A stretch of DNA of 64,000 bases from Acidobacteriota bacterium (GTDB lineage Bacteria > Acidobacteriota > Aminicenantia > Aminicenantales > Saccharicenantaceae): assembly GCA_028749205.1 (NCBI GenBank), contig JAQULR010000005.1:1-64000 (forward strand), read 5' to 3'. This document shows, in pieces, positions 1 to 64,000 of this stretch. The notes beneath the pieces are model-generated. The model made no database searches. It saw nothing but the letters and a program-made list of their open reading frames with translations, and was not told where the DNA came from. Within the stretch, counting starts at the first letter, position 1. Each line of letters starts with the position of its first letter. The position numbers and the translations under genes are program-made.

Positions 1-1166
1 AAGAGTGTTCCCCGTGGGGCCTCGATTAGCCCGACACCCTCTGATTTCTTTTTACCTTTTGTGACCAGTTGATCACCGGTAATTTCTTTATCATTAAGCA
101 GCTCTTTGATGACTTCAGCGGCGTGTAACATTTCAATCAATCTGGCCCAGTGGCTGTGGAGAGTCATATTGTTAGGTTTCCCGCTGGTATAGGCTTTGTA
201 GATTTCAAACTCCCGCTGGGCTCGAGGGCTGGGAATATAATCGCAGGTGTTGAGTCTGGCGATCGGACCGACCCGGTACCAGCCTTTCTCTTTCCCCAAT
301 TTCTTGAGATAAGGGAACTTCATATAGCTCCAGGGCCTGACCTCCTCTCCGATGTATTCCAGGTAATCACTGTAATCAACATCGTTAAGGACTTTCCGGC
401 CTTCGGCATCGACAGCTCTGAGCACTCCGTGGTATAAATCCAGGGCTCCGTCCTTTCTTACCAGGCTCAAGTGGTTTGAGGGAAAAGCAGCAAAATTATC
501 TATCACTTCCTTATTTTCCTGGTGGATTTTTTTGAAGATCTCCACCGCCTCTTGGGCCCAGGAGATTATCGTATCGATGTTGTCTGGGGCAGCAGATTTT
601 AGGAAATTATCTTTTTCTTCCGGGGTCAAGCTTTTGTTAACCCCGCCAGGGATAGCTCCAGTGCCATGGATTTTTTTCCCAGCAGTGGCTTTGATGATTT
701 CCTGACCGAATTTTCTCAGGATGACCCCTTTTACGGCAATCTCCTTATGCATCTTGGCTACCCCGATTATATTCCTGATGGCCGGATCGGCATCGAAGCC
801 GAAAAGAAAATCGGGCGAGCTAAGATGGAAGAAATGCAAGGCATGGGATTGCAACATCTGTCCGTAATGCATTAGACGTCGGATTTTTTCAGCAGTTGGT
901 GGTAGATTTTCCGGAGAGACCCCAACAATGATATCCATGGCTTTGGCTCCGGCTAAATGGTGGCTTACTGGACAAATTCCACACAGGCGCTGGACCAAGA
1001 CCGGTATTTCCCAGTAAGGCCGGCCTTGAACAAATCGCTCAAAGCCACGGAATTCCACCACATGGAAGCGAGCCTGAGACACCCGTCCGCTATCGTCCAG
1101 ATGGATGGTGACTTTACCGTGTCCTTCTACTCTGGTTACCGGTTCTATCGTTATCTTTCTGGCCAT
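1..1166 (-). CDS. hoxH: [NiFe]-hydrogenase large subunit, HoxH-like (partial, runs off window start)
   Basis: Reverse-strand translation from ATG at 1166: MARKITIEPVTRVEGHGKVTIHLDDSGRVSQARFHVVEFRGFERFVQGRPYWEIPVLVQRLCGICPVSHHLAGAKAMD; contains the N-terminal Ni-binding RxCGxCxxxH motif; absent from the ORF track because it has no stop inside the window. Confidence 0.9.
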   Translation of the reverse strand, partial: MARKITIEPVTRVEGHGKVTIHLDDSGRVSQARFHVVEFRGFERFVQGRPYWEIPVLVQRLCGICPVSHHLAGAKAMDIIVGVSPENLPPTAEKIRRLMHYGQMLQSHALHFFHLSSPDFLFGFDADPAIRNIIGVAKMHKEIAVKGVILRKFGQEIIKATAGKKIHGTGAIPGGVNKSLTPEEKDNFLKSAAPDNIDTIISWAQEAVEIFKKIHQENKEVIDNFAAFPSNHLSLVRKDGALDLYHGVLRAVDAEGRKVLNDVDYSDYLEYIGEEVRPWSYMKFPYLKKLGKEKGWYRVGPIARLNTCDYIPSPRAQREFEIYKAYTSGKPNNMTLHSHWARLIEMLHAAEVIKELLNDKEITGDQLVTKGKKKSEGVGLIEAPRGTL

Positions 1167-1179
1167 TTTCTTACATCCT

Positions 1180-1725
1180 TTAATCGTATTTTATTAGTTG
1201 ATAATCGAGTTTTATTGGCCTTCCCTGAATCAAAGCCGAGAGAGCTTCCCAGATCAGGTCAGCTGATGGAGGGCAGCCAGGTAGAAAATAATCAATCTTG
1301 ACTATTTCGTGGCAGGGATAAACCCGGTCTAAAAGAAGCGGGAGCTCCTCATCATTTGGGATAAAAGCATCCTCAGGAGCAACTGTTAGAGACTTAATAT
1401 AGGCTTCCTCTAAGCATTCTTTAAGCGGTATGGTATTGCGCATGGCTGGCAGACCACCCATGATGGCACATTCTCCAACTGAGATGAGAATACGGCAGTT
1501 TTTTCTGAAATAACCCAGAACCTCCACATTTTCAGCATTGCAGCAGCCGCCTTCGATTAGGCCGATATCCACCGGCCTGGTGAAACTTTTAATATCGTCA
1601 ATTGGAGATTTGTCGAATTCTACCAACTCAATAAGGTTTAGTATTTTTTCGTCAATATCCAAAAAGGACATATGACAGCCAAAGCATCCTGCTAAAGAAG
1701 CTGTCGCTATTACCGGTTTGGTCAT
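1180..1725 (-). CDS. hoxY: [NiFe]-hydrogenase small subunit, HoxY-like
   Basis: SLAGCFGCHMSFLDID, EGGCCNAEN, SVGECAIMGG, PGCPPSADLIW: proximal [4Fe-4S] cysteines of the 20-kDa subunit family. Confidence 0.9.
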   Translation of the reverse strand: MTKPVIATASLAGCFGCHMSFLDIDEKILNLIELVEFDKSPIDDIKSFTRPVDIGLIEGGCCNAENVEVLGYFRKNCRILISVGECAIMGGLPAMRNTIPLKECLEEAYIKSLTVAPEDAFIPNDEELPLLLDRVYPCHEIVKIDYFLPGCPPSADLIWEALSALIQGRPIKLDYQLIKYD

Positions 1726-1745
1726 TTTCTCACCTCTTTTAGCTT

Positions 1746-2444
1746 TTATTCCTTCTCTTCTATTTCGCTGCCGATAGGCCGATAGTCAAATTTACGTTTT
1801 CCGATCGGAATCCGGAAGCCAGCCTCTTTTTTAAGGATGGCTCCAACTGGACAGATATCCATGGCTTGCTGGACCTGCTCATTGCTCATCTCGGTAGCCA
1901 GCTGGCGGTCAACATTTATTCGCAGGTTGTTAGACCTTTCGTGTAGAGCAAAAATTTTCTGGCCGTCCTCAGTCTGAACGCCCCGGACACAACGCTGGCA
2001 CTGAACGCAGCGGTTATGTTCCAACAGGAATTTTGGAAAAGCTTCTATTTCTCTTTTTGGGAAAAGATAAGGGAAACGGGGAACCATAATCTGGTAGCGA
2101 TAGGCCAAAGCTTGGAGCTCGCAATTGCCGCTTTTCTCGCAGGCCGGGCAGAAATGATTGCCCTCGACAAATAGCATCTCAATTAAGGCCTTCCGGTATT
2201 CTTCGACTTCGGGGGTCATATTCTCAATGATCATACCTTGAGTTACTGGCTGGGTGCAGGAGGCCATCCACCGGCCGTTAGACTTGACCGAACAGATGCG
2301 GCAGCTGCCAACTGGCTTTAAGCCCTCAAAATGGCAGAGCACAGGAATATAAATGCCGTTAGCTTTAGCCGCTTCGTAGATTGTCTGGCCGGGTTCGGCC
2401 AAGCCTTCCTGGCCATCAACAGTGAATTTTATCTTATCAGACAT
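1746..2444 (-). CDS. hoxU: NAD-reducing hydrogenase diaphorase subunit, HoxU-like (NuoG N-terminal type)
   Basis: 2Fe-2S region CHFEGLKPVGSCRICSV...SCTQPV, HFCPACEKSGNCELQ, and CVQCQRCVRGV. Confidence 0.88.
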   Translation of the reverse strand: MSDKIKFTVDGQEGLAEPGQTIYEAAKANGIYIPVLCHFEGLKPVGSCRICSVKSNGRWMASCTQPVTQGMIIENMTPEVEEYRKALIEMLFVEGNHFCPACEKSGNCELQALAYRYQIMVPRFPYLFPKREIEAFPKFLLEHNRCVQCQRCVRGVQTEDGQKIFALHERSNNLRINVDRQLATEMSNEQVQQAMDICPVGAILKKEAGFRIPIGKRKFDYRPIGSEIEEKE

Positions 2445-4236
2445 GCTCGTTCTCCTCCTGGAAATTTCTTCCGGTCAAGATGCAGGCCTCGGCCACGGCT
2501 GTTATCAGGTCAAACTCAGAAATGAACTCGGCTTCTTTAACTATTTTGCTCTCATATAGCTTCCTGAAGTTAGTTAAGGTGGTCAGCACCGGGTTGGCTG
2601 AAGTTTGACCCAGGCCGCAGCGGCTCGTGGTTTTGATGATTTTCCCCCAGGCTTCAATTTCTTTTAAATCCTGTCTGGTTCCTGTACCCTTAATTATCTT
2701 TTCAAATTTCTTCTTTAGGAGGACGTTCCCCGCCCGGCAGGGAAGACACCAGCCGCAGCTTTCTTCTATAAAGAAGTCAAGGAAATTAGCCACGACCGAA
2801 AATAGGTCACGGCTACTGTTGAAAATTATAACTGAACCGCCCGTGGCCAGGTCTGAAAAACATATCTTACGGCTAAAGCCCGGCTCACCAATGCACTGTC
2901 CAGAGGGACCGCCTACTTGGATAGCAAAGGTCTCTCTGGCTCCTGCCATTTTTAAAAGTTCATCGATCGTCAGCCCGAATTCTACCTCGTAAATACCTGG
3001 CCTGTCACAATCTCCAGAAACGCTCAGCACTTTAGTTCCGGCAGAAACCGATGTCCCCATGGCTCTGAACCAGTTAGAACCGTTAGCCATTATCCTGGTA
3101 GCGGTGGCTAAAGTCTCAACATTGTTGACAGTACTTGGCATATTCAGATAGCCTTTCTGAACTGGGAAAGGAGGCCGGTCTCTTGGCTCGCCTCGCTTTC
3201 CTTCAGCAGATTCTATCAGAGCAGATTCCTCTCCACAGATATAAGCCCCGGCGCCCATCTTGATCTCTACCTCAAAATCGAATCCTCGGCCAGCTATGTT
3301 TTTGCCCAGCAGACCTTGCTCTCTCATTTTTTTCAGGATGTTCTCAAGATATTTTTTGAGGTAGGAATACTCATGTCGCAAATAAAGAATTCCCTGCCTG
3401 GCTCCCACGGCGTAGCCAGATATGACCATACCTTCAAAAACCATTTCGGGTCTTTCGGTTAGAATTACCCGGTCTTTGAAGGTTCCTGGCTCTCCTTCAT
3501 CAGCGTTACAAATGACATAATGCTCTGGACCTTTTTCTTTACGGCATAATTCCCATTTAAGGCCGGTGGGGAAACCGGCTCCACCCCGGCCCAGCAGGTT
3601 GGCTTTTTTTATCTCATCAATAACTGCCTCGGGAGAGGTTTCCAGAGTTTTATGGATGGCCGTACCCGCTAAGTAGTCGTCAAAAATAACCGGTCCAGAT
3701 TTTCTTATATTATTTTTGACCATAGCTTTGACCAGCTCATGACTGTTAGCCCCGTCACCGAACTCCTCTACCATTTCCTGGACAGGCTTTCCCTGTTTCA
3801 TCCAGGAGGCGAGCTTCTTGACTTTTTCTTTATTAAGCCTGGTAAAAATAACTTCATTAATCAAGGCAGCCGGTTCCTGATCATTCATACCGATGCAGGA
3901 AGTTTCCATAAGGGTTATCAACCCATCAGAAGAAGTCTTTCCGAAGGGGCAACCGGCCTCTTCCTCAAAAGCCAGGGCCACTTCCTGGCGGCCTGCCATT
4001 TCAGAGGTAATAGAGTTGTTTAGATAAACAACATATTTTCCCAGTGGCCGGGCTGAAAGAAAATGGTAGAAACTTATAAGGCCCTCTACCTCAGCTATCG
4101 AGATCCTAAAGGCTTTAGCCACCTCAGCCACGGCTTTTTCTGAAATATATCCCTCAGCGGCCTGGATATCTTTGAGGAGTTCAATAAGTCTGGTCCGATC
4201 CAGGTTGTATTTAGAGATAATTTTTTTATAATCCAT
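2437..4236 (-). CDS. hoxF: NAD-reducing hydrogenase diaphorase subunit, HoxF-like (NuoE-NuoF fusion)
   Basis: NuoE-like N-terminus followed by NuoF: LLGRGGAGFPTGLKWE, GAGAYICGEESALIESAEGKRGEPRDRPPFP, ESCGWCLPCRAGN...SRCGLGQTSANP; start placed at internal MDYKK. Confidence 0.88.
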   Translation of the reverse strand: MDYKKIISKYNLDRTRLIELLKDIQAAEGYISEKAVAEVAKAFRISIAEVEGLISFYHFLSARPLGKYVVYLNNSITSEMAGRQEVALAFEEEAGCPFGKTSSDGLITLMETSCIGMNDQEPAALINEVIFTRLNKEKVKKLASWMKQGKPVQEMVEEFGDGANSHELVKAMVKNNIRKSGPVIFDDYLAGTAIHKTLETSPEAVIDEIKKANLLGRGGAGFPTGLKWELCRKEKGPEHYVICNADEGEPGTFKDRVILTERPEMVFEGMVISGYAVGARQGILYLRHEYSYLKKYLENILKKMREQGLLGKNIAGRGFDFEVEIKMGAGAYICGEESALIESAEGKRGEPRDRPPFPVQKGYLNMPSTVNNVETLATATRIMANGSNWFRAMGTSVSAGTKVLSVSGDCDRPGIYEVEFGLTIDELLKMAGARETFAIQVGGPSGQCIGEPGFSRKICFSDLATGGSVIIFNSSRDLFSVVANFLDFFIEESCGWCLPCRAGNVLLKKKFEKIIKGTGTRQDLKEIEAWGKIIKTTSRCGLGQTSANPVLTTLTNFRKLYESKIVKEAEFISEFDLITAVAEACILTGRNFQEENEHV

Positions 4237-4338
4237 ATTAAACCCCTGAATAAAATTAAATTTATTTATATCATAAATTACCACCTTAAACCAAGAATAA
4301 TCTTGAGAAATTATTACTTATTTCTTATAATACCAAGC

Positions 4339-4620
4339 ATGAAAATTGACCTTAATAATCTCAGCCGTTTGGCTAACCTGGAATTGACGGAAGATGAAAA
4401 GGAGCTTCTACCAGGCCAGATGGAAAAAATAATTGACTGGGTTGGACAACTTTCTACCCTGCAAATAGACGGGGAGGAGAAATTTATTTCAGTTGATTTT
4501 AACCTTAGACTGGACGAGGACCTTCCCCGGGAATCTCTTCCCCAGTCAGAGGTGCTGTCTATGGCTCCTGAGGCAGAAGGCGATTATATAAAGGTTCCCA
4601 GGGTACTTACAGAAAAATGA
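4339..4620 (+). CDS. gatC: Asp-tRNA(Asn)/Glu-tRNA(Gln) amidotransferase subunit C
   Basis: MKIDLNNLSRLANLELTEDEKELLPGQMEKIIDWVGQL; immediately upstream of gatA. Confidence 0.9.
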   Translation: MKIDLNNLSRLANLELTEDEKELLPGQMEKIIDWVGQLSTLQIDGEEKFISVDFNLRLDEDLPRESLPQSEVLSMAPEAEGDYIKVPRVLTEK

Positions 4621-6089
4621 AGTTAATAGAGCTTGGATTAACTGAAGCGGTGGAGCTGGTAAAGAAGGGCGAGCTAAAAGCTAAACAAATAGTTGACGAC
4701 TACATCAGCCACATTGAGTCAGAAGATCCTAAAATCCAGGCCTATCTGAATTGTGCTTTTGACCGAGCCAGTTCGAGAGCTCTCGAGATAGACAACAAGA
4801 AAGAAAAAGGACGTTTGGCTGGGGCTATAATTGCAGTTAAGGACAACATTGTAACCCGGGGACTTAAAACCACCTGTGGCTCCAAAATTCTGGAACATTT
4901 CGTACCTCCTTATGATGCTGCAGTTGTCGAGCGGCTCGAGGCTGAAGACGCCATCATCATCGGTAAAACCAACCTGGACGAGTTTGCCATGGGGTCCTCG
5001 ACCGAAAATTCAGCCTTTTTCACTACCCGAAATCCCTGGGACCTGGAAAGAGTGCCAGGTGGTTCCAGTGGAGGATCGGCCGCGGCCGTAGCTGCTTTGG
5101 AAGCCATGGCTGCCCTCGGCTCGGAAACTGGGGGATCAGTACGTCAGCCGGCTGCTTTTTGTGGAGTGGTAGGTCTGAAGCCAACTTATGGCCGGGTCTC
5201 GAGGTATGGGCTGGTGGCTTTTGCCTCATCTCTTGATCAAATAGGGCCTATAACCAGGTCAGTTGAAGATTGCGCCTTGATTACTTCAGTAATCGCTGGT
5301 TTTGACCCCCGGGATTCGACCTCAGCCAGGTTTCCGGTTCCTGATTATTTTTCCGATCTGGGTGAGTTCAGTGAAAAAATCAGAATCGGGTTATTAACTG
5401 AATCTTCTTTAAAAGGAGTCAAGCAGGAAATCGCAGAGAACTATCATCGGGTTCAGGCTTTAATGGCAGAGCTGGGATTCGAAACTAAAAGCCTAGATTT
5501 GCCATCCTGGCAGGTGGCACTCCCCTGTTATTATGTGATAGCTCCATCTGAAGCCAGCTCGAACCTGGCCAGGTATGATGGGGTCCGCTATGGCTTCAGG
5601 GCCGAAGCAAGAGATTTATCCGATATGTACGTAAAAACCAGGACCCAGGGCTTTGGGAGTGAAGTTAAAAGACGGATTCTGCTGGGAACCTTTGCTCTGA
5701 GCTCAGGTTATTACGATGCCTATTATGCTAAAGCTTCCCGGGCCCGCCAGGTTATAACTGGCGAGCTGCAGGCAGCTTTCGAGCTAGTTGATTTCATCCT
5801 GACACCAACCACGCCCGAAGCGGCTTTCAAAGTGGGAGAAAAGCGGGACCCGATTTCCATGTATCTTCAGGATTACTTCACGGTGACAGCCAATCTTTCC
5901 GGAATACCGGGGATTTCCATCCCGAGCGGGCTGACAGCTGCTGGGTTGCCTGTTGGGCTTCAAATTCTATCTCGGCCCTTTGAAGAATCAAAATTATTTA
6001 AATTTGCTTTTAAGCTTGAAAAAAGTTTTGATTTCCAGAATAATAGATACAGAATTAATACCTCAGGAAGGAGGAAGAATGAAAAATAA
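4617..6089 (+). CDS. gatA: Asp-tRNA(Asn)/Glu-tRNA(Gln) amidotransferase subunit A
   Basis: Amidase signature VPGGSSGGSAAAVAALEAMAALGSETGGSVRQPAAFCGVVGLKPTYGRVSRYGL. Confidence 0.96.
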   Translation: MKLIELGLTEAVELVKKGELKAKQIVDDYISHIESEDPKIQAYLNCAFDRASSRALEIDNKKEKGRLAGAIIAVKDNIVTRGLKTTCGSKILEHFVPPYDAAVVERLEAEDAIIIGKTNLDEFAMGSSTENSAFFTTRNPWDLERVPGGSSGGSAAAVAALEAMAALGSETGGSVRQPAAFCGVVGLKPTYGRVSRYGLVAFASSLDQIGPITRSVEDCALITSVIAGFDPRDSTSARFPVPDYFSDLGEFSEKIRIGLLTESSLKGVKQEIAENYHRVQALMAELGFETKSLDLPSWQVALPCYYVIAPSEASSNLARYDGVRYGFRAEARDLSDMYVKTRTQGFGSEVKRRILLGTFALSSGYYDAYYAKASRARQVITGELQAAFELVDFILTPTTPEAAFKVGEKRDPISMYLQDYFTVTANLSGIPGISIPSGLTAAGLPVGLQILSRPFEESKLFKFAFKLEKSFDFQNNRYRINTSGRRKNEK

Positions 6090-6774
6090 AAGACTTTGGT
6101 TAGTCGGTTTTGTTGCTGCCATTGCTCTGATCTATGCGGGCTGCTCTTCATCTCCCGAAAAAGCCTTGCTGGATAAATATTTCCATGCCCTGTCTATGTC
6201 TGATAACCAGACTATGGCTGCCATGGCGGTTGAACCTCTGGCTATAGAAGCTGAAAGCTATGAGATTATCAGCATAAGTGAAGAGAAAGTTGAGCCTGTT
6301 ATTCTGCCTGAACTTAATAAGAAAGAAATGGAAGCTAAAAAGGCAGTGGAAGACCATATTGGTCCTGTGGTTGATGCTAAAGATGCCTTAGACACTGCCA
6401 AATATGACCTGGATAATGCCAGAACCTCAGGTGCCCGAGCGGCATTGAAGAGAAAAGTTGCCGAGCTCCAGGCCAAATATGATGAAGAATACAATATTCA
6501 CACCGAGCTTCAGAAACAATATACAGAGGCCAAAGAGGCAGCAGCTAAAGAAGAACAAATTACGCTTTTTTCTCTTAATGTCCAGGCGCTTCCAGGAGTA
6601 AGGGATCTGCAGGGTGATGTTCATTCCAAAGAGGTTCTTATTAAAGTCAAAACTAAAGCTGGGACCGAGAGACAATACAATGTTTTATTGAGGAAGTATG
6701 TCCTGAAAGATGATGCAGGGCAAACCTTAAATGGCCGCTGGATTATTGTCAAGTTTGTGCCCGTCAGCGGCTAA
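6079..6774 (+). CDS. Putative lipoprotein with coiled-coil segment
   Basis: Signal peptide and lipobox (MKNKRLWLVGFVAAIALIYAGCSSS); start overlaps the gatA end by 11 nt. Confidence 0.7.
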   Translation: MKNKRLWLVGFVAAIALIYAGCSSSPEKALLDKYFHALSMSDNQTMAAMAVEPLAIEAESYEIISISEEKVEPVILPELNKKEMEAKKAVEDHIGPVVDAKDALDTAKYDLDNARTSGARAALKRKVAELQAKYDEEYNIHTELQKQYTEAKEAAAKEEQITLFSLNVQALPGVRDLQGDVHSKEVLIKVKTKAGTERQYNVLLRKYVLKDDAGQTLNGRWIIVKFVPVSG

Positions 6775-6840
6775 GGCAATCTCTGAAACGAAGCTTTTTT
6801 AAAAGCCCTTAAAAAGGGGAAGGCCTTTATTACCATTGTA

Positions 6841-6868
6841 TTGACATTTTAAGATTTTTAGCTATAAA
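6841..6868 (+). promoter_or_regulatory. Sigma70-type promoter of tRNA-Lys/tRNA-Glu
   Basis: TTGACA (6841-6846), N16, TATAAA (6863-6868), about 30 nt upstream of tRNA-Lys. Confidence 0.7.
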
Positions 6869-6898
6869 TAACCTTTCATGCACTCTTCAATTAAGAAG

Positions 6899-6970
6899 GG
6901 GCCGTTAGCTCAGAGGGAGAGCACCGGCCTTTTAAGCCGGGTGTCGCTGGTTCGAGTCCAGCACGGCTCA
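6899..6970 (+). tRNA. tRNA-Lys(TTT)
   Basis: Cloverleaf GGGCCGT/ACGGCTC acceptor, anticodon stem CCGGC-CTTTTAA-GCCGG, T arm GCTGG-TTCGAGT-CCAGC; CCA not encoded. Confidence 0.95.
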
Positions 6971-6975
6971 TTTGT

Positions 6976-7050
6976 GCCCCTGTCGTCTAGCCCGGCCTAG
7001 GACATCGCCCTTTCAAGGCGGCAACACGGGTTCGAATCCCGTCGGGGGCG
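6976..7050 (+). tRNA. tRNA-Glu(TTC)
   Basis: Acceptor GCCCCTG/CGGGGGC, anticodon loop CTTTCAA, T arm with TTCGAATC; CCA not encoded. Confidence 0.94.
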
Positions 7051-7132
7051 CTATTTTTTTTCGGGTGGGAAATAGGATTTAGAAATAAACACAGTAAGAG
7101 CCCACCTCACATAAAAAAGACTTTAAGACAAA

Positions 7133-7207
7133 TGGTGGGCGGTACTGGGTTCGAACCAGTGACCTCCGGTTTGTAAGACCGGCACTCTGCCCCTGAGCTA
7201 ACCGCCC
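7133..7207 (-). tRNA. tRNA-Val(TAC)
   Basis: Reverse complement GGGCGGTTAGCTCAGGGGCAGAGTGCCGGTCTTACAAACCGGAGGTCACTGGTTCGAACCCAGTACCGCCCACCA; anticodon loop CTTACAA; CCA encoded. Confidence 0.94.
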
Positions 7208-7233
7208 GATTTTTAACTTCGAGGTTTAGATTT

Positions 7234-7262
7234 AAATTATGTAAAAGGCGCTTGTTTGTCAA
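7234..7262 (-). promoter_or_regulatory. Putative sigma70-type promoter of tRNA-Val
   Basis: Reverse-strand TTGACA, N17, TAATTT upstream of the tRNA. Confidence 0.5.
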
Positions 7263-7384
7263 GATTGGCCTGAACGTTTTTGTTATCCCAGGATTAACAG
7301 AGAGCCGAATCCGAAACATTCCTTTGACCGAACATGAAACAAATACTAAAATAATATCTTAACCCACTGATTAAGTTAGGTATA

Positions 7385-10300
7385 ATGCCTGATAGCGAAA
7401 TTTTAATCATCGATAAAATCAAAAAATTTCAGGAACTTTTAGCTGCCTGGGAATCAAGTACCGTAGTTGAAACAAAGCTTTCGGCTGAAGAAGTGGTCAA
7501 AATCGCCTCGGAGCTGATTTCTGCCGACAAGCTGAAATATCTTGATCGAGATTCCGCCCGGACTTACCTAAACCTGACCTCTTCTTCAAATTTCCTTCGA
7601 CAGCTCAAATACCCTGACGGATGCTATGAGTGGGCAGAGACCTGTTTCGCTTTTATCCAACATTCTGGTTACAAGCTCTTCAATCTTTTTGAGGAAAGAG
7701 TTCGAGAATCTCCTGATGGCATTATGTTTGTTGACTTATCAGTTAATCCAAGCCGGCGCTGGACGCGAGCAGAAGTCAGCCATTATCTGAAATTATTAGC
7801 CGGTTCCTTTTTTCTGTTGTCCGGGGATAATGATCCTCGAGTAGCTATTTTCAGCGAAAATAGTTTTGATACTGCCTGCTGTGATCTGGCCAGCCTTTTT
7901 TATGATATTTTGGTCTCCCCAATTAACCCGAGTTTCAGTTTTGAAAACCTGGAAATGATTTTTGATCAGTTGCAATTTAACCTGGCCATTACTGATTCGC
8001 CAGAGAGGCTGAAGCTGCTGGAAAGACTTAAGCAGAAAACCGGCCGAAATTTTGAGATTTTATTAACCCGGAGATTTGAAATTCCTGATTCTCAGGCCAG
8101 ACTTTTAGGGCAGCAGGTGAGAAGCCTTGATCAGTCTAAAGTTGAAGATCTTTTAAGGCACAGGAGGCACCGAAGTCTTACCGAAGTTTCGACGGTTATG
8201 TTTACCTCTGGCAGCACCGGGCAGCCAAAGGGTGTCTCTTTTTCTGAATATAACCTGATTACAAAAAGATTTGCCAGGGCGGCCGCTCTCCCGCAAGTGG
8301 GCCAGGATGAAGTGTTACTTGCCTTTCTGCCGCTTTATCATACTTTTGGGCGCTATTTTGAATTATTGGGTTCGATATTCTGGAGAGGCACCTATGTTTT
8401 TTCTGGCAATCCATCTGCAGCTACTCTGCTAAATTTGTTCCCCCAGGTAAATCCAACAGGTCTGGTTAGTGTTCCGATCCGCTGGCTGCAAATATATGAA
8501 AGATGTTTAGAGAAAGTAGGCCAGGTCAGTTCTAAAGAAGGAAAGAGAGAGGCAGTAAGGTCAGTTATAGGCTCTAATTTGCGATGGGGAATATCTGCTG
8601 CCGGTTATCTTGAACCTAAGGTCTTTCACTTCTTTGAAAAACACGAGGTTAACCTGGTCAGCGGATTCGGATTGACCGAAGCTACCGGCGGCTTGACCAT
8701 GACTCCTCCTGGCCGCTATGTTGACAATACCCAGGGACTGCCCCTGCCGGGTGTTGAGCTCAAGTTAAGCGAGGAAGGAGAACTATTAGCTCGTGGCCAT
8801 TATATTGCCCGTTATCTTGAGGATAAAGGGCCCGGCGATGAGATTCCCTATCCTGGTGATCCAGAAACAGATTATTGGTTGAGAACAGGAGATATCTTCA
8901 GGATCCTTCCTAATGGCTATTATCAAATTGTTGACCGTATCAAAGACATATACAAAAATAACCGAGGCCAGACGATTGCTCCTCGAAAAGTTGAGGATAA
9001 GTTTAAATCTGTTCCGGGGATTAAGAGAGCTTTTCTGGTGGGAGATGGCCGACCCTTCAATATCTTGCTGATTGTCCCAGACAGCGACTGTCCTGAATTG
9101 ACTCAGACTCTTGGGAAAGAAGGTGAGAAAGAATACTACAAGAGAATAATAGAAGCGGCTAACCTGGACCTGGCCACCTACGAAAGGATAATAAATTTTG
9201 CCCTTTTAGACAGGGATTTCAGTAGGGAAAAAGGCGAGCTGACTGCTAAAGGGAGTTATAACCGGAAAACCATTGTGGCCAATTTTTCTGATTTAATAGA
9301 GGATCTCTATAAGAAGGATTACCTCGAATTTCGAGGTAAGACCTATAGGTTAAAGATTCCCTTTTGGGTGATTAGAGATCTGGGTTTACTTGAGGATGAT
9401 TTTAAGCTGGCTGATGGCTGCCTCAATGACCGCAGCCGATCACTTTCTCTAATTATAGAAGAAGCTGGAGAAGGTAAAAGATACCGAATAGGAGATCTGG
9501 TTTATGAGTTAAAAGATGATCTTATCGACCTGGGTCTTTTTGCTCGCCAGCCGTTTCTCTGGTGCGGGAATCCAGCCTTAGTTCAATTTTTGAGGGTAAA
9601 AGAGGGCTGGGATACGCCCATGTCCAATGTTTCTAATCGGATCAGATTAGCTTCAGAAGAAGCAGAAATATCTTATCAAAAGATCCCTGCTCCTCACGGA
9701 TTAACCGATCCTTCCCTTATTAGAGTCCATCAACTGGTTGCCAGTCTTTATTTTGGCTCTAATGAGGAAGCTATCAGAGCTATGACCCAGATAGAGAGGC
9801 TTTTTTTTGAATCTGAAAATCTCAGGATTTCAACTCTAATAAGGCTAAGATTGGAAGCTCTGGCCAATCACCGAGATGAAAAAGTGCGTTGCTGGGCTTA
9901 CCGACTTTTAATTCTTGATCAACCCCGGCCGGATTATGTCCCCTCTCTTGAGGATTTTGTGGAATCAGGACGAACTTTTCTCAGTAAAGAATCAATCGAG
10001 GAGATAGCTTCCTCAGCTTTGGGGAGTGGCCGGTTTGAAGCACTAAGAAGAAGGCTGGCCGGTTACCGGGCATCATTGAAATGGCCGGCTTCGCCCTCAA
10101 CTCATGCCCAATTTAGGCACATTTTTCAATTACTGGTGGGCTTTGCCCAGGTTCATCCCGAATACAGGCCAGATGTAGTTGCAGAACTGGCCAGCTGGGC
10201 ATTGCATCAACAGGATCAGATCCTTTCAGCCGAAGCAGAAAGGTTAATAGAGAACCTTAATTTGGTTTTACGCTTGCAGATAAAGGTTAGTCTTCCGGAA

Positions 10301-12010
10301 ACCTATCAGCAAGGCCTGGAGAAGAGCTTGAGATTCAGCGGGCAGTTTTCAGAGGCTGAAAAAAAGAGAATTTCTCAGGTCCTCGGTGACCCAACTTTCC
10401 TGATTGAGAGCTTGAGAACTGGTTATGGAGATTATATAACCGGTCCTGAAAGTATAGCTTCAGCTCAGATCAGGATTTCGCGAGTAGCTTCAATCTATGA
10501 AGGCCTGCATCTCAGGGTTTGCCTTAATACCACAGAAGGTGAGCATTATGATTTTAGACTGGAGATTCATGAGGGTCAGCTGGGCGAAAGTTACAGAGAA
10601 AAGGTCTACTGGTATCTGGTTCTATCTGAACATTATGATTTTCCAGGACTACTGCCACGGCTGGCCAGTTGGCGGCCAGACCTTGGAGCTATAAGTTACC
10701 GATTTTTCAGCCGCCTGAGTGTTGATGAGCGGATCAGAGATTTTGCCGGGAGAAACCAGAGCCAGCAGCCGGCCATAACAGCCCAAGAATGGAGGATGCT
10801 TTATATTAGAGCCATTTCTCTAATTTATCAGGCCGTTCAGGCATCGGATTTTAAGCTAATTCCTGGCGAAGGCTTGCCTGAAAATGTCTCGGTAGAAGCT
10901 GGGAGGCCGGTGTTAATCAACCCTGGCAATTTAATAAAGTACCGGGGGCCTGGCTCTCTTATGAAGTCAATAGTTGATAATTTTTATCTGAAAATAGTGG
11001 CTGCTTATCCCTGGGCTGAGAAAATTATTGACCTAAGCTGGCTCTTTGATGCCTTTTATGAAATATGGGAAGAAGATAAAGTTAACAATTTCTTGAAGGA
11101 AATCCAGGCAGAACTGAAAAGACAGGATATCGAAGTGGAGGGTTTTGGTTCGCTTCGTAGTCATCTGGAAAGTTATCTCAGCGAGATTAGCCAGAATCCC
11201 GTTCTCCCGGTTTCAGTGCTTTTTGCTATCCGCAAATATAAGGAATGGGAGCTGACCTGGCGCCAGGCTGGACCTGCCGAAAGAGAAAAGAAAATCCTGG
11301 AACTGATAGATGAATTTAACCTTGAAAGCAGGCCAGAATGGATTCGTTTTTACTTTTACCGTCATACTTATTTTGCTTCAACCAATGCTGAAGTAGTCCT
11401 GACTTTCGAAAAACTGCTTGAGAAAATGAAAGAAAATCCTGATAAGTTGGCTATCCAGTTTGTTGAACTCTCCGAGCTGCAGTCACAACTGAAGGAGGAA
11501 GCTGATCGTCAGGTCTTCAGCCGGATGGTTTTTCCTCGAACTGGCCAGATCAGAGAACTGGATTTTCAGAAAACAGGCGAGATTGGACAGGAAAAACTGA
11601 TTATTAGATCCGGAATAAATGATAGATTGGGAAATCAGTTTACCTTCAGACAAAGCTACGATCCTGCGGAAATAGGTCAACTTTACAGGCTCTTTTTGAT
11701 GGATAATTACCCGAGCGTGATTTCTCAAGAGAATCAGAATCTGGTTCTGCTAGATCCGGAAGGATATCTGGTTGGAGGAATATGCTTCAGAAATTTGTCC
11801 AGGCAAGTGGTTTTTCTTGAAGGGATAGTAGTAGCCCGGGGATATAAAAATCGTGGACTAGGACGGGCCATGTTGCGGGATTTCATTAGCAGGATGATCA
11901 GCTCCGGAGTACGGGTAATAATGACCCATTACCTTTCACCTTTCTTTTTTATGAAAGAGGGCTTTGTGCTTGATAAAAGGTGGGGAGCTCTCATCAAGTA
12001 TCTTCACTGA
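7385..12010 (+). CDS. Multidomain protein: AMP-forming adenylation (acyl-CoA synthetase-like) domain, long unassigned central region, C-terminal GNAT acetyltransferase
   Basis: Adenylation motifs STVMFTSGSTGQPKGVSFS, SGFGLTEATGG, DYWLRTGD, YYQIVDRIKDIYKNNRGQTIAPRKVE; C-terminal FLEGIVVARGYKNRGLGRAMLRDFISRM matches GNAT motif A. Confidence 0.85.
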   Translation: MPDSEILIIDKIKKFQELLAAWESSTVVETKLSAEEVVKIASELISADKLKYLDRDSARTYLNLTSSSNFLRQLKYPDGCYEWAETCFAFIQHSGYKLFNLFEERVRESPDGIMFVDLSVNPSRRWTRAEVSHYLKLLAGSFFLLSGDNDPRVAIFSENSFDTACCDLASLFYDILVSPINPSFSFENLEMIFDQLQFNLAITDSPERLKLLERLKQKTGRNFEILLTRRFEIPDSQARLLGQQVRSLDQSKVEDLLRHRRHRSLTEVSTVMFTSGSTGQPKGVSFSEYNLITKRFARAAALPQVGQDEVLLAFLPLYHTFGRYFELLGSIFWRGTYVFSGNPSAATLLNLFPQVNPTGLVSVPIRWLQIYERCLEKVGQVSSKEGKREAVRSVIGSNLRWGISAAGYLEPKVFHFFEKHEVNLVSGFGLTEATGGLTMTPPGRYVDNTQGLPLPGVELKLSEEGELLARGHYIARYLEDKGPGDEIPYPGDPETDYWLRTGDIFRILPNGYYQIVDRIKDIYKNNRGQTIAPRKVEDKFKSVPGIKRAFLVGDGRPFNILLIVPDSDCPELTQTLGKEGEKEYYKRIIEAANLDLATYERIINFALLDRDFSREKGELTAKGSYNRKTIVANFSDLIEDLYKKDYLEFRGKTYRLKIPFWVIRDLGLLEDDFKLADGCLNDRSRSLSLIIEEAGEGKRYRIGDLVYELKDDLIDLGLFARQPFLWCGNPALVQFLRVKEGWDTPMSNVSNRIRLASEEAEISYQKIPAPHGLTDPSLIRVHQLVASLYFGSNEEAIRAMTQIERLFFESENLRISTLIRLRLEALANHRDEKVRCWAYRLLILDQPRPDYVPSLEDFVESGRTFLSKESIEEIASSALGSGRFEALRRRLAGYRASLKWPASPSTHAQFRHIFQLLVGFAQVHPEYRPDVVAELASWALHQQDQILSAEAERLIENLNLVLRLQIKVSLPETYQQGLEKSLRFSGQFSEAEKKRISQVLGDPTFLIESLRTGYGDYITGPESIASAQIRISRVASIYEGLHLRVCLNTTEGEHYDFRLEIHEGQLGESYREKVYWYLVLSEHYDFPGLLPRLASWRPDLGAISYRFFSRLSVDERIRDFAGRNQSQQPAITAQEWRMLYIRAISLIYQAVQASDFKLIPGEGLPENVSVEAGRPVLINPGNLIKYRGPGSLMKSIVDNFYLKIVAAYPWAEKIIDLSWLFDAFYEIWEEDKVNNFLKEIQAELKRQDIEVEGFGSLRSHLESYLSEISQNPVLPVSVLFAIRKYKEWELTWRQAGPAEREKKILELIDEFNLESRPEWIRFYFYRHTYFASTNAEVVLTFEKLLEKMKENPDKLAIQFVELSELQSQLKEEADRQVFSRMVFPRTGQIRELDFQKTGEIGQEKLIIRSGINDRLGNQFTFRQSYDPAEIGQLYRLFLMDNYPSVISQENQNLVLLDPEGYLVGGICFRNLSRQVVFLEGIVVARGYKNRGLGRAMLRDFISRMISSGVRVIMTHYLSPFFFMKEGFVLDKRWGALIKYLH

Positions 12011-12063
12011 GAAAAGCCAGAGAAAGGTCAAGCCTCAGTTTAAGCCAGAACCGAAACATCGGG

Positions 12064-12092
12064 TTGACATAAATAGCCATATATGTTAGACT
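12064..12092 (+). promoter_or_regulatory. Putative sigma70-type promoter of the rplU operon
   Basis: TTGACA (12064-12069), N17, TAGACT (12087-12092), upstream of rplU ATG at 12126. Confidence 0.55.
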
Positions 12093-12125
12093 TAACATCC
12101 AAATTTTTCCGGAAGGTAAGGACTA

Positions 12126-12632
12126 ATGTTTGCCGTAATTAAAACAGGTGGAAAACAGTATCGAGTTAAAGAGGGAGATATACTTTCTGTGGAAAATCTC
12201 GAGGCTGAGCCAGGTCAGGTGGTGAACTTTGATCAGGTGCTTTTACTGGAGGATGGAGATAAAATCCAGGTAGGGGCTCCCTTCCTGGAAAAAGCTTTGG
12301 TAAAAGCAGAAATTGTTGAAAATTATAAGGGCGAAAAAGTAATAGTTTTTAAGAAAAAGAGGCGCAAAGGCTACCGTCGGAAAAAAGGGCACCGGCAGTT
12401 ATTAAGCAAAGTAAAAATAACCGGGATTTATCCTGGGGAGCAAGCTTCCCAGGAAGAAAAAGAGGCTATGACCCCTGCTCCACCTAAACCCACGGCCAAG
12501 GCAAAAGCTAAATCCGAAACCAAAGAAAAACCCAAAGCTAAACCCGAAGCTAAGAAAGGAACCAGATCGACGAAAACAGTTGCTAAAAAAGCAACTACCA
12601 AAGCAACTACCAAGAAAACTAAGGAGAAATAA
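12126..12632 (+). CDS. rplU: Ribosomal protein bL21 with Lys/Ala-rich C-terminal extension
   Basis: [31 protein letters not shown]...[18 protein letters not shown]; followed by rpmA. Confidence 0.96.
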
Positions 12633-12634
12633 CC

Positions 12635-12904
12635 ATGGCCCACAAGAGATCAGGAGTTAATGGCAGAGACTCCAACCCGAAATCGCTGGGAGTCAAAAGA
12701 TTTGGTGGGCAGATGGTCAAAGCCGGCTCGATTTTGGTCCGCCAGCGGGGGACACCTTTTAAACCTGGTCTGAATGTCGGCCGGGGAAGTGATGATACTC
12801 TTTATGCTTTGATCAGTGGTATTGTTAAGTATGAAAATAAAGGGAGGATGGGGAAATTTGTCTCAGTTTTACCAGTAGAAGGAACAGCTGAGACCACCTC
12901 ATAA
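12635..12904 (+). CDS. rpmA: Ribosomal protein bL27
   Basis: [45 protein letters not shown]. Confidence 0.97.
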
Positions 12905-12999
12905 AAATGGGATCTGCTCCCATAATCAATGAATTTAACTACCCAGAGAGTGGCTACTTTACCATTCTGGTATCTTTTTTTATCTCGAAAGGTGTTTGA

Positions 13000-14055
13000 G
13001 TGTTCGTTGATCAAGTCAGGGTTACTTTAATTGCTGGTAAAGGGGGAGACGGCTGCTTGAGCTTCCGGAGGGAATATCGAGTTCCCAAAGGAGGTCCGGA
13101 TGGGGGGCGGGGTGGTGATGGGGGCAACGTTTACCTGATCAGCGATCCTGATCTTAATACCTTAGCCTATTTCCGGTATCATGCCATTAATAAAGCCAGA
13201 AAAGGAGCTCACGGGCAGGGTGCCAATAAACAGGGTAAGAAAGGGGCGGACCTTTATCTGAAAGTTCCAGTGGGAACGATTGTTAAGGATGCCTTAACTG
13301 GAGAGCTGCTTTATGATTTTTTAAAGGCTGGCGAAATTTACTTGGCAGCCAGGGGTGGCCGTGGCGGCAGAGGTAACGCTTCTTTTGCTACTCCTACTCA
13401 CCAGGTTCCCAGAGAATTTGAAAAAGGCAAGCCAGGAGAAGAGAAGGAATTAATCCTGGAATTAAAATTGATTGCTGACGTTGGGCTGGTCGGATTTCCC
13501 AACGTAGGCAAATCCACCTTGATTTCTAAGATATCAGCAGCCAAGCCGCGGATTGCTGATTATCCTTTCACTACCTTGACTCCCAACCTTGGGGTGGTTG
13601 ATGTCAGTGAGGAAAGAAGCTTTGTGGTTGCAGACATTCCGGGTTTAATTGAGGGAGCTCATCAGGGACAAGGTTTGGGAATTCAATTCTTGCGCCATGT
13701 AGAAAGGACCAGGATTTTGGTCCACCTGCTCGACCTGTCTCCCCTTACTGGAAGGGATCCGGTCAACGACTACCAGATAATTCAAAATGAACTCCAAGCC
13801 TTCAGCCCCAAGCTAATGGAAAAGATACAAGTGATTGCAGCTAACAAAATAGATCTGCTGGGTAAAGAAAAAAGAAAGCTTCTGAAAATAAGAAAACTGG
13901 CTGAAAGTGAAAACAAGCCTTTTCTGGAAATTTCTGCTTTAACGGGAGAAGGTTTAAAAGATCTGGTCACTTTACTTGCTGAACTGCTGGCAGAAAATAC
14001 CTCGGCCTGTCCAGAAAGGTCAGGGGAAGATCAAGTGGACATAAGGAAATTATGA
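13000..14055 (+). CDS. obg: GTPase Obg/CgtA (GTG start)
   Basis: Gly-rich Obg fold and G1 GFPNVGKST, G3 DIPGLIEGAHQGQGLG, NKID. Confidence 0.96.
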   Translation: MFVDQVRVTLIAGKGGDGCLSFRREYRVPKGGPDGGRGGDGGNVYLISDPDLNTLAYFRYHAINKARKGAHGQGANKQGKKGADLYLKVPVGTIVKDALTGELLYDFLKAGEIYLAARGGRGGRGNASFATPTHQVPREFEKGKPGEEKELILELKLIADVGLVGFPNVGKSTLISKISAAKPRIADYPFTTLTPNLGVVDVSEERSFVVADIPGLIEGAHQGQGLGIQFLRHVERTRILVHLLDLSPLTGRDPVNDYQIIQNELQAFSPKLMEKIQVIAANKIDLLGKEKRKLLKIRKLAESENKPFLEISALTGEGLKDLVTLLAELLAENTSACPERSGEDQVDIRKL

Positions 14056-14702
14056 TTTTTAATGGATTGTTTGGAGGCACTTTTAATCCAATTCATAACG
14101 GGCATCTTAAAGCAGCCCTGGAAGTTATTGCCAGGTTGCCTCTTGACAGAGTCCTATTTATACCTTCTTACATACCGCCGCATAAAAACCATAAGGAAGT
14201 CGTGCCGGTTAGACACCGGCTAAAGATGGTGGAAATTGCTTGCCAAGGTTATTTAAAGTTTTTGGTTTCTGATGTTGAAGCCAGAAGACCCGGGCCTTCT
14301 TATTCTATCTCCACGCTCAAAAAATTTAAGACTACTTTTCAGGATGAGAAATTCTTTTTTATAGTAGGGTCGGATGCTTTTTTGGAAATTGACACCTGGA
14401 AGGATTATAGCCTGCTGCTGAAAGAATGCTCATTTATTGTTGTCACCCGGCCTGGTTTCGGGTTAGAATTAGTAAAAAAGGTGATTGATAAAATCAGGCC
14501 AGCTAATTTATTTATCATAGACCACAAGAAAACTATATCCAAAGAAGAACTGCTGATTGGTGGTATCTATCTATTGGAAGCAGCTACCCCTGATATATCT
14601 TCCACCGAAATCAGGAGACGACTACAGGCAGGCTTGCCAATATCTGGCCTGGTTCCAAAAGGGGTAGAAGATTATATAAAAAAATATAAGCTTTATCATT
14701 GA
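14052..14702 (+). CDS. nadD: Nicotinate-nucleotide adenylyltransferase
   Basis: GLFGGTFNPIHNGHLKAALE, IVGSDAF, ISSTEIRRRL. Confidence 0.94.
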   Translation: MIFNGLFGGTFNPIHNGHLKAALEVIARLPLDRVLFIPSYIPPHKNHKEVVPVRHRLKMVEIACQGYLKFLVSDVEARRPGPSYSISTLKKFKTTFQDEKFFFIVGSDAFLEIDTWKDYSLLLKECSFIVVTRPGFGLELVKKVIDKIRPANLFIIDHKKTISKEELLIGGIYLLEAATPDISSTEIRRRLQAGLPISGLVPKGVEDYIKKYKLYH

Positions 14703-14709
14703 GGGAAAT

Positions 14710-15087
14710 ATGGTTGAGACTGAAGAGAGAGTTAAAAAATTTGCCAAAAGAAGTTTGCCCAAGGAAGTACGGACCTCAATAAAGGCCAGTTTAGCCAAAA
14801 AAGCTGAGGACCTATGTGTGCTGGATTTAAGGGAGCTAACCAGCTTCACAGATTTTTTTATCATCATGCAGGGAAATTCTGCCAGGCAGAACCTGGCTAT
14901 CTATGAGAATATCAAGGAAAATCTGGCCAGCGAGAAAATAAAACCATTCGGAATAGAAGGTCTGGAGGCTGCCGAATGGATTCTTCTGGATTACGGGAGT
15001 TTTGTGGTCCATATCTTTTCCAAAAGGGCCCGGGAGTTTTATGCTCTGGAAAAACTCTGGGCTGATGCTCCCAGGCTTGATTATTGA
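14710..15087 (+). CDS. rsfS: Ribosomal silencing factor RsfS
   Basis: LDLRELTSFTDFFIIMQGNSARQNLAI...EAAEWILLDYGSFVVHIFSKRAREFYALEKLW. Confidence 0.94.
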   Translation: MVETEERVKKFAKRSLPKEVRTSIKASLAKKAEDLCVLDLRELTSFTDFFIIMQGNSARQNLAIYENIKENLASEKIKPFGIEGLEAAEWILLDYGSFVVHIFSKRAREFYALEKLWADAPRLDY

Positions 15088-15184
15088 GGGGATTATTTAC
15101 GCCTAAACCAAATTAACACTGTTCAGTTAAAATTACTCTTGACTTTTATCTAATAAGCATTTACCTAATTAAGACTTGCTAATT

Positions 15185-15652
15185 ATGGAATTGGTATTTT
15201 TGTGGCCGGGAAAAACCAGGAACCAGCACCTGAGAGCTTTACAGGAAGAATATCTGGCTAAACTTAAGCCGCTAATCCCGACCAAGATTATAGAAACACC
15301 TGGGGCCAGGGGCCTGGATGAAAAATTGAAGAAGGTGATCATAGAAAAAGAGACTCAGGGTCTTGAAAAATATCTTAAGGATGGCTATATTATCTGCCTT
15401 TATGATAAAGGAAAGGAAATAGATTCAGAAGGTCTGGCTAGAATGATAGAGGATAAAGCTTTGTTTTCAGGCCAGAAGATAATCTTTGTCGTGGGAGGTT
15501 TTTTGGGGTTATCTCCTGGGGTTCTGGAAAAAGCCCACCTCAAGATATCGCTGTCGCGGATGACTTTTTCTCATGAGCTGGCCAGGGTGGTTTTGCTGGA
15601 GCAGGTCTACCGGGCAATGAACATAATAAAAGGATATGCTTACCCGAAATGA
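15185..15652 (+). CDS. rlmH: 23S rRNA pseudouridine1915 N3-methyltransferase RlmH
   Basis: IIFVVGGFLGLSPGVLEKAHLKISLSRMTFSHELARVVLLEQVYRAMNIIKGYAYPK. Confidence 0.94.
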   Translation: MELVFLWPGKTRNQHLRALQEEYLAKLKPLIPTKIIETPGARGLDEKLKKVIIEKETQGLEKYLKDGYIICLYDKGKEIDSEGLARMIEDKALFSGQKIIFVVGGFLGLSPGVLEKAHLKISLSRMTFSHELARVVLLEQVYRAMNIIKGYAYPK

Positions 15653-15664
15653 TAAGGGGGTTCA

Positions 15665-16042
15665 ATGACAAGAAAATTTAAACTCACCAAAAAAGAGAAA
15701 GAGGAGTTTAAAAAACTTCTTTTAGAAAGGAAAGACAGCATAATAAAAAAGCTCAGCCAATTTTATAACGAGAGCAAGGAAATTGAGACCGATACGGCTC
15801 CGGATCTGGTCGACAGGGCGGAAACTTCATACACCAAGGAGTTCCTGTTGAGCCTGACTGATAGTGAAAGGGAGCAACTGACCTTAATCGACCAGGCCCT
15901 GGATCGATTACAAAAGGGTGGATATGGTTTATGCTTGATATGTGGCCAAGAAATAAATAAGAAAAGGCTCAGGATTATACCTTGGGCGCCTTATTGCATA
16001 GAGTGTCAGGAGAAAAAAGAGGGTAAAGCAAAAGGACAGTGA
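15665..16042 (+). CDS. DksA/TraR-type C4 zinc-finger protein
   Basis: YGLCLICGQEINKKRLRIIPWAPYCIECQEKK with upstream helical hairpin. Confidence 0.88.
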   Translation: MTRKFKLTKKEKEEFKKLLLERKDSIIKKLSQFYNESKEIETDTAPDLVDRAETSYTKEFLLSLTDSEREQLTLIDQALDRLQKGGYGLCLICGQEINKKRLRIIPWAPYCIECQEKKEGKAKGQ

Positions 16043-16782
16043 GTCTCTGGGGCAGGCTGAACCGGACCTTTTACCCGGTGAAAATCATCATTTTTCCTTC
16101 TTATTGCCAGCTCTGTGGCCAGCTTTTAAAACATGAGGCCGAAAGAGTTATCTGCTCTGATTGCTTAAAAAAATTGGAGATCAAACAGAGTCCAAGCTGC
16201 CCGGTCTGTGGCCGTTTCTATTTTAATAATCTACCGGGTGATTACCTTTGTGGGGAATGCCTGGGCAATCCGCCTCCTTTTGACTGGCATAGGTCGCTTG
16301 GCCTGTATGATGGTCGCCTTAAAGAGATTATTCTTATTTTTAAGTACCAGGGATATGAGGTTTTGAGCCGGCCCTTAGGTAGGCTGGCCTATGAAAAACT
16401 TTCTGCAGACCAAGGCTTGAGTGGAGTTGATTTTATCGTTCCGGTTCCGTTACATAAAGAAAGAGAAAAAAAACGGGGCTTTAATCAATCAGAACTGCTT
16501 AGCCGGGAGATTAGTAAATTGAGCTCGATTCCGGTAATGAAAAGTAATCTGATCAAAACGAAACCTACACCTGCCCAGGTTTCCCTGGAAGCCGCGGAGA
16601 GAAAAAGCAATTTGAGAGGGGTGTTCAAGGTCAAAAGGCCAGAGAAAATTGCCGGTCGAACTCTCTTGTTAATAGATGATGTCTTTACCACTGGTTCAAC
16701 TATCAAGGAATGTACTAAAGAACTTAAAAAAGCTGGGGCTCGAGAGGTAAGAGTAATAACTCTGGCCAGAGCTCAAAAATAA
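16039..16782 (+). CDS. comF: ComF family phosphoribosyltransferase (GTG start)
   Basis: Cys4 zinc finger, VPVPLHKEREKKRGFNQSELL, LLIDDVFTTGSTIKEC. Confidence 0.9.
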   Translation: MSLWGRLNRTFYPVKIIIFPSYCQLCGQLLKHEAERVICSDCLKKLEIKQSPSCPVCGRFYFNNLPGDYLCGECLGNPPPFDWHRSLGLYDGRLKEIILIFKYQGYEVLSRPLGRLAYEKLSADQGLSGVDFIVPVPLHKEREKKRGFNQSELLSREISKLSSIPVMKSNLIKTKPTPAQVSLEAAERKSNLRGVFKVKRPEKIAGRTLLLIDDVFTTGSTIKECTKELKKAGAREVRVITLARAQK

Positions 16783-16785
16783 AAA

Positions 16786-16812
16786 AACCCCCTCCCTTTC
16801 TGGGAGGGGGTT
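16786..16812. terminator. Rho-independent (probably bidirectional) terminator between convergent comF and hsp20
   Basis: AACCCCCTCCC-TTTCT-GGGAGGGGGTT perfect hairpin, preceded by an A run. Confidence 0.8.
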
Positions 16813-16829
16813 ACAAGTGACCTCTCGCG

Positions 16830-17303
16830 TTATTTAGATGATTTTTCGGCTGTTTGAGGCTTTAAAATTTTTACCTTGCGAGGTTTAACTTCAGGTTTCT
16901 TGGGCATATGAACTCTGAGCAAGCCATTTTCATATTCGGCGTTAATTTTATCCTGGTCGATATAATTGGGAAGAGTGAAAGACCGGAGGAAAGCACCATA
17001 GGCTCGCTCAATACGATGGTAATTCTCTTCTTTAGCCTCTTTTTCGAACTTCCGCTCGCCCTTTAAGGTCAGAGTATTATCTTCTATCTTGATTTCTACA
17101 TCCTTTTCTTCGACTCCAGGAATCTCGGCAGTCAGAATCAGCTCATTCTCGGTCTCGTAGATGTCCACTGCTGGAGCCCAGGTCGTCTGCATAATGTCGG
17201 TTTCCTCAGCTCTCGGAGAAGAAACCATATCCTCAAATAGCCGGTTCATTCTGTCACGAAGAACCATGAAGTCCTTAAATGGATCCCATTTTGTGATTGC
17301 CAT
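16830..17303 (-). CDS. Hsp20/alpha-crystallin small heat-shock protein
   Basis: WAPAVDIYETENELILTAEIPGVEEKDVEIKIEDNTLTLKGERKFEKEAKEENYHRIERAYGAFLRSFTLP. Confidence 0.94.
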   Translation of the reverse strand: MAITKWDPFKDFMVLRDRMNRLFEDMVSSPRAEETDIMQTTWAPAVDIYETENELILTAEIPGVEEKDVEIKIEDNTLTLKGERKFEKEAKEENYHRIERAYGAFLRSFTLPNYIDQDKINAEYENGLLRVHMPKKPEVKPRKVKILKPQTAEKSSK

Positions 17304-17338
17304 TTTTTACCTCCTCATCAAGATTTTAGTGCATTTAT

Positions 17339-17367
17339 AATATAAATCTTGAGTATGTATTTGTCAA
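17339..17367 (-). promoter_or_regulatory. Putative sigma70-type promoter of hsp20
   Basis: Reverse-strand TTGACA, N17, TATATT upstream of the gene. Confidence 0.55.
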
Positions 17368-17382
17368 GTATTTTTAAAAAAA

Positions 17383-18060
17383 TTATTTCCCCTGAAGTAT
17401 TATGGTGGCCTCCCCCCTTTTTTTTTCATCGGGAAGGTCTCTCAAGAGATTTTCGAGGCTGCCCCTGAGGAACTCTTCATGGACCTTAGTCAATTCTCTT
17501 GCCAGAACAGCTTGCCTGGGGCCCAAAATTTCTAAGGATAAATCTACGAACTCAACTATCTTCCTCATGGGCAAGAAGAAAACCATGGTGCCTTCTTCTT
17601 CGGCATACTTAGACAGAAACTTCTTCAAACTGTTTTTTTTGGCTGGTGGAAAACCAGCAAATACCACTCTGTTAGTTGGCAATCCCGCAGCCGAGAGAGC
17701 TGCCGTCAGAGCACTTGGACCTGGGATAGGGACTACCTGTATTCCCTGTTTTACAACTTCCCTTATTAAAGGAAAACCAGGATCTGATATGCCTGGGGTG
17801 CCTGCATCTGACACCAGAGCCACATCGTGTCCTGAATTGAGAATATTAAGAACTTCAGGTATTTTCTGATACTCTCGGGGACGGAAATAAGATATCAGGC
17901 GTTTTTTTATGCCATAATAATTAAGCAATTTAGCTGTCTGTCTGGTATCTTCACAGGCGATGGCTTCCACCTCTTTCAAGATTCGCAAAGCTCTCAAGGT
18001 TATATCTTCGAGGTTTCCGATGGGGGTAGCCACCACGAATAATTTAGCCATTTGTTTCAT
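17383..18060 (-). CDS. rsmI: 16S rRNA (cytidine1402-2'-O)-methyltransferase
   Basis: LFVVATPIGNLEDITLRALRILKEVEAIACEDTRQTAKLLNYYGI, VSDAGTPGISDPG, PIPGPSALTAALSAAGL. Confidence 0.95.
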   Translation of the reverse strand: MKQMAKLFVVATPIGNLEDITLRALRILKEVEAIACEDTRQTAKLLNYYGIKKRLISYFRPREYQKIPEVLNILNSGHDVALVSDAGTPGISDPGFPLIREVVKQGIQVVPIPGPSALTAALSAAGLPTNRVVFAGFPPAKKNSLKKFLSKYAEEEGTMVFFLPMRKIVEFVDLSLEILGPRQAVLARELTKVHEEFLRGSLENLLRDLPDEKKRGEATIILQGK

Positions 18061-18098
18061 TGTTTTCTTACCTTTACGGGCTGAAATGTGGCTCGCAG

Positions 18099-18911
18099 CT
18101 ATTTATCCCAGTCGTAAGGATATAGAAAATCGTGGCCAACAGTTCTGCTGGAAATCTTGGCAATTGGCGGCATCTTTCTTTTGAATTCTGACCTTTTTAT
18201 CATTTCGATGATTCGTCTGATTTTTTTCTGATCATAGCCAGCCTGGCTGACCTCATCAGGACTCTGCCGTAGGTCCACCAGGCGGAATAGAATCTGGTCT
18301 AATTCTGCATAGGTTAAACCGATTTCTTCCTCGTCGGTTTGACCCGGCCAGAGAGCAGCTGTTGGTTTTTTCGTCAGAATTTCGTCTGGGATTTTCAGAT
18401 ATTGACCCAATTCTATAACCTGGGTCTTATATAGGTCGCCCATCGGATTGAGGCCACAGGCCATGTCTCCATGGATAGTGCCGTAGCCAATAAGCAATTC
18501 AGTTTTATTGCTGGTACCAAGAATGAGAGCTTTCTCCCGGGCAGAAAAATCATAAAGAATGGACATTCGTTCTCTGGCCATTTTGTTACCCTTAAGAACA
18601 AGGTTATCGGTGGGGAAAGCTGAAAAATAGGCATCAATCTGAGGAGAAATATCAATTTTAGAGACTTTTATTTTTAGAAGGTTAGCCATCTTTTCAGCCT
18701 GAGCCAGACCTTCTGGATCCAAGTTAGCGTAAGGCAAGATCAAAGCCACGACCTTTCTGGAACCCAAAGCCTGGACTGCCAGGGAAGCGCAGACAGCTGA
18801 ATCCAGACCTCCAGATAAGCCGAGTATGACCTGATTAAAACCTGTTTTCCGGGTTTCCTCACAGATAAATCGAGCTAAGACTTTGGTTACCAAGGGGCAA
18901 TTAATCTTCAT
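18099..18911 (-). CDS. nadE: NAD synthetase, synthetase (ATP-pyrophosphatase) domain only
   Basis: VILGLSGGLDSAVCASLAVQALG, LGTSNKTELLIGYGTIHGDMACGLNPMGDLYKTQV. Confidence 0.93.
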   Translation of the reverse strand: MKINCPLVTKVLARFICEETRKTGFNQVILGLSGGLDSAVCASLAVQALGSRKVVALILPYANLDPEGLAQAEKMANLLKIKVSKIDISPQIDAYFSAFPTDNLVLKGNKMARERMSILYDFSAREKALILGTSNKTELLIGYGTIHGDMACGLNPMGDLYKTQVIELGQYLKIPDEILTKKPTAALWPGQTDEEEIGLTYAELDQILFRLVDLRQSPDEVSQAGYDQKKIRRIIEMIKRSEFKRKMPPIAKISSRTVGHDFLYPYDWDK

Positions 18912-19764
18912 CTTCTTGTCTTATGATTCTTTCCAGAGACCGCCAAATGACTTCAGGGCGGTCATCACGCCTGAATGGCCAGCTCCTTCTGGCCTGGGTA
19001 ATTTCATTTAAATCTAATTCCAAGACAGTAAAGTCTTCTTCAAGGTATGGCAACCTGATTACTAACTGCCCGTAAGGAGAATAAACATAAGAACCACCGG
19101 CAAACACAGCTCCGTCTTCAATGCCGACCCGATTGCAGTAGATGGTCACCGCGCTAGAAAAAAAAGATACGGCTTGGCCCATGAGTTCCCACATTTCGCT
19201 GGTTTCGAAGCTCTGGCCCTCAGTCTTGGAGACTCCTCGTCCAGGAGCTGCTGAGATGATAATTATTAAACTGGCCCCGCCGGCAAAAAGACAGTAGCTG
19301 GAACAATAATGAAGAAAGTCGCGGCAGATAAGCAAACCAGTTTTAGCAAAATTAGTTTCAAAAGACTTGATTTCTCGACCTGAAGCAAAAAAACGTCCTT
19401 CTTCAAACATACCTGAGGTTGGCAAGAAAACTTTACGATGTAGATGGAGACACCGCTTTCTGGACAGGTAAGCGGCTGAATTGTAAATAATTCCTGGATT
19501 GGCCTCTCTGTCTTCAGCAAACCCGAAAACCAAATCTATTGAGCCGGAGGCATCTAACAGTTGGGAAAAAGCGGCCGAGTCCTTAGGTCTAAGGGCGATT
19601 TCTGCTGCCAGGTCTCTTAAAGAGTAGCCTGTCAGGCTGAGCTCTGGGAAGATTATTAAATCTGCTTTCTGGGTAGTTGCCCGTTTGATTAAATCCAGAT
19701 GGAGTTTCAGGTTTTTCTCAATATTCCCTAAGACAGGTGATATTTGAGCTAAAGCAATTTTCAT
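18901..19764 (-). CDS. Carbon-nitrogen hydrolase (glutamine amidase part of NAD synthetase)
   Basis: MKIALAQISPVLGNIEKNL; nitrilase-fold Glu/Lys/Cys contexts IIFPELSLTGY, LHRKVFLPT, GLLICRDFLHY; overlaps the nadE start by 11 nt. Confidence 0.88.
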   Translation of the reverse strand: MKIALAQISPVLGNIEKNLKLHLDLIKRATTQKADLIIFPELSLTGYSLRDLAAEIALRPKDSAAFSQLLDASGSIDLVFGFAEDREANPGIIYNSAAYLSRKRCLHLHRKVFLPTSGMFEEGRFFASGREIKSFETNFAKTGLLICRDFLHYCSSYCLFAGGASLIIIISAAPGRGVSKTEGQSFETSEMWELMGQAVSFFSSAVTIYCNRVGIEDGAVFAGGSYVYSPYGQLVIRLPYLEEDFTVLELDLNEITQARRSWPFRRDDRPEVIWRSLERIIRQEDED

Positions 19765-19927
19765 AACTTGAAAATAGCACAAACTTAGCTATTCTGTCCA
19801 TTAATCAATAAAAATGGCCGCAGGGTTGAAAAATCCGGCCTGATTGTATAAATTATTATCTTAATCTGTTAATTAGGATTTTTTTGTGAGTCACCCAGGT
19901 TAATTAGGTTGTCAGAAGGGCGAGGCT

Positions 19928-21385
19928 GTGAGCACAATTAATCATATCGGCCGGTATCTTAAGGAGGTTTTTTTTAACAACAAGACTGGACGGCTATCTT
20001 TTAAGCGAGGAGAAATAGAAAAGCACTTTTTCTTCATTAAAGGCAAACCATTTCAGGTAAAAACTAATCTCAAATCTGAGCGTCTTGGCGAAATTCTCTT
20101 TAAATTGCAGAAAATACAGGAACAAACCTTTAGCCACATTGAAGATTATATCCAGCCCGACCAACCTCTTGGCCAATCGCTTCAGCATGGGGGACTTATA
20201 AAAGAGGCTGATCTGAGAGAAGCCTTAGCCTTTCAGATAAGAGAATCATTACTGGAGACTTTTAATTATTTTAATGGGGAAATTAGTTTTCAGGAGAAAG
20301 ATTTTTGGGAGCCGCCAGAAGAACTTCCAACTGTGGATGTGCCCTGGATCATAGATTACGGCCTGCGGCGGATGAAGTATGATTCTGCCATTGAGAAATT
20401 TTTCACAGGCCGAAAAATCGGGTTGAAAAACATCAGGTGTGCTTATTTTTTAACTGAAGATGAAAAGAGTCTGTTAGAAAGATTCTCTACTCCCCAGATC
20501 ATCGGCCAGATGGCAGTGCCGGCTGATTTCTCTAAAGAGGATTTTTACCGGTGCCTATATCTTTTTTATTGTCTTGATATGATCGAGCTAACTACTGCCG
20601 ATTCCAGCTTCAAGAAAGATGATCATGAAGAAGAGGGTAAAAAAAAATTGGAGCTTGACGAGCTGGAAGCCCGGATTGAGGAATTAAAAGAAATAAAATC
20701 TCAGCTCAAGAATCGGAATTATTATGAATTGCTGGGGATTTCTCGAGCGGCCACAGTAGAAGAAATAAAAACGGCCTATTTTAATCTGGCTCGGAAGTAC
20801 CACCCGGACCGTTTTAATACCAACTTAAGCGACTATTCTTTAGTAAATGAAGTCTTTAATGCTCTCAACAGTGCCTACCGAACCTTGATTGACCCGGGAA
20901 AAAGAAGCCGTTATGATCAACAACTGTCAGCTACAACCCAGGAAAGCCCTGATGATTTGAGTAGAAGAGCTGAAGTTAAGTATAGGCAGGGTAGAACCCT
21001 TTACAATCAGGGTATGTACGAGGAGGCGGTTATCTTTCTAGAAGAGGCCATTCGTCTGAAAAGAGCTAAGGCTGATTATTATTTACTTCTGGCCATGGCA
21101 GAGTCTAAGCTGCCGGCTTACCAAAAGAAAGCTGAAGAAGATTTCCTGCGGGCTATTGAGATGGAACCTTGGAATGCTGAAGGTTATTTAGGGTTGGGTT
21201 TGCTATACTTGGGAGAAGGACTTAAAATCAAAGCTAAAAAACAGTTACAAAAGGCCCTGGAAATTGACCCTGATCACCATCAGGCCAGGATAGCTCTACA
21301 GGAGATAGAAAAAGGCCAGAAGAAACCTGGGCTTAAGTCTTTACTCGACCTGAATTTATCAGATCTTTTTAAGAAGAAAAAATAG
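19928..21385 (+). CDS. PATAN/DUF4388-like domain + DnaJ (J) domain + TPR protein (GTG start)
   Basis: N-terminal TGRLSFKRGEIEKHFFFIKGKPFQVKTN; NYYELLGISRAATVEEIKTAYFNLARKYHPDRFN (HPD); C-terminal TPR helices. Confidence 0.8.
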   Translation: MSTINHIGRYLKEVFFNNKTGRLSFKRGEIEKHFFFIKGKPFQVKTNLKSERLGEILFKLQKIQEQTFSHIEDYIQPDQPLGQSLQHGGLIKEADLREALAFQIRESLLETFNYFNGEISFQEKDFWEPPEELPTVDVPWIIDYGLRRMKYDSAIEKFFTGRKIGLKNIRCAYFLTEDEKSLLERFSTPQIIGQMAVPADFSKEDFYRCLYLFYCLDMIELTTADSSFKKDDHEEEGKKKLELDELEARIEELKEIKSQLKNRNYYELLGISRAATVEEIKTAYFNLARKYHPDRFNTNLSDYSLVNEVFNALNSAYRTLIDPGKRSRYDQQLSATTQESPDDLSRRAEVKYRQGRTLYNQGMYEEAVIFLEEAIRLKRAKADYYLLLAMAESKLPAYQKKAEEDFLRAIEMEPWNAEGYLGLGLLYLGEGLKIKAKKQLQKALEIDPDHHQARIALQEIEKGQKKPGLKSLLDLNLSDLFKKKK

Positions 21386-21386
21386 T

Positions 21387-23420
<2,034 letters not shown>

Positions 23421-23497
23421 TTATTTATTTTATTGGAAATGATAGAAAGTGTTAAGTCTTCCGTGCTTTATAGTTATTCAGGTCGCTTAAAATTTTC

Positions 23498-24673
23498 TTA
23501 TTTGCCCAGCCGCCGTTTGGTTTCTTGAATAAGCTGATTAAATTTAGCGATAGCAGCATCTTGCTGTTTTTTCAAACTTTCAATTTCTCTCTCTAAAACC
23601 TCAATGTCACCCCTCATGAACCGCATACTTTCTTTTTCTCTTGCTGACAATTCTTCTTCGCTTTTATTGCCAAACCTTTCATTGAAAAGGTTGGTTAATT
23701 CTTCCAACTCTTTTACCTTATTCTGAATGGCCAGGACCGTTTCGTTATACTTGAGGTCTTTGTTCATAGTGAAAAACAAGCTTTCAGCCAGTTTCATGGC
23801 CTGTTCGGAGTTGGGATTATCCAGTAAGGCGGCTTCCAGGCAGTAGCGGACAGCTTCATTTACCACAGACGGATCATTCTTAGCTTTATTAGCCAGGATA
23901 AGGGCAATGGAGTAGGCCACCTCACCAGATTTTTGCTTATTATAGGCTTCTTTCAGAAAAATCAGGGCTTCGTCCTTTTTGCCTGCTCTGTTCAATAACT
24001 GACCCAGGACCAAAGCGTCGTTTGGAGATTTAGTTAGATTGTAAACAGCTCTAAAAACCTTTTCTGCTTCAGTGTAATTCTTAGCATCAGCATATTCTTT
24101 CCCCATTTTTTTAACTGAGGCGAGAATCCGAGGGTTTTTTAAAATTGAGTAGGCCTTCAGATAGTTGTCTACCGCTGAAGCTGTATCCTTAGCTTTTTCA
24201 GCCGCGGTTCCTAAGGCATAGTAGCCGCCACCTATAATCTGGTTCCATTGAGCGGGATTAGCTCCCTCTTTGTTTTTCTCAGCATTAGCAAGCTCAATAA
24301 CCTGGTTGGCATAGGTGCGAGCTTTATCAAGGTTTTGGCCCTGGCTGGCATAACCTCCCGCCAAAGTTAGAAGAACCTGAGCCTTGGTCAAAGAATCCAG
24401 TCCTCCCATAGATAGAGCCTTTTCTCCATAATTAAGAGATTCCTGGAGGCTCTTGCTTCGGCAAGGTGTCAGACAGAGATTGGCATAGGCATAATTTTCA
24501 TACTGGGTACCCTTCCCAGCATAGTTGTCTATATACTCTTTAAGTAGCTGAACTCTCTGGCAGGCATCGTTAGCAGTCATGGCCTTGATGTAGGCCTCGT
24601 CGGCTGGGTTCTGGGCTAGAGCCAGCCCTCCAGCCAGTAAAAAAATTAAACTTAACAATAAAGTTTTTTTCAT
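23498..24673 (-). CDS. Secreted TPR-repeat protein
   Basis: Signal peptide MKKTLLLSLIFLLAGGLALAQ; repeated helical TPR-like units. Confidence 0.72.
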   Translation of the reverse strand: MKKTLLLSLIFLLAGGLALAQNPADEAYIKAMTANDACQRVQLLKEYIDNYAGKGTQYENYAYANLCLTPCRSKSLQESLNYGEKALSMGGLDSLTKAQVLLTLAGGYASQGQNLDKARTYANQVIELANAEKNKEGANPAQWNQIIGGGYYALGTAAEKAKDTASAVDNYLKAYSILKNPRILASVKKMGKEYADAKNYTEAEKVFRAVYNLTKSPNDALVLGQLLNRAGKKDEALIFLKEAYNKQKSGEVAYSIALILANKAKNDPSVVNEAVRYCLEAALLDNPNSEQAMKLAESLFFTMNKDLKYNETVLAIQNKVKELEELTNLFNERFGNKSEEELSAREKESMRFMRGDIEVLEREIESLKKQQDAAIAKFNQLIQETKRRLGK

Positions 24674-24837
24674 TTCCGACCTCACAAAAATTATTTTGCC
24701 CATTATCTTGCCTATAACCATTAAAAATGTCAATAAATCTTTTTATCGAGCATTCTTGCCTTTATTACTGCAATTTATATGCCAGATTAGTCATTAGACT
24801 TAATTTTATACATGCCGTATAATAAATAGCAAAAAAA

Positions 24838-25779
24838 ATGTTAAAGTTGCAAGATATTCCCAGAATTTTTTTGGAAGAATCAGGTTTGACCCTGAAAGAA
24901 GGTGTGGTTCTGTCCAAGTACTCCAGTTTTCGGATAGGTGGCCCGGCTGATTATTTTCTGGAAGTCAGGGAACCAGTTGATCTGAACAAGGCTATTCAGA
25001 TAGCCAGACATCACCAGTGTCCTTTTTACGTTATTGGTCGGGGCTATAACCTTCTTTTTGATGATTCCGGATACCGGGGTTTGATAATAAGAAATTTAGC
25101 TTCAGGTATTAAGTTTGAAGCTGACAATTATAGCCTCGAAGTATGTTCAGGTACCTGTTTGTCTGACCTCCTAAATAAAGCCATCTCTGAGGGCCTGACC
25201 GGCCTGGAATTTCTGGCTGGTATCCCAGGAACAGTAGGCGGAGCTGTTTATGGTAACGCTGGTGCTTTTGGCCAGGCTATTGGAGACAGGGTTCTTGAAA
25301 TCACAATTCTTGGCGATAGCGGACAGGAAATCCCCGTAACCAGGGAAGAGCTACAGTTTGATTACCGACATTCAGCCCTTAAAAATAGCCATAAAGTTAT
25401 AGTCAAAACCAGGATTGAAGTTGAGCCTATTTCTGGGAATGAAGTCAGGAGAAAAATAGAAGATTATCTTGAGCAACGGTCGAAAAAACTCCCTCCCGAA
25501 GGCACCGCCTGTGCTGGAAGCTTTTTTAAGAACCCGGTTCACGGCGGGAAGAAAATACCGGCTGGCCAGCTTCTGGAGCAAGCTGGAGCCAAAGGAATGA
25601 AAGTTGGTCAGGCGGCTGTTTATTCAGGCCACTGTAATTTTATAATCAATTTAGGTGGAGCTACCTGCCTCCAAGTTTTGACCTTAGCTGAAGAACTGAA
25701 GGAAAAGGTCTGGAAGCACTCTGGAATTAGACTTGAAGAAGAAGTTATTTTTGTCTCAGCAACTTCTTCAATGCTTTAA
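24838..25779 (+). CDS. murB: UDP-N-acetylmuramate dehydrogenase
   Basis: VLSKYSSFRIGGPADYFLEV, GIPGTVGGAVYGNAGAFG, GTACAGSFFKNP. Confidence 0.95.
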   Translation: MLKLQDIPRIFLEESGLTLKEGVVLSKYSSFRIGGPADYFLEVREPVDLNKAIQIARHHQCPFYVIGRGYNLLFDDSGYRGLIIRNLASGIKFEADNYSLEVCSGTCLSDLLNKAISEGLTGLEFLAGIPGTVGGAVYGNAGAFGQAIGDRVLEITILGDSGQEIPVTREELQFDYRHSALKNSHKVIVKTRIEVEPISGNEVRRKIEDYLEQRSKKLPPEGTACAGSFFKNPVHGGKKIPAGQLLEQAGAKGMKVGQAAVYSGHCNFIINLGGATCLQVLTLAEELKEKVWKHSGIRLEEEVIFVSATSSML

Positions 25780-26605
25780 TCTTATCTTCTGACAGGCCTC
25801 TTCTTTGACCTATTACTAGAGATTCCTGAGCTAAGCTCCGGTATATCTTATCAAGTCCTGGCCTTAAGGAGGTTATTGACAAGTGGCTTTTTACTGTCTG
25901 ACAATCCCCCCTAATCAAAGGACCGGTCAGGCTTCGTTCAATGCCAAGCTTTTTTACATTCTGTAAAGTTTTATTTAATAGGGGCACAAGAATTTTTATA
26001 GTTTCCTTTTCCTCAAGTCCTATGGTTCTAAAGAGTTCTATGACCTCAAAAAGCAGAAGAACCAGGAAATTTGAGGACATCGAACAGGCAAGATGATAAA
26101 CAGATTTTTCTTCAGGGGAAAGGTATAGAGTCTTTGCCCCTAACCTGGCCGCGAGCTTCCTTCCAAGCTGCTTAGCCTTTGGCTGACCTTCTATCCCAAA
26201 ATAGATTCCCTGGAAAATATCGGGTTCAGGGTCCGGTCCGGCGAAAGTCTGGACTGGATGGAAAGAAGCTACCGCGGCTCCTCTTTTGACCAGGGGTTCA
26301 AGCAATCTTGATGAGCAAGCTCCACTGGTATGGAAGACATACTTGTTTTTGAAATCAACCCTGGCAAGATTGTTCACGACCAAAGATATAAAATCGTCAG
26401 GAACGCAGATGAAAATAATATCCGCAGGACTAACCGCGGTTTTATTATCATTTGTCGCCTGTCCCTGGCCAACAATTTTTACAACTTGACGGGCTTTGCG
26501 GATGGAACGATCCGATACAACCTGAAGCTTGAATTTTACCTGGCTGAGGGCCAGAATTAGAGCTGAGCCGACCTGGCCAGCACCGATAACTGAAAATTTG
26601 TTCAT
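25745..26605 (-). CDS. Rossmann-like/DUF2520 oxidoreductase
   Basis: MNKFSVIGAGQVGSALILALSQV; FHPVQTFAGPDPEPDIFQGIYFGIEG. Confidence 0.85.
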   Translation of the reverse strand: MNKFSVIGAGQVGSALILALSQVKFKLQVVSDRSIRKARQVVKIVGQGQATNDNKTAVSPADIIFICVPDDFISLVVNNLARVDFKNKYVFHTSGACSSRLLEPLVKRGAAVASFHPVQTFAGPDPEPDIFQGIYFGIEGQPKAKQLGRKLAARLGAKTLYLSPEEKSVYHLACSMSSNFLVLLLFEVIELFRTIGLEEKETIKILVPLLNKTLQNVKKLGIERSLTGPLIRGDCQTVKSHLSITSLRPGLDKIYRSLAQESLVIGQRRGLSEDKIKALKKLLRQK

Positions 26606-27075
26606 TTCTTGCTAAAAAGTTCACCCCATAAAGAAATTTCAAGAGGAGTTGAATTATCAGCCTGCTTACGAAGTTCTCTCTCTTCCCGGTGGTCTTTAAG
26701 GATCTTTTTTAGTTCTTTTAAAAATTCCAGAGTGCTGATAGAGCGGGTTCCTTTAGACCGGGCGGTTTCTCTAAGAACCCGGTCAGAACTCACCAATATA
26801 TAATAGCGACGATCATTTTTCTTATCCAGCATTTCTTCAATTAGCTCATCAGCTGACTGGCCTGGTTCTGGAAAATGAATTGTGAATTTAGGATTCAGTT
26901 GGAATACCTTTTCATTTATCGGAGGCTTTCCGTCAAATACCAGAAAAATGCGTCGGCGGGTGATTCTCTGAAAAAGAAGCAGCCTGGAGATAATTTTACT
27001 GCGGCTGGAGCTATCAAACTTGAAATAGGGATCAGCCTGCCCCATTAGATTATTTCCATCAATAAGATAAGCCAT
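26602..27075 (-). CDS. NYN domain (YacP-like) putative RNA-binding/nuclease protein
   Basis: MAYLIDGNNLMGQ...RRIFLVFDGKPP...YYILVSSDRVLRETARSKG. Confidence 0.8.
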   Translation of the reverse strand: MAYLIDGNNLMGQADPYFKFDSSSRSKIISRLLLFQRITRRRIFLVFDGKPPINEKVFQLNPKFTIHFPEPGQSADELIEEMLDKKNDRRYYILVSSDRVLRETARSKGTRSISTLEFLKELKKILKDHREERELRKQADNSTPLEISLWGELFSKK

Positions 27076-27129
27076 CTGGAAAACTCTTATTCTCGCCAGC
27101 AGGTTGTCATAAACACCATCACACCCAGC

Positions 27130-27474
27130 TCAACCAGGAGGCCAACCAAGACGGCGCCCTCCAAGAAGATGAAAATGGATATGAAAAACCTCCTGTCCAG
27201 AATCAGGTCCGGTGTTTATCACCAGCCGAAAACCATTCTGGTCAATTCCTTTAAGACGAGCAATCTCCTTAGCCTTGACAAGCATTTTCCCCAATAGTTC
27301 ACTATTTTCTTCAGTAGCTTCTCTCAATGTCGGCAGGTGCTTTTTTGGGATGATCAGGGTATGAACTGGAGCCTGAGGTTTAAGGTCGTCAAAAGCCAGA
27401 ATAATGTCATCTTCATAGACAATCGCTGCCGGGATTTCTTTTCTGGCAATCTTGCAGAAGAGACAATCATTCAT
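27130..27474 (-). CDS. HIT family protein
   Basis: CLFCKIARKEIPAAIVYEDD, GQEVFHIHFHLLGGR (HxHxH). Confidence 0.95.
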   Translation of the reverse strand: MNDCLFCKIARKEIPAAIVYEDDIILAFDDLKPQAPVHTLIIPKKHLPTLREATEENSELLGKMLVKAKEIARLKGIDQNGFRLVINTGPDSGQEVFHIHFHLLGGRRLGWPPG

Positions 27475-28760
27475 GATTTACCCCCTTTTTTGTGATTATT
27501 GTTTATAAAACGATCGATTTTAACTCCAAGATTTTTAAGTTTCTCTTCAAGTTTCTCATACCCTCGATCCAGATGCTCGACTTCGTTGATAGTGGTCTGG
27601 CCAGTGGCTATCAGTCCGGCCAGTACCAAACTGGCCGAGGCCCTCAGGTCGGTGGCTACCACTTCAGCTCCCGACAGGGGTGTCTTTCCTTTAATTATCG
27701 CTTTATCACCTATAATTTCTATATTAGCACCAAGTCGCATCAACTCGGTAGCATGAGCAAAACGCCGGTCGAATATGGTCTCGGTTATAATGGAGGTTCC
27801 GTTAGCCTGAGTCATCAGGACCATAAACTGAGCTTGCATATCAGTAGGGAAACCTGGAAATGGAGCCGTGGTGACATCCTGAGGCTTTATTTCCTTACTT
27901 CCAGTCACCCTGAGAGAATTCCTGCTCAATTTTTCTATTTTGGCCCCTGAGATTATCAGTTTATCAACCAGAGCTTCGAGATGAGATGGCTCCACTTCTT
28001 TCAAAGTTAGGTTACCCTGAGTCAGAGCCGCAGCTACCATAAAAGTTCCTGCCTCTATCCTATCAGGGATGATACGATGATGAGCTCCCCCAAGCTCTTC
28101 TGCCCCTTTAATGCATAGAGTCTCCTCGCCAATACCCTCTATTCTGGCACCCATTTTGACTAAAAGCTGGCACAGGCAGACGACTTCGGGTTCCAGAGCA
28201 CAGTTCTTAAGGATGGTTTCGCCTTTAGCCAGGGAAGCGGCCATGATCAGGTTTTCAGTTCCAGTCACTGTCTTTTTTTCAAATTCAATTTCTGTTCCTA
28301 CAAGCTTCCTGGCTTCAGCCAAGATATAACCATGTTCTATGCTTATGTTGGCCCCAAGTTTCTGAAGTCCGTTGATATGCAAGTCCACAGGTCTGGTCCC
28401 TATAGCGCATCCTCCGGGAAGAGCTACCAGAGCTTTGCCCTTTCTGGCTACTAAGGGTCCCAGTACCAGAATGGAGGCTCTCATGGCTCTGACCAATTTA
28501 TAAGGCGCCTGAGCCGAGGCTATTTTTTCCGTTTTTATTCTCAGGGATTTTTTTCTTAGTTCATATTCGGCTCCGAGCTCAGTTAAAAGAGTCAACATGG
28601 TCTGAACATCTTTGACCAAAGGAATATTCCTCAGCTGGACCTCTTCCTCAGTCAGAAGACAAGCAGCAATGGCTGGAAGGACGGCATTTTTGGCGCCACT
28701 AATAGTAACTTCTCCCCCGAGCTGGTAAGGCTGTTCGGTATAGATTCTGAGTGCTTCCAT
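27471..28760 (-). CDS. murA: UDP-N-acetylglucosamine 1-carboxyvinyltransferase
   Basis: ISGAKNAVLPAIAACLLTEE, LPGGCAIGTRPVDLHINGL, GFPTDMQAQFMVLMTQANGTSIITETIFDRRFAHATEL. Confidence 0.96.
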   Translation of the reverse strand: MEALRIYTEQPYQLGGEVTISGAKNAVLPAIAACLLTEEEVQLRNIPLVKDVQTMLTLLTELGAEYELRKKSLRIKTEKIASAQAPYKLVRAMRASILVLGPLVARKGKALVALPGGCAIGTRPVDLHINGLQKLGANISIEHGYILAEARKLVGTEIEFEKKTVTGTENLIMAASLAKGETILKNCALEPEVVCLCQLLVKMGARIEGIGEETLCIKGAEELGGAHHRIIPDRIEAGTFMVAAALTQGNLTLKEVEPSHLEALVDKLIISGAKIEKLSRNSLRVTGSKEIKPQDVTTAPFPGFPTDMQAQFMVLMTQANGTSIITETIFDRRFAHATELMRLGANIEIIGDKAIIKGKTPLSGAEVVATDLRASASLVLAGLIATGQTTINEVEHLDRGYEKLEEKLKNLGVKIDRFINNNHKKGGKS

Positions 28761-29066
28761 GCCCTGATTTTAATTTAGACTGAAGGAAAATTCAAACCCT
28801 GTTGTACCGACCATCATCATGGACTATTCATGAAACTGAACATAATCAAAGGTTTCACTTATCCCTGAGATCCTGAGGCTTACAATCAATCTGGTAGGGA
28901 ATGCTGAGCTTTGGGCACGATTATTTAAGGGTAATTTAGGATATTGTCACTTTATATCTGAGTTGCCCCGCCTTGAAAACAGAGAGACTAACTGATCTCT
29001 AAAATCAGGTAACCCTTAGAATTTCCCTGGTTTTCCATGGCCGTTAATCTGGCCTGATCTCCAACA

Positions 29067-30473
29067 TTACAGCGAGTTGAGCGCCTGGTTGAGGTCTTCA
29101 ATTATATCCTCAGGGTTTTCAGCTCCGACACAAAGTCTGATAAGCTGAGGTGGGATATCAGCCATTCTTCGGGCTTCTTCTCCTTGCTGGGAGTGAGTTG
29201 AAATAGCCGGGATGGTGGCCACACTTTTTATTCTTCCCAGGTCTGTGGCCCGGAAAATGATCCTAAATCGGTCAAAAACCTTTCTGGCGTTTTCTGGCGG
29301 CCCATCCACTCTAAAACTCATCAAATGACCATAGCGATTGATTTCCTGGCCGGTTCCATCGTCAGAATCAACCAGCTTCATGTATTCTTTAGCTAAAGGA
29401 TGCAGCTTAAAACTAGGAAGTCCTAAATAATCTACCTGATATACCCGAGGGTGCTCTTCCAGAAATTCGGCTACCTTCTGGCAATTATCACTAACCACAT
29501 CCATCCTCATTCGGAGAGTCCGTAAATCATTTAAGGTCATCAGGGCATTGAAAGGAGAAGGAGCTGGCCCGTTATCGCGGGCCGGCCAGAGCTTAACATA
29601 TTCAGCAAAGCTAGCTTTAAAGTTGGGATCATCGTTTTTGACTCTGGTGATGATCGGTTTGCGGCTGATCAAAGCCCCACCAATGGCCAGGCCTCCCGTA
29701 GTGATAGACTTGGTTAGTGAGTGGACTACGATATCAGCTCCGTAGGCGATTGGTCTCATCAGAGCTGGGGTGGCACAGGTAGCATCAAAGATCAGAGGAA
29801 TTTCCCAGGAATGAGCCAGGTCAGCCAGGGCCTTAATATCACAAAAAGATTGTTGCGGATTACTAGGGGCTTCTACGTAAAGAAAACGGGTGTTCTCATC
29901 GATTTTGGCCTTCCAGTCTTCGATGTCTTCTGCCTGGGTCACCCAGCGCACCTCCAGACCCCTCTCTTTCATTTTCCGCACCGAGAAGTGCTGGAAGGTT
30001 CCACCGTAAACCTGAATTGAGGAGACAAAATTAATTTTTTCTGGCCCTTCTTTTTGCTTAACTAAAAGGGGGTCAACAGCCATCATGATAGCCGACATTC
30101 CTGAAGAGGTGACCATACAGGAAGTATCAACACCCGTTTTATAACCTTCCAGAAGAGCCAGAACATACTCAAGATAATATGTGGTTGGATTAGCAATTCT
30201 AGTATAGCACCAGGTGGGAATAAGATAAGCCAGGGCTGCTTCCAGTTCATCCGCGTCACGATATCCCTGGGAGGTAGCTAGATAAAGAGGCTCGACTATG
30301 GCTCCCTGATTACGCTCCAAGGCTTCTTCCAAGGAATAGAGCCCGTGAACGGCAATCGTGTCAAACTTCATTCTTTGCATCCTGAGTTTGGTTTCTTCCT
30401 GCCTGGCCAGGAAAAGCTGGGCCTCCTTAATATACTTTTCTACTCCAGGAGCGTATTTTTTGTTTTCAGACAT
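29067..30473 (-). CDS. Cys/Met-metabolism PLP-dependent enzyme (O-acetylhomoserine sulfhydrylase / methionine gamma-lyase-like)
   Basis: TSCMVTSSGMSAIMMAVDPLL; LYVEAPSNPQQ; PLE-lysine context ADIVVHSLTKSITTGGLAIGGALI. Confidence 0.88.
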   Translation of the reverse strand: MSENKKYAPGVEKYIKEAQLFLARQEETKLRMQRMKFDTIAVHGLYSLEEALERNQGAIVEPLYLATSQGYRDADELEAALAYLIPTWCYTRIANPTTYYLEYVLALLEGYKTGVDTSCMVTSSGMSAIMMAVDPLLVKQKEGPEKINFVSSIQVYGGTFQHFSVRKMKERGLEVRWVTQAEDIEDWKAKIDENTRFLYVEAPSNPQQSFCDIKALADLAHSWEIPLIFDATCATPALMRPIAYGADIVVHSLTKSITTGGLAIGGALISRKPIITRVKNDDPNFKASFAEYVKLWPARDNGPAPSPFNALMTLNDLRTLRMRMDVVSDNCQKVAEFLEEHPRVYQVDYLGLPSFKLHPLAKEYMKLVDSDDGTGQEINRYGHLMSFRVDGPPENARKVFDRFRIIFRATDLGRIKSVATIPAISTHSQQGEEARRMADIPPQLIRLCVGAENPEDIIEDLNQALNSL

Positions 30474-31193
30474 GATTCCTCCCTAAATAATTAATTTGCC
30501 TGTATTAATCATTAACAGGTCTCCAGAGTTTAAGTCATAATTAACGGAAGTTTTGAAAGATGATTTTCCCTTGCCTGTCCTGGCTTTTTTCCTAAGAATA
30601 ATCTATCGGTCTCTAAATAATCCAGGCCTATAAAGGTGTTTTGCTGAATACCTGGAGGATCTATTTGAGAGAAAACGACCAAGCTGATCCGATTGCCTTG
30701 TTGGTAGTAAAGAGTTTCCTTAGGGCTGGACATAGGAAAAACCAGCCATGATGATCCCCTCAAGTCTGAGGGTTGGATCGATCTTAAATGGTGGTTGTGT
30801 TCTACACCATTATATGAAGAGCTTTTAGCTAAATTTAATTCTTTTTTGCCTCGGGCCGGAGAAAATCTGGCCAAAGACAACATTGTTAAAATAGGTATCA
30901 TCTAATTATAAGAATAACACAGGCTAAATAGCTTTAGTCAAGCTTGATGTCTTTTTCTTCTGTCCATGACTTTAACCGACAGAGGTTATCCTGGTAGTTT
31001 CTATCTTAAAAGTTGTCTTTCGCCAGCCACCGGCCTTAGTCATAAAACTGAGTATGTCTGGGGGGGGTACTTATAAAAAAATCGCTTTATCGCTCTGATT
31101 TTCTCCGAGAATGATTCTCCGATAGAATAAAGCAGGTCCATCTGGGTTACTGGTGATAATTCAACTTAACCAAACTCACCATGTCCTGAACTT

Positions 31194-32243
31194 CTAATTC
31201 TTTCCACTTTTGCTTATGGCCAGCATATCTGAAAGAATTGAAAAGCCAGTTTCCAGCCGACCGGCGCCAGCTCCCTGGATAGTTACCTTGCCCAAAAGGT
31301 CAGTATCAAAGGTCAAAGCATTCTGGGCTCCCATCACTCCAGCTAAAGGGTCGGTGAGGGGCAGCTTTTCAGGCGTCACACTGGCTTCGATATGATTATT
31401 AACTTTTTTAACTCTGGCAATTAATTTATATCTTAAGCCTGCTTCTCGGGCTTCTATAATCTGTTGTTTTCTAAGAGTAGAGATGCCCTGGCGGTTGACT
31501 TCATCAGGCTTTATTTTTCCCCTCATAATGGCATTGGCCAGAATGACAACTTTAGCCACGGCGTCGAAGCCTTCGACATCCGCAGTTGGGTCAGCCTCTG
31601 CATAGCCAAGCTCCTGAGCCAACTTTAAAGCTTCATCGTATTCCATTTCCTCGAGTTCCATCTGGCTGAGAATAAAGTTGGTGGTGCCATTCAAGATTCC
31701 CTTAACCTCTCTTATTTCATTTCCAGCCAAACCGGTTTCGAAAAGGTGAAAAACCGGAGTTCCGCTCATAACTGTGCCTTCGATCCGGAAATGCCTCTGG
31801 TTCAGGTGAGCCAGCTCTTTAAGTTCGTGGTAATGAAGAGCCGCAGGCCCTTTGTTGGAAGTAACGACGTGTTTACCTGTCCGGAGAGCCTTTTTGATAT
31901 AAGAAGTGGCCGGTTCTCCAGTTTTTATGTCAGTGTAGGTTACCTCAGCTAATATGTCAGCCTCCACCTGCTCGATAAGGTCAATAGGATCCAGATAATC
32001 TTCGGTTTTCTCTTTGGGGCCAGGGTAATCGTTTAATTTTTTGCCTGCTTTTAGGACCTCAAGCAGCTTTTTCAGCTGGATTCCATCAGGAGCCAATAAT
32101 GAACCCTTGAGCATGTCAGTTATAGCTATTACCTTTGGCTCAAATTTATAAACATCTCGAAGCAGTTCAGCTTTGCGGTCAAGAATTTCCAGAAAACCCT
32201 GTCCTACTGTACCACAGCCGATCAATATTATTTGGTATTCCAT
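31194..32243 (-). CDS. hom: Homoserine dehydrogenase
   Basis: LIGCGTVGQGFLEIL; TSNKGPAALHYHEL; GILNGTTNFILSQME...AQELGYAEADPTADVEGFDAVAKVVILANAIM. Confidence 0.94.
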   Translation of the reverse strand: MEYQIILIGCGTVGQGFLEILDRKAELLRDVYKFEPKVIAITDMLKGSLLAPDGIQLKKLLEVLKAGKKLNDYPGPKEKTEDYLDPIDLIEQVEADILAEVTYTDIKTGEPATSYIKKALRTGKHVVTSNKGPAALHYHELKELAHLNQRHFRIEGTVMSGTPVFHLFETGLAGNEIREVKGILNGTTNFILSQMELEEMEYDEALKLAQELGYAEADPTADVEGFDAVAKVVILANAIMRGKIKPDEVNRQGISTLRKQQIIEAREAGLRYKLIARVKKVNNHIEASVTPEKLPLTDPLAGVMGAQNALTFDTDLLGKVTIQGAGAGRLETGFSILSDMLAISKSGKN

Positions 32244-32330
32244 AATGACCTCCCATCTTTCGCCCTATGTTAACACAGTTTATCTTTCCTTAAAAGCAAT
32301 TTAAGACCACTTTTTTACAAAACTGAAGAA

Positions 32331-32361
32331 AAAAAAGGCTGCCCAAAGGCAGCCCTTTTTT
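32331..32361. terminator. Rho-independent terminator downstream of citrate synthase
   Basis: AAAAAAGGCTGCC-CAAA-GGCAGCCCTTTTTT perfect 7-bp stem flanked by A and T tracts. Confidence 0.85.
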
Positions 32362-32381
32362 CAATCTTAATTCTTTCAGGT

Positions 32382-33698
32382 TCAGGAAGTCTTCTGGGAA
32401 GCAATAAATTGCTCGATCCATTCAGTGGTAACGCTCTTGGGTCTTTCTATCGGTAGGCCAAGAGCTCTGTCCCAGATAAGTTGAGCCAGAACACCGAGAG
32501 CTCTGGAAACACCAAAGAAGACAGTATAAAAGTCGTATTCCCTGACACCATAGTGCCAAAGCAGACACCCGGAATGAGCATCGACATTAGGCCAAGGGTT
32601 CTTGGCTTTGCCGTGCTGGGTCAAGATATCAGGAGCAACTTCAAAGACTTTGCTGACAACTTTGAAGATGGGGTCATCTGGCAGATGTTTCAGGGCGAAT
32701 TCTCTCTGGGCAATAAATCTGGGGTCAGTTTTCCGGAGAACAGCATGGCCATATCCGGGAACAACTTTTCCCGCATTCAGGGTATCCCAGATATACTGGC
32801 TGATCTGTTCTTTGGTGGGCTCCTGTCCTATTTTTTCCATCATTTCCATAATCCACCGCAGGACTTCCTGGTTGGCCAGGCCGTGCAGCGGTCCCGCTAG
32901 CCCGGCCATGGAGGCTGCTAAAGAATAATTGGCATCGGAGAGAGCAGAACCAACCAGGCGACAGGTATGAGCGGAGACATTGCCGCCTTCATGGTCGCAG
33001 TGGAGAACAAGATAAAGCCTCATTAAATCTTTAAAGGCAGGATCGTCCGTTACGCCCAGCATGTGGGCAAAATTGGCCCCCCAGTCTAATTTTGGATCAG
33101 CCGGGATGTGTTTGTCGCCTTTGTAGGTGCGGCGGTAAATGTAGGAGGCGATAGCTGGCAATTTAGCCAGAATATTCATTGTATCTTCATACATCGGATC
33201 CCAGTAATCAAGTTTGTGCATACCCTGGCGATATCTTTCAGCAAAAACAGAATCTTTCTGAAGTTGCATGATGGCCATGGCAAATTGGGTCATGGGATGA
33301 GTATCAGCAGGCGTGGCTTTCAGAACATCGATTAGATATTTAGGTAGTTCACTTCTCTTTCGCCACTCTTCTGTTATGGCTTGACACTCTTCGTAGGTTG
33401 GGATATCTCCGGTCAAAAGAAGATAGAACATGCCTTCAGGGAGAGGCTCTTCGCTTTCAGAAGCCCTTGGTAGTTTTTCTCTTACCTCAGGAATAGTATA
33501 GCCACGGAAGCGAATACCTTCATATGGGTCGAGAGCGGAACATTCCCAGACCATGCACTTTACTCCACGCATACCGCCATAGGTCTGAGCAATAGTTACA
33601 TCAGAGATTTTGAGCTCTCCGTTTTCCTTGAGAATTTTCTGAATTCTCTCCCTCATGGGTAGCATCTTGTTAGTGAATTTTTCCTTTAACGTAGCCAT
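32382..33698 (-). CDS. Citrate synthase, eukaryote/mitochondrial-type
   Basis: AGPLHGLANQEVL, VVPGYGHAVLRKTDPRFIAQREFALKHLP, NVDAHSGCLLWHYG, YTVFFGVSRALGVLAQLIWDRALGLPIERPKS. Confidence 0.95.
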   Translation of the reverse strand: MATLKEKFTNKMLPMRERIQKILKENGELKISDVTIAQTYGGMRGVKCMVWECSALDPYEGIRFRGYTIPEVREKLPRASESEEPLPEGMFYLLLTGDIPTYEECQAITEEWRKRSELPKYLIDVLKATPADTHPMTQFAMAIMQLQKDSVFAERYRQGMHKLDYWDPMYEDTMNILAKLPAIASYIYRRTYKGDKHIPADPKLDWGANFAHMLGVTDDPAFKDLMRLYLVLHCDHEGGNVSAHTCRLVGSALSDANYSLAASMAGLAGPLHGLANQEVLRWIMEMMEKIGQEPTKEQISQYIWDTLNAGKVVPGYGHAVLRKTDPRFIAQREFALKHLPDDPIFKVVSKVFEVAPDILTQHGKAKNPWPNVDAHSGCLLWHYGVREYDFYTVFFGVSRALGVLAQLIWDRALGLPIERPKSVTTEWIEQFIASQKTS

Positions 33699-33893
33699 TA
33701 AGTAACCTCCTTTTGGTTATATATTTTTTATTTTTACAAATACTGATCTATATTAAGAAATATATCATTTCAAAACCCGTTAAGTCAATTTATATTTGCA
33801 GATACAAAATCCTTGATTTTTCTTTTCAGGCCTTATATGCTTTGGGAAAAGTGTTGTCAAGATATCAGCATCCTGTTTGAAAGGAGATCCGAA

Positions 33894-34448
33894 ATGAGTG
33901 TGGTGATTGTTCTATTGATAATCATAGGCCTGTTGATTCTGATCGGTATTGGTCTTTATAACAGCCTGATAGTGTTGCAGAATCGCTGTGATAACGCCTG
34001 GGCTCAAGTGGATGTCCAGTTGCGTCGCCGTTATGATTTAATTCCCAACTTGGTAGAAACAGTGAAAGGTTATGCTAAACATGAAAGAGAGGTTTTTGAA
34101 AAAGTAACAGAAGCCCGGGCTAAAGCTATCAACGCCCAGACAGTTAAAGAGCAAGGGCAGGCTGAAAACTTGCTGTCTGGAGCTCTTAAATCTCTGTTTG
34201 CCGTGGTTGAAAATTATCCTGAACTTAAGGCTAACCAGAACTTCTTACTTCTTCAGGAGGAGCTGGCTGGAACAGAAAGCAAGATTGCCTACGCCCGACA
34301 GTTCTACAACGATACCGTAATGAAATTCAATATGAAACAACAGGTTTTTCCCTCCAATATCATTGCTAATATGTTTGGTTTTAAAGAAAAAGAATACTTT
34401 GAGATTGAAGAGCCTGAAGCCCGGGGTCCAGTTAAAGTTTCGTTCTGA
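33894..34448 (+). CDS. lemA: LemA family protein
   Basis: N-terminal TM helix, [51 protein letters not shown]. Confidence 0.93.
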
Positions 34449-34502
34449 AATCCTGATAGAAATCGCTGAGGCTAAGTTCTTTTTATAAAATAAACTTATC
34501 CC

Positions 34503-35411
34503 ATGTATGAACAGATAACTGCTAATAAAGTCAAATCTGTTTTTCTGGTCCTCTTTTTTCTGGTTCTTGTTTTCCTGGTAGTCTGGGCCTTTGAACAGGT
34601 TACAGGCTGGGGGGAAGGCGGGCTGGTACTGGCTCTCATCATTTCCTTGACTATGGCCATAGGTGGATATTATTCCAGCGATAAAATTGTCCTGGCCATT
34701 AGCCGGGCCCGCCCGGTAAGCAAGGAGGAATACCCCTATCTTTATAATACCGTCGAAGGGCTGGCTCTGGCCGCCGGTCTTCCTGCTCCACGTTGTTATA
34801 TTATTGATGATTCAGCGCCAAATGCTTTTGCTACCGGCCGTAATCCCGAGCATTCGGTCATTTGTGTTACTACCGGTCTGCTGCAGAAGTTAAATCGTCT
34901 TGAGTTGGAAGGGGTTATTGCCCACGAAATGTCCCATATCAAAAATTATGACATCCTGTTGCAGACGGTAGCGGTGGTCATGGTCGGAATAGTTGCCTTA
35001 TTATCTGACTGGATGCTACGGAGCTTCTGGTGGGGAAGTGGCCGGAAAAGAGATCGGGAAAAAGGCGGAAGTGGTGCTGGACTAATTATTTTCACCATCG
35101 GACTGGTTCTGGCTATTCTCTCTCCGCTCGTTGCTCAACTGATTCAACTGGCTATTTCCAGGCGAAGAGAATTCCTGGCTGATGCTAACGGAGCTATGTT
35201 GACCAGATATCCAGCTGGGTTAGCCTCAGCTCTTCGGAAAATTTCGGCTGATAATGAACCTTTAGAAGTAGCCAACAAGGCCACTGCTCATCTTTATATT
35301 GTAAATCCACTGAAAAATGTCAAAGGCTGGGTCAACAAGCTGTTCAGCACGCACCCCCCAATTGAGGAACGGATTGCTGCTCTGGAAAAAATGTCTTTTG
35401 AAAAGGTCTGA
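34503..35411 (+). CDS. htpX: M48 membrane protease HtpX-like
   Basis: GVIAHEMSHIKNYDIL zinc motif; PNAFATGRNPEHSVICVTTGLL; RRREFLADANGA. Confidence 0.94.
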   Translation: MYEQITANKVKSVFLVLFFLVLVFLVVWAFEQVTGWGEGGLVLALIISLTMAIGGYYSSDKIVLAISRARPVSKEEYPYLYNTVEGLALAAGLPAPRCYIIDDSAPNAFATGRNPEHSVICVTTGLLQKLNRLELEGVIAHEMSHIKNYDILLQTVAVVMVGIVALLSDWMLRSFWWGSGRKRDREKGGSGAGLIIFTIGLVLAILSPLVAQLIQLAISRRREFLADANGAMLTRYPAGLASALRKISADNEPLEVANKATAHLYIVNPLKNVKGWVNKLFSTHPPIEERIAALEKMSFEKV

Positions 35412-35511
35412 TATTCTTTTGATTTAAAGGCAATGGCAATAATAATAAAAGGAGGCAATTTCCTGACCTGAGAATTGAGTGTTAAAGGCCGAATTCCAGG
35501 CCTGGCATAGC

Positions 35512-35540
35512 TTGCAACTTAAGTTGTCTTTGTTTATAAT
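35512..35540 (+). promoter_or_regulatory. Sigma70-type promoter of tRNA-Asp
   Basis: TTGCAA (35512-35517), N17, TATAAT (35535-35540), 15 nt before the tRNA 5' end. Confidence 0.75.
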
Positions 35541-35555
35541 TTAGTCGCCCTGGGC

Positions 35556-35632
35556 GGGGTCGTAGTTCAGCTGGTTAGAACGCCGGCCTGTCACGCCGGA
35601 GGTCGCGAGTTCGAGCCTCGTCGGCCCCGCCA
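35556..35632 (+). tRNA. tRNA-Asp(GTC)
   Basis: GGGGTCG/CGGCCCC acceptor, anticodon loop CTGTCAC, CCA encoded. Confidence 0.96.
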
Positions 35633-35812
35633 CTTTTCTACTCAATCTTTTGTTCTTGAAGTTTTTGGGCTCTCCCCGGTATCAATCTAGACCGAATATC
35701 TGTTTGACACGAACATCTATCTCTCCGGTCAGCCAGAGATAGCAGCCAGTTACCTCTTTCTTTAATCTTTTTTGTGTGTTATATATAATTCTAATAAATT
35801 CAGGAGGAACCG

Positions 35813-36190
35813 ATGCCTGATAAAACCAAAATCCTGGTGATAGATGACGATCCGGCAATTTGTGTCTCAGTTAAAGCCATTCTGGAAGCCAGTGGCTATG
35901 AGGTGTTCACGGCTTTAAGCGGTAAAGAAGGGCTTGACCTTTTCCATCAGGTTGATCCAGATATTGTTCTGTGCGATATGATGATGGAAGATATAGATGC
36001 TGGGGCAAAAGTGGCCGGGGTTATCAAGAAAGAACAACCTGACCTGCCAGTTTTTTTGTTGAGCACTATCGGCGATGCCACTGCCCGAACTATTGGCCTT
36101 GACGATCTCGGTTTTAATGGAGTTTTTCAGAAGCCAGTTAATTTCGACTTGCTGCTGAGTGTAATTGAAAAGCACAGGAAAAAGTCCTGA
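35813..36190 (+). CDS. Single-domain response regulator (REC)
   Basis: ILVIDDDPAICVSVKAILEASGYEV...PDIVLCDMMMEDIDAG...FQKPVNFDLL. Confidence 0.9.
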   Translation: MPDKTKILVIDDDPAICVSVKAILEASGYEVFTALSGKEGLDLFHQVDPDIVLCDMMMEDIDAGAKVAGVIKKEQPDLPVFLLSTIGDATARTIGLDDLGFNGVFQKPVNFDLLLSVIEKHRKKS

Positions 36191-36219
36191 GGCCTAGCTA
36201 CCTGTTTACTAATTAGCAA

Positions 36220-36732
36220 ATGAGCATTTCTCTGGCTGATCTTTACCGGCAAAATTCAGATCTGGAAACTTTTTGTCAGGAGGTTAGAAAACTGGGAGGT
36301 AATTTTGAGCTGGACGCTCGTCAGATGGAAGCCCTTGGTCAGGCTTATTTTGAAGTCCATCCAGAGAAATTTGTTAAAAGAGATCTGGATGAAGTCAGGC
36401 TAGGTTATCAACTGGCCAGATGCTGCTTGCTGGAAAAGGCCCTGGCCGGGCTGACAGAGACAGTTAAGGATTTTTTCAGGCGGGCTTTTGATCAGCCTGA
36501 ATCCATAGCCGGCCTCCTGGATGATTACAGGCGTTCGGAAAACCTGCCGCTTCTCGTATCTTCTTTTAATTGCCTTCAAGCTTCACTGGACGAACTGAAA
36601 GCAGCTATTGATGAATTGCCTAAGGGGATGATTAAAGAAAGGTTCCTGGGAGGAATTTCAACTCTCTATAACACCAGGTATCTTCTGAGCATTTTTATTT
36701 CGCGTCTTGGCTCAAACGGTTTACAAAATTAG
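36220..36732 (+). CDS. Hypothetical protein upstream of hydrogenase cluster
   Basis: 170-aa ORF, ATG start, sits between the REC gene and the fdhF-like gene on the same strand; no family recognised. Confidence 0.6.
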   Translation: MSISLADLYRQNSDLETFCQEVRKLGGNFELDARQMEALGQAYFEVHPEKFVKRDLDEVRLGYQLARCCLLEKALAGLTETVKDFFRRAFDQPESIAGLLDDYRRSENLPLLVSSFNCLQASLDELKAAIDELPKGMIKERFLGGISTLYNTRYLLSIFISRLGSNGLQN

Positions 36733-36807
36733 CTTATTCTGGTATTTTTGCTTTTAAAGCGCAAAAAACATATAAGTCTCAAAACCTGACTGCCGAGGAG
36801 AAAAAGA

Positions 36808-38826
36808 TTGCCCTATTTTAGAGGAGTATGTAACTTCTGCGGGACTGGTTGTGGCCACTTGCTGCGAGTAGAGGGGAACCGGGTAAGAGGTGTTTATCCC
36901 CTCTCTGGTCATCCGTTAAGTCGTGGTCGGTTGTGTGTCCGCGGCTGGCATATTCATGAGCTTCTTCAGACAGAAGATAGAATTTCTCAGCCGCTCATTA
37001 AAGACGGTAGCAGTTTCAAGCCTGTTTCTTATGAAGAAGCTCTTGATTATGTGGTGGAAAGGGTAAAAAAACTGCCTGGCCGTCAGGTGGCTGTTCTTGG
37101 TTCTCCTCGGTCCTCCAACGAAGAGAATTATCTGTTGGGTAAGTTTGCTAGGGCAATCCTCAAAACAAATAATCTAAGTCTGTCGTCTGATGCCGGCCAG
37201 GAAGAAAGTGCCAGGGTGCTTCTTGAAGGCTGTGGCTGGCCAGCCATGACCGGTACGCTGGCCGAATTGAGACAGGCTGATTTTATCTTAGTGGTGGGCG
37301 GCGACCTGACCAAGCAGAATCCAATTATCGCCAGCGAAATCCATCATGCCCATCGTGCCGGGACTTTTTTAGCAACCATTTCTCCCCGGAAAACTCAAAT
37401 GGCCAGGCTCAGCCAACTTCATCTTAGACCTAAACCGGGAACAATTTTTTACGTTCTCCAGGGTTTAGGCAGAGTTCTGGTTGAGGAGAAGGCTATTGAT
37501 GATGATTATTTATCGACATTTACAGCCAACAGCCAGACTTTCCTCGAAGAGTTGAAGCAGATCGAAGTTGAAAAGATAGTAGAGCTGACCGGTATAAGCA
37601 GAGAGCAAATGACTGAACTAGCCAGAAAATTGAAAGAATCTAATTCAGCTTGTGCCTTTTATCCAACGGGAGTGCAGAGTCTCGATCGCCGAACCATGGC
37701 TGCTCTCTTTAACCTTTTCCTTTTAGCGGGGAAAATTGGGCGGCGAGGAAGTGGGGTAAATCCGGTGACCGGCATCAGTAATCTGCTGGGCAGCTATGAC
37801 CTGGGCCTTTCTCCTGTTTTCCTGCCTGGTTATGCTTCAGTTGAAGACGAGCTGGCCTGGGAGAGATTGGAAAATTTCTGGCAGACGAAGCTAGATCGCT
37901 GGTCAGGTAAGAATGTCGATACCTGTTTGTCAGAAGGGGAAGATATCAAAGCTCTTTTTGTGGTTGATCATGATGAGGAAATTATCAGACATGTCAATCG
38001 GATAAGGCAGCTTGACTTAATAGTTTATTTTGGTGCTTATGAAAATCCATTTGCTTCTCTGGCTCAGGTTATTTTTCCCAGAACGAGCTACGTAGAAGAG
38101 GATGGAACTTATACTAATTCTGAGCGCCGGGTTCAGCTGGTTCTGAAAAGAATCGAGCCGCCGGCTGGGGTCCGCCCCTTATGGAAAACCCTGACTAACC
38201 TGGCTCGGGCTCTCGGGCATGACTGGAATTATGATTCAGTTGAAAACATCATGAGTGAGATAAGTCAGCTGGTTCCTTATTATCGTAGTCTGACTTATGA
38301 AAAACTTAAGGCCAGGCTTGGCTTGAAATGGCCAGCTGATGATCTTCATCCTGAAGGTACAGATTGCTTACTGGTAGAAGAAGCAAGCCGGCGCTTCCGA
38401 TTTGTTCAGGTAAATGGTCAGGAGAAAAAGCTGGCTGGTGAGCCCGAGGTTCAGAAAGATTTTCCTTTTAAATTAGTGGTGGGGCGGAGCAATTATTTCT
38501 GGCACCAGAATTCTGTCATGAAAAGGACTTTTATTCCCAAACGCGAATATAATGCTCTTCTCCTTCTCTACCCCAGAGGTTTTGTTGAAATTTCGAAAGA
38601 AGATGCCAGCCGTCTCGGCCTGAGAGAAAAACAAGTAGTGAGAATAGTGGCTGAATCGGCTGAGGTCAGGCTGGCAGCCAGAATCTCAGGCGATATTCTG
38701 CCCGGTATGCTTTACATACCTTATTTTATTGATGAGATGATTCCCGAATTTCTTCACCGGCAGGTAGCTGATTTAGAAAAGAACGAAGAGTTCTTTCTGC
38801 CGGTCAGATTGGAAAAGGTGGTTTAA
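36808..38826 (+). CDS. FdhF-like molybdopterin oxidoreductase-family protein lacking canonical formate dehydrogenase catalytic residues (TTG start)
   Basis: N-terminal [4Fe-4S] motif CNFCGTGCG...GRLCVRGW; GVNPVTGISNLLGSYDLGLSPVFLPGY; C-terminal molybdopterin-dinucleotide binding-like segment. Confidence 0.85.
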   Translation: MPYFRGVCNFCGTGCGHLLRVEGNRVRGVYPLSGHPLSRGRLCVRGWHIHELLQTEDRISQPLIKDGSSFKPVSYEEALDYVVERVKKLPGRQVAVLGSPRSSNEENYLLGKFARAILKTNNLSLSSDAGQEESARVLLEGCGWPAMTGTLAELRQADFILVVGGDLTKQNPIIASEIHHAHRAGTFLATISPRKTQMARLSQLHLRPKPGTIFYVLQGLGRVLVEEKAIDDDYLSTFTANSQTFLEELKQIEVEKIVELTGISREQMTELARKLKESNSACAFYPTGVQSLDRRTMAALFNLFLLAGKIGRRGSGVNPVTGISNLLGSYDLGLSPVFLPGYASVEDELAWERLENFWQTKLDRWSGKNVDTCLSEGEDIKALFVVDHDEEIIRHVNRIRQLDLIVYFGAYENPFASLAQVIFPRTSYVEEDGTYTNSERRVQLVLKRIEPPAGVRPLWKTLTNLARALGHDWNYDSVENIMSEISQLVPYYRSLTYEKLKARLGLKWPADDLHPEGTDCLLVEEASRRFRFVQVNGQEKKLAGEPEVQKDFPFKLVVGRSNYFWHQNSVMKRTFIPKREYNALLLLYPRGFVEISKEDASRLGLREKQVVRIVAESAEVRLAARISGDILPGMLYIPYFIDEMIPEFLHRQVADLEKNEEFFLPVRLEKVV

Positions 38827-38829
38827 GCA

Positions 38830-39897
38830 ATGTACTGGCTGACAAAAGAACAGTTGCCACTGCTGGTTCAAAAACTGGCTGAAGAATATAAAATCTTTGG
38901 TCCCCGCCATGACCGCGTTTCGGGTGAGGTGATCTTTGACCATCTACCCGATCTATCCGAGCTGGATCTGCAAGCGGCCATTCCTTATAATCCGCCCAAG
39001 TTCATTCTTTTCCCCCACTATGAAGAGATCCTTAAATACCGCTACCAACCAGAAACAAAAAAAGTCAGAATTGAACAGCTCAATCTCCTGGAACCGAAGG
39101 CTTTGATCGGTTTGAGATCCTGTGACCTGACTGGTTTGCTCTGTCTTGACCGCTTTTTCCTCGATCAGGAATATGTAGATGAATTTTATTTAGCTCACCG
39201 AAAAAAGTTGTTTATCGTTTCCAATACCTGCATCAGGCCATTTCCACAGTGTTTCTGCGTCTGTACGGACAGTGGCCCGGCAGCCAGGGAAGGCTTCGAT
39301 CTTGATCTGACTTTTACCGGCCGCGATTACCTGGTTGAAGCTGGTTCGAAGAAAGGGCAGGCTTTGGTCGAAGAGCTAAATCTGGTCGAGGCTGATTCTG
39401 AGTCTTTAAACCTCAAAAAGCAGATAATAGACGATTCGGTCTCCTCTTTTGACCGCTTTGCTCTGGAAAACAAAGCCTGGATTTCGCGGGCAACCAATCG
39501 GTTGACCACCGGCTTTATCAAGCCTGAGGTCTGGGAATATATCGGGAATCAGTGTTTTGAATGTGGAGCTTGCTCTTTTGTTTGTCCTACCTGCTCCTGT
39601 TTTAATATTGAGGATGCTAATCTGGCCAGCGGTGAAACCAGCCGGCTGAGGACCTGGGACTCCTGTTCTTTTGAAGGTTATACCAAAATGGCCGGAGATC
39701 ATAATCCAAGAAAACCGGTTGAAGATCGTCGTAACAAAAGGTTCTTTTGCAAATTATCTTATTCCCAATCAAAAAAATATCTGAGACCTGGCTGTGTTGG
39801 CTGCGGTCGTTGTGCCAGGGTCTGTCCTGGCGATATAGGTTTGCCCAATGTCGTCACTTACATCAGGCGTGAAATCACTGGAGAATCTGGAGAATAA
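38830..39897 (+). CDS. 4Fe-4S dicluster protein, sulfhydrogenase beta-subunit (HydB)-like
   Basis: FECGACSFVCPTCSCFNI and CVGCGRCARVCPGDIGLP cluster motifs with SH-beta-like N-terminus. Confidence 0.83.
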   Translation: MYWLTKEQLPLLVQKLAEEYKIFGPRHDRVSGEVIFDHLPDLSELDLQAAIPYNPPKFILFPHYEEILKYRYQPETKKVRIEQLNLLEPKALIGLRSCDLTGLLCLDRFFLDQEYVDEFYLAHRKKLFIVSNTCIRPFPQCFCVCTDSGPAAREGFDLDLTFTGRDYLVEAGSKKGQALVEELNLVEADSESLNLKKQIIDDSVSSFDRFALENKAWISRATNRLTTGFIKPEVWEYIGNQCFECGACSFVCPTCSCFNIEDANLASGETSRLRTWDSCSFEGYTKMAGDHNPRKPVEDRRNKRFFCKLSYSQSKKYLRPGCVGCGRCARVCPGDIGLPNVVTYIRREITGESGE

Positions 39898-39902
39898 AAG
39901 CT

Positions 39903-40742
39903 ATGGTTAAAAATTTAGTGCCTATAGTCTCTATTCCAGAAGTTGCTACTATCGTTGATATCCGGGATGAAATTGAAGAGGTCAAAAGCTTTTATTTTAC
40001 TCTGGACCGGCCGGAAATCGAGGAAGCTTTTAAGATTCGCTCCGGCCAATTTATAATGTGCACCGTCTTTAGAGCAGGCGAATTTGCCGTTTCTTTGCCT
40101 TTCAGTCCGGAGAATGACCGCAAGCATATTTCGGTAAGGAAGGTGGGGAAAGTTACAGCTGCTTTGCATCAGCTTGAACCAGGCGACAAAATCGGAGTCA
40201 GAGGTCCCTTTGGCAATGGCTTTCCTTTTGAAGAAATAAAGGGAAGCAATATCATCTATGTAGCCGGTGGGATCGGCCTTATCCCACTTCGCTCGTCAAT
40301 TGTTCATGTCCTCCAGCACCGGCAGGATTTCGGTCGGGTAATTCTGGTTTACGGGGCCAAAAGCTCAAAAGAACTGATGTACAAAGAAAGCATAAGAGAA
40401 TGGCAGGCCACAGAAAACTTTGAGACCCACTTTACGATCGACCGACCCGAACCGGGTTGGTCCGGAGAAGTTGGTTTTGTCAACCACCTGACAGCTAAAC
40501 TTGATTTGCCGGTCTCCAACACAGTGGCCTTTGTTTGTGGCCCGCCGGTTATGTTTAATGCTGTGATTAAAGAACTCAAGCTAAAGGGAATAAAAGAACA
40601 AAACATTTATTCAACTCTGGAAAGGCATATGAAATGTGGGATTGGCAAGTGCCAGCATTGCGCTATAGGACGGACACTGGTCTGTGTGGATGGGCCTGTT
40701 TATACTTATAAACAGATTAGAACCCTGGGAGAACAAATTTAA
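39903..40742 (+). CDS. FAD/NAD(P)-binding, 2Fe-2S oxidoreductase, sulfhydrogenase gamma-subunit (HydG)-like
   Basis: VGKVTAALHQLEPGDKIGVRGPFGNGF, YVAGGIGLIPLRS, VAFVCGPPVMF, ERHMKCGIGKCQHCAIG. Confidence 0.88.
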   Translation: MVKNLVPIVSIPEVATIVDIRDEIEEVKSFYFTLDRPEIEEAFKIRSGQFIMCTVFRAGEFAVSLPFSPENDRKHISVRKVGKVTAALHQLEPGDKIGVRGPFGNGFPFEEIKGSNIIYVAGGIGLIPLRSSIVHVLQHRQDFGRVILVYGAKSSKELMYKESIREWQATENFETHFTIDRPEPGWSGEVGFVNHLTAKLDLPVSNTVAFVCGPPVMFNAVIKELKLKGIKEQNIYSTLERHMKCGIGKCQHCAIGRTLVCVDGPVYTYKQIRTLGEQI

Positions 40743-40743
40743 G

Positions 40744-41283
40744 ATGGAAGCCCTTGACCTTCTCCGGCAAGTGTTGAGTCAGAAAACCTGTTTGGTTGGG
40801 ATTGGCAACCAATTGCGAGGTGATGATGGCTTCGGGCCTTACTTTATTGAATCGTTGAGGTGCCAAGATTTAATTCCGGGAATTAATTTGATGACAGTAG
40901 AAGACGTCCCTGAGAATTTTGCTTTCCCAATTTCAAAAAAAGATTTAGACAACGTGGTCTTTGTCGACGCGGTCATTCTGAATGCTCCGGCCGGCACAGT
41001 TATCTTTGGCCCGCTGGATGAATTTGAAGAAATCGGGCAAATTGCTTCTACTCATAAATTATCGCTCAGACTGACAGCCCGAGTGCTCGAGGAAAGTGGG
41101 AAAAAAGTCTTCCTCCTTGGGGTAGTTCCTAAAACTATGGAATTTGGACAAAAATTGTCTCCTGAGATTAAGGAAATTGCCGAAGAATTGATTACCATTA
41201 TTGAGCAACAGCTAAATGACAGCCCTTATCAAAAAGAACATATCTCTTCAGATAAAGCAGAACGGGAAAGGGAGAAAGGCTGA
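40744..41283 (+). CDS. Hydrogenase maturation protease (HycI/HoxW-type)
   Basis: LVGIGNQLRGDDGFGPYFIESL; VVFVDAV; THKLSLRL; start placed at internal MEALDLL. Confidence 0.87.
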   Translation: MEALDLLRQVLSQKTCLVGIGNQLRGDDGFGPYFIESLRCQDLIPGINLMTVEDVPENFAFPISKKDLDNVVFVDAVILNAPAGTVIFGPLDEFEEIGQIASTHKLSLRLTARVLEESGKKVFLLGVVPKTMEFGQKLSPEIKEIAEELITIIEQQLNDSPYQKEHISSDKAEREREKG

Positions 41284-43181
41284 TGACTATCCTGTCAGGT
41301 TTCTGGCTCTTCTGGCTGAGTTTGCTTCTGGCTTCCTTCCTGGCGCTAATCTTAAAGAAAAAAACCAACTATCTTCGCTCCGCCGGGACTTTATTGCTCT
41401 GTCTGAGTTGCTTGATACTGATCTTAATCTCTCTATCCATCCTCGGGAAAGGAGGCTCTCCCCTCGAATTCGAGGTTAAAGTCGGAAGTTTTCATCTGCC
41501 ATTTTTAATTGATGGTCTGTCGGCGCTCTTTCTCCTGCTTCTTTCTGTTTTAACTTTAGCTTCAGTCATTTTTTCGCTGGATTTTGTCAAAAAATATAAA
41601 GGTGACGAGTTCTGGAAATATTATCTGATATTGCCTCTGTTTATTGGTGGCCTAGCCGGACTGCTGACCGTTGATGACCTCGGACCGGGCTTTACCCTGG
41701 CCTGGCAGTTAATGGTTATCTCTTCTTATCTTTTAATCAGATGGGGAAGGCCGACTAAAGTTTCAGCCCGACCGGCTTTAGTCTATCTCCTTTTTATGGA
41801 AGCCGCCTGGCTGATGATTACTGGTTCTGCTTTCCTGGCCAAAGGTTATATTTTTGGTGATTCGCTGGGTACTGTTGGCTTGAAGCTGGCTCAAAGTGGC
41901 CCCTGGCAGGCTATTTTATTTTTTAGCCTCCTCTTTCTCGGCTTTGGTATTAAAACGGGGGTTTTCCCTTTTGGACAATGGTGGATACCTGATGCCTATT
42001 CGACTGCCTGGCCTCAGGTTTCTTCTCTTCTGGCCGGTCTTCTGGAAAAGACTGGCGTTTTCGGGTTGATTCGAATCTTTTTCTTTGTGGCTAAAAGCTC
42101 AGGCGCAGCTTTTAATCCTGATCTCTGGGGAAAGGTGCTGGTGGTAGCTGGAGTAATAACGCTTTTTATTGGGACTGTTCAGGCTATCAAACAGAGTGAC
42201 TATCTCCGCCTTCTGGCTTATAGCTCGATCGGACAGGTTGGCTACATAATTTTTGCTCTGGGGAGTAGCCTGCTGGCCTGGAATAGCTCCTTACCTCTGG
42301 CAAAATCTCTAGCCTCAGTTATTTTTATTGCTGCTGTTTATCATAGCCTTAACCATGGTATTTTTAAGGGTCTTCTTTTTCTACTGGGAGGAAACCTCCT
42401 TTATGCCACCGGCACGCGTGACTTGAATCGCCTGGGTGGACTGCTATCTGTTATGCCAGTCAGTGGCTTTCTGGCGGCTATTGCTTCTTATTCTATCTCC
42501 GGTATGCCAGCTTCCAGCGGTTTTGTCAGTAAATGGTTAATGATTTCCTCTAATTTTCTGGCCGGCCGGGACAGCTTGCTTTTGACCCTTTCTGGCATTG
42601 TAGCTCTTTTCACAGCTGCTTTTACCTTAGCCTGCTATGTCAAATTTTTTGGCCTGGCTTTTACTTCTGCTGGTGCCAGCTGGAAACTGAAAAGAAGCAT
42701 TAAGGAAGTCCCCTGGAAGTTGCTGGCTTCTGAAATCTTCCTGACCGTCATTTGCTTAAGCCAGGCTTTTCTTCCAATGGGCTATGTTAAGCTGATTGAC
42801 CGCAGCCTTGGACTTTCTTCTGGCTTCCTTTTGTCAGAAGCTGGTGGGGATTTACTGAGTGGAAAGATGTTCAGTTTAAAAATTCATGACGGCCAAAGCC
42901 TCCTGGCGGCCACTTCCCCGCTTTTAATGCTGTTTCTCATTGTTTTATTGGCTTTCCTGGCCTATTGGTTTAGCCGGTCGGCACATCCAGCCGAGACCAA
43001 AGTTCCTGCCTGGCTTTGCGGATACCAGGATTTAAACTTGAACAATGTTTATGCTGACCGTCATGTCTTCTCTGATTTAAAGAAATTTTTCTGGTGGACG
43101 GGCGGCTCGCCTAAAAAAGTTATTGACGATAATGACCCGACTGTTTTGCCTGATAGCCAGCCAAAAGGTGAAGTAGAATGA
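41283..43181 (+). CDS. Membrane antiporter-like subunit of group-4 hydrogenase (HycC/HyfB-like, NuoL/ND5 family)
   Basis: Many TM helices; LLAYSSIGQVGYIIFALG, YHSLNHGIFKGLLFLLGGNLL, ISGMPASSGFVSKWLM. Confidence 0.88.
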   Translation: MTILSGFWLFWLSLLLASFLALILKKKTNYLRSAGTLLLCLSCLILILISLSILGKGGSPLEFEVKVGSFHLPFLIDGLSALFLLLLSVLTLASVIFSLDFVKKYKGDEFWKYYLILPLFIGGLAGLLTVDDLGPGFTLAWQLMVISSYLLIRWGRPTKVSARPALVYLLFMEAAWLMITGSAFLAKGYIFGDSLGTVGLKLAQSGPWQAILFFSLLFLGFGIKTGVFPFGQWWIPDAYSTAWPQVSSLLAGLLEKTGVFGLIRIFFFVAKSSGAAFNPDLWGKVLVVAGVITLFIGTVQAIKQSDYLRLLAYSSIGQVGYIIFALGSSLLAWNSSLPLAKSLASVIFIAAVYHSLNHGIFKGLLFLLGGNLLYATGTRDLNRLGGLLSVMPVSGFLAAIASYSISGMPASSGFVSKWLMISSNFLAGRDSLLLTLSGIVALFTAAFTLACYVKFFGLAFTSAGASWKLKRSIKEVPWKLLASEIFLTVICLSQAFLPMGYVKLIDRSLGLSSGFLLSEAGGDLLSGKMFSLKIHDGQSLLAATSPLLMLFLIVLLAFLAYWFSRSAHPAETKVPAWLCGYQDLNLNNVYADRHVFSDLKKFFWWTGGSPKKVIDDNDPTVLPDSQPKGEVE

Positions 43182-44869
43182 GCAGAAAAGAAGAATTACT
43201 GAACCTGCTTAAGGATAAATTGAGAGGAAAGTTTCTGGCCGGGAGCAGTCTGGAAGATAAGCGTCTGTTTATTGATATAAAAAAAGAAGCACTGGTCGAA
43301 ACAGCCAGTCTCCTGATGAAAGAGGGCGCCCGCTATCAAATGGGCGTTGGCTATGAGGCCAAGAAGAATGGCCAGGGTCTGGCCATGGTTCACACCTTTG
43401 CCTTTGATGCTGATTCTCTGCTGGTGGCTATCAGGGCTTTAACAACAGAAGATAAGCCAGAATTTGATTCGCTCACCCCTTTCATTCCTGGTGCTGGCTG
43501 GTCAGAGCGTGAATATATTGACCTTCTCGGGCTTCATTTTAAAAATCATCCGAATCCCAAACGCCTGGTACTGTCTGATGACTGGCCGGAGGGAATTTAT
43601 CCTCTTCGCCAGGATGTCCCTTATGACCTGATGCCCCCCTCGGCCGAAGAGGTAGCTTTCCGGCTCGACGAGGCTCCGCCTGGCAGTTCTATCATTCCCT
43701 TTGGACCTTTTCATGCCTGTCTGCATGAGCCTGCTCATTTTGCTGTTTATGTAGATGGGGAGGAAATCAAGGGCTGTGAATACAGAGGTTTTATGGTTCA
43801 TCGGGGCATTGAAAAATTAGCCGCGACCGAGCTTACCTATAATGAAATACCTTTTGTAGCTGAACGAATTTGTGGGATTTGCGGCTCAGTGCATTCGGTC
43901 AATTATGCTCAGGCTGTCGAGGCAGCTTCTGGCCTTAAAATTCCACGGCGAGCTGAGTTTATCAGAACAATTATGCTGGAAATAGAGAGGCTTCATTCCC
44001 ACCTGATGTGGTTGGGAGTGGCCGGCCACCTCATCGGCTTTGATACTGTTTTTATGCAGGCCTGGAGAATAAGGGAGAAAATAATGTGGCTGGCCGAAAG
44101 TCTGACCGGCAATAGGAAAACTTATGGAATGGTCATCGTCGGGGGTGTAAGACGGGATATCGATCTGACCAAAGCTGACCTGATTAAGAAAACCCTGTCC
44201 GAAGTTGAAAAAGATATGCTGGCTCTGGAAAAGGCCATTATCAAAGATAAAGCTATCCACAGAAGAACTAAAGGTGTTGGCTATCTCTCCAGAGAAAAGG
44301 CGGTGGAGTGGAATCTGGTAGGACCGGTGGCCAGAGCCCGGGGGCTGGATATGGATGCGAGGAGAGACCACCGCTATGCTGCTTATGATGAGGTGAAGTT
44401 TGATGTTGTGGTGGCTGATTCCGGTGATGTCTGGGGAACACTGGTCGTCAGGATTAAAGAGATTTATGAGGCCATAAAGATTATCCATCAGTGCCTGGGA
44501 AAACTGGCTTCGGAGCTCCAGGGTTCTCCCCTTGCTATTGAGATAGAAGGACCGGTTCCAGCTGGTCAACAGGGATTGTCGGTAGTGGAGGCGCCGCGGG
44601 GAGAAGCTGTCCACTATGTCCTTACCGGTGATGATAACCGTCCAGAACGCTGGCGGGTGCGAGCGCCAACTTATCCCAACCTCCAGGCCGTACCTGATAT
44701 GTTGCTCAATAACAAGCTGGCTGATTTTCCCATTATAGTTGGCTCAATTGATCCCTGCATATCCTGCACTGACCGGGTAGCGGTTATAGATAGAAAAACA
44801 GCTGCTGACAGAATTTTAAGCCGACAGGAGCTGGAAAAACTGTCCAGAGAGGTGAGGTCTAAGACATGA
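43178..44869 (+). CDS. Group-4 [NiFe]-hydrogenase large subunit, HycE/HyfG-like (NuoC-NuoD fusion)
   Basis: NuoC-like N-terminus; Ni ligands RICGICGSVHSVNYAQAVE and SIDPCISCTDR. Confidence 0.92.
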   Translation: MSRKEELLNLLKDKLRGKFLAGSSLEDKRLFIDIKKEALVETASLLMKEGARYQMGVGYEAKKNGQGLAMVHTFAFDADSLLVAIRALTTEDKPEFDSLTPFIPGAGWSEREYIDLLGLHFKNHPNPKRLVLSDDWPEGIYPLRQDVPYDLMPPSAEEVAFRLDEAPPGSSIIPFGPFHACLHEPAHFAVYVDGEEIKGCEYRGFMVHRGIEKLAATELTYNEIPFVAERICGICGSVHSVNYAQAVEAASGLKIPRRAEFIRTIMLEIERLHSHLMWLGVAGHLIGFDTVFMQAWRIREKIMWLAESLTGNRKTYGMVIVGGVRRDIDLTKADLIKKTLSEVEKDMLALEKAIIKDKAIHRRTKGVGYLSREKAVEWNLVGPVARARGLDMDARRDHRYAAYDEVKFDVVVADSGDVWGTLVVRIKEIYEAIKIIHQCLGKLASELQGSPLAIEIEGPVPAGQQGLSVVEAPRGEAVHYVLTGDDNRPERWRVRAPTYPNLQAVPDMLLNNKLADFPIIVGSIDPCISCTDRVAVIDRKTAADRILSRQELEKLSREVRSKT

Positions 44870-45765
44870 AGGTGGTGGCTGTCTTCGTCAATTTAATCTA
44901 TTTTCTCCTGCTGGCCCCTTTTCTGGAGGGGGTGATGAGAAAGCTAACGGCCTGGATTCAATCGAGGAAAGGCCCACCGCTCTATCAGCCTTATCTTGAT
45001 CTTCTGAAACTTTTAGGCAAGGAAAATTTAAACTCAGGTGGGAACTGGGCTTTTCGACTGGCGCCTATTCTGTCTTTTAGCTCAATGCTGGCAGCTATCG
45101 CCCTTATCCCTCTGACCGGTCAGGCTAATATTTTAGCTCATTCATCAGACTTAATGACTCTGATTTATTTTTTGACCCTGAGCGGTTTTTGTCTGCTGGT
45201 TGGGGCTTTAGGCAGTGGGAATCCCTTTGCGGCGGTGGGGGCCAGCCGGGAAATGATGACAACGGTTATGCTCGAACCGGTTCTGGCTATGCTCTTGATT
45301 CTGGGTACAGTCAGAATCGGTAACTTCTCTTTGAGTGCTGCCGTCTCGGGCGTGGCGGTCAGCAGAGGTGGTTCCTATTTTCTGATGCTGGTTGTTTATC
45401 TTCTGGCTCTTCAGGCTTTTGCCGCCAGACAGCCTTTTGATATCGCTGAAGCTGAGGTTGAAATTCTGGAAGGACCCTATATGGAATATAGCGGGCCGAA
45501 TTATGCTCTACTCCGTTATACTTTAAATCTTAAGAGAATGTTTTATGCCTGGCTTCTTGTCTCTTGCTTTTTAAGTTTTATTCTGCCAGCCAATTTTCTT
45601 TTTAGTCTGCTGTTGCAGACTGTGCTGATTATCGTGGTCTTTGTTTTAATTTCGCTTATCGGAGCGACTCATCCACGTTTCAGAATAGACCAGGCCTTAA
45701 AATATTATGCTTTGCTTTTAATTTTAGCCCTGATAGCGGTTGGTTTGGCGGTTAAGGGCTGGTGA
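44866..45765 (+). CDS. Membrane subunit HycD/HyfC-like (NuoH family)
   Basis: FLEGVMRKLTAWIQSRKGPPLYQPYLDLLKLLGKE; ARQPFDIAEAEVEILEGPYMEYSGPNYALL. Confidence 0.9.
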   Translation: MKVVAVFVNLIYFLLLAPFLEGVMRKLTAWIQSRKGPPLYQPYLDLLKLLGKENLNSGGNWAFRLAPILSFSSMLAAIALIPLTGQANILAHSSDLMTLIYFLTLSGFCLLVGALGSGNPFAAVGASREMMTTVMLEPVLAMLLILGTVRIGNFSLSAAVSGVAVSRGGSYFLMLVVYLLALQAFAARQPFDIAEAEVEILEGPYMEYSGPNYALLRYTLNLKRMFYAWLLVSCFLSFILPANFLFSLLLQTVLIIVVFVLISLIGATHPRFRIDQALKYYALLLILALIAVGLAVKGW

Positions 45766-45786
45766 TGATGAAAGGCGGGGTTTAAG

Positions 45787-46350
45787 ATGTGGCTCTGGAA
45801 TAAAATCAAACAACTGACCATTCCTTCCAGGACAGGGGTCGTTACTCTGCGTTATCCTTATAAGCCCAGGCCGGCTCCCGCCGGTTTCCGCGGCCAGCCT
45901 GTCTGGGATCACACCAAATGCATTGGTTGTGCCGGCTGTGCCAGCAACTGCCCGGCCAGAACCATTTTCCTCCGGGATATCTGTCAGGAAATAAGGATTC
46001 TAATTTATGATTCATCTCGCTGCACTTATTGCGGTAGATGTGCTGACCTCTGTCCGGAAAAAGCCATCACCATGAGCGAGAATTTTGAACTGGCCACCGA
46101 TAATCGCCAGGATATAACTCAGACCATAGAGCTGTTTATGATGACCTGTCAACGCTGTGGCCGCTGCTACGACCTGGAAATAAAGAATGCCCTTGATAAG
46201 CTGCAAATGCTTGGCTACCGTTATGATAGCCTGGAGGTCAGAAAAGTCATAGGGCAGTCAACGCCTGAATTTGAACCCGAGCATTTAGAGAAAACAGCTA
46301 CTTATCGCCGTCCCGAAAAACTGGAGAAGTCGTCATGTGGAAAAGACTAA
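45787..46350 (+). CDS. 2[4Fe-4S] ferredoxin-like subunit HycF/HyfH-like
   Basis: KCIGCAGCASNCPARTI, RCTYCGRCADLCPEKAI, extra MTCQRCGRCYD pair. Confidence 0.9.
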   Translation: MWLWNKIKQLTIPSRTGVVTLRYPYKPRPAPAGFRGQPVWDHTKCIGCAGCASNCPARTIFLRDICQEIRILIYDSSRCTYCGRCADLCPEKAITMSENFELATDNRQDITQTIELFMMTCQRCGRCYDLEIKNALDKLQMLGYRYDSLEVRKVIGQSTPEFEPEHLEKTATYRRPEKLEKSSCGKD

Positions 46351-46895
46351 CAGAGAAGGCTTTTCGCCGCTCAGTCTGGGTTTATCATTGCAACAGCGGA
46401 GCCTGCAATGGTTGTGATATAGAAATCCTGAATGTTTTAACGCCTTATTATGATGTGGAGAGATTCGGCATCAGGTTAGTTGCCTCTCCCCGTCATGCCG
46501 ATGCCATTCTTCTCTCGGGGGCGGTGACCAGACCAACGCTGCCTCTGGTTAAGAAAGCCTATCAGGCAGTGCCAGCCCCGAAGCTGGTCTTTGCCGTCGG
46601 TTCCTGTGCCATCGGGGGAGGATGCTGGTATGACACCTATAACGTGACTGGTGGTGGGGATAAAGCCATCCCGGTCAATTATTTTATTCCGGGCTGTCCG
46701 CCCCGGCCGGAAGCCATCATCTTCGGGATAGCTCTGGCTCTGGGCCTGGTTGACAAGAAAGTGGCACCGGTTGAGCTCAAGCAGATGGAGTTCCCGGTTG
46801 ATATGTACCGGCAAGCAAAAATTCTGGAAAGCAACCGGGTAATATATAAACTTCTGGGCGAGGAAGATGACCGCCTTCTATCCGGGAGGAAATGA
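46335..46895 (+). CDS. Group-4 [NiFe]-hydrogenase small subunit, HycG/HyfI-like (NuoB family)
   Basis: CNSGACNGCDIEILNVLTPYYDVERFGIRLVASPRHADAILLSGAVTRP; VGSCAIGGGCW; PGCPPRPEAI. Confidence 0.92.
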   Translation: MWKRLTEKAFRRSVWVYHCNSGACNGCDIEILNVLTPYYDVERFGIRLVASPRHADAILLSGAVTRPTLPLVKKAYQAVPAPKLVFAVGSCAIGGGCWYDTYNVTGGGDKAIPVNYFIPGCPPRPEAIIFGIALALGLVDKKVAPVELKQMEFPVDMYRQAKILESNRVIYKLLGEEDDRLLSGRK

Positions 46896-47302
46896 CTATG
46901 GCCAGAATTCTATTGGTTGATGACGACCGTGACCTGACCGACAGCTTAAGTCAGATCTTGCGTCTTAAAGGCTATGAGGTGGTTGTAGCTTATAACGGGG
47001 CAGAAGGATTAAAGAAACTACTGGAAACGAAACCGGATCTAGTCATTATGGATGTTATGATGGAAACAGACACGGCTGGCTTTGAAGCTATTTATAAAAT
47101 CAGAAGTGAACGTCCTGATTCTAAATTCAGAGACTTTAAGGATATTCCCATTATTATCCTGACCGCTATTGACCAGGTGACCAACTCCCGCTTTTCTCTT
47201 GACCAGGAAGAAAGCTTTCTCCCAGGACATAATGAGTTTCTGACCAAGCCAGTGGATATAGATGAGTTTTTACAGAAAATTGAATCCTGTCTAAAAAAAT
47301 GA
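46892..47302 (+). CDS. Single-domain response regulator (REC), overlaps hydrogenase small-subunit stop
   Basis: ILLVDDDRDLTDSLSQILRLKGYEV...PDLVIMDVMMETDTAG...FLTKPVDIDEF; ATGA overlap. Confidence 0.9.
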   Translation: MTMARILLVDDDRDLTDSLSQILRLKGYEVVVAYNGAEGLKKLLETKPDLVIMDVMMETDTAGFEAIYKIRSERPDSKFRDFKDIPIIILTAIDQVTNSRFSLDQEESFLPGHNEFLTKPVDIDEFLQKIESCLKK

Positions 47303-47311
47303 CTTAAGAGC

Positions 47312-49261
47312 ATGAAATTCCAGGGAATTCTTACCAAACTGAACAGATTAGGGTCAAGTCTGAGGTTTAAGCTGATTTTTGGATTTTTAACCATCGTTTT
47401 TTTAATGGGAGCTTTATCTACCTATTTAGGAATAAGTTCAATAAACAGAAATGTTATCAGGGAAGCCTATGATAATGTCAGAAACAGTTTGCGGGCTATC
47501 AGCGATCTTTACCGTGAAGAAATTGAAAAAAGAGCCAATATCATAGAGTATCTTTCTAGAACTTCGGAAATAGTTGGGGCTACTGCTTCAGAAAACCGGG
47601 AATACCTTTACGAAAAGCTGGTCCAGATAAAAGAGGAATTTCAGTTTGATATTGTCAATGTGGTCAAGCCGGATGGTACTATCCTGGTTAGAGCCAATAA
47701 TTATGAGGCTTATGGTGACAGTATTGCTCATTACAAGTACATCGAATGGGTTTTGAGAAACCAGCAACCTGCAGCCGGGACTGGAATACTTGGTTATGAG
47801 AATATAAAAAATGAGGGGCCAGACCTGGCTGAGAGAACAGTAATGAAAATCATTCCGACTCCAAAAGCTAGGGCCCCGCGACTGGAGCCGAAAATAGAAG
47901 ACAGGGCTTTGGTCTTGAAGACAGTATCGCCAATTTTCCAGGATAACCTTCTGGTGGGTATCCTTTATGCGGCGGTTCTGCTTAACAACAATGATCACTT
48001 TGTAGAAAGATTCAAAAGGTTGATTTTTAAAGAAGAAAAGATAAAAGGAAAAGATGTCGGAACCGTTACCATATTCCTGGACGATATTCGGGTTGCCACT
48101 AATGTGGTTGATCAGAGCGGCAGGAGGGCGGTGGGCACTCTGATTTCAGAAGAAGTCTATAAACAAGTTTATGAACAGGGAATGGACTGGCTGGGAAGGG
48201 CTTTTGTAGTCAGCGATTATTATCTTTCTGGATATACCAGGATAACTGATATAGATAACCAGCCGATAGGTATGCTCTATGTAGGAATATTAGAAGCCAA
48301 GTTTAGCCAGATCCTTCGCCAGACTACCCTGCTGTATTTTCTTTTAATTTTTTTGATGACTGCAGTGGCCATCTATATTTCCACCTATTTAGTCAATCTT
48401 TATACCAGGCCTATGAGCCGGATGATTAAGGCCACAGCTGACATTGCTCAGGGAAATTATCATTTACTGACGATTTCTCCCGATGAAAGCGAAGAAATTA
48501 AAGAATTAGAAGAGAATTTTAATTCCATGGTTACTGCTATAGAAGAAAGAGACAGAAAATTGAAGGAGTTAACCGAAAAGACCATTCTCCGTTCAGAGAA
48601 ATTAGCCTCAATTGGGAGGTTAGCTTCTGGTATTGCTCATGAAATCAACAATCCGCTGACGGGAATTCTGGCTTACAGCAGCGTGCTTGAGGAGGAGTTA
48701 AAAGGATCTCCTTATGAACAAGACCTGAAGATAATTAAAGAAGAAACTTTGCGCTGCCGTAAAATAGTGAGAAATCTGCTTGATTTTGCCAGAGATTATA
48801 AACCTGAGAGAACTTATTCTAATCTGAATTCTCTGATTGAGGAAGCCATCCAGCTTTTAGAAAAACACGTCAAATTTCACAATATCAAGATAATAAAGAA
48901 TCTGGACCCAAAACTGCCTGAGATAAAAGTTGATGCCGATGAGTTTCGTTCGGTGATCAATACTTTGGCCGATAATGCTGCTGATGCCATGCCTAATGGC
49001 GGCCAATTAATCATTTCAACAAGCTTTGATTTTGATAACCAACAGGTTATAATCAGGATAGCTGATACAGGAATAGGCATAAGCGAAGAAAATCTGGAAC
49101 GGATATTCGAACCTTTCTTTACCACCAAGGAAAAAGGGAAAGGAACAGGTCTTGGCCTCTCCATGACTTATGGAGTGATTAAGAGACATAATGGAACGAT
49201 TGAGGTAAAAAGCCGAGTTAACGAAGGGACAGAATTTATAATAAAGTTGCCGGTAGAATAA
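47312..49261 (+). CDS. Membrane sensor histidine kinase (Cache-like extracellular sensor, HAMP, HisKA, HATPase)
   Basis: TM helices flanking a periplasmic region; LASGIAHEINNPLTGILAYSSVLEEEL; NTLADNAADAMPNGG; GTGLGLSMTYGVIKRHNG. Confidence 0.9.
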   Translation: MKFQGILTKLNRLGSSLRFKLIFGFLTIVFLMGALSTYLGISSINRNVIREAYDNVRNSLRAISDLYREEIEKRANIIEYLSRTSEIVGATASENREYLYEKLVQIKEEFQFDIVNVVKPDGTILVRANNYEAYGDSIAHYKYIEWVLRNQQPAAGTGILGYENIKNEGPDLAERTVMKIIPTPKARAPRLEPKIEDRALVLKTVSPIFQDNLLVGILYAAVLLNNNDHFVERFKRLIFKEEKIKGKDVGTVTIFLDDIRVATNVVDQSGRRAVGTLISEEVYKQVYEQGMDWLGRAFVVSDYYLSGYTRITDIDNQPIGMLYVGILEAKFSQILRQTTLLYFLLIFLMTAVAIYISTYLVNLYTRPMSRMIKATADIAQGNYHLLTISPDESEEIKELEENFNSMVTAIEERDRKLKELTEKTILRSEKLASIGRLASGIAHEINNPLTGILAYSSVLEEELKGSPYEQDLKIIKEETLRCRKIVRNLLDFARDYKPERTYSNLNSLIEEAIQLLEKHVKFHNIKIIKNLDPKLPEIKVDADEFRSVINTLADNAADAMPNGGQLIISTSFDFDNQQVIIRIADTGIGISEENLERIFEPFFTTKEKGKGTGLGLSMTYGVIKRHNGTIEVKSRVNEGTEFIIKLPVE

Positions 49262-49284
49262 AATCCGGGCATAGGGAGAAAAAA

Positions 49285-50349
49285 ATGAGCAAACCTAGAA
49301 TCTTATTTATCGATGATGAAGAAATTGTCCTGCGTAGCTGTCAGCGGATATTTGCCTCTTCAGATTATGAGATAGACACCGCATCTTCTGGCGAAGAAGG
49401 ACTCAGCAAGGCGATTAATCAAGATTTTGATATTGTTGTTACAGATTTAAAGATGCCTGGAGTTGGAGGGATGGAGGTGCTTTCCAGGTTGAGAAAGGTC
49501 AGGCCTGATACTACGGTGATCATTTTCACCGGTTATGCCAGTGTTGACACTGCCCGTGAGGCTCTGAAAAATGGTGCTTTCGATTATATTCCAAAGCCAT
49601 TTACTCCCGACGAAATGAGGGAAGTTATCAAGAATGCTTTAGAAGCCAGAGCTGGCCAACAGCGTAATATGCTGGATTTGATGGCCATTGTTTCCCATGA
49701 ATTAAAAAGCCCCCTGTCATCTCTTCATACCACTGCTTCTACCCTTTATAAGGGTTATTTTGGCAAGCTGTCGCCAGATCAGATGAAAATTCTGGAGTCC
49801 ATCATTCGCAACTGCGAATATCTTGAAGATATTATCCGCAACTATTTAGACCTGTCCAAGATGGAACTTGAGCAGCTGGGTGCCTTTATGGAGGAGATAG
49901 ATTTCATCAAAGATGTGGTTGAAGAAATACTCAATCTGCCAGAAGTTGCTGATAGTGGGAAGAAGATAAAAATTGCCTTAGATGATAAGACTGAGGTTAA
50001 AATCAAAGGTGATCCAAGATTGTTAAAAATCCTGGTCAGGAACTTAATCAATAATGCTATTAAATATGGCTATGAAGGTACAGAAATTAAACTTTGTTTA
50101 GAAAAGAAAGATCGGGAGATGATCTTTTCTGTCTATAATGAAGGTGTTGGGATAAAACCGGAAGATGGTCAGCGCCTTTTTCGCAAGTTTGAGAGGTTAA
50201 AACAGCCAGGAACAGAAGGAGTTAAAGGCTCTGGCCTTGGCCTTTACATCTGTAAAAAAATTGTAGAAAGTCACAAAGGAAGAATCTGGTTTGAATCAGA
50301 ACCAGGGAAATGGGTAACCTTCTATGTCGCCTTGCCCGTAGCCAACTGA
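49285..50349 (+). CDS. Hybrid REC-HisKA-HATPase signalling protein
   Basis: ILFIDDEEIVLRSCQRIFASSDYEIDTASSGEEGL...MAIVSHELKSPLSSLHTT...GSGLGLYICKKIVESHKGRIWFES. Confidence 0.9.
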   Translation: MSKPRILFIDDEEIVLRSCQRIFASSDYEIDTASSGEEGLSKAINQDFDIVVTDLKMPGVGGMEVLSRLRKVRPDTTVIIFTGYASVDTAREALKNGAFDYIPKPFTPDEMREVIKNALEARAGQQRNMLDLMAIVSHELKSPLSSLHTTASTLYKGYFGKLSPDQMKILESIIRNCEYLEDIIRNYLDLSKMELEQLGAFMEEIDFIKDVVEEILNLPEVADSGKKIKIALDDKTEVKIKGDPRLLKILVRNLINNAIKYGYEGTEIKLCLEKKDREMIFSVYNEGVGIKPEDGQRLFRKFERLKQPGTEGVKGSGLGLYICKKIVESHKGRIWFESEPGKWVTFYVALPVAN

Positions 50350-50395
50350 GATATTAAGCTCTTAGGGCTGACTGGGTTCAACAGTCTGCTTTTAA

Positions 50396-50425
50396 TTGAC
50401 AATAGTAGAGGCTCTCTCCTATAAT
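50396..50425 (+). promoter_or_regulatory. Sigma70-type promoter of tmRNA
   Basis: TTGACA (50396-50401), N18, TATAAT (50420-50425), about 10 nt before the tmRNA 5' end. Confidence 0.8.
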
Positions 50426-50434
50426 CTAAATGTC

Positions 50435-50786
50435 GGGGGCGAAATGGACTCGACGGAGGTAGTGAAGCAGAAGCTGCAGGCCGAGGTCCCATCAACCTCG
50501 TTAAACAGGTGGAAAAAAATTAACTGCAGAACCTGTTGCAGTCGCTGCCTGATAGAAAGTGCAGCCGTCTCTCCAAGCCTTTCCTGCGGGTTTGCGGAGA
50601 CGCCGATTAGCAGGATAGTCCAGTGAGGCAGCTCAAGACTCGCTGGATGAAGTTTTTCTTGGGCTGGTTGAGTGGTTCTTTTCCTCTTCGAGAACTGCTC
50701 GGCGAGAGCCAATGAAGAGGATAAGCCTGTAGAGGCTGGCTGTGGAATACCTTCGGACGCGGGTTCGATTCCCGCCGCCTCCACCA
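50435..50786 (+). ncRNA. ssrA: tmRNA (ssrA)
   Basis: 5' GGGGGCGAAATGGACTCGACGG and 3' TTCGGACGCGGGTTCGATTCCCGCCGCCTCCACCA pair as a tRNA-like domain; internal ORF GCA GAA CCT GTT GCA GTC GCT GCC TGA TAG. Confidence 0.96.
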
Positions 50787-50822
50787 AATTTTTTTTATTT
50801 TTATTATGATGAAAAAAAAGAA

Positions 50823-52040
50823 ATGCTAAAATCAACTAAAGCCTTGAGCTTTTTTGTCATCCTAGTAGGATTTACTTACTGGCAACTTGGGAGTCCGATC
50901 CTGGCCCAAGAGACGAAAAAAGCTGAGCCGGCGGTTATGGTTGAGCTGAGAGATGTTCAAGGAGGAACTCGCCTTAAAATCAGTGCCGATACCAATCTGA
51001 TTTACAGCCTGAAAAAAGAAGGCAACACCCTAATAATTTCCATCAAGACCCCAAGCGGATTAAAAATAGAGAAGAAACCTTTTTCCAGTCAGTTTATCAC
51101 CTCGGTAGATCTGGCTAAGTCTCCTGAGTCTTATTTCCTGATGGTCAAAGCCCGGACCGACAATTTTGATTTTTCTCAGTCAGCCAGGTGGAATCCGCTG
51201 GTTTTAACAATAGAGCTCAAGCTGAGGGAAGCCAAGCCGACGCCAGTCATGATGAAATCTGACCGACTGTCAGAAAAGCCAGCTGACAAGCCCGCTTCAG
51301 TTGAGAAAACCACTATAGAAAAAAATTCTATTCAAACTGAGGTTGCCAGAAGGCGGATTAAAACTATAGTTATTGACCCCGGTCATGGCGGCAATGAGAG
51401 CGGTGCTAAGGGAATCTACGGGACGCTGGAAAAGGATATAACCTTAAATATTTCTAAAAAACTCAAAGAGACCATAGAGCGGGGACTTAAATACCGGGTG
51501 GTTATGACCAGGGATGCTGATGTTGTTGTTCCCTTAGAAAGAAGGGCAGCAATTGCCAACAATAACAAAGCGGATTTATTTATCAGCATCCATATTAATG
51601 GTTCACGCCGGGTAAATGCCAGAGGTTCAGAGACTTTCTTTTTGAACCTTAATGCCACCGATGAGGAAGCCAGGCGGTTAGCTTATTTTGAAAATAACTC
51701 GGAAGAACTTGGTGGCCAAGTGCCTGAATCCGATTTTGATGACCTAAAATTAATCCTCTGGGATATGGCTCAATCAGCCTACTTGAAACAAAGCAGTCAA
51801 CTGGCAGAGTTTGTTCAGCTCGAACTCAATGAATTGCTGCGAACCCAGAACAGAGGAATTAAGCAGGCTCCATTTAAAGTCCTGACCGGGGTGGCCTGCC
51901 CAGCTATTCTGGTTGAGGTGGCCTTTATTACCAACCCGGAAGAAGAAAAAATATTGTCCTCAGAGGATTTCCAGGCCAGAGTTGCTGAGGCTATCTACCG
52001 GGCTTTAAATAGGTTTTTGCAGCTTTATGAAAGACCATGA
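50823..52040 (+). CDS. N-acetylmuramoyl-L-alanine amidase (Amidase_3, AMIN-like N-terminus)
   Basis: IKTIVIDPGHGGNESGAKGIYGTLEKDITLNISKKL; DLFISIHINGSRRVNARGSETFFL; VACPAILVEVAFITNPEEE. Confidence 0.94.
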   Translation: MLKSTKALSFFVILVGFTYWQLGSPILAQETKKAEPAVMVELRDVQGGTRLKISADTNLIYSLKKEGNTLIISIKTPSGLKIEKKPFSSQFITSVDLAKSPESYFLMVKARTDNFDFSQSARWNPLVLTIELKLREAKPTPVMMKSDRLSEKPADKPASVEKTTIEKNSIQTEVARRRIKTIVIDPGHGGNESGAKGIYGTLEKDITLNISKKLKETIERGLKYRVVMTRDADVVVPLERRAAIANNNKADLFISIHINGSRRVNARGSETFFLNLNATDEEARRLAYFENNSEELGGQVPESDFDDLKLILWDMAQSAYLKQSSQLAEFVQLELNELLRTQNRGIKQAPFKVLTGVACPAILVEVAFITNPEEEKILSSEDFQARVAEAIYRALNRFLQLYERP

Positions 52041-52630
52041 AAAACAAAAATAAAAGCAAAAAGAAGAAATTAACAATCTTGTATACCCTGCTGGCAATTC
52101 TGGTCGTGGTGGTTCTGGTGTTTTTTTTCGGTAGCCGAAAGGAGAAAATAAAACATCCTTCGGGCTCAATGATATCGAGAGCGGGTGATGAGCAGGCTCA
52201 AAAAATCCCAATGAAGAAAGTTACCCTTTTCTTCCTATCAGAGAGCGATAACCTGTTACATCCAGAAGAAAGGGAAATCCCGGAATCAACCATTAATCAA
52301 GAGGCCCGAGTTGTTGTGGAGGAATTAATAAAGGGTTCTAATTCAGGCCGGCTGAATACGCTGCCGGCTAAGACTCAGGTTCGTCAGGTTTTTGTTACCT
52401 CGGACGGCACGGCCTATGTGGATTTGAGCCGAGATATAATTGAAGCCAGTTACTACGGCTCTACTGGTGAGATGGCTGCGGTTTATTCTATTATCAATTC
52501 TTTAACCTACAATTTTAGCCTTATAAAGAAAGTATTTCTCTTAGTGGAAGGTAACGAACGAGAAACACTTGGTGGACACATTGACCTCTCTCGGCCCTTT
52601 GTAGCCGATTATTCGCTGGTGGCCAGATAA
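52037..52630 (+). CDS. GerMN-domain membrane-anchored protein
   Basis: N-terminal TM; VVEELIKGSNSGRLNTLPAKTQVRQVFVTSDGTAYVDLSRDI...VYSIINSLTYNF. Confidence 0.85.
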   Translation: MKNKNKSKKKKLTILYTLLAILVVVVLVFFFGSRKEKIKHPSGSMISRAGDEQAQKIPMKKVTLFFLSESDNLLHPEEREIPESTINQEARVVVEELIKGSNSGRLNTLPAKTQVRQVFVTSDGTAYVDLSRDIIEASYYGSTGEMAAVYSIINSLTYNFSLIKKVFLLVEGNERETLGGHIDLSRPFVADYSLVAR

Positions 52631-52651
52631 CTTTGGCCATTAAGTCCGGAC

Positions 52652-53983
52652 ATGAAAATTAAAAATCTTCCCGAGGTGGTTATTATTGGCTATCCCAATG
52701 TGGGGAAATCCACACTTTTCAACCGGATTATAGGTCAACGTAAAGCCCTGATTCATTCTTTACCTGGGATGACCCGAGACCTGATAACTGGCGTGGCCAG
52801 GGTAAATAACCGAGAATTCCTGATGGTAGATACTGGTGGCCTGGCCATTGATCAGGCTGATCAGGTTTCACTCAGGATAATTGAAAAAGCAAGAGAAGCA
52901 ACCCACTCGGCAGAGATTCTGGTTTTTATGGTAGATGGGAAGCGGGCTCTTTCTGCGGGGGAAAAAGATCTCTACCTTAAACTAAAAAAGCTAAATAAAC
53001 CTCTATTGGTAGTGGTAAATAAAATTGATAATCCAGAATTTGAACCCGACCTTTCAGAATACTATCGCTTAGGAACAAGCGACCTAATTTCGATTTCAGC
53101 CGAGCATAAAATCAACCTGGAATATTTAAAGGAAAGAATTGTCCAGCTACTGCCAGCCGGTTCTGTCAGGGTTGAAGAAGCTGGGATGATTGCCAGGCCT
53201 CTGAAAATAGCCATAGTTGGCCGGATCAATGTCGGAAAATCTTCTCTGATAAACCGCTTGATTGGGTCGGAGCGTCTGCTGGTTAGTGAAGTCCCAGGTA
53301 CTACCAGGGATAGTGTCGATACCTTGCTTACTAGAAACAAAAAAACCTATTGCCTGGTTGATACGGCCGGAATTCGCAAGTTTGGCGGAGTCAAAGATTC
53401 CAGGGAAAAAGCCAGTATTATCAGAGCTCAGCGAAACATTGAAGAGTCCGACGTTATTTGCCTGGTCCTGGATGTTCAAGAGTTCCCAACTCGTCAGGAT
53501 GCCCACATCGCTAACTTGGCCTTAAAATCTGGTAAGCCTCTGATAATTGCCCTTAACAAATGGGATCTGGTCGACAGGAGTAAGGTCAATCCTCTTGAAG
53601 TGCAGAGGCAGGTTTTTAGCCGGCTAAATTTCGTCGATTATGCTCCGTTGGTTTTCGTCTCGGCTTTGACTGGCCAGAGGGTAGTCAAAATTCTTGACTT
53701 AGCTGAAGAAGTTTATGAGGCGGCCTCGATTAAAGTAGACACTTCAGTCCTTAACAGATTCTGGGAAAAATTTTCCAGAAAATATCTGCCAAAGACTAAG
53801 GATGGTTCGTTACTTAAAGTAAAATACATAGTTCAAAAGGGCGTTAGGCCGCCAAAATTTGTCCTTTTTGGCCATAGCCAGGCTCAACTTCTGCCTGCCT
53901 ATGAAAAATTTATAGCAGATGCTTTTCGCCAGCAATTCGGATTCTATGGCACACCAATCAGATTTATCCTGAGGAGAAGTTAA
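52652..53983 (+). CDS. der: Ribosome-associated GTPase Der (EngA)
   Basis: Two G domains: GYPNVGKSTLFNR and GRINVGKSSLINR; DTGG and DTAGIR; KH-like C-terminus. Confidence 0.96.
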   Translation: MKIKNLPEVVIIGYPNVGKSTLFNRIIGQRKALIHSLPGMTRDLITGVARVNNREFLMVDTGGLAIDQADQVSLRIIEKAREATHSAEILVFMVDGKRALSAGEKDLYLKLKKLNKPLLVVVNKIDNPEFEPDLSEYYRLGTSDLISISAEHKINLEYLKERIVQLLPAGSVRVEEAGMIARPLKIAIVGRINVGKSSLINRLIGSERLLVSEVPGTTRDSVDTLLTRNKKTYCLVDTAGIRKFGGVKDSREKASIIRAQRNIEESDVICLVLDVQEFPTRQDAHIANLALKSGKPLIIALNKWDLVDRSKVNPLEVQRQVFSRLNFVDYAPLVFVSALTGQRVVKILDLAEEVYEAASIKVDTSVLNRFWEKFSRKYLPKTKDGSLLKVKYIVQKGVRPPKFVLFGHSQAQLLPAYEKFIADAFRQQFGFYGTPIRFILRRS

Positions 53984-54066
53984 TTTTCAGGATAGGTCAT
54001 TGAGTTGTGGCAGAAACTTCAGGATAGTCTTAACTCCATATAAGTGGGAAAGCTTTCCATTTTTTC

Positions 54067-54095
54067 TTGACTTTATGGCATTATTCTTATATAAA
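54067..54095 (+). promoter_or_regulatory. Putative sigma70-type promoter of TPR lipoprotein gene
   Basis: TTGACT (54067-54072), N17, TATAAA (54090-54095). Confidence 0.55.
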
Positions 54096-54138
54096 ATATT
54101 TCTAATTGTCTGAAGACCAGATGTTTAAGGAGGTCGTG

Positions 54139-55149
54139 ATGTTTCGTAAGAGGATAAACAGCTTGGGAGTTATCCTTTTAGCCTTAGCTGTTTTTTTAAC
54201 TGCAACCAGTTGCGAGCAGCTAAAGCTTAACAATTTACAGGCAAATTATCATTTCAAAAAGGCGAATAACCTGTTCAGAGAGGGTAAATACCGGGATGCG
54301 GTGACTGAATATGAGTTGACGCTGAAATACAGACCAGATCTGGTACAGGCATATCGCTATATCGGAGAAAGTTATAAACAACTTTATAAGCCAGGACTTC
54401 AATCAGAGCTAAATAAAGAGCTGGAAAGGAAGGCTCTGGAAGCTCTGAACAAAGCGCTGGAGTTTGAGCCCAACAACATAGAAATTATTTATTCTCTGGG
54501 CGATATGTATGATAAGTTACGGAATTTTGAGGAGGCTGAGAAACTCTATCTCAGAATTCTGGAGCTTGACCCTCAGAACATGGATAACTTCTACGTAGTG
54601 GCTGAATTTTACAGCCGCTATGCCGGAGAAATTCCTGATGCGGCCCAGAAAGCAGAAACTATGTACTTGCGCCGTATAGAAGCTGATCCGGAGAACCCGA
54701 TGGGGTATGCTTATACAGCCAACTACTATCAGCAGCTTCCTGTTTCAGAACAGGATGTAGAAGGGGCTATCAGGAATTTCGATAAAGCTAACGAATTCTG
54801 GGAAAAGAGAATCGCTCTTGATCCAGATAACCCGGAAGCCTGGCTGGCTAAGGGGGTTAATCGCTGGAGCCGAGCCTATCGTTTTCAGAATGTGCCAGCC
54901 TCTGAAAGACTGGTAATCGCCAGAGACGCCCTTGAAGCTATAGAAAAAGCCAGGGATCTTGACCCTGAGTATCCTGAGCCCTATAGCTGGTTAAGTGTTC
55001 TTTATCAGAGTGTTCTGGCCAACTTGGAGCCCGATAAGGCAGCCAGATATACCGCTGAAGGTCAGAAAAATCTTGAAAAATTCCAGGAGCTAAGGAAAAG
55101 GGCAGCTGAGAGAAAGAAACTGGAAGAGGAACTTAAAGCCATCAAGTAA
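54139..55149 (+). CDS. TPR-repeat lipoprotein
   Basis: RBS AAGGAGG before ATG at 54139; lipobox LTATSC; multiple TPR units. Confidence 0.82.
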   Translation: MFRKRINSLGVILLALAVFLTATSCEQLKLNNLQANYHFKKANNLFREGKYRDAVTEYELTLKYRPDLVQAYRYIGESYKQLYKPGLQSELNKELERKALEALNKALEFEPNNIEIIYSLGDMYDKLRNFEEAEKLYLRILELDPQNMDNFYVVAEFYSRYAGEIPDAAQKAETMYLRRIEADPENPMGYAYTANYYQQLPVSEQDVEGAIRNFDKANEFWEKRIALDPDNPEAWLAKGVNRWSRAYRFQNVPASERLVIARDALEAIEKARDLDPEYPEPYSWLSVLYQSVLANLEPDKAARYTAEGQKNLEKFQELRKRAAERKKLEEELKAIK

Positions 55150-55163
55150 GTTAGTCTAATAAA

Positions 55164-55199
55164 AAGGGGCAGACTGGATAAATGTCTGTCCTTTTTTTT
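55164..55199 (+). terminator. Rho-independent terminator
   Basis: AAGGGGCAGAC-loop-GTCTGTCCTT followed by a T tract. Confidence 0.75.
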
Positions 55200-55207
55200 A
55201 TTTTTGC

Positions 55208-55879
55208 ATGTTTATACCCCTAAAAGACGAAAACCCGACTTTAAAATTTCCGATTGTCACTATAATCTTGGTCATAGTCAATTGTCTGGTCTTTTTTTAT
55301 CAAGTAATTTCCCCTGAAGGTCTCAGTTACCAGGTTCTGCGATTCGGCATTATCCCCTATGAAATTACTCACTGGCATATTGATGTTGGGGTGCCGAGGG
55401 TTTTCTGGCCGCTCAGCCTGATAACCGGAATGTTTCTCCATGGCAGTCTCTGGCATCTCCTTGGCAATATGCTTTATCTATGGATTTTCGGGAATAATGT
55501 TGAAGAGTTTCTTGGACCTCTAAGATTCCTTTGGTTTTATTTAGCCTGCGGCCTGTCGGCCTCGTTAGTTCAGGTAGCCTTTTCACCTAACTCCAGAGTG
55601 CCGATGATTGGGGCCAGTGGGGCCATTGCCGGTTTGTTAGGAGCCTATCTTATTCTGTATCCAACGGCCAGAGTCAAAACCCTGGTTTTCTTGATCTTTT
55701 ATATCACTATAATATCTGTGCCCGCCTGGGTAATTCTTAGCCTTTGGTTTTTCTTGCAGCTGGCTAATGTTGGACTTGGTGGTGGCGTAGCCTGGTTCGC
55801 TCATATTGGAGGGTTTCTGGTCGGGGTAGCCCTGGTTTATCCCAGAAAGAAAAAGCGGCTTAAATTCCACTTTGCTTAG
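55208..55879 (+). CDS. Rhomboid family intramembrane serine protease
   Basis: HGSLWHLLGNMLYLWIFGNNVE; GASGAIAGLLGAYL; HIGGFLVGV. Confidence 0.93.
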   Translation: MFIPLKDENPTLKFPIVTIILVIVNCLVFFYQVISPEGLSYQVLRFGIIPYEITHWHIDVGVPRVFWPLSLITGMFLHGSLWHLLGNMLYLWIFGNNVEEFLGPLRFLWFYLACGLSASLVQVAFSPNSRVPMIGASGAIAGLLGAYLILYPTARVKTLVFLIFYITIISVPAWVILSLWFFLQLANVGLGGGVAWFAHIGGFLVGVALVYPRKKKRLKFHFA

Positions 55880-56030
55880 CAAAAACTTGAACTTATTAGG
55901 GGAAAAAGCTAAAATTAATTAGCCTGAATTGTTCAATAAATAAAACAGGTCTCGATAGACTAAATCATGGTTTATATGGAAATCTGGATGAAGAAATCCT
56001 TTTTTGAATAATTCAGGTCAGCCCAGCTGT

Positions 56031-56059
56031 TTGACAAATTAGGCATTATTTAGTATCTT
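56031..56059 (+). promoter_or_regulatory. Putative sigma70-type promoter of rplM-rpsI-rpsB-tsf-pyrH-frr operon
   Basis: TTGACA (56031-56036), N17, TATCTT (56054-56059). Confidence 0.55.
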
Positions 56060-56109
56060 TATTCGTCGGATTTATCATATCATTATATCTGTATAAGCAA
56101 GGTTGGACA

Positions 56110-56538
56110 ATGAAGACTTATCATCCCAAAAAAGAAGAAGTTCACCAAAAGTGGTGGCTGGTTGATGCTGACGGCCAGATCCTTGGGCGTCTGGCTACCG
56201 AAATAGCCATTCTGTTGAGAGGGAAAAATAAACCTCAGTTTGCGCCGAATTTAGATGTCGGGGATTATGTGGTAGTGGTTAATTCTGAAAAGATCAAAGT
56301 GACCGGCAATAAGCTGGAAGATAAAATCTATCGCCATCACTCCCTCTATCCTGGTGGGCTGAGAGAGAAAAAACTCAAAGAAATGTTGGAGACCAAGCCA
56401 GAAGAGGTAATCAGGAAGGCTGTCTGGGGAATGATTCCCAAGAATAAGCTCGGGCGGGCCATTATCAAGAAACTTAAGGTTTATCGCGGCCCAGAACATC
56501 CGCATCAGGCCCAAAACCCTGAGGTATACAAGTTTTAG
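56110..56538 (+). CDS. rplM: Ribosomal protein uL13
   Basis: [48 protein letters not shown]. Confidence 0.97.
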
Positions 56539-56549
56539 TAGGAGGAACC

Positions 56550-56954
56550 TTGAGTCTGATTCAATATTATGGGACAGGCAAAAGAAAAAATGCCATTGCT
56601 CGGGTCTTTTTAAGAGCAGGCAAAGGTGATGTAACTCTGGTAGTCAATAAAAAGCTTCGGCCGTTTGAGGAATATTTCAAATTAGCATCTCTACGTCAGA
56701 CCATCCGTCAGCCGCTGATGGTTACAGAAACTGGGGATAAGTTTGATATTTTTATGAGAATTGAGGGGGGAGGCCTCCGAGGACAGGCTGAAGCTGTCCG
56801 TTTAGGCTTGGCCAGAGCCCTGGTTGAGTTTAATGGGGAATTGCGACCCGTTCTTAGAAATGCCAACCTGCTGACCAGGGATGCTAGGATCAAGGAACGG
56901 AAAAAGTATGGCTTACTGGCTGCCAGAAAGGCACCACAGTACCATAAGAGATAA
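56550..56954 (+). CDS. rpsI: Ribosomal protein uS9 (TTG start)
   Basis: [21 protein letters not shown]...[24 protein letters not shown]. Confidence 0.97.
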
Positions 56955-56978
56955 AGTCAAGAAAAGGGAGGAAGTCAT

Positions 56979-57767
56979 TTGGTTTCAGTAACTATGAAAG
57001 AACTCTTAGAAGCTGGTGTTCATTTTGGTCATCAAACTAGACGCTGGAACCCGAAGATGAAGGAATATATCTTCGGACAGAGAAATGGTATCTATATCAT
57101 TGACCTCCAGAAGACTATCAAAAGCTTTAAGGAAGCCCTGCAATTTGTCAGGAGCGTTGCTGAAAGTGGGAAAGACATTTTATTTGTTGGGACCAAAAAG
57201 CAGGCTCAGGACATAATTCGGGATTATGCCTTGAAGTGTGAATCCAGTTATGTTAACCAGAGATGGCTGGGTGGGTTGTTAACTAATTTCAAAATAATTA
57301 GGACCAGTGTTGAAAAGCTAATTGAAATGGAAGAGATGAGAGAGGATGGACGCTGGGAGTTGCTATCTAAAAAAGAGCAATCCAGGAAAGAAAAAGTCTA
57401 TCGCAAGCTGCAGAAAAATCTGGGCGGATTGAAAAACATGACCGAACTGCCTGGAGCCGTTTTTGTTATAGATTCTTCAAAAGAAGAAATTGCCATTGCT
57501 GAAGCAAAAAAAGTGGGCATTCCGATTGTAGCTGTGGTGGATACCAACGGTGACCCCGAAGGGATAGATTATCCAATTCCCGGGAATGATGATGCGGTCA
57601 GAGCTATTGAGATGTTTAGCTCCAAAATAGCTGAGGCCGTAATCGAGGGGAAAAAAGACCGACTGGCTAAAGGCTTGATGGAAGAAAAAAGAGAAGAAAG
57701 CCTGGCTGAGCCAACAATTGCTATTGAAGGTGAAGAAAAGGTAGAAGTCAGCGATAGTAAAGAATAA
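56979..57767 (+). CDS. rpsB: Ribosomal protein uS2 (TTG start)
   Basis: [41 protein letters not shown]. Confidence 0.97.
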
Positions 57768-57789
57768 GACATCGGCAAAGGAGTGAATT

Positions 57790-58716
57790 ATGGCGGAAAT
57801 CAAAGCTGAACTGGTTAAAGCTTTAAGGGATAGAACTGGCATTGGAATGATGGAGTGCAAAGAGGCTCTCCAGGAGAGTGGAGGCGATCTGGAAAAGGCC
57901 ATTGAGATACTTAGGAAAAAAGGTCATGCCAGAGCCCAGGATAAAGAAGGCCGAGAGGCTGCAGATGGGGCGGTTGGAGCCTGGGTCTCAGCTCAGAGTC
58001 GAGTTGGAGTTTTGATCGAGGTTAATTGTGAAACGGATTTTGTGGCTAGAAATGATGAGTTTAAAGAACTGGTTCAGAACTTAGCCCACCAAGTGGCCGA
58101 AAGTAACCCTGAATACATTGCAGAGCAAGATGTTCCTGAAGAGCTAAAAGGTCAGAAAGTCAGCTTGCTCGAGCAACCATATGTTAATGATAATAAAATT
58201 AAAGTTAAGGACCTGGTTAGCTCTTATATTGCTAAATTTGGAGAAAACATAAAAATAAGAAGATTTCAGAGGTTAGCCCTGGAAGCTGATCAAGGTTTGA
58301 TAGGAGCTTATGTCCATGCTACCAATCGGCTTGGGGTATTGGTTGAGGTGATCTGCCAGACTGATTCTGTGGCCAGGAGCGAAGAATTCAGAGAGTTGGT
58401 TAAAAACCTGGCCATGCAAATAGCTGCAGCCAGTCCCCAATATATCTCTCCACAAGAAGTTCCTGCTGAGGTCGTTAGTAGAGAAAAAGAAATTATCAGG
58501 GCTCAGATTCAGGATACTAAGAAACCAGAGCAAATTATAGAGAAAATAGTTGAAGGAAAGCTGAATAAATATTACGGAGAAGTTTGTTTGCTGAATCAGC
58601 CATACATCAGGGATGATAAAATAAAAGTAAAAGACCTGATAGATAGCTATCTCTCCAAATTTGGAGAAAAGATTGAGGTGAAGCGTTTTGTCAGGTTTGA
58701 AATTGGCAAATATTAA
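57790..58716 (+). CDS. tsf: Elongation factor Ts
   Basis: LVKALRDRTGIGMMECKEALQESGGDLEKAIEILRKKG; VNCETDFVARNDEF. Confidence 0.97.
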   Translation: MAEIKAELVKALRDRTGIGMMECKEALQESGGDLEKAIEILRKKGHARAQDKEGREAADGAVGAWVSAQSRVGVLIEVNCETDFVARNDEFKELVQNLAHQVAESNPEYIAEQDVPEELKGQKVSLLEQPYVNDNKIKVKDLVSSYIAKFGENIKIRRFQRLALEADQGLIGAYVHATNRLGVLVEVICQTDSVARSEEFRELVKNLAMQIAAASPQYISPQEVPAEVVSREKEIIRAQIQDTKKPEQIIEKIVEGKLNKYYGEVCLLNQPYIRDDKIKVKDLIDSYLSKFGEKIEVKRFVRFEIGKY

Positions 58717-58731
58717 GACGCGGTCAGGATA

Positions 58732-59451
58732 ATGGATGAGGGCAGGCCACTTTATAAGCGGGTATTGCTGAAACTTTCGGGGGAAGCTCTACTGGGCGAG
58801 CAGCCTTATGGGCTTGATTTCAAGAGAGTGCGAACTATTGCCCAGGAACTCAGACAGATTCAGCAATTGGGAGTTGACATTGCCATAATGATTGGTGGCG
58901 GAAATATTTTTCGTGGTTCAGTTGGGGTGAAAGAAGGCATGGACCGAGTTGTAGCTGATCATATCGGGTTATTAGCCACGGTGATCAACGGGATTGCTCT
59001 TCAGGATGCTTTGGAAAAAGAGGGTGTCAACACCAGATTAATTTCAGCTCTGGAAATCAGATCTGTAGCTGAACCTTTTATCCGCCGTCGAGCCTTGCGA
59101 CATCTGGAAAAGGGACGGGTCATAATTTTTACTGCTGGTCTTGGCAGTCCATATTTCACCACCGATACTGCGGCTGCCCTTCGGGCTTTGGAAATCAAAG
59201 CCGAAGTAATCCTGAAAGCTACCAAGGTAGATGGTGTCTATACCGCTGATCCGATGGTGGAAGCCCAAGCTACCAAATTCGATTTTATCGGGTTCCAGGA
59301 AGTAATCCAGCAAGAATTGAAGGTAATGGATAGCACCGCTATCACTCTATGCAAAGATAATAATTTGCCAATCATAGTTTTTAACCTTAATGTTCCTGGC
59401 AACATCAAAAAAGCTGTGCTGGGCGAAAGAGTCGGGACCAAGGTTTCCTGA
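58732..59451 (+). CDS. pyrH: UMP kinase
   Basis: [47 protein letters not shown]. Confidence 0.97.
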
Positions 59452-59484
59452 GATTTGTTAGACACTATATTTAGGAGGGCCTAA

Positions 59485-60042
59485 ATGGTGAAAGATGCCT
59501 TAAGAGAGCTGGAAAAGAAAATGAAAACCTCCATTGAGCATTTCCGCAAGGAGATCAGCAAATTACGCACCGGCCGGGCCAACATCAGCATTTTTGAAGA
59601 CATTAAGGTTATGTATTACGGCACCTTAACTCCAGTTAACCAGGTAGCCACTATCGGCGTTCCAGACCCAACACTTATTACCGTTCAGCCCTGGGATCCA
59701 ACTCTGATGGAAGCTGTGGAAAAAGCTATCCGCTCTTCTGATTTCGGCTTTAACCCCATTAACGATGGCCGGGTGATTAAGGTTCCGATTCCACCGCTGG
59801 ATGAGGAAAGAAGACAGGAACTGGCCAAAAAAGTCAGCAAAATGCTGGAGGAAGAGAAGACAACCCTCAGGAATATACGGCGAGAGAGTAAAGAATATAT
59901 TGAAGAGCTGGAGAAGGACAAAAAGATCAGTGAGGACGAGAAATTCCAGGGTCTGGAAAAGCTTCAAGAACTTCTGGACCTCTACATCAAACAAGCTGAA
60001 GAGATAGCTGCGGCTAAAGAAAAAGAGATTCTCCAGGCCTGA
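59485..60042 (+). CDS. frr: Ribosome recycling factor
   Basis: LRTGRANISIFEDIKVMYYGTLTPVNQVATIGVPDPTLITVQPWD. Confidence 0.97.
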   Translation: MVKDALRELEKKMKTSIEHFRKEISKLRTGRANISIFEDIKVMYYGTLTPVNQVATIGVPDPTLITVQPWDPTLMEAVEKAIRSSDFGFNPINDGRVIKVPIPPLDEERRQELAKKVSKMLEEEKTTLRNIRRESKEYIEELEKDKKISEDEKFQGLEKLQELLDLYIKQAEEIAAAKEKEILQA

Positions 60043-60051
60043 TAGCCCGGC

Positions 60052-60783
60052 TTATGGATGCTGTCTAATGGAACCGGCTTCGATTATTTCACAATCCGGG
60101 GGGATCCTTAGATCAAAGATTTCTTCGGGGATTTTCTGATCGATTCTAACTCGTTCAAAGTGGTATTCCAGTTTGCTACCTATTGGTTCAAAGAAAATTG
60201 CTTTGGCGATCATCCAGTTGTGGCTGTCTATTTCCAGAAGAATGTAAGAAAACTGGCTTTCTTCCCTCGGGGTCAATTTTAGCTGATAAGCCTTTTTTCT
60301 CTGGCTGGGAAAGGGATTGAACTCGACCTGATATCGCTCTAAAATAGAAAAACTCCCGGAGAGCAAACCCAAAATTTCCGATTCTTGGACTTCTGATTCG
60401 GCAGCGTTTCTTATCAACTGATTATCTTCCGGAAAATAAAGCCAGAACTTGTCATTTTTAACTACAAAGATTTGTTTCTCAGGAGAGCTGTATTCCCAAC
60501 GCATCCTATCCGGTCGGCGGATGAACAACTGCCCCCGTCCTAAAAGGGGTTCCTGAACTCCCGTTGAATAATAGAATTGTTTGAAATCGGCCTTGAGAGT
60601 GTTAATAGAATTAAGCCTTTTTTCAAGCTCCTGGGCTATTTCCTGAGCTGTCAGGTCAGAAGCTAATAAACTATTTACAGGCGGACCGATCAGCCAGATT
60701 AGAATCAGCAGGCCAGGCAGGCTTCTTACCGTGGAAGCCACCATCGCTTTCCAGTTCGGGCTCGTTTTTTGGATGCTTAGCAT
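60052..60783 (-). CDS. lolA: Outer-membrane lipoprotein carrier protein LolA
   Basis: LNSINTLKADFKQFYYSTGVQEPLLGRGQLFIRRPDRMRWEYSSPEKQIFVVKNDKFWLYFPEDNQL. Confidence 0.9.
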   Translation of the reverse strand: MLSIQKTSPNWKAMVASTVRSLPGLLILIWLIGPPVNSLLASDLTAQEIAQELEKRLNSINTLKADFKQFYYSTGVQEPLLGRGQLFIRRPDRMRWEYSSPEKQIFVVKNDKFWLYFPEDNQLIRNAAESEVQESEILGLLSGSFSILERYQVEFNPFPSQRKKAYQLKLTPREESQFSYILLEIDSHNWMIAKAIFFEPIGSKLEYHFERVRIDQKIPEEIFDLRIPPDCEIIEAGSIRQHP

Positions 60784-61205
60784 TTCTACGACTCTGATTG
60801 CTTGAAATTGCCTTTATTTTCCCTGACTAAGGGTAGATTGTCAATCATCGGGTCAGAAGCTGACCCAGGTCAGGCAGGATCAATCTTGAATAATGCAGCC
60901 CAGACAACCTGAATAAAAAGCCTTGGAGAAAAGCCAGCTCTCTTATATATGGATACGGGTTATTATTAAAAATGATTCTTCTCCCGATTAGTTGATGAAA
61001 AAATGAACGCGTTATTGAATAATTATAAGATTTCATTGAGGCAATCATGGATATTAAGAGCAAAAATATCAGTGAGAGAATATGGAGAAAGCTTTATCTG
61101 TTGTATAGTTGATCTTAACTCTAATGAAAATAAGAACTTATGCATATCTTAAGCTTTTTGCTGGATAAATTTTCATCAACTAATTTGGAGGAGAGCCTTA
61201 AAAAC

Positions 61206-61784
61206 TTAAGCTTTTTGGAAGTCTTCTTCTGAAAAAACCTGAGCTTCAAAAACCTGTAGCTCAACTCCTCGCTTCCATTCATCTGCTGGCAAGCCGGCTT
61301 TGAGACAGCCATGACTGAGATAAGTTTCCAGGTCCCAGCCATATTCCGACGGGACCTGGGGCAGCAGCAGTCCACTGTTATGTCCCTTGCTGATAATTAT
61401 TCCATGCTTGCCAACTACTACTTCCTCTGGCCCGGTGACCTTGTGGGGAGAAGTCAAGACTGAGATCTCAACAGTCAGATCCTGGAGTTCATCTTCTTCA
61501 AGGGGAGGAAATCGGTAGTCTTCAGTGGCTGCAGCCACGGCCATCTCGATTATTGTCTGGTAAAGGGGCTTATAAGGCAGAGGATAACCTATGCAGCCTC
61601 TAAGTTGTCCGTTAACTTTCAGAGTAACAAAAGCCCCCCTTTTTTCCTTAAGCCTGGGATTCTGAACCTGGACTGACAGCAGTTCCCTGTTTTTTAAATA
61701 ATGGATAATGGACTGACGGGCCAGTTGAAGGAGAAACTTTTTTTCCTCATCATTCAGATAATCTGACTTCTCAGTCATCAGCAA
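61206..61784 (-). CDS. AMMECR1 domain protein
   Basis: GAFVTLKVNGQLRGCIGYPLPYKPLYQTIIEMAVAAATEDYRFPPLEEDEL. Confidence 0.93.
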   Translation of the reverse strand: MLMTEKSDYLNDEEKKFLLQLARQSIIHYLKNRELLSVQVQNPRLKEKRGAFVTLKVNGQLRGCIGYPLPYKPLYQTIIEMAVAAATEDYRFPPLEEDELQDLTVEISVLTSPHKVTGPEEVVVGKHGIIISKGHNSGLLLPQVPSEYGWDLETYLSHGCLKAGLPADEWKRGVELQVFEAQVFSEEDFQKA

Positions 61785-62172
61785 CCTCCATTTCCATAAT
61801 TATCTGTCCAAGAGGTTCAAAGAAAAACCTGTGGTCAAAATTTACCAGATAAACCTCAGGCCTTAGCTCTTGCCCAGTTTTTGTTGCCAGGTTTAAAAAT
61901 ATTTTTTCATAAAAAAGTGGATTCAGAACTTTTTTAAGTTCTCTGGATTTAGAATTGAGACTGAATACTCCTAAGATCTCTTTGCCCTGATTTTTTTCCA
62001 CCTGGAAAAAAAACTCGGAATTTAGCAACTGCCTCCAGGACAGAACAAGAATTCTCTCTACGAATAATCCTTGACCAGTTCTTTTCCCCAGCAGATAGCC
62101 CTGTACCTGGCTGCCTGAGAATGATCTAAGAAGCAATTCGTTTAAAGCTTCGCTGAGGATGATTACCTTCAT
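61771..62172 (-). CDS. Hypothetical protein, possibly degenerate JAB/MPN-like
   Basis: MKVIILSEALNELLLRSFSGSQVQGYLLGKRTGQGLFVERIL; overlaps the AMMECR1 gene start by 14 nt. Confidence 0.6.
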   Translation of the reverse strand: MKVIILSEALNELLLRSFSGSQVQGYLLGKRTGQGLFVERILVLSWRQLLNSEFFFQVEKNQGKEILGVFSLNSKSRELKKVLNPLFYEKIFLNLATKTGQELRPEVYLVNFDHRFFFEPLGQIIMEMEVADD

Positions 62173-62272
62173 GTCTCTAACCAAAAAAATTATAGCACAG
62201 CAGCAATCAGGCCAGCAAAAATTTACTTGACCGCTATTTCTGGTTGACATAATATAAGCTTGGCCGGTAGGA

Positions 62273-62899
62273 ATGATAATGAATTACCAGCTAATAGTTG
62301 TCGGTCCACTGGAAACTAACTGCTATCTTTTTTTCTGCCAGGAGACCAGAGAATGTGCCATCATAGATCCAGGAGCTGAGGCTGAAAGGATTTTTCCTAT
62401 AATAACTCAACTGAGTCTAAAACCCATTATTGTTCTAAATACTCATGGCCATGTAGATCACACTGGAGCCAATCTTGAAATGAAAGACAGATATGGGGTA
62501 CCCATAGCTCTGCATCAGAATGACTTGTCTTTACTGGAAGAAAACCTACAACTAGAATTCGAGCTGATGTTAGGAGCTAAGCCCAGCCCCAGACCTGACC
62601 AGATTCTGACTGATGGTGATGAGATTAAAGTTGGGCAGACCAAACTTCAGGTAATTCATACCCCCGGTCATAGCCTTGGCAGTGTTTGTTTTTACACCCC
62701 AGGTTTGCTTTTCTCCGGGGATACCCTGTTTTATGGAGGAGTCGGCCGCACTGATTTGCCTGGGGGTTCCTGGAAGGACCTGATGAACTCTATAAAAAAC
62801 CGGGTCCTGACTTATCCGGATGAGACAATCGTTTTGCCAGGGCACGGTCCAAGGACTACTATTGCTGGGGAAAAAGAATCCAACCCTTTTCTCGAATAA
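62273..62899 (+). CDS. Metallo-beta-lactamase-fold hydrolase (glyoxalase II-like)
   Basis: NCYLFFCQETRECAIIDPG; LNTHGHVDHTGAN; HTPGHSLGSVCFY; LPGHGPRTTI. Confidence 0.94.
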   Translation: MIMNYQLIVVGPLETNCYLFFCQETRECAIIDPGAEAERIFPIITQLSLKPIIVLNTHGHVDHTGANLEMKDRYGVPIALHQNDLSLLEENLQLEFELMLGAKPSPRPDQILTDGDEIKVGQTKLQVIHTPGHSLGSVCFYTPGLLFSGDTLFYGGVGRTDLPGGSWKDLMNSIKNRVLTYPDETIVLPGHGPRTTIAGEKESNPFLE

Positions 62900-63062
62900 A
62901 TAAGCTGTATCGCTGGGATTATTCATAAAACTGAGTAGGTTCCGGTATTTTTAATTATCTTTGATAAGAAAATCGGCAAGGAGAATAATTTAGGGGAATA
63001 AGAAAAAGGCCAGGTATCGTGGATTATTAGTGAATAAATCTGAATAACTGGAAGTGGGTCGA

Positions 63063-63965
63063 ATGAAACCAATAAAACCAAAGCAAGAAGATCTACTCAA
63101 GATATATTGCGATTATTTAGCAGTGGAGAAAGGGCTATCAGCCAATAGCATAAGTTCTTATGCTCTGGATATAAGAAAATTGTTTGATTTTCTTAACAAG
63201 GGGAGCGAGGGTATCCTTAAATTAAAGGAGAAAGACCTGGTTAATTTTATCCATCTTCAGGCTCAATCCGGACTTTCTCCTCGGTCCTTAGCCAGGCTGG
63301 TGTCTTCACTAAAGTCTTTTTTCAAATTTCTGGTGCTGGAAAATTATCTTAATAATAACCCGGCTGAGGGTTTGTCCTCTCCCTCTCTCTGGATGACTCT
63401 GCCAAAGGTCTTGTCAGTAGAAGAAGTGGAAGCTCTGCTGGACAAACCTGACCTGAAAAAACCTCAAGGGATAAGAGACCGGGCCATCTTGGAAATACTT
63501 TATGGTAGCGGGTTGCGAGTCTCAGAATTAATTTCTCTGGAACTCAAGGATCTGAGGTTTTCACAGAGCTTCTTGATCTGCAAGGGCAAAGGAAGTAAAG
63601 AAAGAATTGTTCCCATGGGGCGGTCAGCCTGCCAATGGCTGAAAACCTATTTAGAAGAAGTCAGGCCTCTCTGGGACAAGTATGGCTCGGCAATTCTTTT
63701 TTTAACCAGGCGGGGAAAAGCTTTTACCAGGCAAGGAATCTGGAAAATACTTAAAGGCTACGGTCAGGAAACAGGACTGAGAGATAAAATACATCCCCAT
63801 ATCCTCAGGCATTCCTTTGCTACTCACCTTCTGGAACGCGGGGCAGACTTGCGCTCTGTCCAGATGCTTCTCGGTCACAGTCAGATTACCACTACTCAAA
63901 TATATACCCATGTCAGCCGGCAAAGGCTGAAACAGATTTATGATCGCTTTCATCCGAGGGCTTGA
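63063..63965 (+). CDS. xerD: Tyrosine recombinase XerC/XerD-type
   Basis: Catalytic motifs GSGLRVSEL (R), CKGKGSKER (K), HILRHSFATHLLERG (HxxR), LLGHSQITTTQIYTH (H, Y). Confidence 0.94.
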   Translation: MKPIKPKQEDLLKIYCDYLAVEKGLSANSISSYALDIRKLFDFLNKGSEGILKLKEKDLVNFIHLQAQSGLSPRSLARLVSSLKSFFKFLVLENYLNNNPAEGLSSPSLWMTLPKVLSVEEVEALLDKPDLKKPQGIRDRAILEILYGSGLRVSELISLELKDLRFSQSFLICKGKGSKERIVPMGRSACQWLKTYLEEVRPLWDKYGSAILFLTRRGKAFTRQGIWKILKGYGQETGLRDKIHPHILRHSFATHLLERGADLRSVQMLLGHSQITTTQIYTHVSRQRLKQIYDRFHPRA

Positions 63966-64000
63966 GTTCCACTCAATATCATATTTCCGTAGCTCCACCG

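Follow-up and report, generated by a model that had tools for sequence, protein, structure and literature searches.

Does a protein built like the formate dehydrogenase FdhF of E. coli still act on formate when it heads a [NiFe]-hydrogenase operon and the catalytic residues appear to have been replaced? The gene that raises this question lies in the window, meaning here the whole 64,000-nucleotide stretch that was analysed, which comes from a Candidatus Saccharicenans-like genome (Aminicenantia, Acidobacteriota). We coined the name FdhL for its product in the present analysis.

The operon and its relatives

FdhL is the first gene of an operon at 36808-46895 that ends with a HycG-like gene, and two-component regulator genes lie on both flanks. 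The order is FdhL, beta, gamma, maturation protease, HycC-like, HycE-like, HycD-like, HycF-like and HycG-like.

35813-36190, + strand: response-regulator receiver protein, conserved upstream neighbour (synteny)
36220-36732, + strand: conserved 170-aa protein that precedes FdhL in nearly all Aminicenantales copies (synteny); zero Pfam or NCBIfam matches
36808-38826, + strand: FdhL, FdhF-like pseudo-formate dehydrogenase, 672 aa; TTG start; one N-terminal [4Fe-4S] motif kept
38830-39897, + strand: beta subunit, sulfhydrogenase ShyB/HydB- or AsrA-like, double [4Fe-4S]; NCBIfam ShyB 158 bits, AsrA 151, HydB 147 (below equivalog cut-offs); Fer4_22 99.9 bits
39903-40742, + strand: gamma subunit, ShyC/HydG/AsrB-like, FAD- and NAD(P)-binding; NCBIfam PRK08345 237 bits, ShyC 196, AsrB 188; Pfam NAD_binding_1 and DHODB_Fe-S_bind
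40684-41283, + strand: HycI/HyaD-type hydrogenase maturation protease; TIGR00072 102 bits, over cut-off; PF01750
41283-43181, + strand: HycC/HyfB-like antiporter-type membrane subunit; PF00361; HycC 26%
43178-44869, + strand: [NiFe]-hydrogenase large subunit, HycE-like with NuoC-like N-terminal domain; HycE 38% over 565 aa, 394 bits
44866-45765, + strand: HycD/NuoH-like membrane subunit; PF00146; HycD 30%
45787-46350, + strand: HycF/HyfH-like double [4Fe-4S] protein; HycF 32%
46335-46895, + strand: HycG/NuoB-like hydrogenase small subunit; PF01058; HycG 48%
46892-50349, + strand: response regulator, histidine kinase and receiver/histidine-kinase protein, conserved downstream neighbours (synteny)

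The true start of the protease gene is probably the ATG at 40744, and the two-component genes at 35813-36190 and 46892-50349 are probably regulatory. A minus-strand ORF at 50419-50835 is spurious, antisense to the tmRNA gene at 50435-50786.

The large subunit keeps both NiFe CxxC motifs (CGICGSVH at 232 and DPCISCTDR at 527), and with the membrane subunits and the HycF/HycG-type relay this identifies a group 4 [NiFe] hydrogenase. Its best match in E. coli is HycE, and HycC, HycD, HycF and HycG also have counterparts in the operon; this comparison covered E. coli HycE and NuoCD only and does not assign a HydDB subgroup (4a, 4b, 4f or 4g). In HydDB the role of groups 4f and 4g is given as undetermined, with 4f putatively formate-coupled (PMC5037454). 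A second group-4-type cluster is found at L114 2667-12048 (G000:C19, approximately 70.7-80.0 kb). It encodes three subunits of the antiporter type and has its NuoC- and NuoD-like parts on separate genes, and no electron-input module was recognised in it. Most of the order carries related large subunits, and this cluster is possibly ferredoxin-linked.

Orthologues of FdhL were found in 16 of the 19 genomes of the genus, the window's own counted, and in further genera and families. The first-pass annotation had proposed a search for homologues beside group-4 hydrogenases, and the same operon type indeed surrounds FdhL in relatives: the genes keep their order in each of the ten Aminicenantales copies that are more distant (FdhL identity 44-50%), and the same kind of operon is present in other families (G113, G287, G430 and G491). 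An orthologous hydrogenase large subunit was detected in 25 of 60 genomes, every one of which also carries FdhL. The sole carrier without the large subunit, G017, lacks it because its assembly has nothing of the stretch that starts midway through the gene for the antiporter-type subunit and runs to the histidine-kinase genes. At that locus (L025 14393-17270) the operon is cut inside the HycC-like gene and joined to the region downstream of the histidine-kinase genes, which is either a deletion or an assembly error.

Active-site residues across the FdhL family

FdhL was aligned to FdhF taken from the E. coli K-12 genome sequence, and this alignment exactly reproduced the register that had earlier been set by eye. 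The Sec/Cys140 position is Gly130 (codon 37195-37197, + strand), His141 is Gln131 (37198-37200, + strand) and Arg333 is Thr321 (37768-37770, + strand), and there is no TGA codon within the frame. The claim that all three catalytic positions are substituted is therefore correct for the window protein; for the family it stands at 140 and 333 but not uniformly at 141. When 27 FdhL sequences were aligned with 16 true formate dehydrogenases, taken from this phylum and from E. coli, the residue at position 140 was G (22), W (3), T or H in FdhL and C/U in 16/16 true enzymes, while position 141 was variable (Q, H, L, Y), with His in 7 of 27. Two FdhL sequences added later brought the total to 29, which span several Acidobacteriota families. 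Across these 29, position 140 is G, W, T, H or Y and never C/U, and position 333 is T, A, P or V and never the R of all 16 true enzymes. Lys44 of FdhF, which we take to lie between the [4Fe-4S] cluster and the metal site, is Arg in every one of the 29 with a readable column and K in 16/16 true enzymes. Judged from these columns, the diagnostic losses of the family are those at 140, 333 and 44, not 141. The outlying members read T/H (G113), H/R (G287), Y/R (G430, a fragmented copy) and G/H (G491) at 140/141, and T, A, T and A, respectively, at 333. Of 150 positions near-invariant in true formate dehydrogenases, 55 were lost and 62 kept in FdhL.

The N-terminal CxxCxxxC...C motif for one [4Fe-4S] cluster is intact (C8, C11, C15 and C43), and its flanks are invariant in the family. 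The first-pass annotation had considered that a Cys or Sec from elsewhere in the protein might serve the metal site, and none was found: the four cluster ligands are the sole invariant Cys of the family, so a replacement thiolate is not evident. The C-terminal molybdopterin-binding domain is also retained, as had been noted (Pfam Molybdop_Fe4S4 42 bits, Molybdopterin 117 bits, Molydop_binding 36 bits). The best PDB relatives of FdhL are formate dehydrogenases (9t1s_L with 341 bits, 7qv7_S and 1aa6_A). An AlphaFold2 model from 15 sequences was of moderate quality (pLDDT 65, pTM 0.52), and its best PDB matches were again formate dehydrogenases, FdhF among them; at this quality the model confirms the fold only, not the pocket geometry.

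In the phylogeny FdhL forms a single clade (support 100/99) apart from ten intact formate dehydrogenases, a result most simply explained by a single loss in an ancestor. In a tree with NuoG and NapA, in which branches are long, it is again its own clade. FdhL evolves under purifying selection, with dN/dS of 0.09-0.10 between close relatives, which is within the range of its operon neighbours. The loss of the catalytic residues is an old and conserved trait. A scan of genome contigs with FdhL returned close relatives only, and in plasmid sequences, the set covered beyond Acidobacteriota, the homologues are ordinary formate dehydrogenases of approximately 30% identity.

Against TIGR01591, FdhL scores 423 bits; as the cut-off is 666 bits, it would not pass as an equivalog under strict rules. 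The expectation that homology annotation would say formate dehydrogenase therefore holds for loose annotation (or formate hydrogenlyase) only. Compared with formate dehydrogenases, FdhL keeps the fold and the [4Fe-4S] motif and lacks the catalytic residues, the TIGR01591 score and the FdhD/MobA partners described below. The drawn parallel to NuoG is apt as a parallel, not as membership, since FdhL reaches only 133 bits against the NuoG model TIGR01973 (cut-off 470) and starts directly at the Molybdop_Fe4S4 domain. Two MopB proteins of approximately 855 aa (G053:C154 and G059:C82; L054 and L055) also have no Cys/Sec-His at the formate dehydrogenase active-site positions; in a tree with long branches they group with the NuoG-like protein that G000 encodes.

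Cofactor and formate-handling genes

FdhD is the sulfurtransferase required by formate dehydrogenases. It was detected in none of 60 related genomes, while 8 of 14 control genomes were positive. MobA follows other molybdoenzymes rather than FdhL. Another MopB protein of catalytic type (counted at PF00384 of about 180 bits or more; in G016 the gene is incomplete and lies at the end of a contig) is encoded by 14 of the 26 FdhL carriers, and each of the 14 also has MobA (69-123 bits). The other 12 have no such protein and MobA was found in none of them (at most 28.7 bits), ten of the 12 being at least 90% complete; the genomes are related, hence no formal probability is attached to this tally. 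MobA is absent from most of the genus, with 24 bits at best in G000. In G016, G017 and G019 it adjoins the other molybdoenzyme, a Dms/Psr-like one, and not FdhL. MobA or FdhD could be too diverged for detection or missing from drafts, yet MobA of sister species scores 103-114 bits. In G040 a gene resembling mobA lies beside the operon, which raised the idea that FdhL uses MGD; this was set aside because MobA elsewhere adjoins the Dms/Psr-like enzyme.

MoaA and MoaC were found in G000 and in most genomes of the genus, and G000:C56 holds a cluster of MoaA, MoaC, MoeA-like and transporter genes, so a pterin cofactor as such is made in the genus, presumably for other enzymes. The absence of MoaA/MoaC from G019, G034, G046 and G056 was dropped as an argument against a pterin in FdhL because these genomes carry other molybdopterin enzymes. 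One of them, G034, has a true formate dehydrogenase (L049 9816-12530 and 12587-13702) with intact catalytic residues, beside a NuoF-like gene and a MobB-MobA fusion; MoaA, MoaC and FdhD were all undetected in G034 despite this enzyme. Transporters of the FocA family were found in none of 30 genomes, and no match to PFL was over cut-off.

The first-pass annotation had suggested that formate chemistry was lost and that the protein serves as a relay or scaffold. The conserved loss, the purifying selection, the co-occurrence with the large subunit and the lack of FdhD, and of MobA across most of the genus, all support the former, and we consider FdhL very unlikely to oxidise formate; the relay or scaffold part we infer.

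The putative NAD(P)H module and the proposed place of FdhL

The genes at 38830-40742, absent from the first-pass annotation, make up a sulfhydrogenase-type module. The gamma subunit has FAD, NAD(P) and [2Fe-2S] domains, the last as a C-terminal CGIGKCQHC...C motif, and the beta subunit has the double [4Fe-4S] domain; matches of both to the sulfhydrogenase and Asr models are below equivalog cut-offs. In E. coli formate hydrogenlyase, FdhF contacts HycB and HycF, and the four clusters of HycB lie between (PMC9474812). The FdhL operon has no HycB homologue, and the NAD(P)H module is the likely electron source and HycB replacement. We are fairly confident that the complex is NAD(P)H-linked.

In the path we propose, electrons would enter (or leave) as NADH or NADPH at the FAD of the gamma subunit and pass through its [2Fe-2S] cluster to the [4Fe-4S] clusters of beta, and then through the HycF/HycG-type clusters to the [NiFe] site. 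Beta would take the place of HycB, and FdhL would form the bridge from beta to the Hyc-type core; its role would be that of a structural adapter and probably of an electron relay with one cluster. H2 turnover would be coupled to ion transport by the HycC/HycD-type membrane subunits. As a whole, we regard it as probable that a dead formate dehydrogenase is kept as an adapter, and perhaps relay, in a membrane-bound, ion-translocating, NAD(P)H-linked [NiFe] hydrogenase; that FdhL itself is the connector or relay is our best guess, held somewhat less firmly. Beta could also dock directly on HycF; electrons would then bypass FdhL, as they bypass cluster N7 in complex I.

A possible origin is indicated by G432 (L129 1585-5512), where an intact formate dehydrogenase (C, H, R and K kept) lies between gamma and beta genes and no hydrogenase genes were matched in the 16 kb covered, which means that formate dehydrogenase-beta-gamma units exist. 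Such a unit is a plausible ancestor of the FdhL complex, and the L129 enzyme is possibly an NAD(P)-linked formate dehydrogenase with sulfhydrogenase-type partners.

Four other explanations were weighed. The one with most in its favour, though still unlikely, is an electron-confurcating complex in which NAD(P)H and reduced ferredoxin together feed H2 formation and FdhL is the ferredoxin port. The single [4Fe-4S] motif with invariant flanks would suit such a port, and Thermococcus Fdh3A, an isolated formate dehydrogenase catalytic subunit, can exchange electrons with ferredoxin (PMC8965080), but the operon has one flavoprotein only, with no HydB/NuoF-like or second-flavin subunit, and the second group-4 cluster of the genome, which lacks an input module, could serve ferredoxin instead. 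Less probable again is a Mo/W-bisPGD enzyme that acts on another substrate and whose metal is not bound by any residue of the protein. Within the molybdoenzyme superfamily, an enzyme that has lost only the Cys/Sec can remain active, as arsenite oxidase has no Cys/Sec ligand to its metal, and the retained fold and C-terminal molybdopterin-binding domain, together with MoaA/MoaC in many FdhL carriers, are compatible with this. However, Arg333, Lys44 and many other formate dehydrogenase-invariant positions were lost as well, position 140 tolerates residues as different as G, W, T, H and Y, and neither FdhD (0/60) nor, in carriers without another catalytic MopB protein, MobA (0/12, ten of them at least 90% complete) was found.

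That FdhL is a decaying, functionless relic carried along by the operon is very improbable. Its sequence has diverged more rapidly than those of the beta, gamma and small subunits, and G017 has FdhL without hydrogenase genes, but its dN/dS of approximately 0.09 is similar to that of the large subunit, no internal stop occurs among the FdhL copies listed, and the blocks WHIHEL and FWHQN..REYNALLLLYP are near-invariant. We give as little credence to a genuine formate hydrogenlyase, for which the Hyc-type core and the FdhF homologue speak, as does the naming of an Aminicenantes group 4 hydrogenase as a formate hydrogenlyase complex in one metagenome paper (PMC5459899). A formate hydrogenlyase needs an active formate dehydrogenase linked through HycB, whereas here the catalytic residues are lost family-wide and HycB, FdhD, a FocA-family transporter and PFL over cut-off were all missing from the searches above. 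The preferred reading remains an inactivated adapter between an NAD(P)H module and a Hyc-type hydrogenase.

Known systems each share a part of this arrangement. E. coli formate hydrogenlyase (FdhF-HycBCDEFG, group 4a) has homologues of HycC, D, E, F and G and of FdhL, but an intact FdhF, a HycB and no beta/gamma module. The group 3b sulfhydrogenase (Pyrococcus HydBGDA/ShyBCDA) and AsrAB share the beta and gamma subunits, which there serve a soluble group-3 hydrogenase or AsrC and here join a membrane group-4 core and a formate dehydrogenase-like subunit. NuoG (Nqo3, NDUFS1) of complex I likewise descends from Mo-bisPGD enzymes, lost the metal function and kept the [4Fe-4S] site (N7 in NuoG), whereas FdhL is far closer to formate dehydrogenase (423 vs 133 bits), has no N-terminal ferredoxin-like domains and forms its own clade. 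StnC of the Sporomusa Stn transhydrogenase also contains a catalytically inactive FdhF-like domain in a redox complex, but there the domain is fused to NuoG-like and GltD-like parts in one polypeptide, and the complex is soluble and bifurcating (PMC10482914).

The closest description is of the Saganbacteria RX5A cluster, called enigmatic in 2019. It combines a group 4 hydrogenase with asrA, asrB and cooF, and with a molybdopterin protein that HMMs assign to formate dehydrogenase but phylogeny could not, and hydrogenase relatives occur in Zixibacteria and Omnitrophica (PMC6349859). The group 4 hydrogenase, asrA, asrB and the formate dehydrogenase-like protein are shared with the FdhL operon, while cooF and Mrp-like subunits are additional (PMC6349859); the comparison is by description, with active-site residues unreported in the part of the paper available. 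The RX5A cluster may be the same kind of system. No description of active-site loss in this operon was found in the literature searched, which excluded subscription journals and preprints, and the loss in FdhL appears to be undescribed.

We see about even chances that the FdhL operon represents an overlooked class of energy-converting NAD(P)H:H+ oxidoreductases in Acidobacteriota and possibly other uncultured phyla, in which a group-3b-type module and a Hyc-type ion-pumping hydrogenase were joined through a once-inactivated formate dehydrogenase connector, independently re-enacting the history of NuoG. The structure paper on E. coli formate hydrogenlyase raised a complex I ancestor of this type and argued that FdhF and NDUFS1 joined independently (PMC9474812). 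If our reading is true, nature would offer a parallel to complex I in a Hyc-type hydrogenase that has an inactive FdhF-like subunit and is linked to pyridine nucleotides, and with a second, independent inactivated formate dehydrogenase kept in place, it could be asked why such a subunit is retained. Metagenome clusters filed as formate hydrogenlyase in these anaerobes would then use no formate, and their predicted hydrogen and formate metabolism would change.
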